Origin: Salinivirga cyanobacteriivorans
GTDB taxonomy: Bacteria; Bacteroidota; Bacteroidia; Bacteroidales; Salinivirgaceae
NCBI RefSeq assembly: GCF_001443605.1
Contig: NZ_CP013118.1
Location: 2,429,501-2,493,500 of the forward strand
Direction: 5' to 3'
DNA length: 64,000 nt
The position numbers were made by a program, and so were the translations under genes. How positions within the stretch are numbered: the first letter of the stretch is position 1; each line of letters begins with the position of its first letter. The notes under the pieces are model-generated. The model was not told the DNA's origin and made no database searches. It saw nothing but the letters and a program-made list of their open reading frames with translations. Positions 1 through 64,000 of the stretch are shown here, piece after piece.

Positions 1-99
1 GCGGCAATAGATGCAAAAACAAAAAACACCGTAAAAAGAGATATAAGAAATGCACGCATGATTGTAGAGTTATTCAAATTTGTTGATGAACAAATTTAG
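1..99 (+). CDS. C-terminal end of an unidentified protein (partial)
   Basis: An open frame enters from the left edge and gives 32 residues ending in ...VDEQI before a TAG stop at 97-99. The tail is basic then amphipathic and looks helical. It is too short to assign to a family. The gene lies in the same direction as the DUF262 gene that starts about 500 bases later, but the long gap argues against one operon. It could also be a chance open frame, since only 33 codons are visible. Confidence 0.4.
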   Translation, partial: AAIDAKTKNTVKRDIRNARMIVELFKFVDEQI

Positions 100-593
100 A
101 AATAATTAAAAACAAATCGAAGTACATAGAGGAATTAATATGCTTTTACGCAAAAAAAGAAATTGAAAGGGTTGAACCACAAATGAAAAGAAAATCTATA
201 CCTCTAACTCAGGGGTTACTGAAATAAGCTAAAAAATATTTTGGGATATAAAACACTTTTAGAACTCAGAATAATAATCTCATAAAACCACAGTCTGCCA
301 TTTTTTAGTCAGGAATCAGACAGTTTGTTTTAAGGGTAATTATTCAAGGATAATCAAAAAATATGCCTATAGACAGCAAGTTTTTACCAAAGATAATAGC
401 TTCTCCTTTATCATTTTAATGCGTAGAAGGAGCTACGTACTTTAACATGATGAGTCAAAAACAAACACCCGATAACACCCTGTATAAAAACAAATTGGCA
501 AACCAAAAAAACGAACCATTTTTATTTGTAAGTTGATCCGTAAAAGTTTATCAAAGGATTTTTTTATCTTGTGCAAAACAAAATCAGTGCTTT
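100..593. other. Intergenic stretch with no gene seen
   Basis: About 494 AT-rich bases lie between the partial gene and the DUF262 gene. I found no open frame with coding character and no RNA gene. The only promoter-like feature is TATCTTGTG about 25 bases before the DUF262 start, a near but imperfect match to the Bacteroidota -7 element TAnnTTTG. Confidence 0.5.
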
Positions 594-1688
594 ATGAGGG
601 ACACCAATATTAAAATTGTAACCGACTGGACATTACCAACCCTGTTAGAAAAGCTGGAAAAAGGCGAAATAAAAATTCCACGTTTTCAGCGCGACTATAC
701 ATGGGAACGCCCTAAGGTAGTACTTTTACTAAATAGCATTTATTTACAATATCCAATTGGTACTTTTTTCTTATGGATTGCTCCGGAGAAATACAAAAAT
801 TTTATTCATACCACCGAAGATTTGCAAATACCCCAAAACAATACAGACGGCAATACGCAATTCATTTTAGATGGCCAGCAAAGAATACTATCGTTGTATA
901 TGGCTATGAAGGGTTTAAACAATAATAGCGGGAATTATGCACAAATCTGTTTTAATCCGGCAGCCGAAACATTCCGTGTACCGCGTCGCAAAAACGAAAA
1001 ATATGCTTTCCCGGCCTGGAAAATATTCGACGAACCTGCTTTTAATGAAATAGCGGAAAAACTTAAATCTGACTCAAAAAGAATTTATGACAGCTGGATC
1101 AATATCAGAGAGATATTGATGAATTATCCGGTAAGTGTTGTAAAAACCCTCAATTACGAGCTCGATGAAGTGGTTGAAATTTTTGAGCGCATCAACCAGG
1201 GTGGCAAACGACTCACGTCATTTGATTTGGTACACGCCACAACCTGGTCCACCGATTTTGATTTGAAAGAAAAGATTGAGGAGGTTAATAGCATTCAAAA
1301 GATTGAAAAAGCCGGCGGTCTCACAGAAAAAGTATTTACCCATGCCCTCGCTCTTAATGCTTTTGATGACTGTCGAAGTTCTTACCAGTTAAAATTAAAC
1401 CCGGAGTTGGCCAAAAACCTGTGGCACAAAACCCAAAACGCCATAAGCCGGGCAATAGACCTATTACATGATATGCGTATCACAACCGGTCTGGGCGCCT
1501 ATCAAATACATATCATAATTTTACAATATTACTTTTTTAGAACAGACCACACCTCAATGCCGGAAGATGCCCGCAAAAAAGTTGAAAAATGGTTTTGGGA
1601 CGCACGTTTTAGCAAACGTTTCAGTAAAAGCACTTATACAACAATAAAAGACGATGCGCAATGGATCATCGCTCTGGCCGGTGAATAA
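594..1688 (+). CDS. DUF262 domain protein (GmrSD N-domain type)
   Basis: The 364-residue protein carries the DUF262 signature. QRDYTW is at residues 32-37, DGQQR at 93-97, and FERINQGG near 196-203. The DUF262 fold is ParB/Srx-like. In GmrSD type IV restriction enzymes and BrxU it serves as the nucleotide-binding half, usually with a DUF1524 HNH nuclease half. Here only the DUF262 part is present: I see no HNH motif in the C-terminal third and no DUF1524 gene nearby. It stands alone, with about 500 bases upstream and 164 bases downstream free of genes. It may be a stand-alone defence protein, a remnant, or a DUF262 protein with a housekeeping role. Family assignment is firm; function is not. 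Confidence 0.85.
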   Translation: MRDTNIKIVTDWTLPTLLEKLEKGEIKIPRFQRDYTWERPKVVLLLNSIYLQYPIGTFFLWIAPEKYKNFIHTTEDLQIPQNNTDGNTQFILDGQQRILSLYMAMKGLNNNSGNYAQICFNPAAETFRVPRRKNEKYAFPAWKIFDEPAFNEIAEKLKSDSKRIYDSWINIREILMNYPVSVVKTLNYELDEVVEIFERINQGGKRLTSFDLVHATTWSTDFDLKEKIEEVNSIQKIEKAGGLTEKVFTHALALNAFDDCRSSYQLKLNPELAKNLWHKTQNAISRAIDLLHDMRITTGLGAYQIHIIILQYYFFRTDHTSMPEDARKKVEKWFWDARFSKRFSKSTYTTIKDDAQWIIALAGE

Positions 1689-1726
1689 TAACAGCACTTA
1701 AACCTTTACTTTAAGTTAAAATACAG

Positions 1727-1777
1727 GTCTCACTTTTCTGAGCCCTTTTTTAGGCCCTGTTTCCGGGAAAGTGAGAC
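1727..1777. repeat. Inverted repeat hairpin, 10-base arms
   Basis: The arms GTCTCACTTT (1727-1736) and AAAGTGAGAC (1768-1777) are exact reverse complements around a 31-base loop. There is no T-run after the right arm, so it does not look like a standard rho-independent terminator for the DUF262 gene. It may be a small MITE-like relic or a regulatory hairpin before the 1853 gene. Confidence 0.55.
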
Positions 1778-1852
1778 GACTATACTGTTTTTTGAGACCA
1801 TGAGCTATTGCAATTCTATTTGTTTTGTAGCGAACAATAAAATCGCTACTCT

Positions 1853-2539
1853 ATGAACAAAAAAGCAACAGGCACCATTTTTATCATTGCATTAATGATA
1901 TCCGGATGCACCTCAACAAAAATGGCCGATAAAAAATGGCAACCAACATACCGTATTCAAGCTGGAATAAACAAAGGCGGAATTGTGGAAAATACACAAT
2001 TCGAAAACTCGAAGGAGATACCAGTTGATGCTTACAGCGGTGCGACAAGCCTCGGGGCCAATGCAGGAGCACATATTTCGCTCCCTGTAGGAAAAAACAG
2101 TATTGAATCCGGTTTAGACCTCATGTTAAACCAACAGAAATTTGAATACCTCGACGAAGCAAACCAATATAAAGGAACAAGCCAAATAATGACCTACCAA
2201 ATAATGTTTCCGGTGGTATATAGCATTGGCTTTTTTAAAAATACTCTTCCCGGGGGGCTGTTTCAGGTTAAAGTTGGTTACCTGGCTCAGTTAAATTTTT
2301 TGCATCAGGTAAAAAAATCAGGATCCACCCCACAATATGACAATAATTTATATTCAGGAGGTTTCACCGCTGGTATAGCCAGCACGCCATTTAAACTAAA
2401 GAATGGAAATATGCTTGGTTTCTATTTTGATGTGTACCGCGGTGGCCAGGTTTATAAAGATTTTTACAACAAAACCAGTTATGAAGAACCCGGTTCAGCA
2501 TTTATAAAAACCGGCATCATATATCATTTTGGGAAATAA
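1853..2539 (+). CDS. Lipoprotein, probable outer-membrane beta-barrel domain
   Basis: The 228-residue product starts with a lipoprotein signal: basic MNKK, a hydrophobic stretch, then the lipobox ISGC with Cys near residue 19. The rest alternates glycine, aromatic and polar residues and ends in YHFGK, resembling small PorT/OmpA-like barrels of Bacteroidota. No enzymatic motif is visible. It begins a same-strand cluster: the next gene starts 11 bases after its stop, then 10 bases, then an 8-base overlap. Role unknown; it may help anchor or export the DUF6544 product. Confidence 0.7.
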   Translation: MNKKATGTIFIIALMISGCTSTKMADKKWQPTYRIQAGINKGGIVENTQFENSKEIPVDAYSGATSLGANAGAHISLPVGKNSIESGLDLMLNQQKFEYLDEANQYKGTSQIMTYQIMFPVVYSIGFFKNTLPGGLFQVKVGYLAQLNFLHQVKKSGSTPQYDNNLYSGGFTAGIASTPFKLKNGNMLGFYFDVYRGGQVYKDFYNKTSYEEPGSAFIKTGIIYHFGK

Positions 2540-2550
2540 AAACCAACATT

Positions 2551-3393
2551 ATGGACACGAAAAAAATAATAACAGGAATGTTTATAATATCAACAATTAT
2601 GGGATGTTCAATTCATAAAAAAGCCGCTAAAGAACGCGCAGAAATGCTTCAACAGCTACCGCAATCAGCACAAATAATTCGGGCAGCAGACCTCGAAAGG
2701 CTACCTCAACCAGTAAAGCAATGGCTTGCCAGTAGTGGTGTAGTTGGAAAAAAGCGCACCCAAACCGCTTTTGTTGAGCAAACACTACGAATGAAATTGA
2801 AACCAAATCAGGAAAAATGGTACCAGGGAAAGGCCAACCAAATATTTACGATATGGAAACCGGGATTCAACTGGATGATGAAAATGAAAATGTCTCCGGT
2901 TATGAATGTGAAAGCCCGGGATAAGTTTGCCAATGGCAATGGAGAAATGCACATCAAAATGAACAATATCATTACCATAGCCAAAGCACAGGGTCCAAAA
3001 ATCGATGAAGCATCGTTGCAACGATTTTTAGGTGAGATGGTGTGGTTTCCTTCGGCAGCTTTAAGTGATCATATAAACTGGGAAACTATAGACAGCACGT
3101 CGGCCAGGGCAACAATAACCATAAATGACATAGAGGCCTCCGGAACCTTTAACTTCAATACTCAGGGTGAAGTCGTAAGTTTCTCTGCCATGCGTTATAA
3201 AGATACCGATGCTGAAGCAAAAAGGCAACTTTGGATAAATACTATTGAAAAGATAGGTGTAATAAATGGCATCAGGGTTCCGGTGAAAACCAGCACAACC
3301 TGGAGACTGGATGATGGAGACTGGACATGGCTAAAACTGGAAATTACAGATATAAAACTGAACCCCGCTATAAAACAAATTACTAACCCTTAA
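2551..3393 (+). CDS. DUF6544 family lipoprotein
   Basis: The 280-residue protein has a lipobox TIMGC near residues 15-19, then the pattern typical of DUF6544: LPQPVKQWLASSGVVG, a TxFVEQTLRMKLKP stretch, a central region rich in K/M/F, and the MVWFPSAALSDHINWE motif. DUF6544 proteins have no established biochemical role. The lipoprotein signal places it in the envelope, unlike many family members that are multi-pass membrane or cytoplasmic. It is second in the 1853-4481 cluster. The assignment rests on motif resemblance. Confidence 0.7.
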   Translation: MDTKKIITGMFIISTIMGCSIHKKAAKERAEMLQQLPQSAQIIRAADLERLPQPVKQWLASSGVVGKKRTQTAFVEQTLRMKLKPNQEKWYQGKANQIFTIWKPGFNWMMKMKMSPVMNVKARDKFANGNGEMHIKMNNIITIAKAQGPKIDEASLQRFLGEMVWFPSAALSDHINWETIDSTSARATITINDIEASGTFNFNTQGEVVSFSAMRYKDTDAEAKRQLWINTIEKIGVINGIRVPVKTSTTWRLDDGDWTWLKLEITDIKLNPAIKQITNP

Positions 3394-3403
3394 AACCCCT
3401 GCA

Positions 3404-3898
3404 ATGAAAACAATAATAGTATATGCAACAAAGCATGGCACAACTGAGCAAATTGCCAAACTTATTGCAGAAAAGGCTGCACATAATACAGACATGGTGA
3501 ATTTAAAAAAAGAGAAAAAGGTTGACTTACACCCCTATGATCAAATAATTATAGGCGGATCTATCCATGCCGGCACCATACAAAAATCCCTACGCAAGTT
3601 CATTGAAGGCAGCATGCCACAGTTATTACAAAAGCGTATCGCTCTTTTTTTGTCTTGCATGTACGACCAAAAAGCACAGGAACAGTTTGATACAGTCTTT
3701 CCTGAAATTTTACGTACTCATGCACAAAGCAAACAACTAACAGGCGGTGAATTTCGCTTCGATAAAATGAATTTTTTAGAACGGGCAATTGTAAAAAAAG
3801 TTGCTGGAATAGGCCAAAGCATAAGCAATATAAACCACGATGCAATTGAAAGGCTTTTGGAAGAGATGAACCTAAAAACAGCAAAATTAAATGAATAA
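3404..3898 (+). CDS. Flavodoxin-domain protein, HemG-like
   Basis: The 164-residue protein opens with KTIIVYATKHGTTEQIA, an FMN phosphate-binding loop (residues 9-14). IIIGGSIHAGTIQKSLRKFI and the later FLSCMYDQ stretch match the flavodoxin_5 family that includes HemG, the menaquinone-dependent protoporphyrinogen oxidase. Its length is close to HemG. No haem biosynthesis genes are adjacent, so haem synthesis is only one option; a general electron-transfer or quinone-linked role is also possible. It overlaps the next gene by 8 bases, which suggests translational coupling. Confidence 0.75.
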   Translation: MKTIIVYATKHGTTEQIAKLIAEKAAHNTDMVNLKKEKKVDLHPYDQIIIGGSIHAGTIQKSLRKFIEGSMPQLLQKRIALFLSCMYDQKAQEQFDTVFPEILRTHAQSKQLTGGEFRFDKMNFLERAIVKKVAGIGQSISNINHDAIERLLEEMNLKTAKLNE

Positions 3899-4481
3899 AG
3901 TTATTCAAAACACAACCTTAGGATTGGTTCTGGTAATGTTGATTTGCGGAGGCAGGGTTTGGTCACAAGAGCAATCCCTTTCGAAACCTGTTGTTTACAA
4001 AAATTCTGTAGAAACCAGCCCCATTTCTCCATTTTTACAGATGGCAAAAAAAGGGATTTGGGGTATAAAGTACGAATATGCATTTTCACCTAAAGATGAA
4101 ATAAAATTAGGTCTGGCTTACATGAACCTGCACTTTGATGAAGGGACTACCAATTCACCTGGTCTTATAATTGGTTACAGGAGATTCGTTTGGGAAGAAC
4201 TCTATGTTGAATATGAATTGTGGCCCGCATATGACGAGTTTTATGAAAAAAACGAGTCTAAATATTACAAAAGTTTTGATTTGTGGAATGAATTCCGGGT
4301 TGGCTATCAGATAAACTTTACCATAAAAGAGATACCGCTTTTCGTGAATATTGCATGTCCATTTGGATTTGGGTTATATAGCTCCAACAAACCCGATAGT
4401 TTTTATGATCGCATGAACCAAAGCTTTAATGAGAAATATTTTTTTCAATTCCCCCTGATATTTGCAGGGTTTAAGTTTTGA
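3891..4481 (+). CDS. Hypothetical exported protein, barrel-like
   Basis: The 196-residue product begins with a Sec signal peptide ending in GGRVWSQ near residue 26. The mature part is rich in Tyr, Trp and Phe in alternating strands (GIKYEYAFSPKDEIKLGLAYM, IIGYRRFVWEELYVEYELWP) and ends FAGFKF, a C-terminal aromatic typical of outer-membrane barrels. No family name can be given. Its ATG lies within the last codons of the flavodoxin gene, so it is probably co-translated with it. It closes the cluster; convergent genes lie beyond 4717. Confidence 0.65.
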   Translation: MNKVIQNTTLGLVLVMLICGGRVWSQEQSLSKPVVYKNSVETSPISPFLQMAKKGIWGIKYEYAFSPKDEIKLGLAYMNLHFDEGTTNSPGLIIGYRRFVWEELYVEYELWPAYDEFYEKNESKYYKSFDLWNEFRVGYQINFTIKEIPLFVNIACPFGFGLYSSNKPDSFYDRMNQSFNEKYFFQFPLIFAGFKF

Positions 4482-4534
4482 TAATAATATAAGCATAATA
4501 TCGCACCACCATAACCCTTAAATAAAAATGAGAA

Positions 4535-4622
4535 GAGGGTGTCTAAAAAGTCAAAAGTCGTCGTAATTCCGGGTAGGTACCTTCGTTTGGAATAACGGTT
4601 TCAAACCCTTTTAGACACCCTC
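4535..4622. repeat. 88-bp element with terminal inverted repeats
   Basis: GAGGGTGTCTAAAA at 4535-4548 is exactly repeated inverted as TTTTAGACACCCTC at 4609-4622, and an inner ATTCC/GGAAT pair extends the fold. The ends resemble transposon termini, but there is no room for a transposase and no clear target duplication. It sits between convergent genes and lacks a T-run on either strand, so a MITE-like relic fits better than a terminator. Confidence 0.6.
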
Positions 4623-4716
4623 AGCCTATTCGATGGTTTTGTTAATGAATACTTCGTGATTTAAGAAATCTGCTAATTCCTTTTAGCTCGTGATATAATA
4701 GCCTGTTTCTGTTTTC

Positions 4717-5397
4717 TCACCGTTTTCTGAAATAAATATTACCACTCACGGTATTTAATTTCAGGGTAGCACCTCCATTATTTATTATACTTGAGACACT
4801 TGAAGGTAAATAACTAAACTTTTTTTGAGGTTGTGTCCGGATATCAAAATCGGAATACATTTTCCCTGAAACGGTGTTGAGTTCCAGATCAGCACCTGTG
4901 TTTCTATCCCAACTTACATCAATATCGCCACTCACGGTCTTTACCAGGAGTTTAGCATTCATTCCATTTGATTCAATATCTCCGCCAATGGTTTCTAAAC
5001 TAACGGGGATGTCCTTTGGAAGATAAACTATAACTTCCATATCAATGGAAACATGTTTGTGTTTGTTTATAACTATATTTTCGTTTTGGTCTTTTTTAAT
5101 GATAGTTTCTCCTATATCTTCCAGATCCCAAATGTTTGATTTTATTTCAAGAGTCTGTCCGTAACGCTTTGTTTTCAAATCAAACTTATCATTATCTTTT
5201 CCATCGTTAATATTGACAGTCACAACTACTTTAACACTTGATTGATTCCAGGCTTCGAGCATGATGTTATCGGTAAAACTGAATTCGAGTTTCAATTCTT
5301 CAGCAGCATTTAGAGATTCCGTTTTCTCGAACGTGCGCTGTGCAGATAGATTTAAAAACAAAAATAAGCCTGCTAATAAAAAAATAAATGGTTTCAT
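4717..5397 (-). CDS. Exported DUF4097 family beta-strand repeat protein
   Basis: The start is placed at 5397, where MKPFIFLLAGLFLFLNLSAQ gives a clean signal peptide; an earlier in-frame start would put 20 odd residues before it. The mature part shows the DUF4097 pattern of repeated short strands: LETIGGDIES, VKTVSGDIDVS, LELNTVSGKMYSDF and LKLNTVSGNIYFRKR. These proteins form beta-helix-like envelope proteins often encoded beside ECF sigma/anti-sigma pairs. It is last in the operon running from 7583 leftwards and is paralogous in architecture to its upstream neighbour. Molecular role is unknown. Confidence 0.75.
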   Translation of the reverse strand: MKPFIFLLAGLFLFLNLSAQRTFEKTESLNAAEELKLEFSFTDNIMLEAWNQSSVKVVVTVNINDGKDNDKFDLKTKRYGQTLEIKSNIWDLEDIGETIIKKDQNENIVINKHKHVSIDMEVIVYLPKDIPVSLETIGGDIESNGMNAKLLVKTVSGDIDVSWDRNTGADLELNTVSGKMYSDFDIRTQPQKKFSYLPSSVSSIINNGGATLKLNTVSGNIYFRKR

Positions 5398-5428
5398 AAT
5401 CAATGGTTTTAAGGGGTTTGAGGGGCTT

Positions 5429-6229
5429 TTATTTTTTCCGGAGATAAATATTGTCATTAAAAGCTTTAAGAATCATTTCCACACCTCCTTTATTAATGGT
5501 TCCGGTGAGGTTACTGCCGCCAACAAAAACAAAATCAAATCTTTTATCATTTTCATTCTCTTCAATTTCGAGACCGAAATCGGAATAAATGTTTCCGTTC
5601 ATGCTGCTCAAAACCAAATTTGCAGGTGTTTGGGCAGGCATCGTAATATCGATTTCGCCATTAAAAGCGGTAACGGTTATTGGTGCATCCTGGCTAACCT
5701 GTCCAAACTGGATACTAATATTCCCGTTCATGGAATTAATCGTTAATGGACCTGTTACATTATTTAACCGGATGTCGTCGTTCATGGTTTTTATTTCTAG
5801 GTCGGAACTGAAGTCTTTTACCTGAAGACCTTCACTGCCCCAGGGAATTTCATTTTTTATTTTAACCGACATCCCTTTGGGCACACGGAAATCATAGATT
5901 ACATTTCCCGAGGGCTTTTCTACGCCTGTAAAAGATACATTGTCGCCATGCGCAGCCATCATAAGGCCAATTTTGGTATTATCTTCACCATGGCTGTTAA
6001 TTTGCTTCAGTCCTTTTGCTTTTTCAGGGACAGGTTCTTTTTCGTAACCTTCGACAATAATATCAATTTTGTTTCCTGAAGTCTCAGTAAGTTTAATTTG
6101 GGCAGGTAAATGCTGAATGGTTACCGATGTTGCAGTACCTTTTTCGTAAGAAAATTTTTGTGCCATGGCAAATTTACCTGACAAAACCAGGGCGATTGCC
6201 AACGAGAAAATTACACTTAATGTTTTCAT
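5429..6229 (-). CDS. Exported DUF4097 family beta-strand repeat protein
   Basis: The 266-residue protein has a signal peptide ending KFAMAQ at residue 24. It then carries the same repeated strand motif as the next gene: IKTMNDDIRLNNVTG, LTINSMNGNISIQFG, VTAFNGEIDITMP, LVLSSMNGNIYSDFG and a terminal KAFNDNIYLRKK. The shared ending (xxNIYxRK) with the 4717-5397 product suggests tandem duplication and divergence. It sits 30 bases after the anti-sigma gene, so it is probably an operon member and perhaps an envelope stress effector. No enzymatic motif is visible. Confidence 0.75.
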   Translation of the reverse strand: MKTLSVIFSLAIALVLSGKFAMAQKFSYEKGTATSVTIQHLPAQIKLTETSGNKIDIIVEGYEKEPVPEKAKGLKQINSHGEDNTKIGLMMAAHGDNVSFTGVEKPSGNVIYDFRVPKGMSVKIKNEIPWGSEGLQVKDFSSDLEIKTMNDDIRLNNVTGPLTINSMNGNISIQFGQVSQDAPITVTAFNGEIDITMPAQTPANLVLSSMNGNIYSDFGLEIEENENDKRFDFVFVGGSNLTGTINKGGVEMILKAFNDNIYLRKK

Positions 6230-6259
6230 AATAATTGGGTTTTAATGATTAATAACGTT

Positions 6260-7042
6260 TTACAAAGCCACAGATAATCCTTGTTGAGCTTGTTTTTTTA
6301 CTTCATTGTTTATTTGGTCCTTATGAATTATATCTTCGAGTGCTGGTTTAACTTCTGGTTCTTTAAAAGTAACGAGCAAATTAATCAGCGTAATTTGTAA
6401 TATGGGGTCAGTTTGTTGCTCAAGTGAGGCTATAAGCGCCTTTCTAACTTTTGATTGATTTTTATATTGGCTTAAAGCATAGATTGCAGCCATGCGCACA
6501 TTTGTGTTCTCATCATTATTCATGGTATTGATTAAAACATCCAACATTTTTTCATTTGGAGCGGCTTCCGTATTAATTTGGTTAATAGCCTTAATTCGCT
6601 GGCTTGCCGTGGGTTTGTCCAAAGAAACATATTGAACCCGCCTGTTTAGTTCTTCTACACGCTGATTCAGGTGTGCGAGCTGTTGCTGCTCCCCTGACTT
6701 ACTTTTTAAAAACCAACCTATAGCGATACCAACACCCACAAGCAACACCACCTGTGCTGCAAGGGACCATACCTGTTTTAAGGAATACTGCCTTTTTTGC
6801 TCGTGTGTAGAAACTTGTTGTTTTTCTTGCTGAAGCATTTGATAAAAATCCGACCTTAACGAATCTGGTGGTTGATATGAGGGGGCCTCATCGATTTTAT
6901 CAAGCATTATGCGGGTTTCATCCAACGCAATCTTACATGCTTCACATTTTGACAAATGGACATTAATTGCTTTTTTTGTTCGATCATCCAAATCACCTGT
7001 CAGATAATCAACTAAATGGCATGTTACTTTTTCACAGTTCAT
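6260..7042 (-). CDS. Anti-sigma factor: zinc finger, membrane helix, HEAT-like repeats
   Basis: The start is taken at 7042 (MNCEK), giving 260 residues and an 11-base overlap with the sigma factor gene. The N-terminus has an HC2-type anti-sigma zinc finger: C8, H29, C33 and C36. A membrane helix spans about 91-112, then a short coiled coil to about 136. The C-terminal 100 residues resemble HEAT repeats (MDVLINTMNNDENTNVRMAAIYALSQY-like units), probably in the periplasm. The finger would hold the ECF sigma factor at the membrane. The HEAT-type sensor end is unusual for this class, where short or non-repeat tails are common. Confidence 0.85.
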   Translation of the reverse strand: MNCEKVTCHLVDYLTGDLDDRTKKAINVHLSKCEACKIALDETRIMLDKIDEAPSYQPPDSLRSDFYQMLQQEKQQVSTHEQKRQYSLKQVWSLAAQVVLLVGVGIAIGWFLKSKSGEQQQLAHLNQRVEELNRRVQYVSLDKPTASQRIKAINQINTEAAPNEKMLDVLINTMNNDENTNVRMAAIYALSQYKNQSKVRKALIASLEQQTDPILQITLINLLVTFKEPEVKPALEDIIHKDQINNEVKKQAQQGLSVAL

Positions 7043-7583
7043 TCTCAAATAATTTTTTATGTTCAAAATAAGCCACACGTAAATTTTTAATTGCCCTATG
7101 AACTTTTACTTTAACTGATGATATTGAATCTCCTGTAATACACGATATTTCTTTATATTGTAGTTTTTGAAATCGGGCCAGTTCAATTATCTCTTTTTGT
7201 TCTTTGGGCAGTGCGTTCAATGCTTTAAATAAAACGGTATCCTGTTCAACCTGAGAAATCATATTTTCTACAGGTTCGTCAGGGCTTTCCTCAAGTTCGG
7301 AGAACTTTGGGTGATTCTGAAAATATTGATTCAGCGTATTTCTGGCTATTTGAAAAAGCCAGGCTCGAAACTTACCGCTACCTTTATAAGATTTACGGTA
7401 CTTTATTATTCGCTGAAATACATTTTGTACCAAATCTTCGCTTGTGGCCTTACAGTGACACATGCGCAAGTAAAAATTAAATAACTGTACATGGTATTTC
7501 TCAAAGAGCGGCGCCAATGCATCAAGGTTTCCATCACGGACATTGGTCATTAATTGCTCATCAGTTAATTTGTCTAAATGCAT
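7032..7583 (-). CDS. ECF-type RNA polymerase sigma factor
   Basis: The 183-residue protein has a sigma2 region (FEKYHVQLFNFYLRMC, then ATSEDLVQNVFQRIIKYR and GKFRAWLFQIARN) and a sigma4 region (LPKEQKEIIELARFQKLQYKEIS, then SVKVKVHRAIKNLR). This is the normal ECF layout and length. It is first in an operon with its anti-sigma factor and two DUF4097 proteins. On the minus strand a GTAACC hexamer (7626-7631) lies about 43 bases before the start; such motifs occur in ECF-controlled promoters, so autoregulation is possible but unproven. Confidence 0.93.
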   Translation of the reverse strand: MHLDKLTDEQLMTNVRDGNLDALAPLFEKYHVQLFNFYLRMCHCKATSEDLVQNVFQRIIKYRKSYKGSGKFRAWLFQIARNTLNQYFQNHPKFSELEESPDEPVENMISQVEQDTVLFKALNALPKEQKEIIELARFQKLQYKEISCITGDSISSVKVKVHRAIKNLRVAYFEHKKLFENEL

Positions 7584-7824
7584 ACTTTAAGGATTGCTAT
7601 AATGGATATTGCAAAAAACCATTTTGGTTACAATAAAATTACAGTTTTTTCTTAAGTCATTAAGAAACAATCCATCAAATAGCATTTATTCTTTTTTAAT
7701 TAGCTACAATAAACAATCGACAATTATCCAGAATAAAGTACTAAATATTTTACCGTCGAATTGTGAGGCAACTAAATGAACTTTTTAAGTGTTTTTACTT
7801 ATAATTTATTTCACAAATTAATAC

Positions 7825-7832
7825 TAGATTTG
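7825..7832 (+). promoter_or_regulatory. Bacteroidota -7 element (TAGATTTG)
   Basis: An exact match to TAnnTTTG lies 38 bases before the histidine kinase start, in an otherwise gene-free gap. No clear -33 TTG at the usual spacing was seen, so support is the -7 match and position only. Confidence 0.5.
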
Positions 7833-7870
7833 GAAATAGTTTTACCAACTGAAAACTTAAACCAACCGCT

Positions 7871-10800
7871 ATGCCAGACAACAAGCCTAAAGACGAGGCT
7901 TTGAAGATTCGTGTTGAATTATTAGAAAAGCAAATTTCCGAAAGAGAAAAAGAACTCAATTGTCTTAAAAAATTTTCAGACACAATTGAAAACAATGATC
8001 ACAACTTGCCCGAAATATTTAATAAGGTTATAAACATAATTCCTGATGCCTGGCAATACCCGGAAATAACCAGTGCAAAAATTACTTTTGATAACGTTCA
8101 ATATACTTCCCAAAATTTTAAAGAAAGCGATAAAACACAAAAAGCCAATATACAGACACATAAAATAAAAAGAGGTCAAATAGAAGTTTTTTATGCTGAT
8201 GAAAAACCGGATGCTTACGAAGGACCATTTTTAAAAGAAGAACGCAACTTACTAAACATGCTTGCAGAACGACTTGGCAGGGTAGCAGAAAGACATGAAA
8301 CAATTGTTAACTGGCAAAATAGCGAAACACGTTTCAGAGAGCTTTTTCAAAACGATCAAAGGGCAATAATTGTATATAATTCCTTAGCTAAGGGGAGCGA
8401 ATTCATAATAAAAAATGCCAATAAAACCGCAGAAAAATTAGATGATTTAAAAGCAGAAGATATTATTGGCCTCAGTGTTCAGGAGGCTTTACCTAAAAAC
8501 AAGGCTCCTATTGTTAAGGAGTTATTGAATAAGGTCTGTCGCACAGGAAAACCAGTGAAACAAGAACATCTAATATCAAAAGCGCCAGGAATAAATGAAT
8601 GGCGTGAATATTATGTTTACAAAATTTCTACAGGTGAACTGATAACTGCTTACAGAGACATAACCAAAGAAAAAGAGATGGGTACTGAGCGAGCTCTGAC
8701 AATCAAGCTGCTTCAGCATCTGCATGCTGAAAAAAGCAAGTCGGACATGCTCTTGCGGGTATCGGGGCTTATACAGGAATGGTGTGGGTGTAAGGATGTA
8801 AGCATCTTGTTGCGAAATGGTAAAAAATATATGTATTACAAGTATCAACCAGGTACAACTGAACTTAAAACAGCAGATTTATCTTTTACCAAAGAAAAAA
8901 ACGTAAGCAAACTTTTCGACAAATTGGCTCATGGGCAAACCGAACAATCACTTTCAGTTTTCACAAAAAATCACAGTTTGTGGTATACCCAATCTTCAAT
9001 ACTAAAACTAACCAGCGAAGAAACATACAAGCAAACACGTACCTTGCTTGATAAACTTGGGCAAAAGGCAGAATCTTTTCTTTTAATACCAATAAAATAT
9101 AAGGACCAATTCTTAGGGTTTATACAGGCAAGTGACATTCGTCAACATATTTTTACAGAAAAAATGGTGAGCATACTAGAGCAATTCAGTGTAAACCTTG
9201 CACTTGCTATTTTCCAGCAAGAAACGGCCGATGCACTTTATGAAAGCAGGAAACAATACAAGCTTTTGGTAGAAAACCAAAACGATTTTGTTATACAAAC
9301 AGATCTAAATTTTAAAATACTGTATATAAGTCCATCAATTATTAAATTTTTAGGAGAACCAGAATCAAAATTAGTAGGGCGATCTTTTCTTGAAATAAGC
9401 GAAAAAAAAGATATCGAACTACTTAAAAAAGAATATAAAAAGGCAATAAAGCCGCCGTATTATTCATCTTATACGAAGCAAACAACCATAAATAATCAAA
9501 CTTATACTATTGAATGGTCTGGCTCGGCGGTCTTTAATAAAAACGGAGAAATAACATCAGTAGTGAGTGTTGGGCGCGATATAACAGCTCTTAAACAAGT
9601 TGAACAAACATTAAAACAAAGTGAAGCACGATTCAAAGAAATATTTCAGTCTGTTAAGGAAGGTATTATCTATTTTGACACAAAAGGAAAAGTAATTTTT
9701 GCAAATGAAGCTTTAGAAAACATAACAGGGGTTCCGGTAAGTGAACTTGAAGGTAAAAATGCATTTCATCTTGCCCGAAAATTTGTCTCGGGCAAACAAT
9801 TGCCCCAACTCATAAAAAAAGTTGCACAGGCCGTTAGTGGCCAATCGCTTCAGCCTTTTGAATTACCATACAACAATAAAATTATTGAAATAAGTGCAAA
9901 CTACGCAAAAAACAGTAATCGAATTACATCATCATTACGGGATGTAACTGCTGCAAGAGAAGCAAAAATACAGCTTGCAGAGAGTGAAAAAAAATACAGA
10001 AACATTTTCGAAAATGCACCTGTAGGCGTTTTTCAAACCAATGCAAAAGGCGAAGTACTGCTCATTAATTTCGAAATGGCCAGGATATTGGGATTTGATT
10101 CAGCTGATGAAGCCATAAAATATTACTACAATTTGGGAAAACAGCTTTATGTGCATGCAGAAAAACGCGAACAATTTCTAAAACAAATAAAAAAACACGG
10201 CTTTGTCGATAATTTTGAATACCAGGCTAAAAAGAAAAACGGCGCACACATTTGGTTATCAATGAACGCTCGTATTGCCAAAAAAGCTGGTAAAGACAGC
10301 TTTATAATGGAGGGCTTTACTTCAGACATCACCCAAAGGAAAAAGGCTGAAATTGCCCTTAAAGAACAAAAACTGCTTTTTGAGGCCATGTTCCATTCCA
10401 TCACCGATGCCATTATCATAACAGATACACAGAAAAAAATTATTCTTGCAAACAAAGGCCTTCAACAAACATTTGGGTATAAAACAGAGGCTATTGAGGG
10501 GGAGTCTACAAAAAAATTACTGGCCCATACTGAAAAGACAAACATATCAGAAAATACAGTTGCAAAATCAGAAGATTCTCCTGCAAAAGATTTCTATATC
10601 GCTTCATATAAGCGGGCCGACGGCACAATATTCTCGGGAGAAACCTTCGGACGCAAACTTTATGATTTAAAAGACGCCTGGATCGGAAACCTGGAGATTA
10701 TTCGGGATATATCAGAACGACAGAATTTTATTCAACAACTTGAAGCAGCTAAAAACAAAGCTGAACAAAGCGACCAGCTCAAATCTGCATTTTTGGCAAA

Positions 10801-11467
10801 CATGAGCCATGAAATACGCACACCCATGAATGGAATTCTGGGTTTTGCTCAAATGTTTTTACATTCAGAACTAAACCGCGACAAACAAAAACGATATGCC
10901 AAAATTATAATTGACAACACAAAACAGCTTCTGACTATTGTAAACGATATACTGGATATTTCACTCATTGAGGCAGAGCAAATGCGACTTGTATTTAAAG
11001 AGACCGACATAAAACAATTGTGCAAAGAACTACATGATTTGTATGATCATCAGGCGGTTGGTAAAAACATTGATTTAAAATATATAGTTGAAGATCAAAT
11101 TTCACCGGAAATTGAAACCGATCCTGTCAGATTAAAACAAATATTAGGAAACCTGATTCACAATGCCATTAAATTCACTTCTGAAGGGTTTGTAGAGTTT
11201 GGTTTTAAACAAAAAAACAGCGAAATACTTTTTTCCATAAAAGATTCCGGCATTGGCATCGACGCTGAAGTTTTAGATGAAATGTTTGATCGCTTCAGAC
11301 AAGAAGAATTACAAGACTCCAAAAAATTGGGCGGTACTGGATTAGGTCTGTCGATTTCGAAAAAACTGGTTGAATTACTTGGAGGTAAAATTTGGGCCGA
11401 ATCAAAAAAAGGCCTGGGCTCAAAATTCTTCTTTACCATACCAGTCAATCCAAAAAAACGCAATTAA
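7871..11467 (+). CDS. Large soluble multi-PAS/GAF sensor histidine kinase
   Basis: The 1198-residue protein has no membrane segment. A short coiled coil at the start is followed by PAS-like units near 150-270, 460-580, 585-700, 705-830 and 835-960, with a GAF-like unit near 290-455. The HisKA motif [15 protein letters not shown] has the phospho-acceptor His980. The ATPase part has [10 protein letters not shown] (N box), DSGIGID (G1) and [13 protein letters not shown] (G2). There is no receiver domain and no response regulator gene beside it, so its partner is elsewhere. The many sensor units suggest it integrates intracellular signals. Its stop overlaps the convergent GPP34 gene by 4 bases. 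Confidence 0.92.
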
Positions 11468-12147
11468 CCGCCCGCGGATGCGGAACTACCTGCAATAGCG
11501 GCTACCGAAGCTGCCGCAACTGCAGCCTGCATTTCCTGTATTGCATCCTGAATTCCCTCTGCAACAGGATTTTCTGCGATCTTTTGTTTAACCTTCTTCT
11601 TAAAAACTTTCCTGTCAGAAATTTTCTTTTCAAATGGCTTAAAAAGCTTAATGGCATAAACTACGCTCATCAAACTCGCTTCTGAGGTGGTGAGAGGTTC
11701 AGGGCCTTCTACTTTTTTCTTCAGGCTCGCCATCAAATTATCTCTTGTTACATTATCCGAAACCGAAATTTTCAGATAAGGAATGAACAAAAATTGGTGA
11801 TTTTCGACCCTGAGCATTCCTTGCTGCTCCATTAAATGAAATAATGGCTTGCGATAATGCGATGCTTTATTCGATAAGGCATTGATCCACCGCTTTGCCT
11901 TTCTGGATTTATTTCGTTCATTTACAAATTTCCAGACTATTTCATGTGCAGTAGTTAAACCGGAGGGCCGTGATTTTACAACAACCTTTTTCTGATCAAA
12001 ATCAATGGCTTTGGCTTCAACTAAATCTAGCATTAAGGTTCCTGCAATGCCCATGTTCAAAACCTGTTTGGATATTAACCAATACGGCTTTTTAGGGTGA
12101 CAGGCAAGCAACAACAATTTTTCGGGGTTGGTCTTTAGTTTTTCCAT
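11464..12147 (-). CDS. GPP34 (Golgi phosphoprotein 3-like) family protein
   Basis: The 227-residue protein follows the GPP34 pattern: LLLLACHPKKPYWLIS, NMGIAGTLMLDLVEAKAI, a DQKKVVVKSRP strand, a KRWINALSNKASHYRKPLFH helix, and LMEQQGMLRVE then a FIPYLKI strand. Eukaryotic GOLPH3/Vps74 binds phosphatidylinositol 4-phosphate and retains glycosyltransferases; the bacterial role is not known. The C-terminal 20 residues are an Ala/Ser/Gly tail unlike the family core. It has its own promoter-like element 20 bases upstream and no operon partner. Confidence 0.75.
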   Translation of the reverse strand: MEKLKTNPEKLLLLACHPKKPYWLISKQVLNMGIAGTLMLDLVEAKAIDFDQKKVVVKSRPSGLTTAHEIVWKFVNERNKSRKAKRWINALSNKASHYRKPLFHLMEQQGMLRVENHQFLFIPYLKISVSDNVTRDNLMASLKKKVEGPEPLTTSEASLMSVVYAIKLFKPFEKKISDRKVFKKKVKQKIAENPVAEGIQDAIQEMQAAVAAASVAAIAGSSASAGG

Positions 12148-12166
12148 AGTATTTTGGGTTAATACT

Positions 12167-12174
12167 CAAAGTTA
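12167..12174 (-). promoter_or_regulatory. Bacteroidota -7 element for the GPP34 gene
   Basis: On the minus strand this reads TAACTTTG, an exact TAnnTTTG match, 20 bases before the GPP34 start codon. That spacing leaves a short leader. Confidence 0.5.
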
Positions 12175-12264
12175 TGAAAAACCTAAAACCAAATCAACTA
12201 TAATTTGAGGCACAATAAATTTAAAGTTCTAAATAAAAGCTAGAATCAATGAAGAAGCGAAATT

Positions 12265-12885
12265 TTACTTTAATTTTAAATCAGGGTATTTAGTTTTGAA
12301 TTTACGCACCTTTGGTTTAATCACATAGCTACAATATGGGGCAAATTCATTTTTCTCATAATAATCCTGATGGCTGACCTCTGCCTTATAGAACCTGTCA
12401 AGCGGTTTAACTTCCGTAACAGCCTTTTTATCATACTGGTCACTTGCATTCAACCCTTCAATTACCTGATCAATAATTTTCATGTCCTCCTGGTTTGTAT
12501 AATAAATGGCCGATCGGTACTGCGTGCCTATATCAGCACCCTGCCTATTCAGTTGAGTTGGATCATGAATAGTAAAAAATATATCTAGAATTTGTTCAAG
12601 TGAAATTGTTTCGGGGTTGTATGTAATTTTAACCACCTCAGCATGCCCCGTACTCCCGGTGGTTACCTCCTGATAGCTGGGATCGCTGGTATGTCCACCT
12701 GCATAACCAGAAACAGCAGATGAAACGCCCTTTGTCATATTAAAAACTGCTTCAATACACCAAAAGCAACCACCACCCAGAACTATTGTTTTTTCTTCTG
12801 TACTCATATTATTTGCATTAATCGTATTCGTAAAAGACATGGCCATAAGCCATACCATTATTATTGTTTTAAAATAACTTTTCAT
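12265..12885 (-). CDS. msrA: Peptide methionine sulfoxide reductase A, exported
   Basis: The 206-residue protein reduces methionine-S-sulfoxide in proteins. The active site GGGCFWC has catalytic Cys40 and is followed by GYAGGHTSDPSYQEVTTGSTGHAE, the classic MsrA core. A C-terminal PYCSYV Cys can act in resolution. An N-terminal signal peptide (to about residue 24) implies a periplasmic enzyme, unlike the cytoplasmic E. coli form. No MsrB domain is fused or adjacent. It is monocistronic and divergent from the aminopeptidase gene. Confidence 0.95.
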   Translation of the reverse strand: MKSYFKTIIMVWLMAMSFTNTINANNMSTEEKTIVLGGGCFWCIEAVFNMTKGVSSAVSGYAGGHTSDPSYQEVTTGSTGHAEVVKITYNPETISLEQILDIFFTIHDPTQLNRQGADIGTQYRSAIYYTNQEDMKIIDQVIEGLNASDQYDKKAVTEVKPLDRFYKAEVSHQDYYEKNEFAPYCSYVIKPKVRKFKTKYPDLKLK

Positions 12886-12919
12886 AGCCGGGTATTTGTT
12901 TAAATAAACACCTCCAAAA

Positions 12920-12927
12920 TATTTTTG
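12920..12927 (+). promoter_or_regulatory. Bacteroidota -7 element (TATTTTTG)
   Basis: An exact TAnnTTTG match lies 119 bases before the aminopeptidase P start. Transcription from here would give a leader of about 110 bases that contains the alternating GAGGC/GCCTC elements at 12937-12995. Confidence 0.4.
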
Positions 12928-12936
12928 TTTGTTATA

Positions 12937-12995
12937 GAGGCACCCATGGTTTAGTCTGCCTCAAATGAGGCATTAATTATTATGAGTTTAGCCTC
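12937..12995. repeat. Alternating GAGGC/GCCTC elements
   Basis: GAGGC (12937-12941), GCCTC (12958-12962), GAGGC (12967-12971) and GCCTC (12991-12995) alternate in 59 bases. The central pair forms the tight palindrome TGCCTCAAATGAGGCA. They could form alternative hairpins in the leader of the aminopeptidase transcript, or bind a regulator between the divergent msrA and pepP genes. Confidence 0.4.
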
Positions 12996-13046
12996 GGAAT
13001 TATTAATTTAGAATCTTTTTAAAAGACAAATTAAAATCCATAAAAT

Positions 13047-14438
13047 ATGTTTAAAAAAGAAGTTTATACAGAGCGCCGGAACAATCTCAAAGCTAAGATG
13101 TCTGGCGGCATAGCATTTTTTCCCGGGCATTCAGAATCTCCTATGAATGCGCCTGCGAACACTTTCCATTTTCGTCAAAACAGCTCATTTTTATATTATT
13201 TTGGGCTGGACTTTCCTGACATTGCTGGTGTTGTAGACCTTGATAGCGGGGAAAGCATAGTGTTTGGTGACGACGTTACAATGGATGACATTATCTGGAT
13301 GGGGCCACAACCCTCAATGAAAGAACGTTGCGCTGAAGTTGGGGTAACCGACAGCCGCACCTACAGTGAGCTATTCAATTACATAAAAAAAGCTGTAGAT
13401 GCAGGCCGTAAAATACATTTTCTGCCACAATACCGCGCCGACAACAAAATACTTATGGAGGCCTTAACAGGTATTCGCGCAGCTGAAATTAATCGTTACC
13501 AATCGGTAGAATTAATCAAAGCAGTAGTTGCACAGCGCAGCATCAAAGATGAATATGAGATAGAAGAGCTTAAAAAAGCAGCTGCAACCGGGTACAATAT
13601 GCATGTAACCGCCATGAAGATGGCCATGCCCGGAGTATGGGAACAAAAAATTGCCGGTACCATTGAAGGAATTGCCGTTGCAGGTGGCGGAATGCTCTCA
13701 TTTCCGGTAATCTTATCACAAAACGGACAAACACTGCACAACCACGACCACAGTCAAACACTGAAAGAAGACAGACTAATGCTTACCGATGCAGGAGCAG
13801 AAACCGGCATGCACTATGCCAGCGACTTCACCCGTACCGTACCAGTGGGCGGAAAATTCTCTGATCGTCAGCGTGATATTTACAACATTGTTTTGGCTGC
13901 CAACAACAAGGCTACCTCAATGGCAAAACCCGGCATACCTTATTTTGATGTACACGTTGAAGCAGCCAAAGTACTGGCTTCAGGACTGAAAGACCTCGGT
14001 ATAATGAAAGGTAACCCGGAAGAAGCTGCCCGAACAGGTGCTTACGCCTTGTTCCAGCCACATGGACTGGGTCACATGATGGGACTTGATGTGCACGACA
14101 TGGAAGATATCGGTGAAAACTATGTGGGATACGACGATGAAATAAAACGTTCTGAAATATTTGGTCTTGCAGGTCTCCGCCTGGGAAGAAAATTACAACC
14201 CGGATTTGTACTAACCAATGAGCCCGGATGTTATTTCATTCCCGAATTAATCGACAAATGGGAAAGTGAGAAGAAATTTGCAGACTTTATTAACTATGAT
14301 AAAGTTAAAGAATATATAGATTTTGGTGGCATCAGGCTCGAAGACGACCTGCTCATTACAGACAATGGCGCAGAATTAATTGGTGATCGTATTCCAATTT
14401 CTGTAGAAGATGTTGAAAAAACCATGAATGAATCATAA
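13047..14438 (+). CDS. pepP: Aminopeptidase P family metallopeptidase (M24)
   Basis: The 463-residue cytosolic enzyme removes N-terminal residues before proline. The N-domain ends near residue 170; it includes FRQNSSFLYYFGLDFPD, typical of AMP_N. The catalytic pita-bread fold shows the dinuclear metal ligands: Asp near 248 (LTDAGAETG), Asp near 259 (SDFTRT), His near 343 (GLGHMMGLDVHD), Glu near 392 (TNEPGCYF) and Glu near 431 (IRLEDDLLI). Length matches the family. It is followed by a strong hairpin terminator. Confidence 0.92.
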   Translation: MFKKEVYTERRNNLKAKMSGGIAFFPGHSESPMNAPANTFHFRQNSSFLYYFGLDFPDIAGVVDLDSGESIVFGDDVTMDDIIWMGPQPSMKERCAEVGVTDSRTYSELFNYIKKAVDAGRKIHFLPQYRADNKILMEALTGIRAAEINRYQSVELIKAVVAQRSIKDEYEIEELKKAAATGYNMHVTAMKMAMPGVWEQKIAGTIEGIAVAGGGMLSFPVILSQNGQTLHNHDHSQTLKEDRLMLTDAGAETGMHYASDFTRTVPVGGKFSDRQRDIYNIVLAANNKATSMAKPGIPYFDVHVEAAKVLASGLKDLGIMKGNPEEAARTGAYALFQPHGLGHMMGLDVHDMEDIGENYVGYDDEIKRSEIFGLAGLRLGRKLQPGFVLTNEPGCYFIPELIDKWESEKKFADFINYDKVKEYIDFGGIRLEDDLLITDNGAELIGDRIPISVEDVEKTMNES

Positions 14439-14458
14439 TTGATCTTAATAAGGATACC

Positions 14459-14493
14459 AAAGCGCAGTGAACATTTTCATTGCGCTTTTTTTT
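14459..14493. terminator. Bidirectional hairpin terminator between pepP and araC-type gene
   Basis: AAAGCGCAGTGAA pairs with TTCATTGCGCTTT around a 3-base loop, with one mismatch, and is followed by a T-run on the plus strand. It starts 21 bases after the pepP stop and overlaps the last codons of the convergent AraC-family gene. Confidence 0.8.
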
Positions 14494-15604
14494 GATAGGC
14501 ACCGGGGGTATAGCCGGTCATATTTTTAAAAACACGATTAAAAGTAGCTTTGGAATTAAAACCACAATCATAGGCAATGGCAATTATTGAGAAATTTTGC
14601 TTTGCCTTGTCCTGACATGCATCTTTAAATGCCTCTACTCGAAATTGATTAACAAAATCGAAAAAACGCATGTGTAAATTACGGTTCAGTATACCTGAAA
14701 AATAGTCTGGCGAAACATTAAGCTGATGACTGAGCTCCTTTAAGGTTAAGTCGGGCTTCAGGTAAGGCTTTTCTATATTCATGTATTCAAGTAGTTGATG
14801 AACGAAAGCCTCATCTTTAGTCTGCAGTGGCTGCTGGTTATCAGCATGAGCTTGTTTTTCGACATTTATCCCTGGTTGGTTCACGCTGTAAAACACGTTG
14901 GTTTGGCGCAACCCATAAAAACCCATGGTCAGAATAAATAACGATCCCACTATAAAAGTTGATAGCTGCAATACCTGGAAATTCAACAAATTTAAGAAGT
15001 AATCGCCCAGAAACAGCAAGCTATTTATTGCATAGGCAATAATAGCTGCCACTAAAATAAACTTCAACCAGCTTAAATCTATATTTTCTACTTTCGAATA
15101 ATAATTTCTGATTTTCTTTCGGTAACGGCTAATTAGCAATAACCCCCATATAAAATAACCCTGTGTAAAAAGCGCAATTCCGTTTACCATAACAGGATAA
15201 ATCGGATTGGCTTTAAAATTTTCGCTTTGCATTTCTGCAATACGATTTTCAGCGGGCATAGAATAGGTTGAAACCCACATTAATATAAAAGCCAAAAGAA
15301 AAGGCGCAAAATGCAACAAATAATGGGGTTTAAATTTAAACTTTACGGTTGTAAAAGACTTAATATAAAACCACAACAGGGGGCCGTGCAAAAAAATCAA
15401 AGGTGGAGAAACATGAATAAAAAATGGATATGGATAATTATTGACAATATTGTATTGTTCAATATAAGAGGCCACAATAGTAAAACCCATTACAAATAAC
15501 AAAACAGCTAAAAAATAGTCGGGCACAGCTTTTTGTCTTTTTGTAAGCACCAAAATGCCTAAAAACAATGCTTCAAAAATCCCAATAATTAAAATTGTAG
15601 TCAT
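14477..15604 (-). CDS. AraC-family regulator with membrane sensor domain
   Basis: The 375-residue protein has about seven hydrophobic helices in the first 240 residues. These include an HGPLLWFYIKSF segment characteristic of this membrane-anchored AraC group. A C-terminal AraC HTH follows (LTLKELSHQLNVSPDYFSGILN, then FSIIAIAYDCGFNSKATFNRVFKNMTGYTPGAYQ). The topology suggests a membrane receptor that binds DNA directly, without phosphorelay. No co-transcribed target gene is visible. Ligand and regulon are unknown. Confidence 0.9.
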   Translation of the reverse strand: MTTILIIGIFEALFLGILVLTKRQKAVPDYFLAVLLFVMGFTIVASYIEQYNIVNNYPYPFFIHVSPPLIFLHGPLLWFYIKSFTTVKFKFKPHYLLHFAPFLLAFILMWVSTYSMPAENRIAEMQSENFKANPIYPVMVNGIALFTQGYFIWGLLLISRYRKKIRNYYSKVENIDLSWLKFILVAAIIAYAINSLLFLGDYFLNLLNFQVLQLSTFIVGSLFILTMGFYGLRQTNVFYSVNQPGINVEKQAHADNQQPLQTKDEAFVHQLLEYMNIEKPYLKPDLTLKELSHQLNVSPDYFSGILNRNLHMRFFDFVNQFRVEAFKDACQDKAKQNFSIIAIAYDCGFNSKATFNRVFKNMTGYTPGAYQKKAQ

Positions 15605-15912
15605 GGGAGCAATTTACACAGAAAAACAAATATTATGAACCGGGCCATTACAAAAATTTTGACGCATTAATGCTGAGCATGTCGAAGTAAACTCGCATGG
15701 TTATAATGAAACTACAAACAGTCCCTGGTTTTCATAGACTTATTACAGAGAGCTCCACATGGTTACAAAAATCAAAGCTATAAACGTATGAAAACGCCTG
15801 GGCAAACATTCACATACATCGAAACATAAAAACCGGCACAATTACAATAGAACAGTCAAAATCCCTTTATCTTTGCAATGAATTTCAAACCATTTGATTT
15901 AAACAAACTTTT
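15605..15912. other. Intergenic region between araC-type gene and endonuclease gene
   Basis: These 308 bases hold the divergent control regions of the two genes. Apart from the TATCTTTG element at 15868 I see no gene, RNA or strong hairpin. Confidence 0.5.
15868..15875 (+). promoter_or_regulatory. Bacteroidota -7 element (TATCTTTG)
   Basis: An exact TAnnTTTG match 37 bases before the endonuclease ATG. A -33 element is not obvious. Confidence 0.5.
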
Positions 15913-17259
15913 ATGAATTATCGAAAGCTTTTAGTGCTCGTACTTTTTTTGAGCACCATACAACTATCAGCCCAGGTTCCTTCTGGTTACTATGATAATG
16001 CGCAGGGGTTAAACGGAACCGAACTTCGCCAGGCGCTTCATGACATCATAGACAATCACAACACTCAATCATATTCTGCTTTATGGACGCACTTTCAGGA
16101 AACAGACCGTAAAGACAATAACAAAGTTTGGGATATGTATTCCGATGTTCCCGGCGGAACGCCACCATACGAATTTGCATTTGTTTCGGATCAATGCGGC
16201 AGCTACCAGGCTGAAGGCGATTGCTATAACCGTGAACATTCCTGGCCTAAAAGCTGGTTTAACGAAGACTACCCGATGTACACAGATATGTTTCATGTGG
16301 TCCCATCCGATGGCTATGTAAACGGTCAACGGGGTAACCACCCTTATGGAGAAACTAATGATGCGTTCTGGATTTCGCAAAACGGTTCAAAAGTTGGCAC
16401 ATCTTCTTTTTCAACAATGAGTGGAACTGTATTTGAACCAATAGATGCATATAAAGGCGATTTTGCAAGAAACTACATGTACATGATAACCCGTTATTAC
16501 AATGAAGATACCGACTGGTATACAAACGACCTGGTGAACGGTGCAAATTTTACTTCTGTGGGTATTGCACTTATGCTAAAATGGCACGAGGAGGACCCGG
16601 TTAGCCAAAAAGAAATTGACCGTAATGATGCCATTTACCAAATTCAGGGCAACCGGAATCCGTTTATAGACCATCCGGAATATGCCAATGCTGTTTGGGG
16701 AGCAGTAAACACGCCGCCATATTTCATTAACCAGCTTACCGACACCACTTTGGCCGAAGGCGAAACACTTGAACTGGACATTTATTTTAATGATAATGAC
16801 CCAGAATCTGTATCTATCGAGTGGAATTGCCTGTTTTGCTCGGCAGATTTTATCTCTTTAACAAATGTAGCAGATGGACATACACGCCTTACAGCAGCTC
16901 CAGTATCAGGCGATGCAGGCAGTTATTCGGTAGCTATTATCGCCAACGATGGGGTAAATGATACTCCGAACTACCTGTTTGACCTGGTAGTGGAACAAGG
17001 TAATGCCATTCCTGAAATTGATGACCACATAGAGATTGCGCCAAATCCAACGAGCAACACATTTGTGATAAAAGACATTGCAACACACTCCGAAGCAGAA
17101 AAAGTTGTAGTTTATAATGTTGCCGGACAAATAGTTGATTCTTTTATCCTAAACCAAAATTCCGGGGTAGAGTTCGGGTCCCGTTATCAGCAGGGAACCT
17201 ATATTGTGAAAATAATATCCTCATCATACACATTTACTCAAAAACTCGTAAAACAATAA
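15913..17259 (+). CDS. Secreted endonuclease I family nuclease with type IX sorting domain
   Basis: The 448-residue protein has a signal peptide to about residue 20. An endonuclease I domain (EndA/NucM) spans roughly 25-255; its CYNREHSWPKSWF motif contains the catalytic His region, and MFHVVPSDGYVNGQRGNHPYG follows. A cadherin/Ig-like module sits near 270-365 (PPYFINQLTDTTLAEGE). The last 75 residues are a T9SS type A sorting domain (IAPNPTSNTF ... GTYIVKI ... KLVKQ). It is therefore exported across the outer membrane and probably digests extracellular DNA or RNA. The next gene starts 4 bases after its stop. Confidence 0.93.
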   Translation: MNYRKLLVLVLFLSTIQLSAQVPSGYYDNAQGLNGTELRQALHDIIDNHNTQSYSALWTHFQETDRKDNNKVWDMYSDVPGGTPPYEFAFVSDQCGSYQAEGDCYNREHSWPKSWFNEDYPMYTDMFHVVPSDGYVNGQRGNHPYGETNDAFWISQNGSKVGTSSFSTMSGTVFEPIDAYKGDFARNYMYMITRYYNEDTDWYTNDLVNGANFTSVGIALMLKWHEEDPVSQKEIDRNDAIYQIQGNRNPFIDHPEYANAVWGAVNTPPYFINQLTDTTLAEGETLELDIYFNDNDPESVSIEWNCLFCSADFISLTNVADGHTRLTAAPVSGDAGSYSVAIIANDGVNDTPNYLFDLVVEQGNAIPEIDDHIEIAPNPTSNTFVIKDIATHSEAEKVVVYNVAGQIVDSFILNQNSGVEFGSRYQQGTYIVKIISSSYTFTQKLVKQ

Positions 17260-17263
17260 ACCA

Positions 17264-18847
17264 ATGGACTTTTTAACCGATGACAACTTTTTATTATTTG
17301 TCATAATTGCGCTTGGTTTTATACTGGGACGGGTCAATATAAAAGGCATATCCCTCGGTGTTTCGGCAGTAATGTTTGTGGCTCTGATTTTTGGCCATTA
17401 TGGGCTTAAAGTTCCGGATGCCATACAAACCATAGGTCTGGTACTATTTCTTTACACAATTGGAATCCAGGCTGGTCCCGGCTTTTTTGCATCCTTTAAA
17501 AAAGATGGGCGCAGACTTGCAATGTTGGCTGTAGGGGTAATGTTTACCGGCGGGCTTATAACATGGTTACTGATTGCATTACTCGATGTAGATCCGAATA
17601 TAGCAGTAGGCCTCTTCAGTGGTGCCATGTCCAGCACACCCGGACTGGCAGCTGCCATTGACATTACCGGCTCACCATTGGCATCTATCGGTTATACCAT
17701 TGCTTATCCGTTTGGGGTTATCGGTGTGATTGTTTTTGTGAGGGTACTCCCAAAACTATTAAAAAAGGATATCAATCAGGCAGAAGCAGCTTTTGAGAAA
17801 GAAGCAGAAAAAGATCATCCAAAAATCCTACAGCGGCATTTTATTGTTGAAAATGAAAACGTTGACGGCCAAAAAATAAAAGACCTGAATATTCGACAAA
17901 TGACAGGCGCCATGATCAGCCGCATCAAACATGCCGGAGTTCCTGCCACCGTGCAGGCAGATACCTTTGTATACAAAAATGACATTATCAGGGCTGTAGG
18001 AACAGAAGACGCACTCGAAAAAATAGAACAACTCATAGGTCCGGTAACCGATGAAGATATTTCATTGCATAAAAGCCATGCTGTGAGATCCTTACTGGTT
18101 ACCAACAAAGATGTGGTCAACAAAACAATTCCGGAACTAAACCTCCTCTCAGCCTACAACGCTGTTATAACGAGAATACGGCGGGCAGGCATTGACATTG
18201 TGCCAGATTCACAAGTAAAATTACAAATGGGAGATAAAATAATTGTGTCGGCACGCACTGTTGATATGCCATCAATTATCAGAATTTTTGGAAATTCAAA
18301 CAAGGACCTGTCTGACACCGATTTTCTTCCTATTGCAATTGGTGTTGTGCTGGGATACATTATCGGTCATATTAATGTTTCAATGGGAAGTTATTCCTTT
18401 AGTTTTGGATTAACAGGAGGTGTTTTAATTACTGGTTTACTGCTTGGCAGAACGGGCAAAACAGGCCCATTCGTCTGGACCCTGAGCGGTGCTGCAACAC
18501 AATTACTGCGACAACTGGGATTGATATTTTTCCTGGTATCGGTTGGTGCAAATGCCGGAAACCACATAGTAGCATCTTTTCAGGAATACGGAGCGCAACT
18601 TTTCGGATATGGAATTGCCGTTACGCTGCTTCCATTGATTCTTATTGTTTTGGTTGACAGGTATCTGTTAAAAATGAACATACTCTCATTTTTAGGAGCA
18701 CTCTCCGGGGCTATGACAAGCACGCCGGCCCTTGCCGCGGTTGACCCAATGACCAAATCGAATGCTCCTCACGTGGCTTATGCTACAATTTATCCAATTG
18801 CTATGGTGCTGTTAATCATTACAGTAAAAATTTTATGTGCTATATAA
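17264..18847 (+). CDS. AspT/YidE-type putative antiporter with two TrkA-C domains
   Basis: The 527-residue membrane protein has two hydrophobic halves (about 5-165 and 350-527). Both halves carry the repeated motif with SGAMSSTPGLAAAID and SGAMTSTPALAAVDP, typical of the aspartate:alanine exchanger family. Between them lie two TrkA-C (RCK_C) domains near 190-270 and 280-350, which usually bind small ligands. The substrate cannot be told from sequence; YidE/YbjL relatives are uncharacterised. The 4-base gap to the secreted nuclease gene suggests co-transcription and perhaps uptake of a released product. Confidence 0.88.
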   Translation: MDFLTDDNFLLFVIIALGFILGRVNIKGISLGVSAVMFVALIFGHYGLKVPDAIQTIGLVLFLYTIGIQAGPGFFASFKKDGRRLAMLAVGVMFTGGLITWLLIALLDVDPNIAVGLFSGAMSSTPGLAAAIDITGSPLASIGYTIAYPFGVIGVIVFVRVLPKLLKKDINQAEAAFEKEAEKDHPKILQRHFIVENENVDGQKIKDLNIRQMTGAMISRIKHAGVPATVQADTFVYKNDIIRAVGTEDALEKIEQLIGPVTDEDISLHKSHAVRSLLVTNKDVVNKTIPELNLLSAYNAVITRIRRAGIDIVPDSQVKLQMGDKIIVSARTVDMPSIIRIFGNSNKDLSDTDFLPIAIGVVLGYIIGHINVSMGSYSFSFGLTGGVLITGLLLGRTGKTGPFVWTLSGAATQLLRQLGLIFFLVSVGANAGNHIVASFQEYGAQLFGYGIAVTLLPLILIVLVDRYLLKMNILSFLGALSGAMTSTPALAAVDPMTKSNAPHVAYATIYPIAMVLLIITVKILCAI

Positions 18848-18876
18848 TATATAAAAACTGATAGTTAAGTTTAAAA

Positions 18877-18896
18877 ATATTCATATATTTGGATAT
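18877..18896. promoter_or_regulatory. Imperfect palindrome, candidate ArsR operator
   Basis: ATATTCATATATTTGGATAT matches its reverse complement at 16 of 20 positions and overlaps the -7 element TATATTTG (18884-18891) of the ArsR-family gene, 25 bases before its ATG. Overlap of promoter and palindrome is what autorepression by an ArsR dimer would need. Confidence 0.45.
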
Positions 18897-18920
18897 CCTT
18901 AATATGTAAAAAGAAACAAA

Positions 18921-19217
18921 ATGAAAGTCTCAGAATTAAACATTGACCAGTTGGAAGAAGCGGCAAGCATGTTAAAGGCCATTGCCCATCCCATGAGAAT
19001 CGCTATTCTTAATTTTCTAGAAGATGGGAATAAAATGACAGTTACTGAAATTCATCAGAAATTACAGATAGAACAATCAACCACATCACATCATTTAGGA
19101 ATTCTCAAAGATAAAGGCGTACTATGTTCAAAGCGGGAAGGAAAAAACACTTTCTATTTTCTCAAACATGAGCGATTAAGTAGTATTGTAGATTGCATAA
19201 GTCAATGCACAGTATAA
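18921..19217 (+). CDS. ArsR-family winged-helix repressor
   Basis: The 98-residue protein has the ArsR fold: LKAIAHPMRIAILNFL, MTVTEIHQKLQI, then recognition helix QSTTSHHLGILKDKGVL, and a wing with REGKNTFYFL. It lacks the ELCVCDL metal-binding motif of ArsR. Three cysteines are present, at 69, 92 and 96; C92 and C96 form a C-x3-C at the C-terminal helix, where some family members sense metals or reactive sulfur. No target gene follows on the same strand, so autoregulation or a distant target is likely. Confidence 0.85.
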   Translation: MKVSELNIDQLEEAASMLKAIAHPMRIAILNFLEDGNKMTVTEIHQKLQIEQSTTSHHLGILKDKGVLCSKREGKNTFYFLKHERLSSIVDCISQCTV

Positions 19218-19277
19218 AAAAAATTGACTAGTCCTAAATAACCGTTACAGGTTTTAATGGATTAAAAACAAAATATT

Positions 19278-19313
19278 AAGTGAGAATGAAATTAATCCCA
19301 TTCTCACTTTTTT
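19278..19313 (+). terminator. Rho-independent terminator after the ArsR gene
   Basis: AAGTGAGAATG and CATTCTCACTT form an 11-bp perfect stem with a 10-base loop followed by a T-rich run. It lies between convergent genes and may also stop typA transcription. Confidence 0.8.
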
Positions 19314-19351
19314 ATTTAATTTCTTTTTAAGTCGTTTTTTAAACCTTACGC

Positions 19352-21157
19352 TCAACTTTTCATTTTAGCTCTTTTGCGGTCATTCTCATCCAGCAGAATT
19401 TTTCTTAAACGTATACGCTTTGGTGTAATTTCCACGTATTCGTCCTTTTCAATATACTCAAGCGCATCCTCAAGCGAAAACTCAATGGGTGGTGCCAGAA
19501 GCACCTTATCGTCTGAACCGCTGGCACGCATATTTGTAAGTTTTTTAGTTTTAGTTACATTCAGGACCAAATCACCCTCGCGGGTATTTTGCCCAATGAC
19601 CTGTCCGGCATAAACATTTTCTCCCGGAGCCACAAAAAACTTACCGCGGTCCTGCAACTTATGAAGCGCGTAGGCTATGGCTGTACCACTTTCCATTGCG
19701 ATAAGTGAACCATTCTGACGTTCCTTTATTGGGCCAACAGTAGGTCGGTATTCTATAAAACGATGATTCATTATAGCTTCGCCTGCAGTAGCGGTAAGCA
19801 CCTGGTTATTCAACCCAATTAAACCCCGGGAGGGAACCTCAAACTCAACATTAATTCGATCGCCCTTGCGGATCATGTTTTTCATTTCACCCTTACGCTG
19901 GCTCACCATTTCGATCACAGTACCACTATACTCGTCAGGCACATCAATTGTCAACTCCTCAAAAGGCTCACTTTTCTGAGCACCGATCATTTTGTATAAA
20001 ACCTGGGGCTGGCCTACCTGTAACTCATAACCCTCTCTCCGCATATTTTCTATAAGCACAGACAAATGCAATATTCCCCGGCCATAGACATTAAATTTAT
20101 CTGCCGAATCGGTATCGTGTACCTGTAAGGCAAGATTTTTCTCGAGTTCTTTCTCCAGACGTTCTTTAATATGGCGCGAAGTTACATATTTACCTTCTTT
20201 ACCATAAAACGGGCTGTTGTTGATTGTGAACAACATACTCATTGTGGGTTCGTCTACAGCAATTGGATCGAGTTGATCGGGGTGGTCAATATGAGCGATT
20301 GTTTCACCTATTTCAAAATTTTCAAGGCCCACGATGGCAACAAGTTCGCCTGATTCGGCCTCATCAACATTTTTACGCTGAAATCCATCGTAAACAAAAA
20401 GCTCCTTAATTACCTGCTTCACCACAGATTTATCTTTACGAATTACGGCAACCTGCTGATTGGCTTTAAGGGTACCACGAAAAACCTTCCCAATGGCAAT
20501 CCGCCCCACATAAGAAGAGTAATCGAGGGATGTGATGCGCATTTGCGTGGGGCCCTCTTCTACTTTTGGTTCGGGAATATATTTTATAATTCCATCGAGT
20601 AAAGAAGTTATATCATTTGTGCGCTTTGTAACATCATCAGACATCCAGCCCTCTTTGGCTGAACCATAAAAGGTTGGAAAATCAAGTTGTTCATCACTGC
20701 CATCGAGGTTAAACATCAACTCAAAAACTTCCTCCTGTACTTCGAGCGGCCGGCAGTTGGGTTTATCAACTTTATTGATGACCACAACAGGCTTCAAACC
20801 AATTTCAAGTGCTTTTTGGAGTACGAAACGTGTTTGCGGCATGGTTCCTTCAAAAGCATCCACTAAAAGTAACACACCATCGGCCATATTCAATACACGT
20901 TCGACTTCACCACCAAAATCGCTGTGGCCTGGGGTATCAATAATATTAATTTTGATATCGTTATATGAAACCGATACATTTTTTGACAGTATAGTGATAC
21001 CTCGTTCGCGTTCCAGGTCGTTACTATCCATAATAAGCTCGCCCGGTTTTTCGTGTTCACCGAAAAGCTTGCACTGGTGTAAAATTTTGTCTACAAGTGT
21101 TGTCTTTCCATGATCGACATGGGCAATTATGGCAACATTTCTGATTTTTTTGTTCAT
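19352..21157 (-). CDS. typA: Ribosome-associated GTPase TypA/BipA
   Basis: The 601-residue translational GTPase starts with IAHVDHGKTTLVDKIL (G1); it also has ERERGITI (G2 region), DTPGHSDFGGEV (G3) and INKVDK (G4). The EF-Tu domain 2, the EF-G-like domains and the BipA-specific C-terminus (ending near MKS) are complete and of normal length. BipA binds the 70S ribosome and helps 50S assembly, notably at low temperature and under stress. It is a single gene here, with a convergent neighbour downstream. Confidence 0.97.
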   Translation of the reverse strand: MNKKIRNVAIIAHVDHGKTTLVDKILHQCKLFGEHEKPGELIMDSNDLERERGITILSKNVSVSYNDIKINIIDTPGHSDFGGEVERVLNMADGVLLLVDAFEGTMPQTRFVLQKALEIGLKPVVVINKVDKPNCRPLEVQEEVFELMFNLDGSDEQLDFPTFYGSAKEGWMSDDVTKRTNDITSLLDGIIKYIPEPKVEEGPTQMRITSLDYSSYVGRIAIGKVFRGTLKANQQVAVIRKDKSVVKQVIKELFVYDGFQRKNVDEAESGELVAIVGLENFEIGETIAHIDHPDQLDPIAVDEPTMSMLFTINNSPFYGKEGKYVTSRHIKERLEKELEKNLALQVHDTDSADKFNVYGRGILHLSVLIENMRREGYELQVGQPQVLYKMIGAQKSEPFEELTIDVPDEYSGTVIEMVSQRKGEMKNMIRKGDRINVEFEVPSRGLIGLNNQVLTATAGEAIMNHRFIEYRPTVGPIKERQNGSLIAMESGTAIAYALHKLQDRGKFFVAPGENVYAGQVIGQNTREGDLVLNVTKTKKLTNMRASGSDDKVLLAPPIEFSLEDALEYIEKDEYVEITPKRIRLRKILLDENDRKRAKMKS

Positions 21158-21225
21158 TGGAAAAAACTATTTATAAATGGAGAACAAATAAACCGGCACT
21201 TTTGCACCTGTTTAAATTAAAACAT

Positions 21226-21258
21226 AAAAAAAGGCTGCCATAGAGCGACAGCCTTATA
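21226..21258 (-). terminator. Rho-independent terminator after secG
   Basis: On the minus strand AAGGCTGTC and GGCAGCCTT form a stem, followed by a run of T. It lies about 22 bases beyond the secG stop and closes the operon that starts with the sigma54 regulator. Confidence 0.8.
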
Positions 21259-21279
21259 GGTTGTATGTCGGTATTTCAA

Positions 21280-21612
21280 TTATTCCTGTTCTGGTTCCTC
21301 TGCTGGAATATCTTCCGGGGCCGGAGCAGTAACCGGAGTTTCTACATTAATATTTTCTTCGAGTTCTGATTTATTTTGCTCTTGCTCAGGTCTGGGCATG
21401 GTATACACAGCCAGGATATTTAATACGAAGAAAACACCTATTAATACCCATGTCGCTTTTTCAAGAAAATCGGCGGTTTTGCGCACGCCCATAACTTGTG
21501 TATTTCCCGCAAAATTAGCTGCCAGGCCACCACCCTTCGAGTTCTGCACCAAAACGATCAGGACCACTAATATGGCAACTACAATGATTAATGCTGAAAT
21601 GAAATAATACAT
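21280..21612 (-). CDS. secG: Preprotein translocase subunit SecG
   Basis: The 110-residue protein has two membrane helices (about 1-22 and 52-72). The SecG signature between them is LVQNSKGGGLAANFAG, followed by a KTADFLEKATW stretch. SecG assists SecYE in protein export. The acidic, Pro-rich C-terminal tail (PAPEDIPAEEPEQE) is typical of Bacteroidota. It ends an operon with a TPR protein, LptE and a sigma54 regulator. Confidence 0.95.
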   Translation of the reverse strand: MYYFISALIIVVAILVVLIVLVQNSKGGGLAANFAGNTQVMGVRKTADFLEKATWVLIGVFFVLNILAVYTMPRPEQEQNKSELEENINVETPVTAPAPEDIPAEEPEQE

Positions 21613-21623
21613 TTTATCGTCTT

Positions 21624-22493
21624 TTATTGATTATTGATAATTTTTTGAATCTCTTTAATCCGGCCTGCAAAGTAAACATTTTTTTCCGGATATTTCAAAC
21701 TTAATTTTTCATAAGTAGCTATGGCTTTTTCATATAAACCTTGCTTTACGTAAATTTTGGCCAGGGTTTCGGTCATAAAATCAGCGCTTTCGCGTGTGCT
21801 TTCCTCTGATTTGCTCAAAATTTCGTTTGATTTTTCTTCTGTAATCTCTTTATTTCTTTGGCGTTCAGACATAGAAATAAAACGATCGATGATCTCATCT
21901 TTTTTGCCTTTTTCATCTTTTATTTTTCCTGCTTTTTGATGAGCCCTTTTTATATTTTGAGCCAACCACGCTTTTGTATCATCGGTCAATTCATCGCCTG
22001 ATTGATCAATTTGCGACTGAAGATCCTGTTTTTTGGTGATTTCCTTCTCTTTTGCTTTTTGAGTTTCTGTTCTTTCGGCCGGCACATAATCGAAATCGAA
22101 ATAAAGTAATCCCTCGTTGCTTAAAACACTTTCGATTTCTTTTTTCTTAAGGCGACGGTTCTCCTGTCGCTCAAGTTCTGCACTAGAAACTTGCTGCAGG
22201 TTAATTTCGAATTGCTTTTGATCGGAAAGTGGGTCATTAGAAACCGACATTACTTTTGCAGGTTCAAGATGTAACCATTCATAAAGCCTTTGCCGGTCAC
22301 CAGTACCAATGGCCATGTGTTTTAGATGCTGACTAAAACGAAACGACCCTTCCATTAACTGGTATTTTAACAATAATGCATGAGCAGCCTGAAACCATGG
22401 ATATTCTTCAACCAGGGCTTCTATTTCAGGTAAATCTGCACCGGAAATTTCTCCGGGATATTCTAGCAATTCGTAAAACCGTTCTGGCTTCAT
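21624..22493 (-). CDS. Conserved TPR-containing protein of unknown role
   Basis: The 289-residue cytosolic protein starts with a compact N-domain (LPEIEALVEEYPWFQAAHALLLKY), then a long charged Lys/Glu-rich linker (about 110-225). It ends with a TPR-like unit (TETLAKIYVKQGLYEKAIATYEKLSLKYPEK). The family is seen between lptE and secG in many Bacteroidota, which hints at an envelope-biogenesis role, but no function is established. Confidence 0.75.
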   Translation of the reverse strand: MKPERFYELLEYPGEISGADLPEIEALVEEYPWFQAAHALLLKYQLMEGSFRFSQHLKHMAIGTGDRQRLYEWLHLEPAKVMSVSNDPLSDQKQFEINLQQVSSAELERQENRRLKKKEIESVLSNEGLLYFDFDYVPAERTETQKAKEKEITKKQDLQSQIDQSGDELTDDTKAWLAQNIKRAHQKAGKIKDEKGKKDEIIDRFISMSERQRNKEITEEKSNEILSKSEESTRESADFMTETLAKIYVKQGLYEKAIATYEKLSLKYPEKNVYFAGRIKEIQKIINNQ

Positions 22494-22523
22494 GTATAAA
22501 TATCTTTCTTTGCTTTTTAAAAA

Positions 22524-23039
22524 TTACCAATTTACTACAGAAGCATTAAAAATATCTTCTGTAAGTTGTTCAATTATGGTTTGAACCAGTCCACTTTCCA
22601 CATCGGAAAAGTTGCTGTCACTCGCATAATCGGCATACTGTGAAAAGGTGCGTTCGAATGAAGATTCTGGATCGTACCGGTTATCAAATTTAACCTTTAC
22701 TCTAATAGTCAAACGGTTTTCAGACGCAACAGATTGTTCGCCACCCGATATAGATATTGGTTTCACATCGTAATCTGTGATGGTGATATCGTAAATCAAA
22801 TCTCCATTAAAATCGACAGAATTTAACCGGGTTTGCGTCAGCATTCTGTCAATAAGGGCAAGCTGCATGTCGTTCGCTAAAGTTGGATTTATTGTTGGTG
22901 CTACATTGTCGATTTTGCGTACAGTAAATGTTTTAGCCTCGATAGGTATCGAGGCACCAGTAAAAGAATAAGATACTGTACACGCTGTAAAAAAAAGCGA
23001 AATAATGGCAAGACCGAAATATTTCAATACTTTAAGCAT
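22524..23039 (-). CDS. lptE: LptE-like LPS-assembly lipoprotein
   Basis: The product of about 171 residues has a lipoprotein signal ending ISLFFTAC, then YSFTGASIPIEAKTFTVRKIDN and a C-terminal LVQTIIEQLTEDIFNASVVNW. This is the Bacteroidota LptE layout, in which the lipoprotein plugs the LptD barrel for LPS export. The start is ambiguous: ATG at 23048 or 23039. I chose the latter because it keeps a compact signal peptide. Either one overlaps the sigma54 regulator gene, so translation is probably coupled. Confidence 0.85.
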   Translation of the reverse strand: MLKVLKYFGLAIISLFFTACTVSYSFTGASIPIEAKTFTVRKIDNVAPTINPTLANDMQLALIDRMLTQTRLNSVDFNGDLIYDITITDYDVKPISISGGEQSVASENRLTIRVKVKFDNRYDPESSFERTFSQYADYASDSNFSDVESGLVQTIIEQLTEDIFNASVVNW

Positions 23040-24324
23040 CGATGTCATACTCTTTAATTTTTCGATAAAGTGTTCGTTCAGATATACCCAAATCCTTAGC
23101 TGCCAACTTCCTTCGACCCTTGTGTTTATCCAAGGCTTTAGTTATTAACTCTTTTTCTTTGTCGGCTAGCGATAAAGATTCCTCCACGTATTCTTCAGTA
23201 TCTTCTATCAGGTCTTTATGGTCTTCCTCCTTATCGGTATATAGTCCTTCTTGTGGCTGGGCATGGGGTGTGCTTATTTCAGATCCTTTATTTAAATACT
23301 TTTCTGGCATTTCGGAGGGCAAATTGGTTTTTTGAGCATGCAAATCGCGCAAAATTTGAGTATTTTCCTCCTTATTAGAAGCTTCATCTACGCCGTTTTC
23401 CATCAGATCGTATACCAACCGTTTCAGGTCCGACATATCTTTTTTCATGTCGAACAATACTTTATACAAAATTTCTCTTTCGGAAGCAAAAGACTGGCTT
23501 TCTTCTTTCTTAGCCAGGGCCGGAAGTCGCGAGACATCAACCTCAGGAAGATACCGCCGCACGATTTCCGGGGTTATATACTGATCCCGTTCTATAACAG
23601 CCATTTGTTCGGTAATATTTTTGAGTTGGCGAATATTGCCGGGCCATCTGTAATTTTCAAGCATTCGCATTGCCTCATCACTAATATCCAGGGGAGGCAT
23701 CCCATATTTATCGGTGATATCTGAAGAAAACTTCCTGAACAAAAACCAAATATCATCGTTCCGTTCGCGTAAAGGTGGAATAATTATGGGGACTGTATTC
23801 AAACGGTAATAAAGATCTTCCCTGAACTTCCCTTCTCGCACTGCATCCTCAACATTTACGTTGGTAGCGGCCACTACCCTCACATCGGTTTTCTGAACTT
23901 TTGAAGAGCCTACACGAATAAATTCACCACTTTCCAGCACTCTTAGCAGTCGAACTTGTGTGGAGAGCGGAAGCTCGGCAACTTCATCCAAAAAAATTGT
24001 GCCTTTATCGGCCACCTCAAAATAACCCTTCCGGCTATCGTGCGCACCGGTAAATGCACCTTTTTCGTGCCCAAACAACTCACTATCGATTGTACCCTCA
24101 GGAATGGCACCGCAATTCACGGCAATATATTTTGCATGTTTACGTATGCTATTCTCATGTATTATTTTAGGAAAAGTTTCTTTTCCGGTTCCGCTTTCTC
24201 CGGTAATTAAAACAGACATATCCGTTGGTGCCACCTGCATTGCAATGTTAATGGCGCGATTCAAACCATCTGAGTTGCCTATAATTCCATGACGCTGCTT
24301 TACGCGTTGAATATCAGAATCCAT
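23032..24324 (-). CDS. Sigma54-dependent transcription activator
   Basis: The 430-residue protein starts directly with the AAA+ domain. Walker A GESGTGKE is at 42-49, the sigma54-contacting loop GAFTGA at 89-94, Walker B near IFLDEVAEL, and an R-finger region DLYYRLNTVPI. The C-terminus is a Fis-type HTH (RKLAAKDLGISERTLYRKIKEY). No N-terminal receiver or ligand domain is present, so activity is either constitutive or set by a separate factor. It heads the lptE-TPR-secG operon, a conserved Bacteroidota arrangement. A long acidic linker (about 280-385) separates AAA+ from the HTH. Confidence 0.93.
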   Translation of the reverse strand: MDSDIQRVKQRHGIIGNSDGLNRAINIAMQVAPTDMSVLITGESGTGKETFPKIIHENSIRKHAKYIAVNCGAIPEGTIDSELFGHEKGAFTGAHDSRKGYFEVADKGTIFLDEVAELPLSTQVRLLRVLESGEFIRVGSSKVQKTDVRVVAATNVNVEDAVREGKFREDLYYRLNTVPIIIPPLRERNDDIWFLFRKFSSDITDKYGMPPLDISDEAMRMLENYRWPGNIRQLKNITEQMAVIERDQYITPEIVRRYLPEVDVSRLPALAKKEESQSFASEREILYKVLFDMKKDMSDLKRLVYDLMENGVDEASNKEENTQILRDLHAQKTNLPSEMPEKYLNKGSEISTPHAQPQEGLYTDKEEDHKDLIEDTEEYVEESLSLADKEKELITKALDKHKGRRKLAAKDLGISERTLYRKIKEYDIDA

Positions 24325-24353
24325 GTTTATGTGTCATTTTTACAATTAACTGA

Positions 24354-24361
24354 CAAAATTA
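24354..24361 (-). promoter_or_regulatory. Bacteroidota -7 element for the sigma54 regulator operon
   Basis: On the minus strand this reads TAATTTTG, an exact TAnnTTTG match, 30 bases before the regulator's start codon. Confidence 0.5.
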
Positions 24362-24521
24362 CAATTTTCAATTCTAAAAACCGAGAAAAAGCAATGTATT
24401 TTAAGGCTATTGAACTTTTGTATGTGCAACTGTTCCATGGCAATGGTTTATTATCTTTTGCAGGAAATAATGTTTAAACAGCTATTTTAAAATTAAGTCT
24501 TTCATAATTGATCCAAAGCTG

Positions 24522-24529
24522 TATTTTTG
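24522..24529 (+). promoter_or_regulatory. Bacteroidota -7 element directly before dtd
   Basis: TATTTTTG matches TAnnTTTG and ends only 9 bases before the dtd ATG. If used, the transcript would be leaderless or nearly so. Confidence 0.5.
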
Positions 24530-24538
24530 TAATAAAAA

Positions 24539-24991
24539 ATGCGCTTAGTAATTCAGAGAGTTCAATCTGCAAATGTGAGTGTTGCTGACAAGGTCGTTGG
24601 AAAAATCGGACAGGGGCTTACCCTTTTGGTAGGCATTGAGGATGCAGACATTGAGGAAGATGCCCTTTGGTTGGTAAAAAAAGTTACCCAACTTAGAATT
24701 TTTGATGACGAAGATGGGGTAATGAATAAATCGGTTGAAGATATAAATGGTGAGTTATTGGCTATCAGTCAGTTTACTTTACTTGCTAAAACGAAAAAAG
24801 GCAACAGGCCATCATACATTAAAGCAGCTTCACCAGAAAAAGCAGCTGCGCTTTTTAACTTTTTTGTACAAAAGTTGTCTGAACGTTTGGAAAAAGAGGT
24901 CCCTAAAGGTCGTTTTGGAGAGCACATGGTTATAAACCAGGTAAACGACGGACCTGTAACCATTCTAATAGACACAAAAAATAAAGAATAA
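24539..24991 (+). CDS. dtd: D-aminoacyl-tRNA deacylase
   Basis: The 150-residue enzyme hydrolyses D-amino acids mischarged on tRNA. Hallmarks are the MRLVIQRVQSANVSV start, the LLAISQFTLLAKTKKGNRPSY catalytic region (SQxxT) and the NDGPVTILIDT end near the Gly-cisPro motif. It is full length. Its TAA stop overlaps the ATG of a small cysteine protein gene (TAATG), followed by MazG-like and deoC genes. Confidence 0.96.
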   Translation: MRLVIQRVQSANVSVADKVVGKIGQGLTLLVGIEDADIEEDALWLVKKVTQLRIFDDEDGVMNKSVEDINGELLAISQFTLLAKTKKGNRPSYIKAASPEKAAALFNFFVQKLSERLEKEVPKGRFGEHMVINQVNDGPVTILIDTKNKE

Positions 24992-25122
24992 TGAGTAAAA
25001 AAGCGTGCAAGGATAAGAAGGTGAAAGTAAAGCCGGATAAAGGAAAGTTCGTGTGTGAAAAATGCAGTAAATACGCTAAAAAGAAAAAACATTTATGCAA
25101 ACCCGAGAAAATGGCCAGTTAA
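24991..25122 (+). CDS. 43-residue Lys/Cys-rich small protein
   Basis: An ATG overlapping the dtd stop (TAATG) opens a 43-codon frame ending TAA at 25120-25122. The product is very basic, about 40% Lys, with four Cys: C6, C22, C25 and C36. The part FVCEKCSKYAKKKKHLCKP (C-x2-C-x10-C) looks like a small zinc ribbon. Its tail overlaps the MazG-like gene start by 28 bases. Coupled position and Cys spacing argue that it is real. A nucleic-acid or ribosome-linked role is only a guess. Confidence 0.65.
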   Translation: MSKKACKDKKVKVKPDKGKFVCEKCSKYAKKKKHLCKPEKMAS

Positions 25123-25454
25123 CACTTAAAGAAGCGCAGGAAAAAGTAGATAACTGGATAAAGCAATATGGCGTGAGATATTTTAACGAACTCACGAATT
25201 TTGCTATTCTTGCTGAGGAAGTTGGAGAATTTGGTCGTATTGTTGCCAGAAAATACGGAGAACAATCATTCAAAAAAAATGAACCAGACAATACAGAAGA
25301 GGAGATGGCAGATATACTTTTTGTACTTATCTGTATGGCCAATCAAATGGATATAGATTTGGAAGAAGCCCTGCAAAAAAATCTGCACAAGAAGACCTCC
25401 CGGGACAAAAAACGGCACAAAGCCAATCCAAAACTTAAAAATAACAAATCATAA
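25095..25454 (+). CDS. MazG-like nucleotide pyrophosphohydrolase
   Basis: The 119-residue protein carries the all-alpha NTP pyrophosphatase motif: AEEVGEFGRIVARKYG (ExxE) and EEEMADILFVLICMAN (ExxxD). These Glu/Asp residues would bind Mg. Such enzymes clean up non-canonical nucleotides. The C-terminal 20 residues are strongly basic (HKKTSRDKKRHKANPK). It lies in an operon between the small Cys protein and deoC, in a setting consistent with nucleotide or translation-quality housekeeping. Confidence 0.88.
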   Translation: MQTRENGQLTLKEAQEKVDNWIKQYGVRYFNELTNFAILAEEVGEFGRIVARKYGEQSFKKNEPDNTEEEMADILFVLICMANQMDIDLEEALQKNLHKKTSRDKKRHKANPKLKNNKS

Positions 25455-25478
25455 TTACTGAAAATTAAATTTTTACAC

Positions 25479-26345
25479 ATGAAAATACTACAGGACTACA
25501 ATTTATCAGTTGATGAGCATAAACTCAAAACCAACCTTGATAAAATCAAACAGGCAAGTAAAACACTACAAAACACAGAGGTATACAATCGTATTCTGAA
25601 TATTATTGATTTAACTACCCTAACGGAAATGGATAATGAATTGAAAATTCAGGATATGTGTGAAAAAGTAAATGACTTTAATACAAAATTTACACATATT
25701 TCAAACGTAGCGGCAATCTGTGTATACCCGTCAATGGTACCCTATGTAAAAAAGCATTTAAAAGCTGAAAAAATTAACATTGCCTCTGTTGGAGGCGGTT
25801 TTCCTGCTAGCCAAACATTTACGTTAATCAAAATTGACGAATGTAAAATGGCAGTAGATGCCGGTGCAAACGAAGTCGACATTGTAATTCCTGTCGGGGA
25901 GTTTTTAGCAGGTAACGACAACCTGGTTTTTGAAGAGACAAAAAAAATAAAAGCTGCTATTGGTAAGGCTCATTTAAAAGTTATTCTGGAAACAGGAGAT
26001 CTGAATGCTGAGCAAATACGCAAAGCATCATTACTGGCCATGGAAGCAGGTGCTGATTTTATTAAAACATCGACCGGAAAAGTAGCAGTATCGGCAACTC
26101 ACGAAGCTATGTACATTATGAGCGAAGCCATAAAAGATTACTATCAAAAAACAGGACGAAAAGTTGGGATTAAACCAGCAGGAGGCATTCGCGAAGTAGA
26201 TGATGCCCTGGTTTATTATTCGATTGTAGAGAAGGTACTGGGTGAAGATTGGCTGAACAATGAGTTATTTAGAATTGGTGCATCAAGTCTGGCTAATAAA
26301 GTTATACAAGCTATTGAAACAGATGAATCAATAAAATACTTTTAA
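25479..26345 (+). CDS. deoC: Deoxyribose-phosphate aldolase
   Basis: The 288-residue class I aldolase splits 2-deoxyribose-5-phosphate into glyceraldehyde-3-phosphate and acetaldehyde. The Schiff-base Lys is in DFIKTSTGKVAVSAT, with the supporting KPAGGIRE motif and the DAGANEVDIVIPVG strand. The length and the N-terminal helical extension fit the longer DeoC group. It begins 24 bases after the MazG-like gene and ends at a strong terminator. Confidence 0.95.
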   Translation: MKILQDYNLSVDEHKLKTNLDKIKQASKTLQNTEVYNRILNIIDLTTLTEMDNELKIQDMCEKVNDFNTKFTHISNVAAICVYPSMVPYVKKHLKAEKINIASVGGGFPASQTFTLIKIDECKMAVDAGANEVDIVIPVGEFLAGNDNLVFEETKKIKAAIGKAHLKVILETGDLNAEQIRKASLLAMEAGADFIKTSTGKVAVSATHEAMYIMSEAIKDYYQKTGRKVGIKPAGGIREVDDALVYYSIVEKVLGEDWLNNELFRIGASSLANKVIQAIETDESIKYF

Positions 26346-26399
26346 TCAACAAAATAATTCAGATCACATATTAATTTGATTTAACACTTATTGCACAAA

Positions 26400-26431
26400 G
26401 AAATAGCCGGAAAAATCCGGCTATTTCTTTT
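26400..26431 (+). terminator. Rho-independent terminator after deoC
   Basis: AAATAGCCGGA and TCCGGCTATTT form a perfect stem with a 3-base loop, followed by CTTTTTT. The stem also overlaps the stop region of the convergent atpZ gene. Confidence 0.85.
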
Positions 26432-26666
26432 TTATAAAATCTTTTATTGAATAATAAACACCTAATATCAAACCTACAAATAAACCTACGGCTAAAAAAA
26501 TTGGAGAAGTTTCGAGCCATTCGTCCAGTTCATATCCTCCCCAGGTAAACAAGCCTATTACAATTCCGGTTTGGAAAGCTATGCCCGAATACTTGGCATA
26601 GGACATATATGCAGGTTCTTTGTCTTTATTTTTTTCTGGTTTCTTCTCTGAGGTTGGTTTGTCCAT
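26421..26666 (-). CDS. AtpZ/AtpI-family F-ATPase accessory membrane protein
   Basis: The start is placed at 26666 (MDKPTSEKK), giving 81 residues. After a charged N-tail it has SYAKYSGIAFQTGIVIGLFTWGG, then YELDEWL, and a second helix PIFLAVGLFVGLILGVYYSIKDF. This is the AtpZ layout of two helices around a short loop. AtpZ/AtpI help assemble the c-ring or take up Mg for F1Fo ATPase. In this window no atpB or other ATPase genes follow; the terminator closes the run. It overlaps the bactofilin gene by about 40 bases. Confidence 0.75.
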   Translation of the reverse strand: MDKPTSEKKPEKNKDKEPAYMSYAKYSGIAFQTGIVIGLFTWGGYELDEWLETSPIFLAVGLFVGLILGVYYSIKDFIKKK

Positions 26667-27003
26667 CCATTTTACAATTACCATTTAACCTGGCTCCTGG
26701 CTCAATGCCCAATTGGTGTGTTATGATATCTCCTGTAATTTTTGAGCTGGACTTTAATGAAAGTAGTTGTCCTACTTCCACTTTTCCTTCTATTTGACCC
26801 TGCACATCACAGTTTTTGCAACTTATTTCGCCGTTTACACTACCTGTGGGGCCAACTACAACCTTACCTTTAGCCTGAAGGTTTCCCTGTAACTTTCCGT
26901 CAATGCGAATTTCGCCATTAGTTACAATATCTCCGGTGATTTGTGTTCCTTCGCATATTGTATTTACAGCATTTGAAGGCTGATTTGTAGTATTTTTTGA
27001 CAT
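26626..27003 (-). CDS. Bactofilin (polymer-forming cytoskeletal protein)
   Basis: The 125-residue protein is a single DUF583/bactofilin beta-helix: repeated short strands such as ITGDIVTNGEIRIDGKLQGNL, VVVGPTGSVNGEISCKNCDVQG and SSSKITGDIITHQLGIEPGA. Bactofilins self-assemble into non-polar filaments that scaffold cell-wall or morphology proteins. It follows fabH by 19 bases and precedes atpZ. Confidence 0.9.
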   Translation of the reverse strand: MSKNTTNQPSNAVNTICEGTQITGDIVTNGEIRIDGKLQGNLQAKGKVVVGPTGSVNGEISCKNCDVQGQIEGKVEVGQLLSLKSSSKITGDIITHQLGIEPGARLNGNCKMDGQTNLREETRKK

Positions 27004-27022
27004 ATTTGGTATATTTTCTTTA

Positions 27023-28021
27023 TTATTTTCCGTCGTAACCCCATTTTAAATACATAGATCCCCAGGTAAAACCTGCACCAAATGTAGCCAGAATGATGTT
27101 ATCACCTTTTTTCAACCTGGGCTCCCATTCCCATAAACATAACGGCAATGTGGCTGCTGTAGTATTTCCGTACCGCTGAATATTAATCATCACCTGCTCT
27201 CTTTCAATGCCCATGCGCTTTGCAGTAGCTTCAATAATACGCATATTGGCCTGATGTGGTACGAGCCAACTAAGTGTTTCAGGGGTAATGCCGTTGCGCT
27301 CCATCATTTCAACAGATACATCTGCCATTTTCGAAACCGCCCATTTAAATACGGGTTGCCCTTCCTGGTAAATAAAGTGTTCCCGCGCATCAACAGTTTC
27401 GTGCGATGCGGGTTTCACAGAACCTCCAGCTTTTTGATGCAGATGTACACGCCCTGATCCATCAGATTGCAATTTTGAATCAATTACACCTATATCTTCA
27501 GTTGTAGGTTCGATTAATACTGCCCCTGCAGCATCTCCAAAAATAGGAGAAGTTGAGCGATCCTGGTAATCAACTATGGATGACATTTTATCTGCTCCGA
27601 CAAGGATTGCTTTTTTGTATTTTCCGCTTTCAACAAATTTTGAGACAGTTTCCAGTCCATATAAAAAGCCTGAACATCCTGCATTCATATCAAAACTAAA
27701 AGCATTTTTTATACCTACTTTATCGCTTACAATATTTGCTGTTGCAGGAAATTGCATATCTGGAGTTACTGTAGGAGTTACAAGTAACTCAATTTCATCG
27801 GGATGCGTATTGGTTTTCTCAAGCAAAGCTTTAACTGCTTCTGCTGCTAAATCTGATGTTCCTTTGCCCTCGCCCTTAAGAATTCTACGTTCTTTAATTC
27901 CGATACGGGTCATGATCCATTCATCGGAAGTATCAACCATTTGGGCCAGTTCATCATTTGTTAGTTTATAATCCGGCACATAACCGGCTACACCAGTAAT
28001 TGTAGCATTAATTTTACTCAT
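27023..28021 (-). CDS. fabH: 3-oxoacyl-ACP synthase III
   Basis: The 332-residue enzyme starts fatty acid synthesis by condensing acyl-CoA with malonyl-ACP. The catalytic triad is Cys116 ([10 protein letters not shown]), His256 ([11 protein letters not shown]) and Asn286 ([10 protein letters not shown]). It overlaps plsX by 8 bases, within the conserved yceD-rpmF-plsX-fabH operon. Confidence 0.96.
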
Positions 28022-28961
28022 GACTCAAAAACTCTTTAATTTGTTGACTGATATTGGCCTTAATGACATCATGTGTATGAATAATCATATTTTTAAAGGC
28101 CGTTTCTTTAGAGACACCATGCCCGATAATAACTGGTTTATTAATGCCCAGCACAGGTGTACCACCATATTGATCAAAATTAAACCGATTAAAAAACGCA
28201 TCGTCAATATCGCGCTTTTTCATTAACCGGTAAACAGATTCGGCTTGTTTTAATACCACGTTTCCTGTGAAACCATCAGTTACTACCACATCAGCAGTTC
28301 CGTTTCGAAACAAGTCAGACCCTTCCATATTGCCGGTAAAGTTATATTGGGTTGCCTTAGACATGAGTCCATAAGCAGATTTTGCCAGTAATGATCCTTT
28401 GCCGGGCTCAGAACCCAGGTTCAATAACCCAACGGATGGATCCACCTTATGGCTGACGCCACTGGCATATATGGAACCAAGAATACCAAATTGATATAAA
28501 TTTTCGGGCTTGGTGTCCGGATAAATACCTACATCAAGTAATAAGCCATCGTTACCATCGATTCGTGGCAACGGCGACGAAATCGCGGGTCGCTCAATAC
28601 CTGGTACTGTTTTAATCATCGTCATTGAGCCAACCAACATAGCCCCGGTATTACCAGCACTGGCAAAACCATCGATTTCGCCTGCAGCCAACATTTTAAA
28701 ACCCCTGACGATATTACTGTCTTGCTTTTCCTGAAATGATTTTGAGGGATGATCATTCATTTCAATTACTGAGGTTGTAGCAACTACAGTAAACTTACTT
28801 ATATCGAAGCCATTTGCTTCACATACCTGATCAATACGCTCCTTATTTCCGAAAAGCATAATCTCGACGGAATCGTCAAGTAATTCGGAGGCTTCTATTA
28901 CGCCTTTGATTGCCCTGTCAGGGGCATAATCACCCCCCATTATATCAATACCTATAATCAC
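28014..28961 (-). CDS. plsX: Phosphate acyltransferase PlsX
   Basis: The 315-residue enzyme makes acyl-phosphate from acyl-ACP for phospholipid synthesis. It starts [18 protein letters not shown] and has [14 protein letters not shown] and [16 protein letters not shown], all PlsX hallmarks. It lies between rpmF and fabH with an 8-base overlap downstream. Confidence 0.96.
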
Positions 28962-28985
28962 TGGCTATCTATTTAAGCGTGAAAA

Positions 28986-29171
28986 TTACAAACTAATTTC
29001 CTTTTCTATAGCCTGACGACCACGGTAATAACCACATTCCGGGCAAACTCTGTGATACTGTACAGTAGCTCCACAATTTTGACATACACTAAGTTGTGGC
29101 TTCACCGCTTTGTAATGCGTTCTTCTTTTGTGTTTTCTTTGCTTTGATGTTCTACTCTTTGGATGTGCCAT
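28986..29171 (-). CDS. rpmF: 50S ribosomal protein L32
   Basis: The 61-residue protein begins MAHPKSRTSKQRKHKRRTHY, as L32 does, and keeps a four-Cys zinc ribbon CQNCGATVQYHRVCPECGYY. It lies 12 bases after the YceD gene and before plsX, the usual order. Confidence 0.97.
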   Translation of the reverse strand: MAHPKSRTSKQRKHKRRTHYKAVKPQLSVCQNCGATVQYHRVCPECGYYRGRQAIEKEISL

Positions 29172-29183
29172 TTTTTACTTAAT

Positions 29184-29699
29184 TTAAATTAAATCTTTTA
29201 ATCCATTCCATCGGGGATCAATATCCCCTCCTTTTTTCTTATTCTCTTCAATTCGCTCGATCATATCCTGATCACAATCTTCTTCATCTTCATGCACCCT
29301 TTGAATGGGTAAAGCGGTCATGATCATATCATAAAAATACTGGTCAAGCTCAATTTCTCCTTTTTCGGGCTCAAAGATAATGATGTTTATTTCATTATCC
29401 TGATTTTTCCCTGCCTCTTTTAATATTGCCGTTTCAGATAATTCAAAATTATAATTGAATTCAGACAGACACCTGTCACAGGTTAACGCTACGAAGCCCT
29501 TGATGGAAATATCCATTTCGGTTACATTGGGCCGTTTAAACAAAACAACCTCTGCCGAGGCTTTAGCTTGTTTTATTTCTTCTTCAGGGTATTGTTCGAA
29601 CAATTGATTGTCAATATCAAAATGGTATTGATTCTCATCCCCCGTGATTCCGTTTATCTGAATACGAAACAGCGCTTTATCTCCCTGCTTATCTCTCAT
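29184..29699 (-). CDS. yceD: YceD/DUF177 family protein
   Basis: The start is put at the ATG at 29699 (MRDKQGDKALF). A longer frame would need a TTG start at 29747 that sits inside the promoter element, and a purine-rich GGAAGGACGG precedes the ATG. The 171-residue product shows the DUF177 pattern: an ITGDENQYHFDID start, then VALTCDRCLSEFN (C-x2-C) and an acidic C-terminal half. YceD is linked to ribosome or 23S rRNA metabolism and is co-transcribed with rpmF across bacteria. Confidence 0.85.
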   Translation of the reverse strand: MRDKQGDKALFRIQINGITGDENQYHFDIDNQLFEQYPEEEIKQAKASAEVVLFKRPNVTEMDISIKGFVALTCDRCLSEFNYNFELSETAILKEAGKNQDNEINIIIFEPEKGEIELDQYFYDMIMTALPIQRVHEDEEDCDQDMIERIEENKKKGGDIDPRWNGLKDLI

Positions 29700-29744
29700 A
29701 AATCCGTCCTTCCGCTTTTCAGTTTTTCTTAAGGAAAATTCGTG

Positions 29745-29752
29745 CAAAATTA
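29745..29752 (-). promoter_or_regulatory. Bacteroidota -7 element of the yceD-rpmF-plsX-fabH operon
   Basis: On the minus strand this reads TAATTTTG, an exact TAnnTTTG match, about 45 bases before the chosen yceD ATG. Confidence 0.55.
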
Positions 29753-29878
29753 AAAAAACATATTATACTACACACAAAATTTCAGTATTTTATGCTTTTT
29801 CCTTAAAAAATTAAATAATTCATACGTATATTTCTAAATTTTAATGGTCATAACCTATCCCGCCAAAGGCGGATTGTA

Positions 29879-29944
29879 GCTCGCCATGATAACCCTAAAA
29901 TACGTCCCGTAGTTTTTTTAGAATCGTTATAATCTTGCGCGAGC
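29879..29944. repeat. Imperfect palindromic element, REP/MITE-like
   Basis: The outer arms GCTCGC and GCGAGC and the inner arms CTAAAA (29895-29900) and TTTTAG (29916-29921) pair across about 66 bases. Partly matching GATAAC/GTTAT lies between them. It is not close to any gene end on a strand that would make it a terminator. Confidence 0.4.
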
Positions 29945-30119
29945 CTCACTCCGCGGCGAGGTGGACCATGAAACAGTTCCTGTACTATAATCATAAAAAC
30001 GTTGTAAAATATTTATTTGCAAGGATTAAACCAAAACATAAAACCATGATTTATTTTGCTTTAACAAATTTACTGGCCCGGGTTTTGATTGCCAGTATTC
30101 AATAATAATTGTATTATTA

Positions 30120-30127
30120 TATATTTG
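30120..30127 (+). promoter_or_regulatory. Bacteroidota -7 element (TATATTTG)
   Basis: An exact TAnnTTTG match ends 20 bases before the PepSY gene start. Confidence 0.5.
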
Positions 30128-30147
30128 TGCACACACAATTTTTTTAA

Positions 30148-30720
30148 ATGAATCGTAGCAGCCAGGCCAAACTTATTAGAATTTTCAGAAAAATTCATCG
30201 CATATCGGGATTAAATCTTGTAATTTTTATTTTAGTAATTGCCATTTCCGGTATCTTGCTCGGGTGGAAAAAAAACAGTAACGGATACATTCTACCTCCA
30301 ACACAGAAAGGGACTACTACGGAGGTTTCGAACTGGTTAAGCTTCGACTCTTTAAAAACCATAGCCTGCCAGACAATGTTCGACAGTGTGGGGCCCGCAT
30401 TGCCGGTAAAAATTAATAAAATAGATGCCCGGCCCGACAAAGGTGTTGTGAAATTCGTTTTTGACGGGCATTACAAAGGAATTCAACTTGATGCTGCTAC
30501 GGGAGAGGTATTGCAGGTAGCCACGCGAAGAAGCGACCTTATTGAGAATATTCATGATGGCTCTGTGCTTGACAAAGCTTTTGGTACAGGGAGTGGAATT
30601 ATTAAAATAATTTACACATCAATAATGGGTGTTAGCCTTGTGGCTTTTTCAATTACAGGTCTCTGGATATGGTACGGACCAAAGAAAATAAAAAACAGAA
30701 AAAGGGCGCGCAAAAAATAA
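30148..30720 (+). CDS. PepSY-associated transmembrane protein
   Basis: The 190-residue protein has a membrane helix near 20-42 (HRISGLNLVIFILVIAISGILLGW). A periplasmic PepSY-like segment follows (KFVFDGHYKGIQLDAATGEVLQVATR), then a second helix near 155-175 ending GLWIWYGPKK. This is a short version of the PepSY_TM proteins often linked to iron or siderophore reductases, which usually have four helices. No TonB receptor is adjacent. The basic tail is cytoplasmic. Exact role is unknown. Confidence 0.8.
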   Translation: MNRSSQAKLIRIFRKIHRISGLNLVIFILVIAISGILLGWKKNSNGYILPPTQKGTTTEVSNWLSFDSLKTIACQTMFDSVGPALPVKINKIDARPDKGVVKFVFDGHYKGIQLDAATGEVLQVATRRSDLIENIHDGSVLDKAFGTGSGIIKIIYTSIMGVSLVAFSITGLWIWYGPKKIKNRKRARKK

Positions 30721-30881
30721 TCGTCGTCTTTTTCCTATGAGCGTTTCGCAAATAAATACTATTCTCTTCGATTCCTGAATGCGAACCTGCAATGCGACTC
30801 AATGAACCCTGGTAGTGATCAAAATTATGGGATAATCATCTTGCGGTTCCGGAGGCCATTGAGTGGCTGGTGTAATATAAA

Positions 30882-30936
30882 GCGGGAATTGAGATGGCCG
30901 CAAAACAAAAAAAACACAGAGATAACTTGCAGGGTT
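30882..30936. repeat. Direct repeat copy A of the tRNA-Ala downstream region
   Basis: These 55 bases match 31628-31682 at 47 positions. Copy B contains the tRNA-Ala terminator; copy A has no tRNA beside it. Mismatches cluster in the A-run and in the stem. Confidence 0.7.
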
Positions 30937-31085
30937 TTTTACTGTTTTGTGCAATGGGCACTCAAACTGCAGAATGCATTAGTATGGAAAGTTCTATTTT
31001 TACTTACGATCTTTAATTTTACTTTTTTTGCTACAGGTCAAAAAAAGTAAATAAAAAAAACCCGCCGCTTACAGAAAATTGCTAT

Positions 31086-31185
31086 AAACCTGGTCATTAT
31101 GGCTAAAGTTTACGAACTCACACCGATTTTTTTTGAAAAATCGGTGCTCAAACAGCGCAAACTTTGACGCCATAATAACAAGGTT
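31086..31185. repeat. 100-base imperfect palindrome, REP/MITE-like
   Basis: AAACCTGGTCATTATGGC at the left pairs with GCCATAATAACAAGGTTT at the right with two mismatches, followed by AAAGTTTACG/GCAAACTTT arms. A central perfect hairpin CACCGATTTTTT...AAAAATCGGTG sits inside. No transposase is present. Confidence 0.6.
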
Positions 31186-31627
31186 TTCTTAACGCATTTT
31201 TCTTCATGCGGCTAGCTGGCATACTTTTCCTTGCTGGTCAACGACAAGACCCAAGGTGGGTTGGCCAGACCAAATTACTCATAAACTTGTGAGGGCTAAA
31301 GCCATTGGCGGGCTGGCGCAGGAATGTGTATTCTACTCGAATTAATCCATTGAATAAAGCGGGGTCAATGGCGAAGCCCTCATGAACAGATAGATGAATA
31401 ACCGCAACTTGGTCTTGATTTCCGCCAATTGTCGGACAGGTTTTGATCCTTTTGATCAAGGAAAGGGATAAGAGAAATCATTCATCACGGATGCCCGGAT
31501 TTATGCATCACAGTTTAATTCTATTTAGCGAAATGGGACGGGCGATCCACAACACAAATCAAAACTCACAACAGGCTGATAATTAGCAGTAAATTTTTAG
31601 GGCGTCGATGTGGTGCACAAAACAGGA

Positions 31628-31682
31628 GCGGGAATCAAGATGGCCGCAAAACAAAAACCCCACAGTGATAATCTGCAGGGTT
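31628..31682. repeat. Direct repeat copy B (beside tRNA-Ala)
   Basis: This copy directly follows the 3' end of tRNA-Ala and includes its terminator hairpin. It is 47/55 identical to 30882-30936. Confidence 0.7.
31653..31682 (-). terminator. tRNA-Ala terminator
   Basis: On the minus strand CCCTGCAG and CTGTGGGG pair (with G-U pairs) around ATTATCA, followed by TTTTT, starting six bases after the tRNA 3' end. Confidence 0.7.
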
Positions 31683-31687
31683 GCTTG

Positions 31688-31761
31688 TGGAGAATAGCGG
31701 AGTCGAACCGCTGACCTCTTGACTGCCAGTCAAGCGCTCTAGCCAACTGAGCTAATTCCCC
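31688..31761 (-). tRNA. tRNA-Ala (anticodon GGC)
   Basis: The minus strand gives a 74-base cloverleaf. The acceptor arms GGGGAAT/ATTCTCC contain the G3-U70 pair that marks alanine tRNAs. The D-arm is AGCTCAGTTGGCTAGAGC, the anticodon arm CTTGA-CTGGCAG-TCAAG gives anticodon GGC, and the T-arm has GGTTCGACTCC. The CCA end is not encoded. Confidence 0.95.
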
Positions 31762-31790
31762 AATTGGAATTGAAATGCAAAACTAATAAA

Positions 31791-32402
31791 CTATTTTATT
31801 GTAGCAAATTTATATTCCAGATTTTTAAAATGGTCTAATACCAGGGGTAATGCATACTCCAGGTTTTTAAATGCTTTCATAGAATCGTGAAAAACAATTA
31901 TTGACCCGTCTTTATATTTAGAAAGCACATTTACCAGACATCGTTCACCGGAAATTTTGCGATTAAAATCATAAGAGAGTACATCCCAGAATACAATATT
32001 AAATTGCTTTTTAAGATATTTGAGTTGTACTGGAGTTATTTTTCCATATGGTGGCCTGAACAAATGACTTTTGATAAAACGGTTACCCAGCTGTATATCT
32101 TCAATATATTTATTGAATCCGAGCTTCCACCCACTCACATGACTATATGTATGGTTACCAACCTGGTGCCCTTCATCAAGGATACGTTGATAGAGGTATT
32201 GATTTTTTTCTACATTTTTTCCAATAAGGAAAAACGTAGCTTTGGCATTATATTGTTTAAGAAGATCGAGCAACCAGGGTGTCGTTTCAGGAACGGGCCC
32301 GTCGTCAAAAGTTAAGAAAATTTCCTTAGTCCTATCCGGATAGCTCCAGGTAGTGGTAGGCATTATTTTCTCTGCTATATTGGCTGTTTTAAAATTAAAC
32401 AT
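31791..32402 (-). CDS. Polysaccharide deacetylase (NodB fold, CE4)
   Basis: The 203-residue protein has the CE4 motifs in order: motif 1 FLTFDDGP near residue 30, then KATFFLIGKN, motif 2 HQVGNHTYSH (metal His pair) near 76-85, motif 3 FRPPYGK near 115-121, and a VFHDS motif near 170. Such enzymes remove acetyl groups from peptidoglycan, chitin-like or exopolysaccharide sugars. No signal peptide is obvious at this start, and the short N-terminus leaves localisation open. It has a promoter element 20 bases upstream. Confidence 0.92.
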   Translation of the reverse strand: MFNFKTANIAEKIMPTTTWSYPDRTKEIFLTFDDGPVPETTPWLLDLLKQYNAKATFFLIGKNVEKNQYLYQRILDEGHQVGNHTYSHVSGWKLGFNKYIEDIQLGNRFIKSHLFRPPYGKITPVQLKYLKKQFNIVFWDVLSYDFNRKISGERCLVNVLSKYKDGSIIVFHDSMKAFKNLEYALPLVLDHFKNLEYKFATIK

Positions 32403-32422
32403 GGCAACGGGTTAAATCGGAA

Positions 32423-32430
32423 CAAAATTA
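32423..32430 (-). promoter_or_regulatory. Bacteroidota -7 element of the deacetylase gene
   Basis: On the minus strand this reads TAATTTTG, an exact TAnnTTTG match, 20 bases before the ATG at 32402. Confidence 0.5.
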
Positions 32431-32456
32431 GTTTTTTTAATTTTTTTAAAAAAAGA

Positions 32457-32488
32457 TTTTGTGCGTGAAAAAAAATAATATACTTTTG
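32457..32488 (+). promoter_or_regulatory. Bacteroidota promoter of tRNA-Gln
   Basis: TTTTG (32457-32461) and TACTTTTG (32481-32488) are separated by 19 bases, matching the -33/-7 consensus and spacing. The -7 ends 15 bases before the mature tRNA, a good distance for a stable RNA promoter. This is the clearest promoter in the window. Confidence 0.75.
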
Positions 32489-32503
32489 CAACCACGTTAT
32501 GGA

Positions 32504-32575
32504 TGACCCATGGTGTAATTGGCAACACAGCTGGTTTTGGTCCAGCCGTTAGAGGTTCGAGTCCTCTTGGGTCAA
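32504..32575 (+). tRNA. tRNA-Gln (anticodon TTG)
   Basis: The 72-base cloverleaf has acceptor arms TGACCCA/TGGGTCA starting with the U1-A72 pair usual in Gln tRNA. The anticodon arm GCTGG-TTTTGGT-CCAGC gives TTG, and the T-arm contains GGTTCGAGTCC. CCA is not encoded. A terminator follows directly. Confidence 0.96.
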
Positions 32576-32581
32576 CAAAGA

Positions 32582-32612
32582 AAGGCTTCGGATGTTCGAA
32601 GCCTTTTTTTTT
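32582..32612 (+). terminator. Rho-independent terminator after tRNA-Gln
   Basis: AAGGCTTCG and CGAAGCCTT form a perfect 9-bp stem with a GATGTT loop and a long T-run. Confidence 0.88.
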
Positions 32613-32644
32613 TAAAAGATCTTTCATTTTAACGCACTTAGCAA

Positions 32645-33584
32645 ATGGATTGTTTCATCCATGCAGCGCCTTTACAGGGACTAACAGATTACAAATTTCG
32701 AAATGTGTTTGCTCAGTTATTTAGCGGTGTCGACTATTTTTATGCGCCTTACATACGGTTAAGCAGCAAGAAGGAGATAAAAAAAGCCAATCTCAGAGAT
32801 ATCAACCCGAAGCACAATGTTGGATATACCCTGATTCCACAGGTGTTGACCAATAATTCCGATGATTTCCTTAAGGTTGCCAAATACATTGAAGAAACCG
32901 GATATAAAGAGCTGAACTGGAATCTGGGCTGCCCCTATCCCATGGTTACGAAAAAAGGAATGGGTGCAGGTATGTTGAATAATCCGGACGCCATTGTAAA
33001 TTTACTTGAGCGGGTATGTAGTACCACGAACGTGCAACTATCAGTTAAAATGAGACTTGGTAATGAATTGCCAGGCAATATATTATAAATACTGCCTCTG
33101 TTAAATGATTTTCCAATTAAAAACAATATTATTCATCCTAGAATTGGTAAGCAACTTTACAAAGGGGCAGTCGATTTAGATACATTTGAAAAATGCCTCA
33201 ATTTAACGCGGCATGAGATTATTTATAATGGCGATATTACAGGCATTGAAGATTATAAAAAATTAAAGACCCGTTTTCCGGATATTAATCATTGGATGAT
33301 AGGTAGAGGATTAATTGCCAACCCGCTTTTACCAGAAATGATTAAGAAAAATACAGGTCAGTTCCCGCAAAATCGTTTTGAACTATTAAAAAAATTCCAT
33401 GATTTGTTGTTATATGAATTTAAGCAATCGCTTTCGGGTGATGCTCATATTATAATGAAAATGAGATCTTAATGGGATTATTGGATAAATAATTTTCCCG
33501 AAAGTAGAAAAGTATATAAAAAAATCTAAATCCTTATTGGATTACCATGCAGCTGTGCGACAGTTCTTTGCCGGGATGTTTTAA
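32645..33584 (+). pseudogene. dus: tRNA-dihydrouridine synthase pseudogene
   Basis: The first 147 codons encode a good Dus N-terminus: HAAPLQGLTDYKFRN, APYIRLS, and NWNLGCPYP with catalytic Cys96. An in-frame TAA at 33086-33088 interrupts it. The same frame then continues with IHPRIGKQLYKG, IIYNGDITGIEDY and NHWMIGRGLIANPLL, all Dus motifs, until a second TAA at 33470-33472. WDYWINNFPESRKVYKKI follows, to a third stop at 33527. The last part (LLDYHAAVRQFFAGMF) is in another frame. So there are at least two nonsense changes and one frameshift. Protein motifs remain clear, so decay looks recent. The N-terminal fragment alone lacks half the TIM barrel. Confidence 0.88.
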
Positions 33585-33748
33585 TAGTTTATTTAAACAC
33601 CCAGGCTGGTTTATAATATTAACAGATACGCATTATCAGGCCTTATCGTCAAACCTTAGGGAATAGAAATCGTTTGAATTTATTTGATTAAAAATAAGAG
33701 ACAGACCTACTGGTTGAGGGCCGTCAAATGCAGACTAAATTTCAAATT

Positions 33749-34534
33749 TTAAAACGACTCTAGATGTTTTATTAAATTTTCTACATAGTTGCCATCCATT
33801 TTTTGATATGGTCGCTCCCATTTTCCGTACATAGGGTTAGGTAAAACAATAAATTTATTGCCAAAAAGCGTCTTTTGATTTTCGAGGACTTTATGCGCAT
33901 TTTGATTTTTTCGCTTATCGTACAAATGATCAAAATCGCCAAGATTATCTCCAATTAACAGGTCAATACTATATTTCTCTTCAACTTTGGCTCTTCGATA
34001 TTGCTTATCAGAAGTGGTATCCTTAAGAAATACAAATTCGCGGCTGGCATTTGGAAAACCTTCTTCCTTCAGGTTTTTAAGTGTAGCGTCCATTTGCGAA
34101 ACATGGCGGTTTGAGATATAAATAACTTCCATTCCGTTTTGCTTGGCATAGGTGGTAAAATCCAGGGCTCCATTTAAAGCAGCAGCAGAACCTTGTTGCA
34201 CCCAGCGGTCCCAGGATATGGAGGAAAACGTACTGTCGTTTTCGATACACCAACCCTGGTATGGCGAATTATCTAAAACCGTTTCATCTATATCAAGTAC
34301 AACTGCACTATTTTTTTCACCCTTATTTTTTAAAATTTCATCTACACGCAGTTTAGCAATATTGAAGGCCTGATAATAAAGCGCCTTTCTTTCTGCAGCC
34401 TTTTGATACCAAGCTGTACTCAATAGCATATGAGTCGATTGTTGGTTTTGCGCTTCTGAATCTTTGCTACTTTTCGTTTCGCAGCCCTGCATTGTTAATA
34501 TAGCAGCTAATGCCATAAGAGAAAATATCTTCAT
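33749..34534 (-). CDS. Acid phosphatase lipoprotein, e(P4)/class C HAD type
   Basis: The 261-residue protein has a lipobox MQGC with Cys18. The HAD nucleophile motif is VVLDIDETVLDNS (Asp81, Asp83), followed by VIYISNRHVSQMDATLKNL and an IGDNLGDFDHLYD motif. These match 5'-nucleotidase lipoprotein e(P4) family enzymes, which dephosphorylate nucleoside monophosphates at the cell surface. Its start lies 20 bases after the stop of the upstream prenyl synthase gene on the same strand, so they may be co-transcribed. Confidence 0.9.
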   Translation of the reverse strand: MKIFSLMALAAILTMQGCETKSSKDSEAQNQQSTHMLLSTAWYQKAAERKALYYQAFNIAKLRVDEILKNKGEKNSAVVLDIDETVLDNSPYQGWCIENDSTFSSISWDRWVQQGSAAALNGALDFTTYAKQNGMEVIYISNRHVSQMDATLKNLKEEGFPNASREFVFLKDTTSDKQYRRAKVEEKYSIDLLIGDNLGDFDHLYDKRKNQNAHKVLENQKTLFGNKFIVLPNPMYGKWERPYQKMDGNYVENLIKHLESF

Positions 34535-34554
34535 GAAAATATAAATTTAGATTG

Positions 34555-35529
34555 TTACTTTTTTCGGGATACAGTATATTCAACTATTTCGAGCAATGAA
34601 TTTTTATATTCACTCTCAGGAAATTGCTTTAAAATATCAATAGCTCCATTTTTGTATTCTTCCATTTTTTGCCGGGCATAAGTAATTCCCCCATGTTTAT
34701 CGACGAGCTGAATTAAATTTAACACCTCTTTTTTTGTTTTCCTTTTCTTTTTAATCAAACGGAGTATTTGGCGTCGTTCTTTTGCTGATAAAAGGTTTTT
34801 AACATGTATTAGCGGAAGGGTCATTTTCTTTTCTTTGATATCATTACCAGATGGTTTTCCGGTGATCCCATTGGGCTCATAGTCAAATAAATCGTCTTTT
34901 ATTTGAAAAGCCATTCCTAATTTGAGACCAAACTGCTCCATAGCCTCCACGGTATTTTCAGGCGCATTGACAGAAATGGCACCTGCTTTAACGCAGGCAG
35001 CAATTAACGCTGCAGTTTTTTGTTCAATTATTTTAAAGTACACTGCTTCGTCGATATTGAGCTTGCGGGCTTTTTCGATTTGTAATAATTCACCCTGACT
35101 CATTTCATCCACTGCTTTTGATACAACCTCCAGCAGGTGATATTGCTTATGTTTAACTGAAAGTAAAAGACCTCTTGCAAGTAAATAGTCGCCAATTAAT
35201 ACAGCAATTTTATTTTTCCAAAGCGCATTAATTGAGAAAAATCCCCGCCGGAAATTAGAGTCATCCACCACATCGTCGTGCGTTAAGGTAGCAGTATGCA
35301 TCAATTCAATTAATGCTGCGGCATGATGTGTAGCGTCATTAATTTTTCCGTGCATGCCTGCAGATAAAAATACAAGCATGGGCCGCATCTGTTTTCCTTT
35401 GGTGCGAAGAATAAAACGGGTAATGATATCGAGCAAAGGTGTGGTGCTTTTCATGGTACTTTTAAAAAACACCTGAAAATCAGCCATTTCCTTTGATATA
35501 GGTTGCTTAATTGTATTTAATTTAGACAT
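34555..35529 (-). CDS. Polyprenyl diphosphate synthase
   Basis: The start is set at 35529 (MSKLNTIKQPI), the usual opening in this family; 14 extra residues are possible upstream. The 324-residue enzyme has the first Asp-rich motif in LTHDDVVDDSNFRRG and the second in FQIKDDLFDYE. With KGKQMRPMLVFLSAG and a GKPSGNDIKEKKMTLPLIH stretch it belongs to the long-chain trans-prenyl synthases, which supply the menaquinone side chain (octaprenyl or similar). Exact chain length cannot be told. Confidence 0.9.
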   Translation of the reverse strand: MSKLNTIKQPISKEMADFQVFFKSTMKSTTPLLDIITRFILRTKGKQMRPMLVFLSAGMHGKINDATHHAAALIELMHTATLTHDDVVDDSNFRRGFFSINALWKNKIAVLIGDYLLARGLLLSVKHKQYHLLEVVSKAVDEMSQGELLQIEKARKLNIDEAVYFKIIEQKTAALIAACVKAGAISVNAPENTVEAMEQFGLKLGMAFQIKDDLFDYEPNGITGKPSGNDIKEKKMTLPLIHVKNLLSAKERRQILRLIKKKRKTKKEVLNLIQLVDKHGGITYARQKMEEYKNGAIDILKQFPESEYKNSLLEIVEYTVSRKK

Positions 35530-35660
35530 TTGGATTATGTTGGAGAAATACTTGATTATCTGTTTCAACAAACGAACATATTATTTTTTATTGAGATTAA
35601 CGGTATTATTCAAAGGTTTTTTTACTTTGCATTGTAATCATTCACCAAATACTTAAACAC

Positions 35661-37451
35661 TTGAAAAACAACAATTTAGGTAATATTATTTCTAACTTAC
35701 CCGGCAAACCCGGTGTATATCAGTACTTTGATGAACATGGAAAAATTATTTATGTGGGTAAGGCTAAAAATCTGAAAAAGAGGGTTTCTTCATATTTTTC
35801 AAAGCATCATGATACTGCAAAGTTACGTATTTTAGTTTCCAAAATTGCTGACATTAAAACCATTATTGTGGACCGTGAAGAAGACGCACTTCTTTTGGAA
35901 AACAATCTCATAAAAAAATATCAGCCACGGTACAATGTAATGCTGAAAGATGATAAAACCTTCCCGTGGATTTGCATTAAAAACGAACCTTTTCCTCGTA
36001 TTTTCAGCACGCGCAGGGTTGTCAAAGATGGATCAGAATACTTTGGCCCCTATACTTCCGTAAAAATGGTTAAAGCCATTCTGGATTTTATACACAAAAC
36101 ATATAAAATTCGTACCTGCAGCTTAAACCTAAATAAAAAGGATATTGATGCCGGTAAATTTAAAGTTTGCCTGGAGTATCACATAGGAAATTGTCTGGGA
36201 CCTTGCGAAGGACTGCAGCAAGAAAACGATTATAGTAAAAACATTGAACAGATAAGAAATATTTTAAAAGGCAACATTAAAGCAGTAATAAAATATTTTG
36301 AATCTGAAATGAAAAGACTTGCTGCGGAATATAAGTTCGAAGAGGCTGAAGACATAAAGCAAAAGCTGAAACTGTTACAAAATTACCAAAGCAAGTCAAC
36401 GATTGTCAATCCTTCCATTCATAATGTAGATATTTTTTCACTTTATAACCAGGATAAGGCAGCATATATTAATTTTATTAAAGTAAGTAATGGTGCTATT
36501 ATTCAATCGCATACAGTTGAAGTAAAGAAAAAACTGGATGAAAATCCGGCATCGTTGTTGGAATTTGCCATTACCGATATTAGAGCAAAAGTGCACAGCA
36601 CAGCTAAAGAGATAATCACTCCTTTTGAAATGGATTATCCGGGGCTCAACATTCATGTACCGCAACGAGGAGATAAGAAAAAACTCCTGGAGTTATCGGA
36701 ACGCAATGCGAAATATTTTGCTATGGCCAGGCAGAAGCAGGCAGAAAAAGCCAATCCGCAAGAGCGACAGGATAAATTACTTGCCACAATGCAAAAAGAT
36801 TTGCGACTCACAGAACTGCCAAGGCATATTGAAGGTTTCGACAACAGTAATATTCAGGGTAGTAATCCCGTAGCTGCTTGCGTGGTTTTTAAAAACGGCA
36901 AACCAGCAAAACGCGATTACCGGAAATTTAACATTAAAACAGTAGAGGGTCAGGACGATTTTGGCTCCATGCGCGAAATAATACAGCGGCGATACAGCAG
37001 ACTAATACGCGAAGGTCAATCGCTTCCCCAATTAATTGTAATAGATGGTGGTAAAGGTCAGCTCAATGCTGCAGTACAAAGCCTGGAAGAATTGAATTTA
37101 AGAGGAAAAATTGCAATTATTGGTATAGCCAAACGGCTCGAAGAGATATATTTTGCCGACGATCCTGTACCGCTTTATCTTGATAAAAACTCACCTACCC
37201 TGCGTGTAATTCAACATATTAGAAATGAATCTCACAGGTTTGGGATATCATTTCACAGGGATAAACGAAGTCAAAATTTCGCACAATCGGAATTGGATTC
37301 TGTATCAGGGCTGGGTCCAAAAACAATTGAAAAACTTTATAAAGATTTTAAAAGCCTCAAAGGAGTAAAGCAAGCTCCCTATGATGATATTGTATCATCG
37401 GTTGGGCAGGCAAAGGCAAAAATTCTGAAAAAGTATTTTGACAAAAAGTAA
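35661..37451 (+). CDS. uvrC: Excinuclease ABC subunit C
   Basis: The 596-residue nuclease cuts both sides of a DNA lesion with UvrAB. It starts with a TTG codon. The GIY-YIG domain opens with GKPGVYQYFDE ... IYVGKAKNLKKRV, the UVR domain (AAEYKFEEAEDIKQKL) lies near 215-245, and the RNase H-like domain has HIEGFDNSNIQGSNPVAA. Two helix-hairpin-helix units end the protein (SGLGPKTIEKLYKDF, SSVGQAKAKILKKYF). Complete and typical. Its stop lies one base from the end of the convergent ade gene. Confidence 0.97.
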   Translation: MKNNNLGNIISNLPGKPGVYQYFDEHGKIIYVGKAKNLKKRVSSYFSKHHDTAKLRILVSKIADIKTIIVDREEDALLLENNLIKKYQPRYNVMLKDDKTFPWICIKNEPFPRIFSTRRVVKDGSEYFGPYTSVKMVKAILDFIHKTYKIRTCSLNLNKKDIDAGKFKVCLEYHIGNCLGPCEGLQQENDYSKNIEQIRNILKGNIKAVIKYFESEMKRLAAEYKFEEAEDIKQKLKLLQNYQSKSTIVNPSIHNVDIFSLYNQDKAAYINFIKVSNGAIIQSHTVEVKKKLDENPASLLEFAITDIRAKVHSTAKEIITPFEMDYPGLNIHVPQRGDKKKLLELSERNAKYFAMARQKQAEKANPQERQDKLLATMQKDLRLTELPRHIEGFDNSNIQGSNPVAACVVFKNGKPAKRDYRKFNIKTVEGQDDFGSMREIIQRRYSRLIREGQSLPQLIVIDGGKGQLNAAVQSLEELNLRGKIAIIGIAKRLEEIYFADDPVPLYLDKNSPTLRVIQHIRNESHRFGISFHRDKRSQNFAQSELDSVSGLGPKTIEKLYKDFKSLKGVKQAPYDDIVSSVGQAKAKILKKYFDKK

Positions 37452-37452
37452 T

Positions 37453-39087
37453 TTAGGCCTCATACAAATCAACAAAGTCGAATTTATCGACATTAAACAG
37501 GCCGCGGTCACCAATTTTAAGTGATGGAATTACCAATAAACTCATAAAAGCTAGCGTCATAAACGGAGCATGAAAGCCTGAACCAAGTTCTTTAACTTTT
37601 TGATCGAGCTCATTATATTTAACTGCCATATTTTCAATACTTTCATTAGCCATAAGTCCACCAACAGGCAACGGGATTAAATCCATTTTTTGGTCAGCAC
37701 AAACCCCTATTCCGCCTTGCTCGGCAATAAGGGTATTAATGGCCATCAACATATCATGGTCATTCACACCTACACAAATAACATTGTGGCTGTCATGCGC
37801 AATTGAACTGGCGAAGGCTCCATTCTTAAGGTTAAAACCCTTTACAAAACCAACCTGCACTTTTGGTATTTGATCGTAGCGATTTACAACGGCAATTTTT
37901 AAAATATCCTGAGAGGTGTCGGTTTGTAAAAAATTATCAATAACGGGCAGTTTAGCGGTAAAACTTTTGGTGATAAGTTCGCCGTCCAATGCTTCAATAA
38001 TTTTCACAGGTACGTTTTTATCGGGCAATTTAAGTTGTTCTGCGTTTATAGGGTCAACTTCAAAGCGATTTACAACATTTTGTGAAATGGGGATTTCCAA
38101 ATTCTTTCCCAGATCATAGACATCCTCACCTTTTAAAATGGTTTTTTGAACAGTAAAATCTGTCAAATTATTTACTATAATAAAGTCTGCGCTATCATTT
38201 ATACGAAGAGATCCAACTGGTAAATCATAATGTTTAACTGCATTAAAGGAGGCTGCTTTTAATATATCAAAAATACTATGCCCTTTATCCAGGGCCATTT
38301 TAACAATGCGGTCAATATGACCATTAATTAGTGTATCCGGATGGGCATCATCAGTGCAGAACATAACTTTTTCAGGATATTCAGAAATAAGTTCATGTAA
38401 GGCTTCAAAATTTCGGGCAGCACTTCCCTCTCTAATTTGAATCATCATACCAGACTTAATCTTTTCCTTTGCCTCATCATATGTAAAAGCCTCATGATCT
38501 GTAGATATACCAGAGCCAATATATTTTTTAAGGTCTGTTCCCTTAAGCGCTGGTGCATGTCCATCAATGACCTTTTCATGATTGCGGGCAACCTGGAGTT
38601 TTTCCATTACATCAGGCACGCCATTTACAACACCAGGAAAATTCATCATTTCAGAAAGGGCCACGGTATCGTAATTTTCAAAAATATAATTGATAGTATC
38701 AGCATCAAAAGTAGCTCCGGATGATTCAAAAGGTGTGGCGGGCACACACGATGGAACACCAAAATAAACACCTAAAGGAGTATTCCGTGCTTCATTATAC
38801 ATATATTCGAAACCCTCCACCCCACAAACATTAGAAATTTCGTGTGGATCAGTAACCACACCTACCGTTCCAAATTTTACGACATGACCGGCAAAATATT
38901 TTGGTGTAACCATTGTACTCTCTATGTGTACATGGGCATCGATCAAACCTGGCAATATAAAGGGAAGGGCGGGATCGGTGCCCTCCCCAAATCTTTTTAT
39001 ACTTCCAATTTTCCCATTCTGAACAGCAAGCTCACCAATAAAAAATTTACTTCCCCGAAAATCCAGAAAATTACCCCTTACCTTCAT
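37453..39087 (-). CDS. ade: Adenine deaminase
   Basis: The 544-residue amidohydrolase converts adenine to hypoxanthine. It has the metal-binding PGLIDAHVHIESTM near 45-58, HGHAPALKG, the STDHEAF segment and CTDDAHPDTLI, as in bacterial Ade (COG1001 type) with a C-terminal adenine-deaminase domain. Length is normal. It is monocistronic, with the parS-like palindromes upstream. Confidence 0.95.
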   Translation of the reverse strand: MKVRGNFLDFRGSKFFIGELAVQNGKIGSIKRFGEGTDPALPFILPGLIDAHVHIESTMVTPKYFAGHVVKFGTVGVVTDPHEISNVCGVEGFEYMYNEARNTPLGVYFGVPSCVPATPFESSGATFDADTINYIFENYDTVALSEMMNFPGVVNGVPDVMEKLQVARNHEKVIDGHAPALKGTDLKKYIGSGISTDHEAFTYDEAKEKIKSGMMIQIREGSAARNFEALHELISEYPEKVMFCTDDAHPDTLINGHIDRIVKMALDKGHSIFDILKAASFNAVKHYDLPVGSLRINDSADFIIVNNLTDFTVQKTILKGEDVYDLGKNLEIPISQNVVNRFEVDPINAEQLKLPDKNVPVKIIEALDGELITKSFTAKLPVIDNFLQTDTSQDILKIAVVNRYDQIPKVQVGFVKGFNLKNGAFASSIAHDSHNVICVGVNDHDMLMAINTLIAEQGGIGVCADQKMDLIPLPVGGLMANESIENMAVKYNELDQKVKELGSGFHAPFMTLAFMSLLVIPSLKIGDRGLFNVDKFDFVDLYEA

Positions 39088-39221
39088 AACCCATAAATTT
39101 TTAATTATTGAAAAAGAAAATTAATACAAAAAACCGAAAAATAAAACCCAAACTCTAACCAATAACATACTACACAAATCACAAAACACTATAAAATAAA
39201 CACTTAATTAAAGTCAATTAA

Positions 39222-39237
39222 TGTTCCACGTGGAACA
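39222..39237. promoter_or_regulatory. parS: parS-like ParB binding site 1
   Basis: TGTTCCACGTGGAACA is a perfect 16-bp palindrome and matches the bacterial parS consensus (TGTTNCACGTGNAACA). It sits between ade and the 3' end of mnmG (gidA), a gene often found near the origin. Confidence 0.8.
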
Positions 39238-39257
39238 TCGGTTTAACTTAAAGTGAA

Positions 39258-39273
39258 GGTTCCACGTGGAACA
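39258..39273. promoter_or_regulatory. parS: parS-like ParB binding site 2
   Basis: GGTTCCACGTGGAACA repeats the perfect inner 14-mer GTTCCACGTGGAAC, 36 bases after site 1. Both are followed by TCG. Two spaced copies argue against chance. Confidence 0.8.
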
Positions 39274-39286
39274 TCGCATTTTTACA

Positions 39287-41137
39287 CTATCTGCCCATGA
39301 AAACAAGTAGTACATTAATATCTGCAGGACTAACTCCGGAAATCCGGCTTGCTTCTGCTATGGTTTTTGGTCTGTTTTTGGCGAGTTTTTGGCGACCTTC
39401 TGTGGAGATAGAAGAAAATTGCGTGTAATCAATATTTTCAGGTATCCGAATTTTACCAAGGCGCGACAGTTTTTCTGCGCTTTGCCTTTCCCTGTCAATA
39501 TAACCACTATATTTAACTTTAATTTCGGCGCTCTCTTTTACGTCGTCAGAAAAAGAGTTCTGATTAATTGCCTTAAGTAGTTTGTCAATGGATACCTGGG
39601 GTCTTAGTAAAATTTTTGAAGCTTTGGTTTTTTGCTTGATTTCTGATGTGCCCTGGTCACGCAAATAAGCATTAATAACATCCGGTGACACACTACTGGA
39701 ACTAAGAAGATTTACAAGCTTATTGATTTTACTATATTTTTCTTCGTATTTATTCCATCGCTCTTCTGTAACCAAACCAATTTCTTTCCCCAGAGGGGTT
39801 AACCTTTCATCCGCATTATCCTGCCTTAAAAGGATGCGGTATTCAGCTCTGCTGGTAAACATTCTATATGGTTCATTGACGCCCTTGGTAATTAGGTCAT
39901 CAATTAACACTCCTATATAGGCCTGATCTCTTTCAAGAATAAAGGCTGGAAGATTATTAATTTTCCGATGGGCATTAATACCAGCCATTAATCCCTGCGC
40001 AGCGGCTTCTTCATATCCCGTAGTTCCATTTAATTGGCCCGCAAAATAAAGGTTCTCTACAAAGCGAGTTTCAAGGGTATGGTGTAAATGAGTAGGATCA
40101 AAATAATCATACTCAATAGCATATCCAGGTCTAAAAATTTTTACATTTTCGAGTCCTGGAATCTTTTGCAGGGCTCTTAACTGTACATCCCAGGGTAAAC
40201 TGCTACTAAAGCCATTAATGTAATACTCTACTGTATCCCATCCTTCTGGTTCAAGGAAAAGCTGATGCCGGTCTTTATCGGCAAAAGTCACGATTTTATC
40301 TTCGATACTTGGGCAATACCGTGGACCAATACTATCTATTGTGCCATTAAAAAGCGGGGAGGCCTCAAACCCTGTTTTGAGCTCATCATGCACAGCCTGA
40401 TCCGTATGCACAATATAGCAACTTCTTTGTTTTTCATACTTGCGTTGCATATTTAAATAACTAAACGCCCCGGGATTTTCGTCTCCTGGTTGTTCGGTCA
40501 TTTTAGAGAAATCAATTGTTCTTCCATCCAAGCGTGCAGGAGTACCTGTTTTTAATCGCTCTACCTTAAAGTTATATTTAAAAAGCTGTTCGCTAATACC
40601 AGAACTTGCAGGGTCGCCTGCTCTACCTCCTTTAATCTGAACATTCCCTATGTGCATTAGTCCATTAAGAAAAGTACCATTGGTTAGAATCACACTTTTA
40701 GATTCAAATTCAAAACCCATTTGGGTTTTAACTCCTTTAACCTTATCGTTTTCAATGAAAATATCGATAACCTTATCCTGAAAGAGATCCAGATTGGAGT
40801 TTTCTTCGAGATATTCCCGCCATTTAATAGAAAAAAGCATTCTGTCGCTTTGTGCCCTGGGTGACCACATGGCAGGACCTTTGGATTTATTAAGCATCCG
40901 GTATTGTATAAGACTATAATCTGTAACCAGTGCCTGATATCCGCCCAATGCATCAATTTCACGTGTAATTTGTCCTTTAGCAATACCCCCTATAGCAGGG
41001 TTACAGGACATCTGTGCTATTTTATTCAGATCCATGGTAATTAACAGCACCCTGGACCCTAAATTAGCGGCAGCCATTGCTGCTTCAGAGCCGGCATGAC
41101 CGGCCCCTACAACTATAACATCATATTTTGGTAGCAT
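39287..41137 (-). CDS. mnmG: tRNA uridine-5-carboxymethylaminomethyl modification enzyme MnmG
   Basis: The 616-residue FAD protein, with MnmE, modifies U34 of certain tRNAs. It has the FAD-binding VVGAGHAGSEAAMAAANLG, CNPAIGGIAKGQITREIDALGG, KTGTPARLDGRTI and a C-terminal helical domain. Full length. It is last in a long minus-strand run and overlaps ybeY by 17 bases. Confidence 0.97.
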   Translation of the reverse strand: MLPKYDVIVVGAGHAGSEAAMAAANLGSRVLLITMDLNKIAQMSCNPAIGGIAKGQITREIDALGGYQALVTDYSLIQYRMLNKSKGPAMWSPRAQSDRMLFSIKWREYLEENSNLDLFQDKVIDIFIENDKVKGVKTQMGFEFESKSVILTNGTFLNGLMHIGNVQIKGGRAGDPASSGISEQLFKYNFKVERLKTGTPARLDGRTIDFSKMTEQPGDENPGAFSYLNMQRKYEKQRSCYIVHTDQAVHDELKTGFEASPLFNGTIDSIGPRYCPSIEDKIVTFADKDRHQLFLEPEGWDTVEYYINGFSSSLPWDVQLRALQKIPGLENVKIFRPGYAIEYDYFDPTHLHHTLETRFVENLYFAGQLNGTTGYEEAAAQGLMAGINAHRKINNLPAFILERDQAYIGVLIDDLITKGVNEPYRMFTSRAEYRILLRQDNADERLTPLGKEIGLVTEERWNKYEEKYSKINKLVNLLSSSSVSPDVINAYLRDQGTSEIKQKTKASKILLRPQVSIDKLLKAINQNSFSDDVKESAEIKVKYSGYIDRERQSAEKLSRLGKIRIPENIDYTQFSSISTEGRQKLAKNRPKTIAEASRISGVSPADINVLLVFMGR

Positions 41138-41555
41138 TTGGAAACTTCTTTAAATATTCATCCTCTTTCGCTCTCATAATTTTTTGTTCCTCATCTGTAT
41201 GGTCGCTATAACCAGACAAATGTAATACGCCATGTATTACAACTCGGAGAAACTCATGTTCAGAAGAAGTGTCAAATTCTTGTGCATTTTGTATTATGCG
41301 GTCTTCACTAACAAAAATGTCGCCAGATATTATTTCACCAACTACATAATCAAATGTAATAACATCTGTATAATAGTGATGGTCAAGATGCTCCTTATTA
41401 ATGTTCAGGAGATAATCATCACTACAGTTAATGACATTGATCTCTCCTACCTTGCCGTTTTCACTTTCTATAGTATTAGTAATCCAATCTACTAATAATT
41501 TAAAATCACCTTTATATAAACCAAAAGGTTTATCGGCTGTTGTAAATTCGATCAT
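41121..41555 (-). CDS. ybeY: Endoribonuclease YbeY
   Basis: The 144-residue metalloprotein takes part in 16S rRNA 3' maturation and ribosome quality control. The zinc motif is HGVLHLSGYSDHTDEEQ (His-x3-His-x5-6-Asp-His form) near residues 107-123. It overlaps mnmG, so translation is probably coupled. Confidence 0.94.
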   Translation of the reverse strand: MIEFTTADKPFGLYKGDFKLLVDWITNTIESENGKVGEINVINCSDDYLLNINKEHLDHHYYTDVITFDYVVGEIISGDIFVSEDRIIQNAQEFDTSSEHEFLRVVIHGVLHLSGYSDHTDEEQKIMRAKEDEYLKKFPNATKI

Positions 41556-41575
41556 AAAAAAGAATTATGGAGGAT

Positions 41576-41974
41576 TTATTTTCTGAAAAACTTCAATATA
41601 ACCCGTCGTCCGTTATTTTCGAAGGAAATATCATCGGATAGCCTCATCATAAGAAAAATACCTCTGCCGTGTGGCTTTTCAACATTGATAGGTTTAGTTG
41701 GATCGGGAACATTGTCAAAATCAAAACCCGGACCCTCATCTTCAATAATGAATTGAAAATTTTTATCGGTTGCGTCAAAAGCCAGGTTTACTTTTTTATC
41801 AGGATTACGTTTATTCCCATGAATAACAGAATTGGTGACGGCCTCTAATACTGCAATTAAGATATTACCATATATATCTTTATCCAAATTAAATCTTCTG
41901 TTGATGTCGTCAATCAATTGCTCAACAACAGAAATATTCTTTATATCTGAGGAAAAAGAAATAGTCTTGTTCAT
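41576..41974 (-). CDS. RsbW-type anti-sigma/ATP-binding regulator
   Basis: The 132-residue protein is a GHKL ATPase domain of the serine kinase/anti-sigma class. The N-box is AVLEAVTNSVIHGNKRNP, then EDEGPGFDFDNVPDP (G1) and EKPHGRGIFLMMRLSDD (G2). No STAS antagonist or PP2C partner is adjacent, so its target is unknown. It sits between DUF4175 and ybeY in the same run of genes, a location conserved in Bacteroidota. Confidence 0.88.
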   Translation of the reverse strand: MNKTISFSSDIKNISVVEQLIDDINRRFNLDKDIYGNILIAVLEAVTNSVIHGNKRNPDKKVNLAFDATDKNFQFIIEDEGPGFDFDNVPDPTKPINVEKPHGRGIFLMMRLSDDISFENNGRRVILKFFRK

Positions 41975-41998
41975 CCTGAATAAAATTACATTACGAAA

Positions 41999-44900
41999 TT
42001 AATATTTTTCGATTTCATTAAGGTATTTATCATACTTTCTTTGAAAAAAATATTTCAAGGGTAATTCCTGTTTATAAAGAATACCTTTTCGACTTTTACT
42101 ATCCTTTTTATACTCCAATTTTTCGTTAGGGTTACTTAATTTGAAGTTATTTGGTGCTTCACTCTTTCTTTTCTTTTCTTTTTCCCTTTCTTGCTCTGCT
42201 TTTTCGGCTTCCAACATACGGTTCAAAATTTGTTGCTGCCGCTTTAGCATATTATCACTAATATTCCTATGAATTATATCATCAATATTTTGATCGACCA
42301 TTTTATTAATCTCCTTAAGCAATTTTTTAGATTGTTGACCAACACCGCCGGATTGCATAAGTTGTTGGATTAATTGTTGCATTTTTTCCTGCTGTCCCAA
42401 CATTTTAGACAATTGCTTACTCATTCCCTTTTTGCCTTTTCCTGACTTCGATCCCTTTTTAAGTTCATCAATCATTTTTTGTAAGGCGTCTTTAAAACTC
42501 TGTTGCTGCTTTTTCATTCCGCCCATACCAGGCTTGCTCTTTTTTCCGCTCTTGTTTTGACTTCCCTTCCCACTCATAGAGCTCATATTATTCAGAGATT
42601 CATTAAGCATTAAAATAAGCTCATTTGTGCTCTGCATAATTTTCTGTTGATGCACAGCTATAGATCGGAACCTTTCTTTCTGAAATTCATCATCAATAGC
42701 CTTAAAATGGGTATTAATGGACTCCAATTGATTTCCAATAGAGCTTGCCACCATAGCATTGCGACTCATTAATGCATGCAAACTATCTTTAGACACGGCA
42801 AATTGCGCTTTGAGTTGGGATTGGGTTCGTCGGAGATTATTAAAATTGTATACCTGTCGATTATTAAACTGTTCGATTAACTGCTCTTGTTTATAAGAAA
42901 ATCTTAATAAATTTTCTAACAATTCTCGTATCATAGTTGCATCTTCCCCTTGCTGCTTTTGCATGGCCATCTGCATATTCATTTGCATTTGATTGGCCAA
43001 TTTCTCCAAATCTTCCGAAGGATTATTCTCTTCACTGTTCAAATCCTGATCTTGCTGTATTTGGTCTGTCTTTTTTTGAATTTTTTGTTTTTCTTCTGCA
43101 AATTCTTTCAGGTCCAATGGTGATGAAAGTTCTTTATTCTTTTTGAGGTTCTCTTTATGTTTATCAAAGGTTTTCTCTAAATCCTTCTTTAGGCTGTCTG
43201 TTTGGTTACCTTGTTTGTTAAGTAGTGAATCAACATTTTCGAATTTTTTGCTAAGATTTTTAAGATCATCTATAACCTCTCTTTGATTTTTTTCAATTTC
43301 GTAGCGCTTTAACATTTCAAGATTACGATCGAGTTCTTTTTCAAGCTCATCAAAAGTATAATCTATTTCATCGGTTTTAATTTCTTTATCATTCAACAGT
43401 TCATTTTGCAATTTTTCGAGCTCGTCCATAAGTTTCTCAAGTTCCTCATCCATTAATTTATCGAGCATCTTTTCAAGTTGTCTTTTTTTCTCAACAAGTT
43501 TATTATTAGCTGAATGTTCCTGTATGTTTTTAAGTTCTTCCCTTAATTCATTAACCTGTTTTTGCAATTTATTAATCTCTTGGGATGAATTTTGAATTTG
43601 ATGGGCCAATTGCTTTCGTTCCCATTTACCCAGGTCTTTACTCAGGAGCTTTTTTCTCAGATTTTGGCGTTCTTTGTTTACCTGTTCCAGAATGTCTTTC
43701 CCTAACTGCAGTTTATCCTGAAGATTAGTAACCTTTTTTTGTTCCTCTGCTCTCAATTGATTTTTATCGGGAAGCTTAACATAAACACTTCTTGTTTTTA
43801 CCTTTTTGTAGGGAGCAAATGGATCGTTGTCGCGTAACTCCAGGAATATTTCGACATCCGTGCCACTTTTAATAAATGGAAAATCGTTTAATTGGCCTCC
43901 ATAACTAAATTCCTGATTAAGGTTATTGCCTTGTAGTGGAATTACATTTTTAATTGTTGTATCGGCATTTTTTAATACAATATGAAAATCTTTAAATCCG
44001 TAGTCGTCCTGAATTTTTCCATTAAAATAGAACTCTCCGAATAATGAGGTTTTTTGTTGATTTAAATTAATGGCTGGATACTGATCTGGTATCACTCGTG
44101 TATTAAATTTTAGTGTATCGACATCTTGTTGTTCATAGTTTATTGGAATAAGTTCATATTCAGAAGCATTTGTAAATAAACTATCATATAAAAACTTATC
44201 ATTTTGTTTAATTAAATTTCTTTCGGAATTATAATTAAGAATCAACGAATCAGTGTCATAAGTATCTATTTCCCATTTGATAGTACTACCATATGGAAAA
44301 GTAAAACTACCAGTACCCTGAACAGTTTCAGTTTCCAGGTTTGTATAAGTAGGTGGTATTATAGAAATACTAATTTTTTGTATAACAGGCACCGGCAAAA
44401 CACTGAGGGTATAAGTTTCGGATTCGAACTCATCATTAAAAATTTTAAAAGCAATATCATTTCTTAAATTTCTGAATTTATAAGAAAATAAATTACTACT
44501 ATCTGAAAATAAATGATCAGTACCCCCATATTTCAATTTAAGTTTATCTGGTATAATTGCACCATCAACTTTTACCTTTAAAGTAAAATCTGAGCCTTTG
44601 TTGACCTTAAGTTGCGTATTGACGATAGAAATATTATAAGGCGCCCTTGAATCACTATTCTGGATTGGCAAAATGCGTGAAGTAGAATAAAGCACTTCGT
44701 TAGGTGATAGAGCATAAAAAATAATGGAAATAAGTATAATAAATATAAAACCAAAGAAATGATTCAACAAGGCTTTAAAACTGAAAAACCTGATGAATTT
44801 ATTAAGGTTAACATGCCCTATTTTTTGCTCCAGGCTGGCAGTTACCAAATTATTATTACTGTCAAGTTTCTCAAGTTCTAGAATGTTTATTAGCCTATCA

Positions 44901-45214
44901 TCTATCTCACTGTCAGATTCGCCAATTTTTTGGGCAATCCACATTTTACTGTAAATACCGATGTTGAAGGTCCATAAGACTAATGGTCGCAATAAATAAT
45001 AGAGTATAAGGCCGAAAAGATAAAGGGTAAAAAGGGTTCTAATTAAATCTAAAAAAGAGGAAGAAAAATGTACTGCCAAATCTGCTAAAAGGAGCAGCAA
45101 TCCCATAATGAAAAATAAAATACCAACTACCAGAAAGCCTTTTAAGAGCATTCTGGCAAAAAATAAATTCCTATAACGATTTAAATAGGCATGTATTTTA
45201 GATATATTTTTCAT
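41999..45214 (-). CDS. DUF4175 family membrane protein
   Basis: The 1071-residue protein has three membrane helices in the first 175 residues (near 22-45, 50-72, 150-172). An Ig-like beta region follows (about 190-480), then a very long charged coiled coil (about 490-720). The C-terminus is rich in Gln, Met and Lys with GGMKKQQQSF-like and SGKGKKGMSKQL-like segments. DUF4175 has no known function. Its ATG overlaps the EnvC-like gene's stop (TAATG), so the two are translationally coupled. A cell-envelope scaffold is a reasonable guess from topology and neighbours. Confidence 0.85.
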   Translation of the reverse strand: MKNISKIHAYLNRYRNLFFARMLLKGFLVVGILFFIMGLLLLLADLAVHFSSSFLDLIRTLFTLYLFGLILYYLLRPLVLWTFNIGIYSKMWIAQKIGESDSEIDDRLINILELEKLDSNNNLVTASLEQKIGHVNLNKFIRFFSFKALLNHFFGFIFIILISIIFYALSPNEVLYSTSRILPIQNSDSRAPYNISIVNTQLKVNKGSDFTLKVKVDGAIIPDKLKLKYGGTDHLFSDSSNLFSYKFRNLRNDIAFKIFNDEFESETYTLSVLPVPVIQKISISIIPPTYTNLETETVQGTGSFTFPYGSTIKWEIDTYDTDSLILNYNSERNLIKQNDKFLYDSLFTNASEYELIPINYEQQDVDTLKFNTRVIPDQYPAINLNQQKTSLFGEFYFNGKIQDDYGFKDFHIVLKNADTTIKNVIPLQGNNLNQEFSYGGQLNDFPFIKSGTDVEIFLELRDNDPFAPYKKVKTRSVYVKLPDKNQLRAEEQKKVTNLQDKLQLGKDILEQVNKERQNLRKKLLSKDLGKWERKQLAHQIQNSSQEINKLQKQVNELREELKNIQEHSANNKLVEKKRQLEKMLDKLMDEELEKLMDELEKLQNELLNDKEIKTDEIDYTFDELEKELDRNLEMLKRYEIEKNQREVIDDLKNLSKKFENVDSLLNKQGNQTDSLKKDLEKTFDKHKENLKKNKELSSPLDLKEFAEEKQKIQKKTDQIQQDQDLNSEENNPSEDLEKLANQMQMNMQMAMQKQQGEDATMIRELLENLLRFSYKQEQLIEQFNNRQVYNFNNLRRTQSQLKAQFAVSKDSLHALMSRNAMVASSIGNQLESINTHFKAIDDEFQKERFRSIAVHQQKIMQSTNELILMLNESLNNMSSMSGKGSQNKSGKKSKPGMGGMKKQQQSFKDALQKMIDELKKGSKSGKGKKGMSKQLSKMLGQQEKMQQLIQQLMQSGGVGQQSKKLLKEINKMVDQNIDDIIHRNISDNMLKRQQQILNRMLEAEKAEQEREKEKKRKSEAPNNFKLSNPNEKLEYKKDSKSRKGILYKQELPLKYFFQRKYDKYLNEIEKY

Positions 45215-46404
45215 TATTTACCTGCTAACCATTTCTCAGGATCGAGTTTACTAAATTCTCGCCAAACCTGAAATTTAAAAGTTCCTATTCCTTCTTCTTT
45301 ATTTGTATGTACAATCCCAATAGTTTGCTTACTATCTACCTTCTCACCAACTTTTACGAATATTTCGTCAAGATTACTATAAACCGTCATATATTTTCCG
45401 TGACGGATAATGCAGGTTTTATTAAGACCGGGGATTTTAAATATTTTCCGGACTTCTCCTTTGAAAACAGATCTAACAACTTCACCCGGATTGGTACTAA
45501 TATCAACACCATCATTACGCACTTTAATGCCAGCGAGTACCGGGTGAGGATGTTCACCGAATTTTTCAGTTACAACACCTCGTTTTATAGGCCATGGCAA
45601 ACGACTTTTATTGCTTGCAAAGTTATCGTCGATCAGTTGTTGTTCAGGTGTAAGTTCAAAATTATTAGTTCGTTTCCTGCGGGCAATTTCTTCAGCAATA
45701 AGTTCCTGTATTTGTTTATTAAGCTGTTCCGCAAGAGCTTGTTTTTTCTTTAATTCTTCTTTTAATTTTTTCTCCCGTTGACTAAGTTTTTGTACAGCAC
45801 TCTTTTGATTACTACGCTCCTCTCCTAAAATTTTGGTCTCACGTTGTCTCTGGTCTAAAAGCGTTGATTTTTGATTCCTTGCACTCTTTAATTCACTTAT
45901 TTTCTCCTGGATAACCGTTTGAGTAGCTTTAATGCTTTGGGCCTGTTTACGTCTATATTGATTGTAGTGACGCAAATATTTGAGTCTGCGATAAGCCTGG
46001 TTAAAGTCTTCAGAGGAAAATATAAACATTAATCGGTCGTAGGAATTTCGGTTTTTATAGGCATAATAAACTAATTGGGCATACTCAGCTTTAATCTGTG
46101 ATAAATCCTCTCTAAGAGATTCTATCATAATTTGATTTTCCAGAATTTGCTGAATTATCCCGTTTAAATCGTTTTCCAATTGATATATAAGCTTCTCCCT
46201 TAAATCTATTTTTTGTTTAATAATTGCCAATTGGTTTAAAGTAAGATTCTTCCGTTTTTTATTTTTTTCAAGTAATTGGTTGGTATATTTAATTTCTTGA
46301 ATCAGCGACCTTCTTTGTTCTTCAAGTTTATCTCTATTTTGACTAAATAAACTAATAGAAAAACAAAAAATAAAAATTAGTGAAAATATTTTTTTTAAGG
46401 CCAT
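45214..46404 (-). CDS. EnvC-like murein hydrolase activator, degenerate M23 domain
   Basis: The 396-residue protein has a signal peptide (to about residue 22). A long coiled coil follows to about 245, then a LytM/M23 domain (HPHPVLAGIKVRNDGVDIST ... CIIRHGKYMTVYSNL). In active M23 enzymes the first zinc His-x-x-x-Asp and the later HxH are needed; here NDGVD replaces HxGxD and YSNL replaces Y-x-H-L. That points to an EnvC-type activator of amidases rather than a hydrolase. It overlaps DUF4292 by 10 bases and DUF4175 by one base. Confidence 0.88.
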   Translation of the reverse strand: MALKKIFSLIFIFCFSISLFSQNRDKLEEQRRSLIQEIKYTNQLLEKNKKRKNLTLNQLAIIKQKIDLREKLIYQLENDLNGIIQQILENQIMIESLREDLSQIKAEYAQLVYYAYKNRNSYDRLMFIFSSEDFNQAYRRLKYLRHYNQYRRKQAQSIKATQTVIQEKISELKSARNQKSTLLDQRQRETKILGEERSNQKSAVQKLSQREKKLKEELKKKQALAEQLNKQIQELIAEEIARRKRTNNFELTPEQQLIDDNFASNKSRLPWPIKRGVVTEKFGEHPHPVLAGIKVRNDGVDISTNPGEVVRSVFKGEVRKIFKIPGLNKTCIIRHGKYMTVYSNLDEIFVKVGEKVDSKQTIGIVHTNKEEGIGTFKFQVWREFSKLDPEKWLAGK

Positions 46405-47162
46405 ACTTGTTCGTATTTACCGGGTATACGGAAAGGTGTTTTAAAGTTTTTATCTACAGTAATTTTTTTGTAGTTAAGTTCAACTTCCACATCCTGTGTA
46501 TTCTGCTCTATATTAATCTGAATATTTTCTGGCATATTGTGGTTTTCTACATCGATATAATCTTTAAACGCAATACTAAGCGTAGCATTTTTCTTTAAAT
46601 CTTTAAATACTATGTTTGTTAGTTTCTTAATAGCAGGATTAATAATAAAACTTTGCGCCAAAGAGTCAGATTTGGCAGTTTCGACATTGTATAATCCCTG
46701 ATCAGTTTTCATAACATTCTGTTCCTGATTCTCAGGTAAGATTAAAAATCGATTGGTAAGTATATTTTGCAGCAACTGAAAATCGATTTCAACATTATAA
46801 GCCTTTTGAAAATAGGCATAATTACCAACAAAATAGGTATTATTTTTCCTGTTAATAAACTTGATTTTATCAGGTGTAAATAAAATTCTGGCTGCTTCTA
46901 TCCCCATTGGTGATATAGAAACCCATATTCTTTCATCTTTAATTATTCGTAGTAATCCTCTAAAACGGAGATTTCTTTGTGGGGATGAAAATTTGCCTGT
47001 ATATTTTATACTGTAGGTATCAAAAACACTATCGTTTTGCCGAATATACTCAACAAGATCTTTATAATCAGTATCTAATTTATTCTTGCGCAAGACAAAT
47101 TTTTTGTTGCATCCTACAAACAAAAATATACCAGCAAATATTATAATAATTCTATTCAACAT
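46395..47162 (-). CDS. DUF4292 lipoprotein
   Basis: The start is taken at 47162 (MLNRIIIIF), which gives a signal peptide ending in the lipobox FVGC; the longer frame would read through the upstream gene. The 255-residue mature part resembles LolA/LolB-like beta folds (FDTYSIKYTGKFSS, RIWVSISPMGIEAARILFTPDKIKFINR), as in DUF4292 proteins. A lipid or lipoprotein-carrying role is possible but untested. It overlaps its neighbours on both sides by about 10 bases. Confidence 0.8.
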   Translation of the reverse strand: MLNRIIIIFAGIFLFVGCNKKFVLRKNKLDTDYKDLVEYIRQNDSVFDTYSIKYTGKFSSPQRNLRFRGLLRIIKDERIWVSISPMGIEAARILFTPDKIKFINRKNNTYFVGNYAYFQKAYNVEIDFQLLQNILTNRFLILPENQEQNVMKTDQGLYNVETAKSDSLAQSFIINPAIKKLTNIVFKDLKKNATLSIAFKDYIDVENHNMPENIQINIEQNTQDVEVELNYKKITVDKNFKTPFRIPGKYEQVWP

Positions 47163-48873
47163 AATTTTGTTTTTCGACTTTTTCCAATAGTTTATCGGTC
47201 GGATTCGGTAAAAGTTGTGCTTCTTCCCAGGCGGTAATAGCTTCATCTTTTTTTCCTAATTTATACAAAATATCTCCATAATGTTCCATTATAACGCTTG
47301 AGCTTGAGCCACCATTTAAAATCGCTTTTTCGATATAAGTTAAAGCATCAGCATAGTTTTCCATTTGAAACAATATCCAGGCGTAGGTGTCGAGATAGGT
47401 GCTATTATCCGGATCTTGTTTTATTGTTTTTAAACTCATGTCTTTAGCTTTATCCAGTTCCATATTATGTTCGCTAAGATAATAGGCGTAATTATTAAGT
47501 AAACTAATCTCATTTGGATTTATATCGATAGCTTTATCAAATGTATTAAAGGCAAGCTGTACGGAGTCTAAATTATAATAAGTTTCTCCTAGAAAATATA
47601 GAAACTGAAACTTAAGCGGATCATTTTTACCTGTAATTTTATTTCCGAACTCCAGATCTTTCATAGCTTTATCGTATTGTTCAAGAATCATATAGGAGAT
47701 GCCACGATAATAATACAGCTCTGATTGATTAGGGAAGTATTCAAGGGCTTTGGTAGCATGATCAATAATTGCCACATTTTGTTCTAATTCATTATCAACC
47801 ATAATAAGCTGAACCCAGGCGTTAAGATTATCAGGACTGGCATTTAGCGAATTTGCATACTCTTCCTGGGCAGCTTTGTATTTGCCTTCACGTACTAACA
47901 AATTGGCATATAATAATTGTACCTCACTATGGTTGCCATATTGCTCTTTAAGGCTTTTAACAAGTCTGGAGAAATAATAAGAAAGCTTAGGATCCTGTTT
48001 AGATATCTGCATGAAGCTAACAAGGACTTCAATTTTTTTATTTACATCTAAATCTTTACTATTTATTACCCTTTCTATATAATTAAAACTTTTATCGTAC
48101 AATTTATTAGCCCTGTAATAATCCGCCATTGATAATAGAGCAACAGTATTATCTGAATCGATTGTTAATAGCCGGTTATATGTTTCTACCCCCTTATCCA
48201 CTCTATCAGTTTTAAAATAAAATTCTCCGAGCAATTCAAGTACCTTTACATTTTCGGGGTACTCTTCACTATATTTAACTAACTCTTTTTCAAGTTTTTT
48301 TAATTCGTCGAGCTGGTGTAATAATTTGAATTTATTAACCAATATTTGGTTATTAAAACCAAACCTCTCTTCGTAATTATTAACCAATGTGAGCGCTTTT
48401 TCATACTGCTTACTTTTAAGGAGAAATTCTGCAGCATTAAACCACAATTTTTGATTATCAGGATAAGCACCTAATAATTGGTCATAAAAACGATTTGTTT
48501 TATTTATATCACCAGCAGATTGCGTAACCATTAACCTGAATTCCTGATAAATAAATTTATCAGGATTTCGTTTAATGGCAATATTTATATCCTGAAAAGC
48601 ACTATCATAATTTTCTTTTTGGTAATAGTATTTAGCACGTTCGTAATGGGCCACAGGATGAGTACTGTCAACACTTAAAATTGATTTTAAATGTTTGAGT
48701 GCCTTCTGATCCTCCTCATATAGCATATTACGTTTATAATCAACTAGATGTCCCTCAATTTGCCTGACTTCTTTTTCCGATAAATCAGGTGCTGGAATCC
48801 TGGATACTTCTTTTTGTGTAGTACAGGAAAAAAATATTAGTGTTGTTATGATCAAAATAATAAAGTAGTTCAT
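47152..48873 (-). CDS. TPR-repeat lipoprotein
   Basis: The start at 48873 (MNYFIILIITTLIFFSC) gives a lipoprotein signal with lipobox FFSC. The 573-residue protein has about a dozen tetratricopeptide repeats from residue 50 to the end, for example DPDNSTYLDTYAWILFQMENYADALTYIEKAI. It is exported and probably a scaffold in the outer membrane or periplasm. It is first in the block leading to DUF4292, EnvC-like and DUF4175 proteins. Confidence 0.88.
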   Translation of the reverse strand: MNYFIILIITTLIFFSCTTQKEVSRIPAPDLSEKEVRQIEGHLVDYKRNMLYEEDQKALKHLKSILSVDSTHPVAHYERAKYYYQKENYDSAFQDINIAIKRNPDKFIYQEFRLMVTQSAGDINKTNRFYDQLLGAYPDNQKLWFNAAEFLLKSKQYEKALTLVNNYEERFGFNNQILVNKFKLLHQLDELKKLEKELVKYSEEYPENVKVLELLGEFYFKTDRVDKGVETYNRLLTIDSDNTVALLSMADYYRANKLYDKSFNYIERVINSKDLDVNKKIEVLVSFMQISKQDPKLSYYFSRLVKSLKEQYGNHSEVQLLYANLLVREGKYKAAQEEYANSLNASPDNLNAWVQLIMVDNELEQNVAIIDHATKALEYFPNQSELYYYRGISYMILEQYDKAMKDLEFGNKITGKNDPLKFQFLYFLGETYYNLDSVQLAFNTFDKAIDINPNEISLLNNYAYYLSEHNMELDKAKDMSLKTIKQDPDNSTYLDTYAWILFQMENYADALTYIEKAILNGGSSSSVIMEHYGDILYKLGKKDEAITAWEEAQLLPNPTDKLLEKVEKQNYVE

Positions 48874-48954
48874 CCTATCAAATTTTATATTAGTTATCAA
48901 AAAACTTCTTCATGAAAAGCAATTTGATTTATTTTTCACCTTCTAACCAAAGCA

Positions 48955-49383
48955 TTATTTGCCAGAATGGCCAAAGCCTCCCTGCCCTCTTTGTGTGTCA
49001 CTGAGTTTTTCTACAATTTTAATATCGGCTTTTTCATATTTATTAATTACCATTTGGGCAATTCTGTCTCCCGGTTTAATTGTATAATCCTCATTACTAA
49101 GATTTACAAGAATAACACCAATTTCTCCTCTGTAATCGGCATCTATGGTTCCGGGGGTATTTAAAACGCTTATGCCATGCTTGAGGGCCATACCACTGCG
49201 TGGCCTAACCATTGCTTCATAACCATGTGGCAATTCTATATATAAACCAGTATGTATTAATGTACGTTGAAGTGGTTTTATTATAATTTCGTCATCACTA
49301 AATGCATGCAAATCCATACCAGCAGAATGTTTAGTTGCATATTTAAGATCGTAGGGACTTTGATTGACAATATTAATTTTCAT
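48955..49383 (-). CDS. dut: Deoxyuridine 5'-triphosphate nucleotidohydrolase
   Basis: The 142-residue trimeric enzyme converts dUTP to dUMP. Its five motifs are visible: AGMDLHAF, PRSGMALKHG, LNTPGTIDADYRGEIG, KPGDRIAQM and RGQGGFGHSGK. Full length. Confidence 0.97.
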   Translation of the reverse strand: MKINIVNQSPYDLKYATKHSAGMDLHAFSDDEIIIKPLQRTLIHTGLYIELPHGYEAMVRPRSGMALKHGISVLNTPGTIDADYRGEIGVILVNLSNEDYTIKPGDRIAQMVINKYEKADIKIVEKLSDTQRGQGGFGHSGK

Positions 49384-49454
49384 GGGTTATTTGTATATTA
49401 ATTTTCAAATTGAAACGTAAAGTAAAAAAAGAAATTCTTTAGAAAAAGTTAAGA

Positions 49455-50918
49455 CTACTTGCTTTTTAGTTTTCGTAAAAATTCACGATCTACAAACCAT
49501 AAAGATATAAGAAATGCAAATATAATAAGTGTACCGAAAATCAGTGAATAAATTATATTATCGCTCCTGAATAACCAGAATCCTGTAACTAGAATAAGTG
49601 CAACAATTAGTAATTTACTAATGTTGGCCCAATCGTAGTTTATCTTATAATATTTCCTACCTACAAGAATATTTGTAAGTGCCATTGAAACAAAACACAT
49701 GAGTGTAGCAATAGCTGCGCCCATATAACCTAAACCAGGAACTAATAACGAAATAACAATTAATGTAATAATTGAGCCTATAAAGGTAAAATATACACCA
49801 AACCTGGTTTTATCTGTTATTTTATACCATATACTAACATTGTAATATAAACCGAAGAAGAAATTACCCAGCAAAACAATTGGAACAATTTTAAGGCCTA
49901 CATGATAATCAGAATCAATGAAATGCTTAAAGATATCGATATATCCGATAATAGCTACTAATATAAACAGGCCGGTATAACTAAAAGCTTTGGTAACTAA
50001 AGCATAAGTGGTTTTATGATCTTTTTGATCGGAAATTCGGAAAAAAAATGGTTCAACTGCAAACTTGAACATTTGTATGAAAATAATCATAAGTGTGGCA
50101 ATTTTATAATTTGCCCCATAAATACCGATGGCATAGTTTGCGGCTTCTTTGCCATCTATAAAATATTCAAGTATAAATTTGTCACCTACATCGTTAATCA
50201 TTCCTGCCAGTCCACTTAGTACGATAGGATAGCTATAGAGTAACATTTTTAATATAATACCTTGATTTAACATTTTTAAATTCACTCTGAAACTTGGAAT
50301 CAATAAAATCAAGGTAAAAATATTGGCCAGTAAATTACTCATAAAGGCATATTGGAAAGTATAACCAGGGTAATAAATAGATTCAAAAAAAGATAAATCC
50401 TTCAAATACGGCAGTATAAAGAAGAAAAAGACGTTAAAGAATATATTTAAAACTACATTGATAATTTTAAGTGTAGAAAAGAGCCGGGCTTTGTTTTCAT
50501 ATCTTAACCTGGCAAATGGCAAAGACATAAAAATATCGGTAAGCACGATCCCCATAATCATGACTACAGCTATCTTTGCCCCTCCAATGTTAAGGGCATT
50601 TGTAATATTGTCTAGATTAAATCCTACAACAAGAATACTAAGGGTGGCTGTAGCAACAATAAAGAAAAAAGCATTCGTAAAAACCCTGGTGGTTTGATAC
50701 TTTTTGGCAAATCTGAAAAAACTGGTCTCAGTACCAAAAGTTAGTAAAACTATTAGAAAGGCACTGTATGCATATAATTTAGTAAGAATTCCATAATCCG
50801 GTTCCAAAAATAATCGGGTATAAACCGGGGTAAGAAATAAATAATTCAAAAATCGGGGAACTATTGTTCCCAATCCATATATAAGTGTTTGTCCTGCAAG
50901 CTTTTTAATTTGATTCAA
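49455..50918 (-). CDS. Polysaccharide/lipid-linked sugar flippase (MATE/Wzx-like)
   Basis: A TTG start at 50918 (reading MNQIKKLAGQTLIYGLG) avoids the overlap with the upstream gene that an ATG at 50984 would cause. The 487-residue protein has about 14 membrane helices and the polysaccharide-biosynthesis flippase pattern (AGQTLIYGLGTIVPRFLNYLF, ETSFFRFAKKY). It would flip a lipid-linked sugar across the inner membrane. No polymerase or sugar transferase genes lie beside it. Specific substrate unknown. Confidence 0.85.
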   Translation of the reverse strand: MNQIKKLAGQTLIYGLGTIVPRFLNYLFLTPVYTRLFLEPDYGILTKLYAYSAFLIVLLTFGTETSFFRFAKKYQTTRVFTNAFFFIVATATLSILVVGFNLDNITNALNIGGAKIAVVMIMGIVLTDIFMSLPFARLRYENKARLFSTLKIINVVLNIFFNVFFFFILPYLKDLSFFESIYYPGYTFQYAFMSNLLANIFTLILLIPSFRVNLKMLNQGIILKMLLYSYPIVLSGLAGMINDVGDKFILEYFIDGKEAANYAIGIYGANYKIATLMIIFIQMFKFAVEPFFFRISDQKDHKTTYALVTKAFSYTGLFILVAIIGYIDIFKHFIDSDYHVGLKIVPIVLLGNFFFGLYYNVSIWYKITDKTRFGVYFTFIGSIITLIVISLLVPGLGYMGAAIATLMCFVSMALTNILVGRKYYKINYDWANISKLLIVALILVTGFWLFRSDNIIYSLIFGTLIIFAFLISLWFVDREFLRKLKSK

Positions 50919-50922
50919 TGGT

Positions 50923-52392
50923 TCACGGTTTATAATAAATTGATTCGCCTTCTTTATAAGTTTTAACTTTATATAGGTTACCACTCTGATCGAAAAATTG
51001 CCAGTGGCCTACAGATTTTCCAAATTTATAAAACTCTATTCTTCTTTTAATACCACTGGGATAATAATAAATAAATTTTCCATTTCTTTTGCCCCGTACA
51101 TAATTCCCTTTAAAGGCAACAAACCCGTTATTATAACGCCCAATCCAATGACCATCGCGTTCTCCGTCAAAATATTTGCCCTTGAATGTAACCTGGCCTC
51201 GCTTTTCTAACCATAGCCCTTGTTTTAAATCATCGTAATATTCACCTTTCTGAATTATATTGCCAAAGCCATCATAGCTTATATAAAGTCCTTCCTTATC
51301 GGCATAACGATAATTTTCTATACGAAGCGTATCCTGGTTTTTAAAGAACCAAACCCATTTTCCATTTAATTTACCGGAATGATAAAATCCTTCCTGTTCA
51401 ATGCTTTCTCCATCTTTATAAAAAAAGGTCCATTTACCATGTCGCTGTTCATTATGATAGTTACCCTCATATTTTATATTTCCACTTAAATAAAATCCTG
51501 TGACGGGTCCTGATTTTTGATAGTTTTTTATTCGTCCTGATTCTATTTTCCTGCTTAAACTATCATACAAGATATATTTAAAGGGCGCACCTGCAGAATC
51601 ATACCATAGATGACGACCAACAGGTTGTCCGTCAACAAATTTTCCTTCAAATAAGCTGTCCTTTTGTTTATTTTCCAATCCTTCAATAGTATAATTAATC
51701 TCACGGAATTGGTCGTCAATACTTTTCACCTGGGTCTGTTTTCCCTCTGTGTATTGTATTTCCTCTTTTATATTAAACTGATCATCTATCTTAATCCAGG
51801 TACCTGATTTTAAACTATCTTTAAACTGATTGATTTTTTGAAAACTAACAGCTTTATTGTTTCTGTAATCGATTATACTTTTAGATGTTTGATCAGGGTA
51901 AAAATTAATTTGAGTACCTGTTTTGGTACCTTCCGTGTATTGAGTAACGGATTTAATATTTCCATTTGGATAATAAATAAACGCTTTGTCATGAAGTTTA
52001 CCATCAATATATAAACGTTTTTTATATAAATAACTGCCTGTTTTCGAATGTTTTTTATAAATATATGCAAACCCGTTTTTTATACCTTTATCGTATTGAA
52101 TCTGTGTTTTTATTTGACCATCATTAAAATAAAAAGTCCAGGTACTGTCAAGTTTGCCATAAAATCGTTTACCAATAGATTTTAACTGTCCATTATGGTA
52201 AAAATTTTTCCATAGACCATGTGGTTGATTATTCTTAAAATATCCAACTGCAGATATAGTGTTATCACCATAGTAATATGTGACCGGATTTTGCGCTTCA
52301 GCTTGTAATAAAGCTAAACTAAATACCAAGCTTACGGCTAATTTCCAGCATTTTTTCGATGGGTTTAGCCGCTCTTTTACGCAAATCTTCAT
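50923..52392 (-). CDS. Exported YwqK/MORN-repeat protein
   Basis: The protein of about 490 residues has a signal-like start (VSLVFSLALLQAEAQ). It then carries about 18 repeats of 22-25 residues of the form YxxGxxxGxWxxxYxxGxxxxxxxY (for example GWIGRYNNGFVAFKGNY, GKWTFFYKDGESIEQEGFYHSGK). These are MORN-like YwqK repeats. Databases label some YwqK proteins antitoxins, but no toxin gene is present. The start is uncertain: ATG at 52416 or 52392, or a TTG nearer the signal peptide; all but the last overlap nadA. It may be a surface scaffold. Confidence 0.8.
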   Translation of the reverse strand: MKICVKERLNPSKKCWKLAVSLVFSLALLQAEAQNPVTYYYGDNTISAVGYFKNNQPHGLWKNFYHNGQLKSIGKRFYGKLDSTWTFYFNDGQIKTQIQYDKGIKNGFAYIYKKHSKTGSYLYKKRLYIDGKLHDKAFIYYPNGNIKSVTQYTEGTKTGTQINFYPDQTSKSIIDYRNNKAVSFQKINQFKDSLKSGTWIKIDDQFNIKEEIQYTEGKQTQVKSIDDQFREINYTIEGLENKQKDSLFEGKFVDGQPVGRHLWYDSAGAPFKYILYDSLSRKIESGRIKNYQKSGPVTGFYLSGNIKYEGNYHNEQRHGKWTFFYKDGESIEQEGFYHSGKLNGKWVWFFKNQDTLRIENYRYADKEGLYISYDGFGNIIQKGEYYDDLKQGLWLEKRGQVTFKGKYFDGERDGHWIGRYNNGFVAFKGNYVRGKRNGKFIYYYPSGIKRRIEFYKFGKSVGHWQFFDQSGNLYKVKTYKEGESIYYKP

Positions 52393-53314
52393 CCAGTGTA
52401 ATTTCAGGCACTTCATATTTCATGGCAAGATAAATTTTCCTGAGCGTGTTCATCTTCATAAACTTGCAATCGTTACAAGCACAAGTACTATCTTCGGGAG
52501 GAGCAGGTATAAAATGCTTATTCGGAGAATATTTTCTCATTTGATGTAAGATTCCAGATTCAGTAGCTACAATATATTGATCTCCTGTATCCTTTTTAGT
52601 ATAATTCAATAATGAACTTGTACTTCCCACATGTTCAGCCATGATAAGTAAATCATTTTGGCATTCAGGGTGGGCTATAATTTTTGCATCCGGATATTGG
52701 TTCTTAAGTTCAATTATTCTTGGTATACTAAATTCTTTATGCACATGACAGGCACCTTCCCATAAAAGCATATTTCGTCCAGTGATCTTATTTATATAAT
52801 TACCTAAATTTTTATCCGGTGCAAAAATAAGTTTAGCATCTTTTGGGAAGCTATTTACAATATGGACTGCATTGGAGCTTGTACAACAAACATCAGTTAA
52901 TGCCTTGACCTCGGTTGAACTGTTTATATAAGTAATAACGGTATGATCAGGATGTGCTTTTACAAATTTTTCAAATTCATCGGCCGGTGCACTATCAGCA
53001 AGTGAGCAACCTGCGTTAAGATCAGGCAAAACTACTTTTTTTGTTGGATTAACTAATTTGGCAGTTTCAGCCATAAAGTGCACACCAGCAAAAACTATTA
53101 AGTCAGCTTTTGTTTTAGAGGCCTCTTGAGCAAGTGCAAGGCTATCACCTAAAATATCTGATATTTCCTGTATGTCATCGGTTTGATAGAAGTGGCCTAA
53201 AATTATAGCGTTTTTTTCGGCTTTAAGCTTATTTATTTCTACTTTCAAATCGAGATTATCTGGTAAATCGATATCGAGGAAGCCTTTCTTTTTTATTTCA
53301 TTATTGATATCCAT
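52319..53314 (-). CDS. nadA: Quinolinate synthase A
   Basis: The 331-residue 4Fe-4S enzyme condenses iminoaspartate with dihydroxyacetone phosphate in NAD synthesis. Key parts are ILGHFYQTDDIQEISDILGDS, GVHFMAETAKLVNP, and cysteines in AGCSLADSAP (Cys103), AHPECQND and CACNDC. Nearby nadB/nadC are not in the window. Overlaps the YwqK gene start downstream. Confidence 0.96.
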   Translation of the reverse strand: MDINNEIKKKGFLDIDLPDNLDLKVEINKLKAEKNAIILGHFYQTDDIQEISDILGDSLALAQEASKTKADLIVFAGVHFMAETAKLVNPTKKVVLPDLNAGCSLADSAPADEFEKFVKAHPDHTVITYINSSTEVKALTDVCCTSSNAVHIVNSFPKDAKLIFAPDKNLGNYINKITGRNMLLWEGACHVHKEFSIPRIIELKNQYPDAKIIAHPECQNDLLIMAEHVGSTSSLLNYTKKDTGDQYIVATESGILHQMRKYSPNKHFIPAPPEDSTCACNDCKFMKMNTLRKIYLAMKYEVPEITLDEDLRKRAAKPIEKMLEISRKLGI

Positions 53315-53413
53315 AAATTTTTTTTCTCTATGATGATATTAATATGCGGTTAAAACGTGTATAAAATTTCTACAAAAAGTTTGCAATTTATATAATAAAC
53401 AATGTCAAAAAGA

Positions 53414-53435
53414 TAATTAACAGCAATGTTAATTA
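53414..53435. promoter_or_regulatory. Palindrome TAATTAACA-gcaa-TGTTAATTA
   Basis: Two perfect 9-base arms flank a 4-base spacer, 100 bases upstream of the nadA start. It is a candidate repressor operator for nadA or the first of three related sites in this gap. Confidence 0.5.
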
Positions 53436-53466
53436 CAACTATCTATATACCAAAGCATATTTTTAG

Positions 53467-53486
53467 TTATTAACATGTGTTGACAA
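53467..53486. promoter_or_regulatory. Related palindrome TTATTAACATGTGTTGACAA
   Basis: TTAACA and TGTTGA half sites are separated by TG, one mismatch from perfect. It resembles the site at 53414. A third, weaker copy (TTAACAGTGGTTGA) lies at 53750-53763. Confidence 0.45.
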
Positions 53487-53827
53487 AAATAAGGTTTAAA
53501 AGAAAGAAATGCATTTTAAATTATAAAATGTTCATTTGGGTGTTGATAATTGAAGAAAGTTTTCTAAAAAAAATAGTTGCAAATTTTATTTGATAAATCC
53601 TTATCCGGATTTTTTATAATTCAAAACAATTTATGTGATTTTAGGCACAGATTTATTCAACAATTATAAACAGAGATTAAAATTTATTATATATTGATTT
53701 TCAGTAAAATAGTTTTATAATTGTATCGAATATGTTGTGTCTCATAAAATTAACAGTGGTTGAAAAAAAAATATGAATAAAGGTTTGCATTTTATCTAAA
53801 AGCAACTATAAAGCAACTTATTTTTAC

Positions 53828-53835
53828 TATTTTTG
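53828..53835 (+). promoter_or_regulatory. Bacteroidota -7 element before rpiB
   Basis: TATTTTTG matches TAnnTTTG and lies 36 bases before the rpiB start. Confidence 0.5.
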
Positions 53836-53871
53836 TATTTTAATTGAACGATTAAAAATATTAAACCACAT

Positions 53872-54309
53872 ATGGGTAAAAAATTATTGTTGGCCTCAGA
53901 TCATGCCGGTTTTCCAATGAAGCAGCATATTTATCACTGGCTAAAGAAGCATGGATACGAAGTAACAGATTTGGGAACAGATGGAGAAGAAAGTGTTGAT
54001 TACCCTGATTTTGGTCATAAGCTTGGTTCCATGATTGATGAGAATGATGAATATATTGGTATAGGCCTGTGCGGAAGTGGAAATGGAATGAATATGTCTG
54101 TTAGTCAGCATTCGTCAACGCGCAGTGCTTTGTGTTGGAATACGGAAATTGCTTCTCTTGCACGCCGCCACAACGATGCCAATGTATGTGTTTTGCCCGG
54201 CAGATTTGTAACCCAAAATCAGGCTGAAGAAATAGTAGAGAAATTTCTTAACACAGGTTTTGAAGGAGGACGTCACGATAATAGAGTTAAAAAAATACCC
54301 CTTAAATAA
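53872..54309 (+). CDS. rpiB: Ribose 5-phosphate isomerase B
   Basis: The 145-residue enzyme interconverts ribose-5-phosphate and ribulose-5-phosphate. It has ASDHAGFPMKQHI, catalytic Cys67 in GLCGSGNGMNMS, and HNDANVCVLPGRF with His100. The GSGNG form replaces the more usual GTGxG loop. The Rrf2 gene starts 6 bases later, so the two are probably one transcript. Confidence 0.93.
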   Translation: MGKKLLLASDHAGFPMKQHIYHWLKKHGYEVTDLGTDGEESVDYPDFGHKLGSMIDENDEYIGIGLCGSGNGMNMSVSQHSSTRSALCWNTEIASLARRHNDANVCVLPGRFVTQNQAEEIVEKFLNTGFEGGRHDNRVKKIPLK

Positions 54310-54315
54310 AAAATT

Positions 54316-54753
54316 ATGCTTTCGAATACATGTAAATACGGTATACGTGCCATTATTTACCTTGCTCTGGAAAATAGTGATAAAAAAGTTGGTATTAAAC
54401 AAATAGCAGAAGATTTGGATATACCAAGCCCGTTTTTGAGTAAAATTCTTCAGGTTTTAGCTAAGAATAAAATTCTAACATCAACTAAAGGACCACATGG
54501 TGGTTTTGGTTTAGGTAAAAGTGCCGAAGAAATATCTTTAATGGATGTGGTAAAAGTGATTGATGGCATGGACTTTTTTGAAACTTGCCTTATTGGGCTG
54601 AAAAGTTGTACTGATCCAGATGCCTCAGTACGCTGCCCAATACATAATCAGTATGAGCCTATCAGACAGGAGACCCGGCAATTATTTGAGAACACTTCAA
54701 TAGCTAAACTGGCAGATTCCATAAAACTTTCTGGCGGAGAAATCAGGATTTAA
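54316..54753 (+). CDS. Rrf2-family regulator, Fe-S type
   Basis: The 145-residue protein has the Rrf2 winged helix (YGIRAIIYLAL, VGIKQIAEDLDIPSPFLSKILQVL, STKGPHGGFGLG). Three cysteines at 91, 98 and 107 (CLIGLKSCTDPDASVRC) match the region that binds an iron-sulfur cluster in IscR and NsrR. It probably senses Fe-S status, oxygen or nitric oxide. No isc/suf genes are adjacent; it is paired with rpiB instead. Confidence 0.9.
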   Translation: MLSNTCKYGIRAIIYLALENSDKKVGIKQIAEDLDIPSPFLSKILQVLAKNKILTSTKGPHGGFGLGKSAEEISLMDVVKVIDGMDFFETCLIGLKSCTDPDASVRCPIHNQYEPIRQETRQLFENTSIAKLADSIKLSGGEIRI

Positions 54754-54852
54754 CATGAAATTATTGGTGTTTTTTTGCATAATTGACAGACAATTACGTT
54801 ATTGAATGAAACAACTATGAGATTTAATTTCAGAATATATAATACATGATTT

Positions 54853-55740
54853 GTGAAAGCTAAAATAGCGCTTCTTTTATTACTCATTACTGTTCATCTA
54901 GGTGCCCAGGACAACAATCGCAATGAAGTAAAAACGGTTGTTGATGATTTTATACAGGCAATGAATCAGCAGGATACAAAGACGTTATTAACACTCATGG
55001 ACCGGAATATTGGTTTTATGACTGTTTTTTTCGATGGCAAAAAAAGTATCTTAGCTGCTGAAAGTGTTGAAATGTTTATTGAGAACATTGAAAGTACCTC
55101 ACCCGGAATGATTAAAGAGGAGCTGTTAAATTATAAAATAACAGCATCTGATGCACTTGCCACTGTATGGAGTGAGTACAATTTCTACGTAAGTGGTTCG
55201 CTTAGTCATTGCGGCGAAAATGCTTTTCAGCTTTATAAATCGCCCAAAGGCTGGAGAATAATACAAATAACCGATACCCGCTACAATAAAGAGAAATGCC
55301 GTATTAAAACGCCTACCGATAAATATGAACGGAAAGCAACCCTCATAAAATTTATAGATAACTGGCACAGGGCAGCATCAAAAGCAGAAATGCAACCATA
55401 CTTTAATGCTATGTCTGATGACGCAATTTATGTAGGCACAGACCCTGATGAATTCTGGACTAAGCCTCAATTTAAAGCGTGGGCAAAATCATATTTTGAA
55501 GATGGCAAAGCGTGGCACTTTGAAACCATTAAGCGCGACATTTTTTTTACAGATGATGAAGATCTGGCATGGTTTAATGAAAAACTTAATACCTCAATGG
55601 GAACTTGCCATGCAACAGGTGTTGCAGTGTATACAAGAAATGGCTGGAAGATTAAATACTATCAACTATCTGTTACTGTTCCAAATGAACTACTTGAGGA
55701 TTTTCTGGAACTCAAAAATTCAACAAACGTAAAGGAATAA
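54853..55740 (+). CDS. Exported protein with two NTF2/SnoaL-like domains
   Basis: It starts with GTG at 54853 (MKAKIALLLLLITVHLGAQ), a clear signal peptide cut near residue 19. Two SnoaL/DUF4440-like domains follow: residues about 25-145 (VKTVVDDFIQAMNQQDTKTLL ... GWRIIQI) and 155-285 (FIDNWHRAASKAEMQPYFNAM ... GWKIKYYQLSVTVP). Such domains form cone-shaped pockets in enzymes or binding proteins; no catalytic residues are recognisable. Two copies in one secreted protein suggest internal duplication. Role unknown. Confidence 0.75.
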   Translation: MKAKIALLLLLITVHLGAQDNNRNEVKTVVDDFIQAMNQQDTKTLLTLMDRNIGFMTVFFDGKKSILAAESVEMFIENIESTSPGMIKEELLNYKITASDALATVWSEYNFYVSGSLSHCGENAFQLYKSPKGWRIIQITDTRYNKEKCRIKTPTDKYERKATLIKFIDNWHRAASKAEMQPYFNAMSDDAIYVGTDPDEFWTKPQFKAWAKSYFEDGKAWHFETIKRDIFFTDDEDLAWFNEKLNTSMGTCHATGVAVYTRNGWKIKYYQLSVTVPNELLEDFLELKNSTNVKE

Positions 55741-55815
55741 ATCAATGGTTTTTTGATCATCGTAGAGATGCTTTCAAAAACTTTGTGTTTTTTTGTGAAG
55801 GTAAATATTACGGAT

Positions 55816-57594
55816 ATGAGGCGATTTTTTATTTATTCTGTTTTTTATGTTTTGTTGCTGATATTGTATGGTTGCGCCAAAGAGGCTGCACCAACTGGTG
55901 GTCCCAAAGACTTTGATCCTCCTGTGGTGATCGAGGAAAAACCCCCTAATTATACTACAAATTTTTCTGAAAATAAGGTGAAGATATATTTTAATGAGTT
56001 CGTAAAACTTGAAAATTTACGCGAAGAGCTTCTTATATCTCCTCCGTTCGAGGAATTGCCAAAAATGATCGTCAAAGGAAAAAGATTGGTAATTAATTTA
56101 CCCGACTCTCTCCCGGAGCAAAAAACTGTAAATCTGAGTTTTTACAACGCAATTGTAGATGTAAACGAAGCTAATGTATTAAAAAATTATCAATACGTTT
56201 TTTCCACATCCGATCAAATAGACACAAGTTTTATTGATGGACGACTCATAGATGCTGAAACAGGAAAACCTCTTGCTAATGAGCTCGTTTATGCCTATGA
56301 ATCTTTTGAAGATTCGATCGTTAGTAAAACATTACCCGATTATATTGCAAGAACCAACAAGCAAGGCATTTTTGTAATTAATAATCTTGGTGATGGGCCA
56401 TATAAATTGTTTTCGTTAAAAGACAGAAACAGAAATAACCTGTATGATCAACCCACCGAAGGAACAGCATTTTTAAATGACTCCATATTGCCGGCGATTG
56501 AATGGACAACCATAACCGATACCATTAAACTTATTGATAGTATAATGGTTGAAAAAGCGGATACTACATACCGCGATTCTGTTTATGAACAACGGGTGCA
56601 GGTAAGTAAATTGAAACCGTTTCAATTGAGAATGTTTGTCAAAGATTATAAAAAACATTACCTAACGTATTCAGGCCGCCCGCGAAAAGGACAAATAGCA
56701 TTAAGCTTTAACAGATCTATTGCCGGTTTTGATTATAATTTTGAGTTATTATCACCCGGTCCATCAACAGACCAATGGTATAAAGAAGAGAAACTTACCA
56801 ATGACTCTCTTCTTTTATGGATAAAAGACCTTAAAATATATGAATCAGATACCATTCACTCTGTAATTACCTACCCATTTACAGATTCTGCAGGAAAAGT
56901 AGTTCAAAAATCCGATACAGTTTATTTGAATTATGATTTCTCAGAGCTCCAGAAAAATGATACAATATTAACCATTAATGGAAACCTTCGAAGAAACAAA
57001 CTGGACATCGATTCAACATTCAGAATCGGATTTTCAGAACCTTTAAAAAGTGTAGACGAAAGTAAAATTCAATTTCTAATTAATCTTGATACGGCCTATA
57101 CCCCCTATGATTTTAATTTTGATCTTTTACCCTCAAAACGTGAGGCCAGGGTGCTTTTTAAACAAGATTTGTACGGAAAATACCGGATAATAATGGACAG
57201 CGCTGCTTTTTTGGGTATACACTCCAACACCAATGACTCAAGTGTAATAACTTTTCAATATTTTGAAAAAGCTGATTACGGAAACCTCGTATTAAATGTT
57301 GATACACTTCCTGACAAGGCTGTTTTCCTTTTATACACTAAAGATGAGGAGTTATATGCAAAACAAAAGAACATCGTAAAAAAACCGGTAGAATTCAGGC
57401 AGCTACCTCCGGGAAACTATTATGTTCGCGTACTTATGGATGATAACCAGAACGGGAAATGGGATACCGGAGATTATTATAAAAAAGAATTCCCCGAGTT
57501 GGTTATTGCTTTTCCTTCAAAACTCATAATAAAAGCCAATTGGGATACAGAACAGAACTGGGAACTGAGTAAAACGCTCAAACTATATAAATAG
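55816..57594 (+). CDS. Ig-like (SbsA/Big_5) lipoprotein
   Basis: The start at 55816 (MRRFFIYSVFYVLLLILYGC) gives a lipobox LYGC. The 592-residue protein begins with AAPTGGPKDFDPPVV, then SbsA-like Ig strands (NFSENKVKIYFNEFVKLENLREELLISPP), a carboxypeptidase-regulatory-like insert (IDGRLIDAETGKPLANELVYAY) and a long beta-rich tail. This architecture is common in Bacteroidota outer-membrane lipoproteins and may bind the peptidoglycan or a surface glycan. It begins a same-strand run that continues with a glycosyltransferase. Confidence 0.85.
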   Translation: MRRFFIYSVFYVLLLILYGCAKEAAPTGGPKDFDPPVVIEEKPPNYTTNFSENKVKIYFNEFVKLENLREELLISPPFEELPKMIVKGKRLVINLPDSLPEQKTVNLSFYNAIVDVNEANVLKNYQYVFSTSDQIDTSFIDGRLIDAETGKPLANELVYAYESFEDSIVSKTLPDYIARTNKQGIFVINNLGDGPYKLFSLKDRNRNNLYDQPTEGTAFLNDSILPAIEWTTITDTIKLIDSIMVEKADTTYRDSVYEQRVQVSKLKPFQLRMFVKDYKKHYLTYSGRPRKGQIALSFNRSIAGFDYNFELLSPGPSTDQWYKEEKLTNDSLLLWIKDLKIYESDTIHSVITYPFTDSAGKVVQKSDTVYLNYDFSELQKNDTILTINGNLRRNKLDIDSTFRIGFSEPLKSVDESKIQFLINLDTAYTPYDFNFDLLPSKREARVLFKQDLYGKYRIIMDSAAFLGIHSNTNDSSVITFQYFEKADYGNLVLNVDTLPDKAVFLLYTKDEELYAKQKNIVKKPVEFRQLPPGNYYVRVLMDDNQNGKWDTGDYYKKEFPELVIAFPSKLIIKANWDTEQNWELSKTLKLYK

Positions 57595-57611
57595 TTACTT
57601 TAATATTTGAA

Positions 57612-58655
57612 ATGAATGATTATGAGCGAAAGACTGTGCTTATAGCTCCGCTAGACTGGGGGCTGGGGCATGCCACACGCATGATTCCTGTTATACGCTT
57701 TTTGTCTACGGAATATGAAGTTATAGTTGCTGCGCCCAAAAAGCTACATTACATTTTTAAAGAAACCCCGGCTAAAGTTTTAGCCTTTCCTGGCTATAAT
57801 ATTCAATATTTTAATTTGCCATTGTGGCTATCGTTGCTAATTCAGGGCCCTAAAATAGGGTTGCGTGCTTTACAGACCGTCCGCACAACCCGCCGGTTAA
57901 TAAAAAAACTTAATCCAGCAATTATTATAGCAGACAATCGCCCCTTTGTACAAAGCAAAAAAGTAAAATCTGTTTATATTACCCACCAGCTAACCATACA
58001 ACATGATAATGCAGTAATAAAAAAGGCTTTAAACGCGACGCACCGCTTTTTAATAAATAGGTTCGATGCTTGCTGGATACCCGATACAAACGATTCCTTT
58101 TTTGCCGGAAAGCTCTCGCAAGGAAAATTAAAAATTTCGAAATACTTTATTGGTGGTTTATCCAGATTTTCGACCATTGAAGGAAAAAACAAGTCAGCAT
58201 ACAAAACAGTATGTGTGTTGAGTGGGCCTGACCCTAAACGGGCACAATGGGCAAAAGAGATGAAGGAAATGTTTTCTTTTGAAAAGCAGAGTTTAATAAT
58301 AGGAGCTGTTCCGGGAAAAAACAGGTTTGTTAAGGATGGTAATATTACCCTTTCTTCTCACCTGAGTGATGACCTGTTTGCTGATGTTTTATTTAATGCT
58401 GAGAAAATAATTACACGAAGTGGCTATACCACAATAATGGATTTGTATCGATTAAAGCAAAATGCCCTGCTGATACCTACACCGGGTCAAGGTGAGCAAA
58501 AGTATCTGGCTGATTACCATAATGGGTTATATTTTTATAAATTTGTTTCAAATAGGCAAAAGGATATCTCTTTTCATGATATTCCCAATGACATTAAATC
58601 TAAATTTTGTACCAAACAGCAATTATTAATGCTGATAGAAAATAAAAAAAGCTAA
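57612..58655 (+). CDS. GT-B glycosyltransferase, MurG-like
   Basis: The 347-residue protein has a Rossmann-type N-domain with APLDWGLGHATRMIPVIRFL. The C-domain has ITRSGYTTIMDLYRLKQNALLIPTPGQGEQKYLA, which resembles the donor-binding part of MurG-like UDP-sugar transferases. No signal or membrane helix is visible, although the region around 68-85 is hydrophobic. Acceptor and donor are unknown. A polyprenol-phosphate mannose synthase homologue follows 82 bases later, so both may serve a glycan-lipid pathway. Confidence 0.8.
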   Translation: MNDYERKTVLIAPLDWGLGHATRMIPVIRFLSTEYEVIVAAPKKLHYIFKETPAKVLAFPGYNIQYFNLPLWLSLLIQGPKIGLRALQTVRTTRRLIKKLNPAIIIADNRPFVQSKKVKSVYITHQLTIQHDNAVIKKALNATHRFLINRFDACWIPDTNDSFFAGKLSQGKLKISKYFIGGLSRFSTIEGKNKSAYKTVCVLSGPDPKRAQWAKEMKEMFSFEKQSLIIGAVPGKNRFVKDGNITLSSHLSDDLFADVLFNAEKIITRSGYTTIMDLYRLKQNALLIPTPGQGEQKYLADYHNGLYFYKFVSNRQKDISFHDIPNDIKSKFCTKQQLLMLIENKKS

Positions 58656-58737
58656 TTGGTGTGGTCCAATGCGAAAAAATATCTCAATTTCAACAAAATA
58701 AATTTTTATCTTCGCTGTTTGTAAATATTAAAAATCT

Positions 58738-59499
58738 ATGCCCGTGACTAAAGCAGTAGTAATAATTCCAACATACAACGAAAAAGAGAATGTAGCACGT
58801 ATAATTGATGCCGTATTTAATCTGAACAGGGGTTATCATGTGCTTATTATAGACGATAATTCTCCTGACGGAACTGCTCAAATTGTTAAGGAGAAACAAC
58901 CCGAATCTGAAGGGAAGCTGCATATTGTAGAGCGCAAAGGAAAGCTTGGGCTCGGCACGGCCTATATCAAAGGTTTCGAGTGGAGCCTTGAGCGTGAATA
59001 CGATTATGTTTTTGAAATGGATGCAGACTTTTCGCACAACCCTGCCGATTTGCCCCGCTTGCTTGAGGCCTGTGAAAACGGTGCCGATTTGGCCGTGGGC
59101 TCTCGTTATGTGTCGGGGGTTAACGTAGTAAACTGGCCCATGGGCCGTGTGCTAATGTCTTATTTTGCATCTAAATATGTACGCGTAGTTACAGGGTTGA
59201 AGATTGCCGATACAACCGCGGGGTTTAAATGTTATTCTCGTAAAGTGCTTGAAGCAATTAACTTCGATCAGATTCGATTTAAGGGCTATGCCTTCCAGAT
59301 TGAAATGAAGTTCACTGCATGGCAGCTCGGTTTTAAGGTGGTTGAGGTACCAATCGTTTTTACCGATCGTACAGAAGGCACATCGAAAATGAGCGGAGGC
59401 ATATTCAACGAGGCTGTTTGGGGCGTTTTATCAATGAAAATGCGCAGTATTTTTGAAAGCACCAAAAAGAAACACCACAAGGTAGAGAATGCTAAATAA
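58738..59499 (+). CDS. Polyprenol monophosphomannose synthase (GT2)
   Basis: The 253-residue GT-A enzyme has VVIIPTYNEKENVARII, IIDDNSPDGTAQIV and the metal-binding DAD in EMDADFSHNP. GLKIADTTAGFKCYSRK and YAFQIEMKF follow, typical of Dpm1-like enzymes, which transfer mannose (or glucose) from GDP/UDP to a polyprenyl phosphate. It has no C-terminal membrane helices, like the short bacterial Ppm1 type. Donor sugar unproven. The next gene is dihydroorotase. Confidence 0.9.
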   Translation: MPVTKAVVIIPTYNEKENVARIIDAVFNLNRGYHVLIIDDNSPDGTAQIVKEKQPESEGKLHIVERKGKLGLGTAYIKGFEWSLEREYDYVFEMDADFSHNPADLPRLLEACENGADLAVGSRYVSGVNVVNWPMGRVLMSYFASKYVRVVTGLKIADTTAGFKCYSRKVLEAINFDQIRFKGYAFQIEMKFTAWQLGFKVVEVPIVFTDRTEGTSKMSGGIFNEAVWGVLSMKMRSIFESTKKKHHKVENAK

Positions 59500-59556
59500 T
59501 ACAGAAATTTTGGCTAATTAGTATTCGCAGTGTATATTTAAAAAAAACACACACGA

Positions 59557-60918
59557 ATGAATAAAATATTGATTAGTAACGCTACAATAATCAATGAGGG
59601 CAGGAAATTTCGAGGTAGCGTTTTAATTGAAGATAATTTTATTAAAACAATTTTTGAGGAGCCCTTTCCTCAAGCAGAAGGTCAGGTATATGATGCCAAA
59701 GGCAAATGGCTCATTCCCGGTGTAATTGATGATCAGGTGCATTTTCGGGAACCAGGATTAACTCATAAAGCAACCATTGCCAGTGAATCAAAAGCAGCTG
59801 TGGCCGGAGGGGTTACATCTTTTATGGAAATGCCCAATACTATACCTCAAACCACCACCCTGGAAGCTCTGGAAGAAAAAATCGAAAATGCTAATGCTGT
59901 CTCCCCTGCAAACTTTTCGTTCTATTTTGGTGCAACCAACGATAATGCCGAATTGCTTAAAAAGATCGATCCTGCAAAAACCTGCGGGGTAAAAGTATTT
60001 ATGGGGTCCTCTACCGGCAATATGCTTGTTGATGATGATAAAGTGCTGGAAACTATATTTAAAGAAAGCCCGGTAATTATTACAACACATTGCGAAGATG
60101 AATATACCATAAAAGAAAACACAAAAAAGGCAAAGGAAAAGCATGGCGATCAAATTCCTTTTTCAAAGCATCCCGAAATACGAAGTGCCGAGGCGTGCTA
60201 TTTATCAAGCTCCAAAGCCGTTGAGCTGGCCAATAAAACAGGTGCCCGCTTGCATATTTTGCATTTAAGTACAGCCAAAGAAATGTCGCTTTTTGCTGCT
60301 GGACATGTGTGTGATAAAAAAATTACAGCAGAAGGTTGTGTGCATCATTTATGGTTTGATGACAGTAGCTATGAGGAAAAAGGCAGCCTGATAAAATGGA
60401 ACCCCGCCATCAAATCGTCTGATGACCGCGAGGCATTGCGTGAAGCTGTGCGCTCGGGCCGTATCGATGTTGTAGCTACAGATCATGCACCGCATACTTA
60501 TGAAGAAAAAATGAACCCCTATATAAAAGCACCTTCCGGAGGCCCACTTGTGCAGCACTCTTTGGTAGCTATGATGGAAATGGCACATGAGGGTATTTTT
60601 ACCCCGGAGCTTGTGGTTGAAAAAATGTGCCACAATCCAGCCCGCCTCTTTCAGGTTAACCGCCGGGGATTTATCCGCGAGGGATTTTATGCCGATCTGG
60701 TTTTGATAGATCCAGACAGGAAATGGCAGGTTTCTAAAGAAAATATCCTCTATAAGTGCGGATGGTCACCTTTTGAGGGGCAGGAATTCCATTCAGCGGT
60801 AACACACACATGGGTAAATGGTTCCCTGGTTTATAATGAGGGAGAAGTACACGACACGCCTGCCGGAATGGCGCTTGAATTTAACCGAGACCGCAATAAT
60901 GAAAATTCTATTTGCTGA
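59557..60918 (+). CDS. pyrC: Dihydroorotase
   Basis: The 453-residue amidohydrolase forms dihydroorotate in pyrimidine synthesis. The metal site DDQVHFREPGLTHKATI and the VVATDHAPHTYEEK motif are present, with the MNPYIKAPSGGPLVQ segment of the long class I enzymes. The metal-bridging Lys seen in many class I enzymes is not obvious near residue 150, where KVFMGSST is found. It overlaps the next gene's start by 20 bases. Confidence 0.93.
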   Translation: MNKILISNATIINEGRKFRGSVLIEDNFIKTIFEEPFPQAEGQVYDAKGKWLIPGVIDDQVHFREPGLTHKATIASESKAAVAGGVTSFMEMPNTIPQTTTLEALEEKIENANAVSPANFSFYFGATNDNAELLKKIDPAKTCGVKVFMGSSTGNMLVDDDKVLETIFKESPVIITTHCEDEYTIKENTKKAKEKHGDQIPFSKHPEIRSAEACYLSSSKAVELANKTGARLHILHLSTAKEMSLFAAGHVCDKKITAEGCVHHLWFDDSSYEEKGSLIKWNPAIKSSDDREALREAVRSGRIDVVATDHAPHTYEEKMNPYIKAPSGGPLVQHSLVAMMEMAHEGIFTPELVVEKMCHNPARLFQVNRRGFIREGFYADLVLIDPDRKWQVSKENILYKCGWSPFEGQEFHSAVTHTWVNGSLVYNEGEVHDTPAGMALEFNRDRNNENSIC

Positions 60919-61837
60919 TACCACTCATCCCGCCTTACCTGAATTACTTGAAAAGGCCGGCTTCGAAAATGAAGAGTTCCGGTGTAGAACAAAAGATGAA
61001 TGTCTCGACATAATTGATCAGTATGATGGCATTATTATCCGGAGCAAGTTCATAATTGATGAGGAACTACTTAAGAAAGCCACAAAGCTTAAGTTTATAG
61101 GCCGTGTTGGAGCAGGCATGGAGAATATTGATGTAAAAGCTGCCGAAAGCCGGGGAATAAAATGTTTTAACAGTCCGGAGGGAAACCGCAATGCTGTGGG
61201 CGAGCATGCCCTTGGTATGTTATTGGCGCTTCAAAACAACCTTATAAGAGCTAATGCGGAGGTCAACCAGGGGAAATGGCGCCGGGAAGCAAACCGGGGA
61301 ACAGAATTGAAAGGTAAAACTCTGGGAATTGTAGGGTTTGGAAATACAGGCAGTGCCTTTGCGAAAAAGCTAAGTGGCATGGAAATGCGTATTTTGGCTT
61401 ATGATAAATATAAAAGCAATTATGCGCCGAATTATGTGGAAGAAACAAACATGCAAAATTTATTCGAGGCATGCGATATCATAAGCTTTCATGTTCCCCT
61501 TACCGATGAAACCCATTTTATGGTTGATGCTGATTTCATCAATGCTTTTGCCAAACCTGTAATTTTAATTAATACAGCAAGAGGTAAGGTGCTAAAAACC
61601 AGCCACCTGGTCGATGGTATGAAACGTGGAAAAGTTAGGGGTGCCTGTCTTGATGTACTCGAGTACGAAGCTGTATCATTTGAACACCTGCATAAAAAAG
61701 CATTACCTGAAGAATTTCGGTATTTAAGCGATAGCGATAATGTTGTGTTATCACCTCATATTGCAGGCTGGACACACGAGTCAAATATTAAACTCTCATC
61801 TGTTTTGGCAGAAAAAATAATTGCTGAATTTGCTTAG
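60899..61837 (+). CDS. D-2-hydroxyacid dehydrogenase (phosphoglycerate dehydrogenase-like)
   Basis: The start at 60899 (MKILFADTTHP) gives 312 residues and an overlap with pyrC; the longer frame reads back into it. The NAD domain has LGIVGFGNTGSAFAKKL. Catalytic residues are Arg in INTARGKVL, Glu near 264 and His in SPHIAGWTHES. Without a C-terminal ACT domain it is like short SerA-type enzymes; substrate could be 3-phosphoglycerate, lactate or another 2-hydroxyacid. Not resolved by context. Confidence 0.88.
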   Translation: MKILFADTTHPALPELLEKAGFENEEFRCRTKDECLDIIDQYDGIIIRSKFIIDEELLKKATKLKFIGRVGAGMENIDVKAAESRGIKCFNSPEGNRNAVGEHALGMLLALQNNLIRANAEVNQGKWRREANRGTELKGKTLGIVGFGNTGSAFAKKLSGMEMRILAYDKYKSNYAPNYVEETNMQNLFEACDIISFHVPLTDETHFMVDADFINAFAKPVILINTARGKVLKTSHLVDGMKRGKVRGACLDVLEYEAVSFEHLHKKALPEEFRYLSDSDNVVLSPHIAGWTHESNIKLSSVLAEKIIAEFA

Positions 61838-61851
61838 AAAAACCGAAGGGA

Positions 61852-63102
61852 TCAATTTTCCATAAAACGTACTATTTGAGCGGTTTTCCGTGTCTTTTGC
61901 TCAATCAAAACGTCATTGTTTTTTAATACTTTGCCAAGGCTCTCATTATTGTAATTTCTAATGGTTATAATTTCTGCATTGTCATTAAATTTTACATGAT
62001 AATGTTCTTGTAGTTCAGCAATGAAAGGATCAAACATATATTCAATTTGATCAATACAAATTGTAAAACTGGCAGCCGACATTTGAGCCAGTTGCACGCT
62101 TATATGCATGTCAGACAAAAGCTTAAAAATGTGGCTTATATCTGTTTCGGCTAAAAATTCGGGTGTTTTTGGTCTAATGCTGATTAACACCTGGTTTTGC
62201 TTTCGGATATACACTGGTAAAGTGCTTTTGCTATCGTCCACATTACCAATAAATGATCCTTTTTTCTGGGGCTCAATAAATGAATTCACAATAAGTGGAA
62301 TACCCCGTTCCTGCAGTGGCTTAATTGTTTTGGGATGAATAACTTTAGCTCCATAATAAGTTAACTCAATAGCTTCCTGGTACGAGAGCGCATCAATTTT
62401 TTGAGCATCGCTCATCCATGCCGGATCGGCATTCATAATGCCGGGAACATCTTTCCAAACCACAAGCTTTTTAGCATTGCAGGCGCTGGCAAGCAGCGCT
62501 GCAGAATAGTCGCTTCCTTCCCGACCTAAAGTTGTTGTTTGGTTATTGGTCGATGCGGCGATGAAACCCTGGGTAAGATAAATTTTATAGTTTTCAAAAG
62601 TAAAACGCTCCAGCGCAAATCGTTTTGTCAGGTTCCAGATAACGCCGGCCTGCTTAAAATTGCGATCTGTACGAATTACCTCTCTTATATCAATGTAATG
62701 TGCTTTAGTATTGAGAATATTAAAATAGGAGGCAATGATTTTTGTTGAGAGCAATTCACCAATTGAAACAATTTGATCATATTCATAATTAAAATCCAGA
62801 GAAGGAGTGCTTCGGAGTTTCTCCCATAAAGATTCATATATGCTATTCAGATTATCGGGGACATTTTGCTCGAACAGGTCGGAAATAATATTTTGGTGGT
62901 AATCTATGAGTTCATTTAAAGGTGTTTCTATATCTTTACCATTGAACCATAAACGAGCAATGTTTTCCAAACGGTTGGTGGTTTTTCCCATTGCCGAAAC
63001 CACAATAATAAGATTGTCATCGCATTGGTTTACAATCTTTACCATTTCTTTGATGGCACTGGCATCTTTTATTGATGCTCCTCCGAATTTATAGACCAGC
63101 AT
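61852..63102 (-). CDS. Aspartate kinase, monofunctional
   Basis: The 416-residue kinase begins VYKFGGASIKDASAIKEM, has REGSDYSAALLASACNAKKLVVWKDVPGIMNADP in its active site, and ends with ACT-like regions (SISVQL-type ISVQLAQMSAASFTICID). It makes aspartyl phosphate for lysine, threonine and methionine. The dehydrogenase half of ThrA is missing. It lies divergent from fbp, an order common in Bacteroidota. The catalytic domain opens with GGAS instead of the usual GGTS. Confidence 0.92.
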   Translation of the reverse strand: MLVYKFGGASIKDASAIKEMVKIVNQCDDNLIIVVSAMGKTTNRLENIARLWFNGKDIETPLNELIDYHQNIISDLFEQNVPDNLNSIYESLWEKLRSTPSLDFNYEYDQIVSIGELLSTKIIASYFNILNTKAHYIDIREVIRTDRNFKQAGVIWNLTKRFALERFTFENYKIYLTQGFIAASTNNQTTTLGREGSDYSAALLASACNAKKLVVWKDVPGIMNADPAWMSDAQKIDALSYQEAIELTYYGAKVIHPKTIKPLQERGIPLIVNSFIEPQKKGSFIGNVDDSKSTLPVYIRKQNQVLISIRPKTPEFLAETDISHIFKLLSDMHISVQLAQMSAASFTICIDQIEYMFDPFIAELQEHYHVKFNDNAEIITIRNYNNESLGKVLKNNDVLIEQKTRKTAQIVRFMEN

Positions 63103-63169
63103 ATGATTTTAGTTTATTTATAGTCAAACACAAGTTGTATGTTTTTCTGCTTTTCAAAATAGAAATTAG

Positions 63170-63177
63170 TAAGTTTG
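63170..63177 (+). promoter_or_regulatory. Possible Bacteroidota -7 element upstream of fbp
   Basis: TAAGTTTG matches TAnnTTTG, about 200 bases before the fbp start. The long distance makes this less sure than the others. Confidence 0.3.
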
Positions 63178-63379
63178 TAATATAAGGCATTAATTCATTA
63201 TCACCAATCTGATTATGTATGAATTGCCTGTTTTTTTTAAAAATTTACGCAAACGTTTGCGGTGGTTTTGTTTGTTAGTCAATGTCTTAATATTTGGCCG
63301 CTGGTTTTGGTCTATTTGCAGAAAAACATCAACTATAATTGCTTGTTATATAAATGCTAAATGCTTAAAAAATAATGCT

Positions 63380-64000
63380 ATGAAAGAATACCTGGGTATG
63401 ACCCTCAATGAGTTTATCATTCGCCGCCAATCGGATTTTAAATATGCAACCGGAGAACTGTCTCGATTACTTAGCCACATTGGTGTTGCGGCCAAAATTG
63501 TAAATCGTGAGGTAAATAAGGCCGGTCTTGTAGATATTTTAGGAGAGGTTGGCACTGTAAATACACAGGGAGAGGCACAGCAAAAGCTGGATGTATATGC
63601 CGATTCTCAGTTTATACATGCCCTAAGGGCTTCCGGAGAAGTTTGTGGAATGGCCTCCGAAGAAGATGACAATATTGTGACGTTCGATAATGTGTTGGCC
63701 AATGATGGAAAATATATTGTTTGTATTGACCCTCTAGACGGAAGTTCAAATATAGATGTGAATGTGTCTATTGGCACCATTTTTTCAATTTATCGTCGCA
63801 TTTCGGAACGCGGGCATAAAGCTGAAGAGAAGGATTTTTTACAGGAAGGCCTAAAACAGGTGGCCGGCGGTTATGTAATTTATGGATCATCTACCATGTT
63901 AGTTTATACTACAGGCCGCGGTGTTAATGGCTTTACACTGGACCCTTCAATTGGAGAGTTTTGCCTTTCGCATGCCGATATCAGAACACCTGAAAGTGGC
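63380..64000 (+). CDS. fbp: Fructose-1,6-bisphosphatase class I (partial)
   Basis: An ATG at 63380 opens a frame that runs in phase to the right edge, giving the first 207 residues. It contains [24 protein letters not shown] and the catalytic metal motif [24 protein letters not shown], all class I FBPase marks. It removes the 1-phosphate in gluconeogenesis. It is divergent from the aspartate kinase gene. The C-terminal third lies outside the window. Confidence 0.94.

Follow-up and report, generated by a model that had tools for sequence, protein, structure and literature searches.

Reading frames and lesions of the dus locus

The window analysed here is a stretch of 64,000 nucleotides of the Salinivirga cyanobacteriivorans genome, in which a broken dus gene follows a tRNA-Gln gene. 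The features considered at this locus are the following:

32504..32576, forward strand: tRNA-Gln gene (anticodon ttg), included only as a neighbour
32574..32613, forward strand: inverted repeat forming a terminator-like hairpin followed by a T-run, after the tRNA and some 30 bases before the dus start
32645..33584, forward strand: broken second dus gene, very probably a pseudogene, running from the ATG to the stop that is met first in the frame carrying the tail
33086..33088, forward strand: first in-frame TAA, codon 148, with no stop at this place in the homologues compared
33470..33472, forward strand: second in-frame TAA, codon 276, with no stop at this place in the homologues compared
33501..33526, forward strand: frame-change stretch with a run of seven A, up to which homologues match frame 0 and from which on they match frame +1
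33527..33529, forward strand: third TAA of the original frame, codon 295, of which the frame change is the probable cause
33501..33581, forward strand: C-terminal tail in the +1 frame, with homologue matches, followed by the TAA at 33582

A separate hairpin scan lists the 32574..32613 hairpin for the minus strand only.

Read from the ATG at 32645, the dus frame stays open for 147 codons, up to 33085, and is then interrupted by the TAA at 33086, beyond which HPRIGKQLYKG, YNGDI and WMIGRG are all encoded in the same frame. Between 32645 and 33469 this frame contains a single stop, versus 21 and 29 in the other two frames, which argues against it being a chance open frame. G+C values at codon positions 1, 2 and 3 are 45.6, 32.7 and 43.5 before the first stop, and 40.9, 26.8 and 27.6 between the first two stops, the first-position excess thus being still present past the interruption. 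In the +1-frame tail, matches to homologues consist of short pieces with at most 58% identity and a best E value of ~2e-4; since homology proceeds in this frame up to the TAA at 33582, the frame change probably accounts for the stop at 33527. Three primary lesions are left for dus, the in-frame stops at 33086 and 33470 and the frame change. These coordinates and lesions agree on re-reading with those of the preliminary description, which had reported a dus gene broken by two in-frame stops and a frameshift, as does its observation that Dus motifs continue in frame past the TAA at 33086.

Family identity of the broken protein

The read-through protein, with X at the stops, scores 101.5 bits against the Pfam Dus model (PF01207), well above the cut-off of 20.4. 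The catalytic motifs of Dus enzymes comprise the Cys in NxxCP, the K in xVKxR and the H of HxR, and all of them are present in the broken protein, as NLGCP, SVKMR and HPRIGKQLYKG, the His motif lying past the first stop. No single open frame spans the whole Dus protein, its reading being interrupted by the stops at 33086 and 33470 and by the frame change. Regarding the subfamily models, scores fall below the cut-off for DusB (TIGR00737, 94.4 bits against 293.3), for DusA (63.2 against 269 for NF008774, and 58.1 against 397.2 for TIGR00742) and for DusC (NF007838, 39.6 against 395). As judged from its sequence, the broken copy is a member of a second Dus subfamily, apart from the DusB type and below every NCBIfam cut-off tried. 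Among solved structures, the closest to the second-Dus protein of the congener G001 is DusB 6EI9 (65.4 bits). Literature searches, by full text and among the titles listed, showed no published work on the tRNA sites of this second subfamily.

Other Dus genes in the same genome

The preliminary description had proposed looking for another dus gene in the genome, and an intact one of DusB type was found. The assembly consists of one contig of 4,812,386 bases, with a completeness of 99.98, and contains five matches to the Dus model, with scores of 300.7 bits (an intact gene), 100.7 bits (the broken gene), 25.4, 24.6 and 19.1 bits, the last three of which would correspond to other TIM-barrel proteins. 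The intact Dus is a 345-residue frame with NFGCP, VKTRLGW, HGRTRAQFYRG, NGDI and MIGRA, motifs by which it may be called DusB type. When the genome was searched with the broken protein at E <= 0.001, only two matches were obtained, namely the broken gene itself and the DusB-type gene.

Presence and integrity of the second Dus in relatives

Strong matches to the second Dus (E below 1e-45) were found in 23 of 60 genomes, the own genome counted. In the comparison with close relatives suggested in the preliminary description, both congeners, G001 and G002, have a second Dus without internal stops (51% and 52% identity, respectively), at other loci. The family members G003-G005 gave only weak matches, coinciding with their DusB-type genes. 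Order-wide, at E <= 1e-35 and among genomes at least 90% complete, the second Dus was detected in 166 of 392 genomes and the DusB type in 363 of 392, counts that are rough, as distant copies may not reach the threshold and genes may be absent from draft assemblies. Internal stops were absent from the matched part in 21 of 22 order homologues and in all 40 further loci, the exception being G055, whose stop is located elsewhere than those in the broken dus. The disabling changes of the window copy are not found in the orthologues compared, as expected for a pseudogene, and no stop is conserved at the same place in them, which argues against programmed readthrough.

Stops in second-Dus copies are occasionally seen elsewhere in the order. 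That of G055 (L009) carries one internal TGA, at a Trp codon next to the catalytic motif, and that of G338 (L164, L201) one internal TAA, at a position different from those in the broken dus; both assemblies are fragmented and these single stops may be errors. Among the matches listed in the second-Dus survey, the rows with stops are those of the own genome, G055, G338 and G117, the last having its stop outside the part aligned on closer check. The use of internal stops as a decay rate was rejected for want of a clean control, since many of the DusB rows among those listed carry stops too, probably stemming from alignments that run past natural ends.

No DusB match was found in 29 genomes, and among the 20 of them listed G001, G078, G101 and G168 own a second Dus. 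That of G001 is unbroken, its assembly being a draft 93% complete from which the DusB-type gene may just be missing.

Divergence, phylogeny and the search for signs of relaxed selection

A tree of 63 rows was built with the window copy, 22 order homologues and 40 of the 80 further loci. Its end branches measure 0.78 for the window copy, 0.84 for G001 and 0.37 for G002, and the window copy branches outside a 44-row group that holds both congeners (support 99/88). A grouping of the window copy together with both congeners gave an AU p of 0.12 and was not rejected. Transfer from another lineage, considered from this tree placement, may account for the window copy, as may vertical descent with relocation.

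Invariant columns were then considered in an alignment of 19 homologues, thinned at 80% identity, each row being scored at the columns invariant in the others. The window copy breaks 6 of 71 such columns, four before the first stop and two after it; the corresponding values are 5 of 76 for G001, 1 of 72 for G002, 2 of 73 for G032, 4 of 74 for G055 and 13 of 84 for G047, and the other 14 rows break 0-2 of 71-73. The 6 of 71 value implies that a loss would be recent, a fit rather than a proof of decay. Random substitution is expected to yield ~13.5 missense changes per nonsense change, hence ~27 over dus for two nonsense changes, a figure that agrees with 6 of 71 without proving it. Considering the values for unbroken G001 (5 of 76) and for G047 (13 of 84), together with end branches of 0.78 versus 0.84, the stops and the frame change are the only features that mark the window copy as released from selection.

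Identity to G002 is 80% for uvrC, 82% for the prenyl synthase and 52% for dus. The low dus identity to congeners was rejected as a sign of decay, since G001 and G002, in which dus is unbroken, share only 57% identity between their own copies; the second Dus is thus divergent within the genus even when unbroken.

The tRNA-Gln neighbourhood

A deacetylase gene and tRNA-Gln occur together in all of G001-G005, and tRNA-Ala adjoins them in G001, G004 and G005, while the stretches available for G002 and G003 end short of its place. Downstream of tRNA-Gln lies dus in the window, and different frames in each of G001, G002, G003, G004 and G005; no relative of the broken protein was detected by tblastn beside tRNA-Gln in the stretches of these five genomes. 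In G004 the prenyl synthase gene is near tRNA-Gln, with one other large frame between them, and in G002 the end of the prenyl synthase gene and the lipoprotein e(P4) gene are on the tRNA-Gln contig, ~7 kb off, so that the neighbourhood from tRNA-Gln to the prenyl synthase is also found where dus is missing from it. In both G001 and G002 the dus gene sits on a different contig and has different neighbours. From these arrangements, dus appears to have relocated within the genus, and its adjacency to the tRNA gene is probably incidental, since the neighbourhood exists without dus and the congener copies are located elsewhere. The link suggested in the preliminary description between the loss of dus and the adjacent tRNA gene thus finds no backing in these five relatives.

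Gene order breaks right after tRNA-Gln, in a different manner in each of six genomes (the window; L140, L197, L198, L199 and L200), and the site downstream of it, from 32577 onward, may be a rearrangement-prone spot. A mobile element at the tRNA-Gln end was considered and discarded, the direct repeats found in 32400-34560 including none of the tRNA end, and the N-terminal part of the broken Dus has no confirmed relative in viral_contigs. Around tRNA-Ala, a 56-base repeat is present in two copies 86% identical (30881-30936 and 31627-31682), within a 1070-base stretch without any long frame.

Origin of the broken gene

Bacterial pseudogenes arise by nonsense and frameshift changes, and the window copy resembles them without any striking difference, in having several lesions, homology that runs through them and copies without stops in relatives. 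Very probably, dus is here a genuine pseudogene of recent origin, derived from a dispensable second Dus paralogue that the order keeps only patchily. Among the three options raised in the preliminary description (recent inactivation, errors in the sequence or bypass of the stops), recent inactivation is the one best supported, considering the homology on both sides of the lesions and the unbroken copies of the congeners. Under this explanation, the two in-frame stops and the frame change at the A-run would have ended full-length translation of the second Dus, selection on this paralogue would have been lost, and the DusB-type enzyme would continue part or all of dihydrouridine synthesis. The 147-residue N-terminal product amounts to about half of a TIM barrel and is presumably inactive.

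The main rival is that the organism has an unbroken dus, and that both the stops and the frame change stem from sequencing or assembly errors. The frame change does sit at an A-run, a usual site of such errors, and the coding pattern of the gene is otherwise intact, but the other two lesions, both in-frame TAA codons, do not lie in long homopolymers, and the assembly is a single contig with the high completeness given above, so that we consider errors an unlikely origin. It is less probable still, and indeed very unlikely, that, either by itself or together with a C-terminal piece translated from a start of its own, the N-terminal product retains a function or has acquired one: its frame is open to 33085 and includes NLGCP and SVKMR, but the stretch 33089-33296 offers no in-frame ATG, GTG or TTG (only CTG, ATT and ATA), and a second piece would be missing ~69 residues, which makes a split gene unlikely. 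In addition, the broken invariant columns are four before the stop versus two after it, and with four of six preceding the first stop the N-terminal part does not seem to have been specially kept.

Production of a full-length Dus by bypass of both stops and of the frame change would be in keeping with the motifs and codon-position pattern that continue past the first stop, and with the position of this stop at a variable alignment column. Nonetheless, it would take two bypasses and a frameshift one after the other, no stop occurs at the corresponding places in the homologues compared, and curated RNA elements in 29000-37000 are two tRNAs, with no other found. Moreover, TAA ends 32 of the 47 frames of at least 150 residues in the window, and is therefore a normal stop here. 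Bypass, for which no specific support was found, is accordingly regarded as extremely improbable.

Probable loss of the second Dus and its place among known systems

The recent pseudogene proposed here might belong to a wider process, in which the second Dus subfamily is repeatedly lost in the order, is caught in the act in this genome and has its work replaced by the DusB type. Such a scenario is tentative and on the whole rather doubtful; the stops in G055 and G338 are compatible with it, as is the fact that no second Dus was detected at E <= 1e-35 in 226 of 392 genomes.

For Mollicutes, a reductive evolution of dihydrouridine synthesis was reportedly described by Faivre in 2021, in work cited in PMC9176250. 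The present lineage would be like Mollicutes in being left with a single DusB-type enzyme, and unlike them in its 4.8 Mb genome and in having one recent loss; retention of a single DusB-type enzyme in Mollicutes is mentioned in a passage of PMC11162810. In the portion of the same article devoted to B. subtilis, the paralogues DusB1 and DusB2 have overlapping sites, and their single deletions cut dihydrouridine by 34% and 18%, most of it thus being left when one of the two is lost (PMC11162810). The situation here is alike in that two Dus paralogues occur in one genome, and differs in that the second one is of another subfamily. The overlap of sites given for B. subtilis makes it plausible that one Dus paralogue is lost while another stays. 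What otherwise looks like ordinary gene decay, without any new mechanism, is a clear example of a tRNA-modification paralogue that seems to have been lost only lately.
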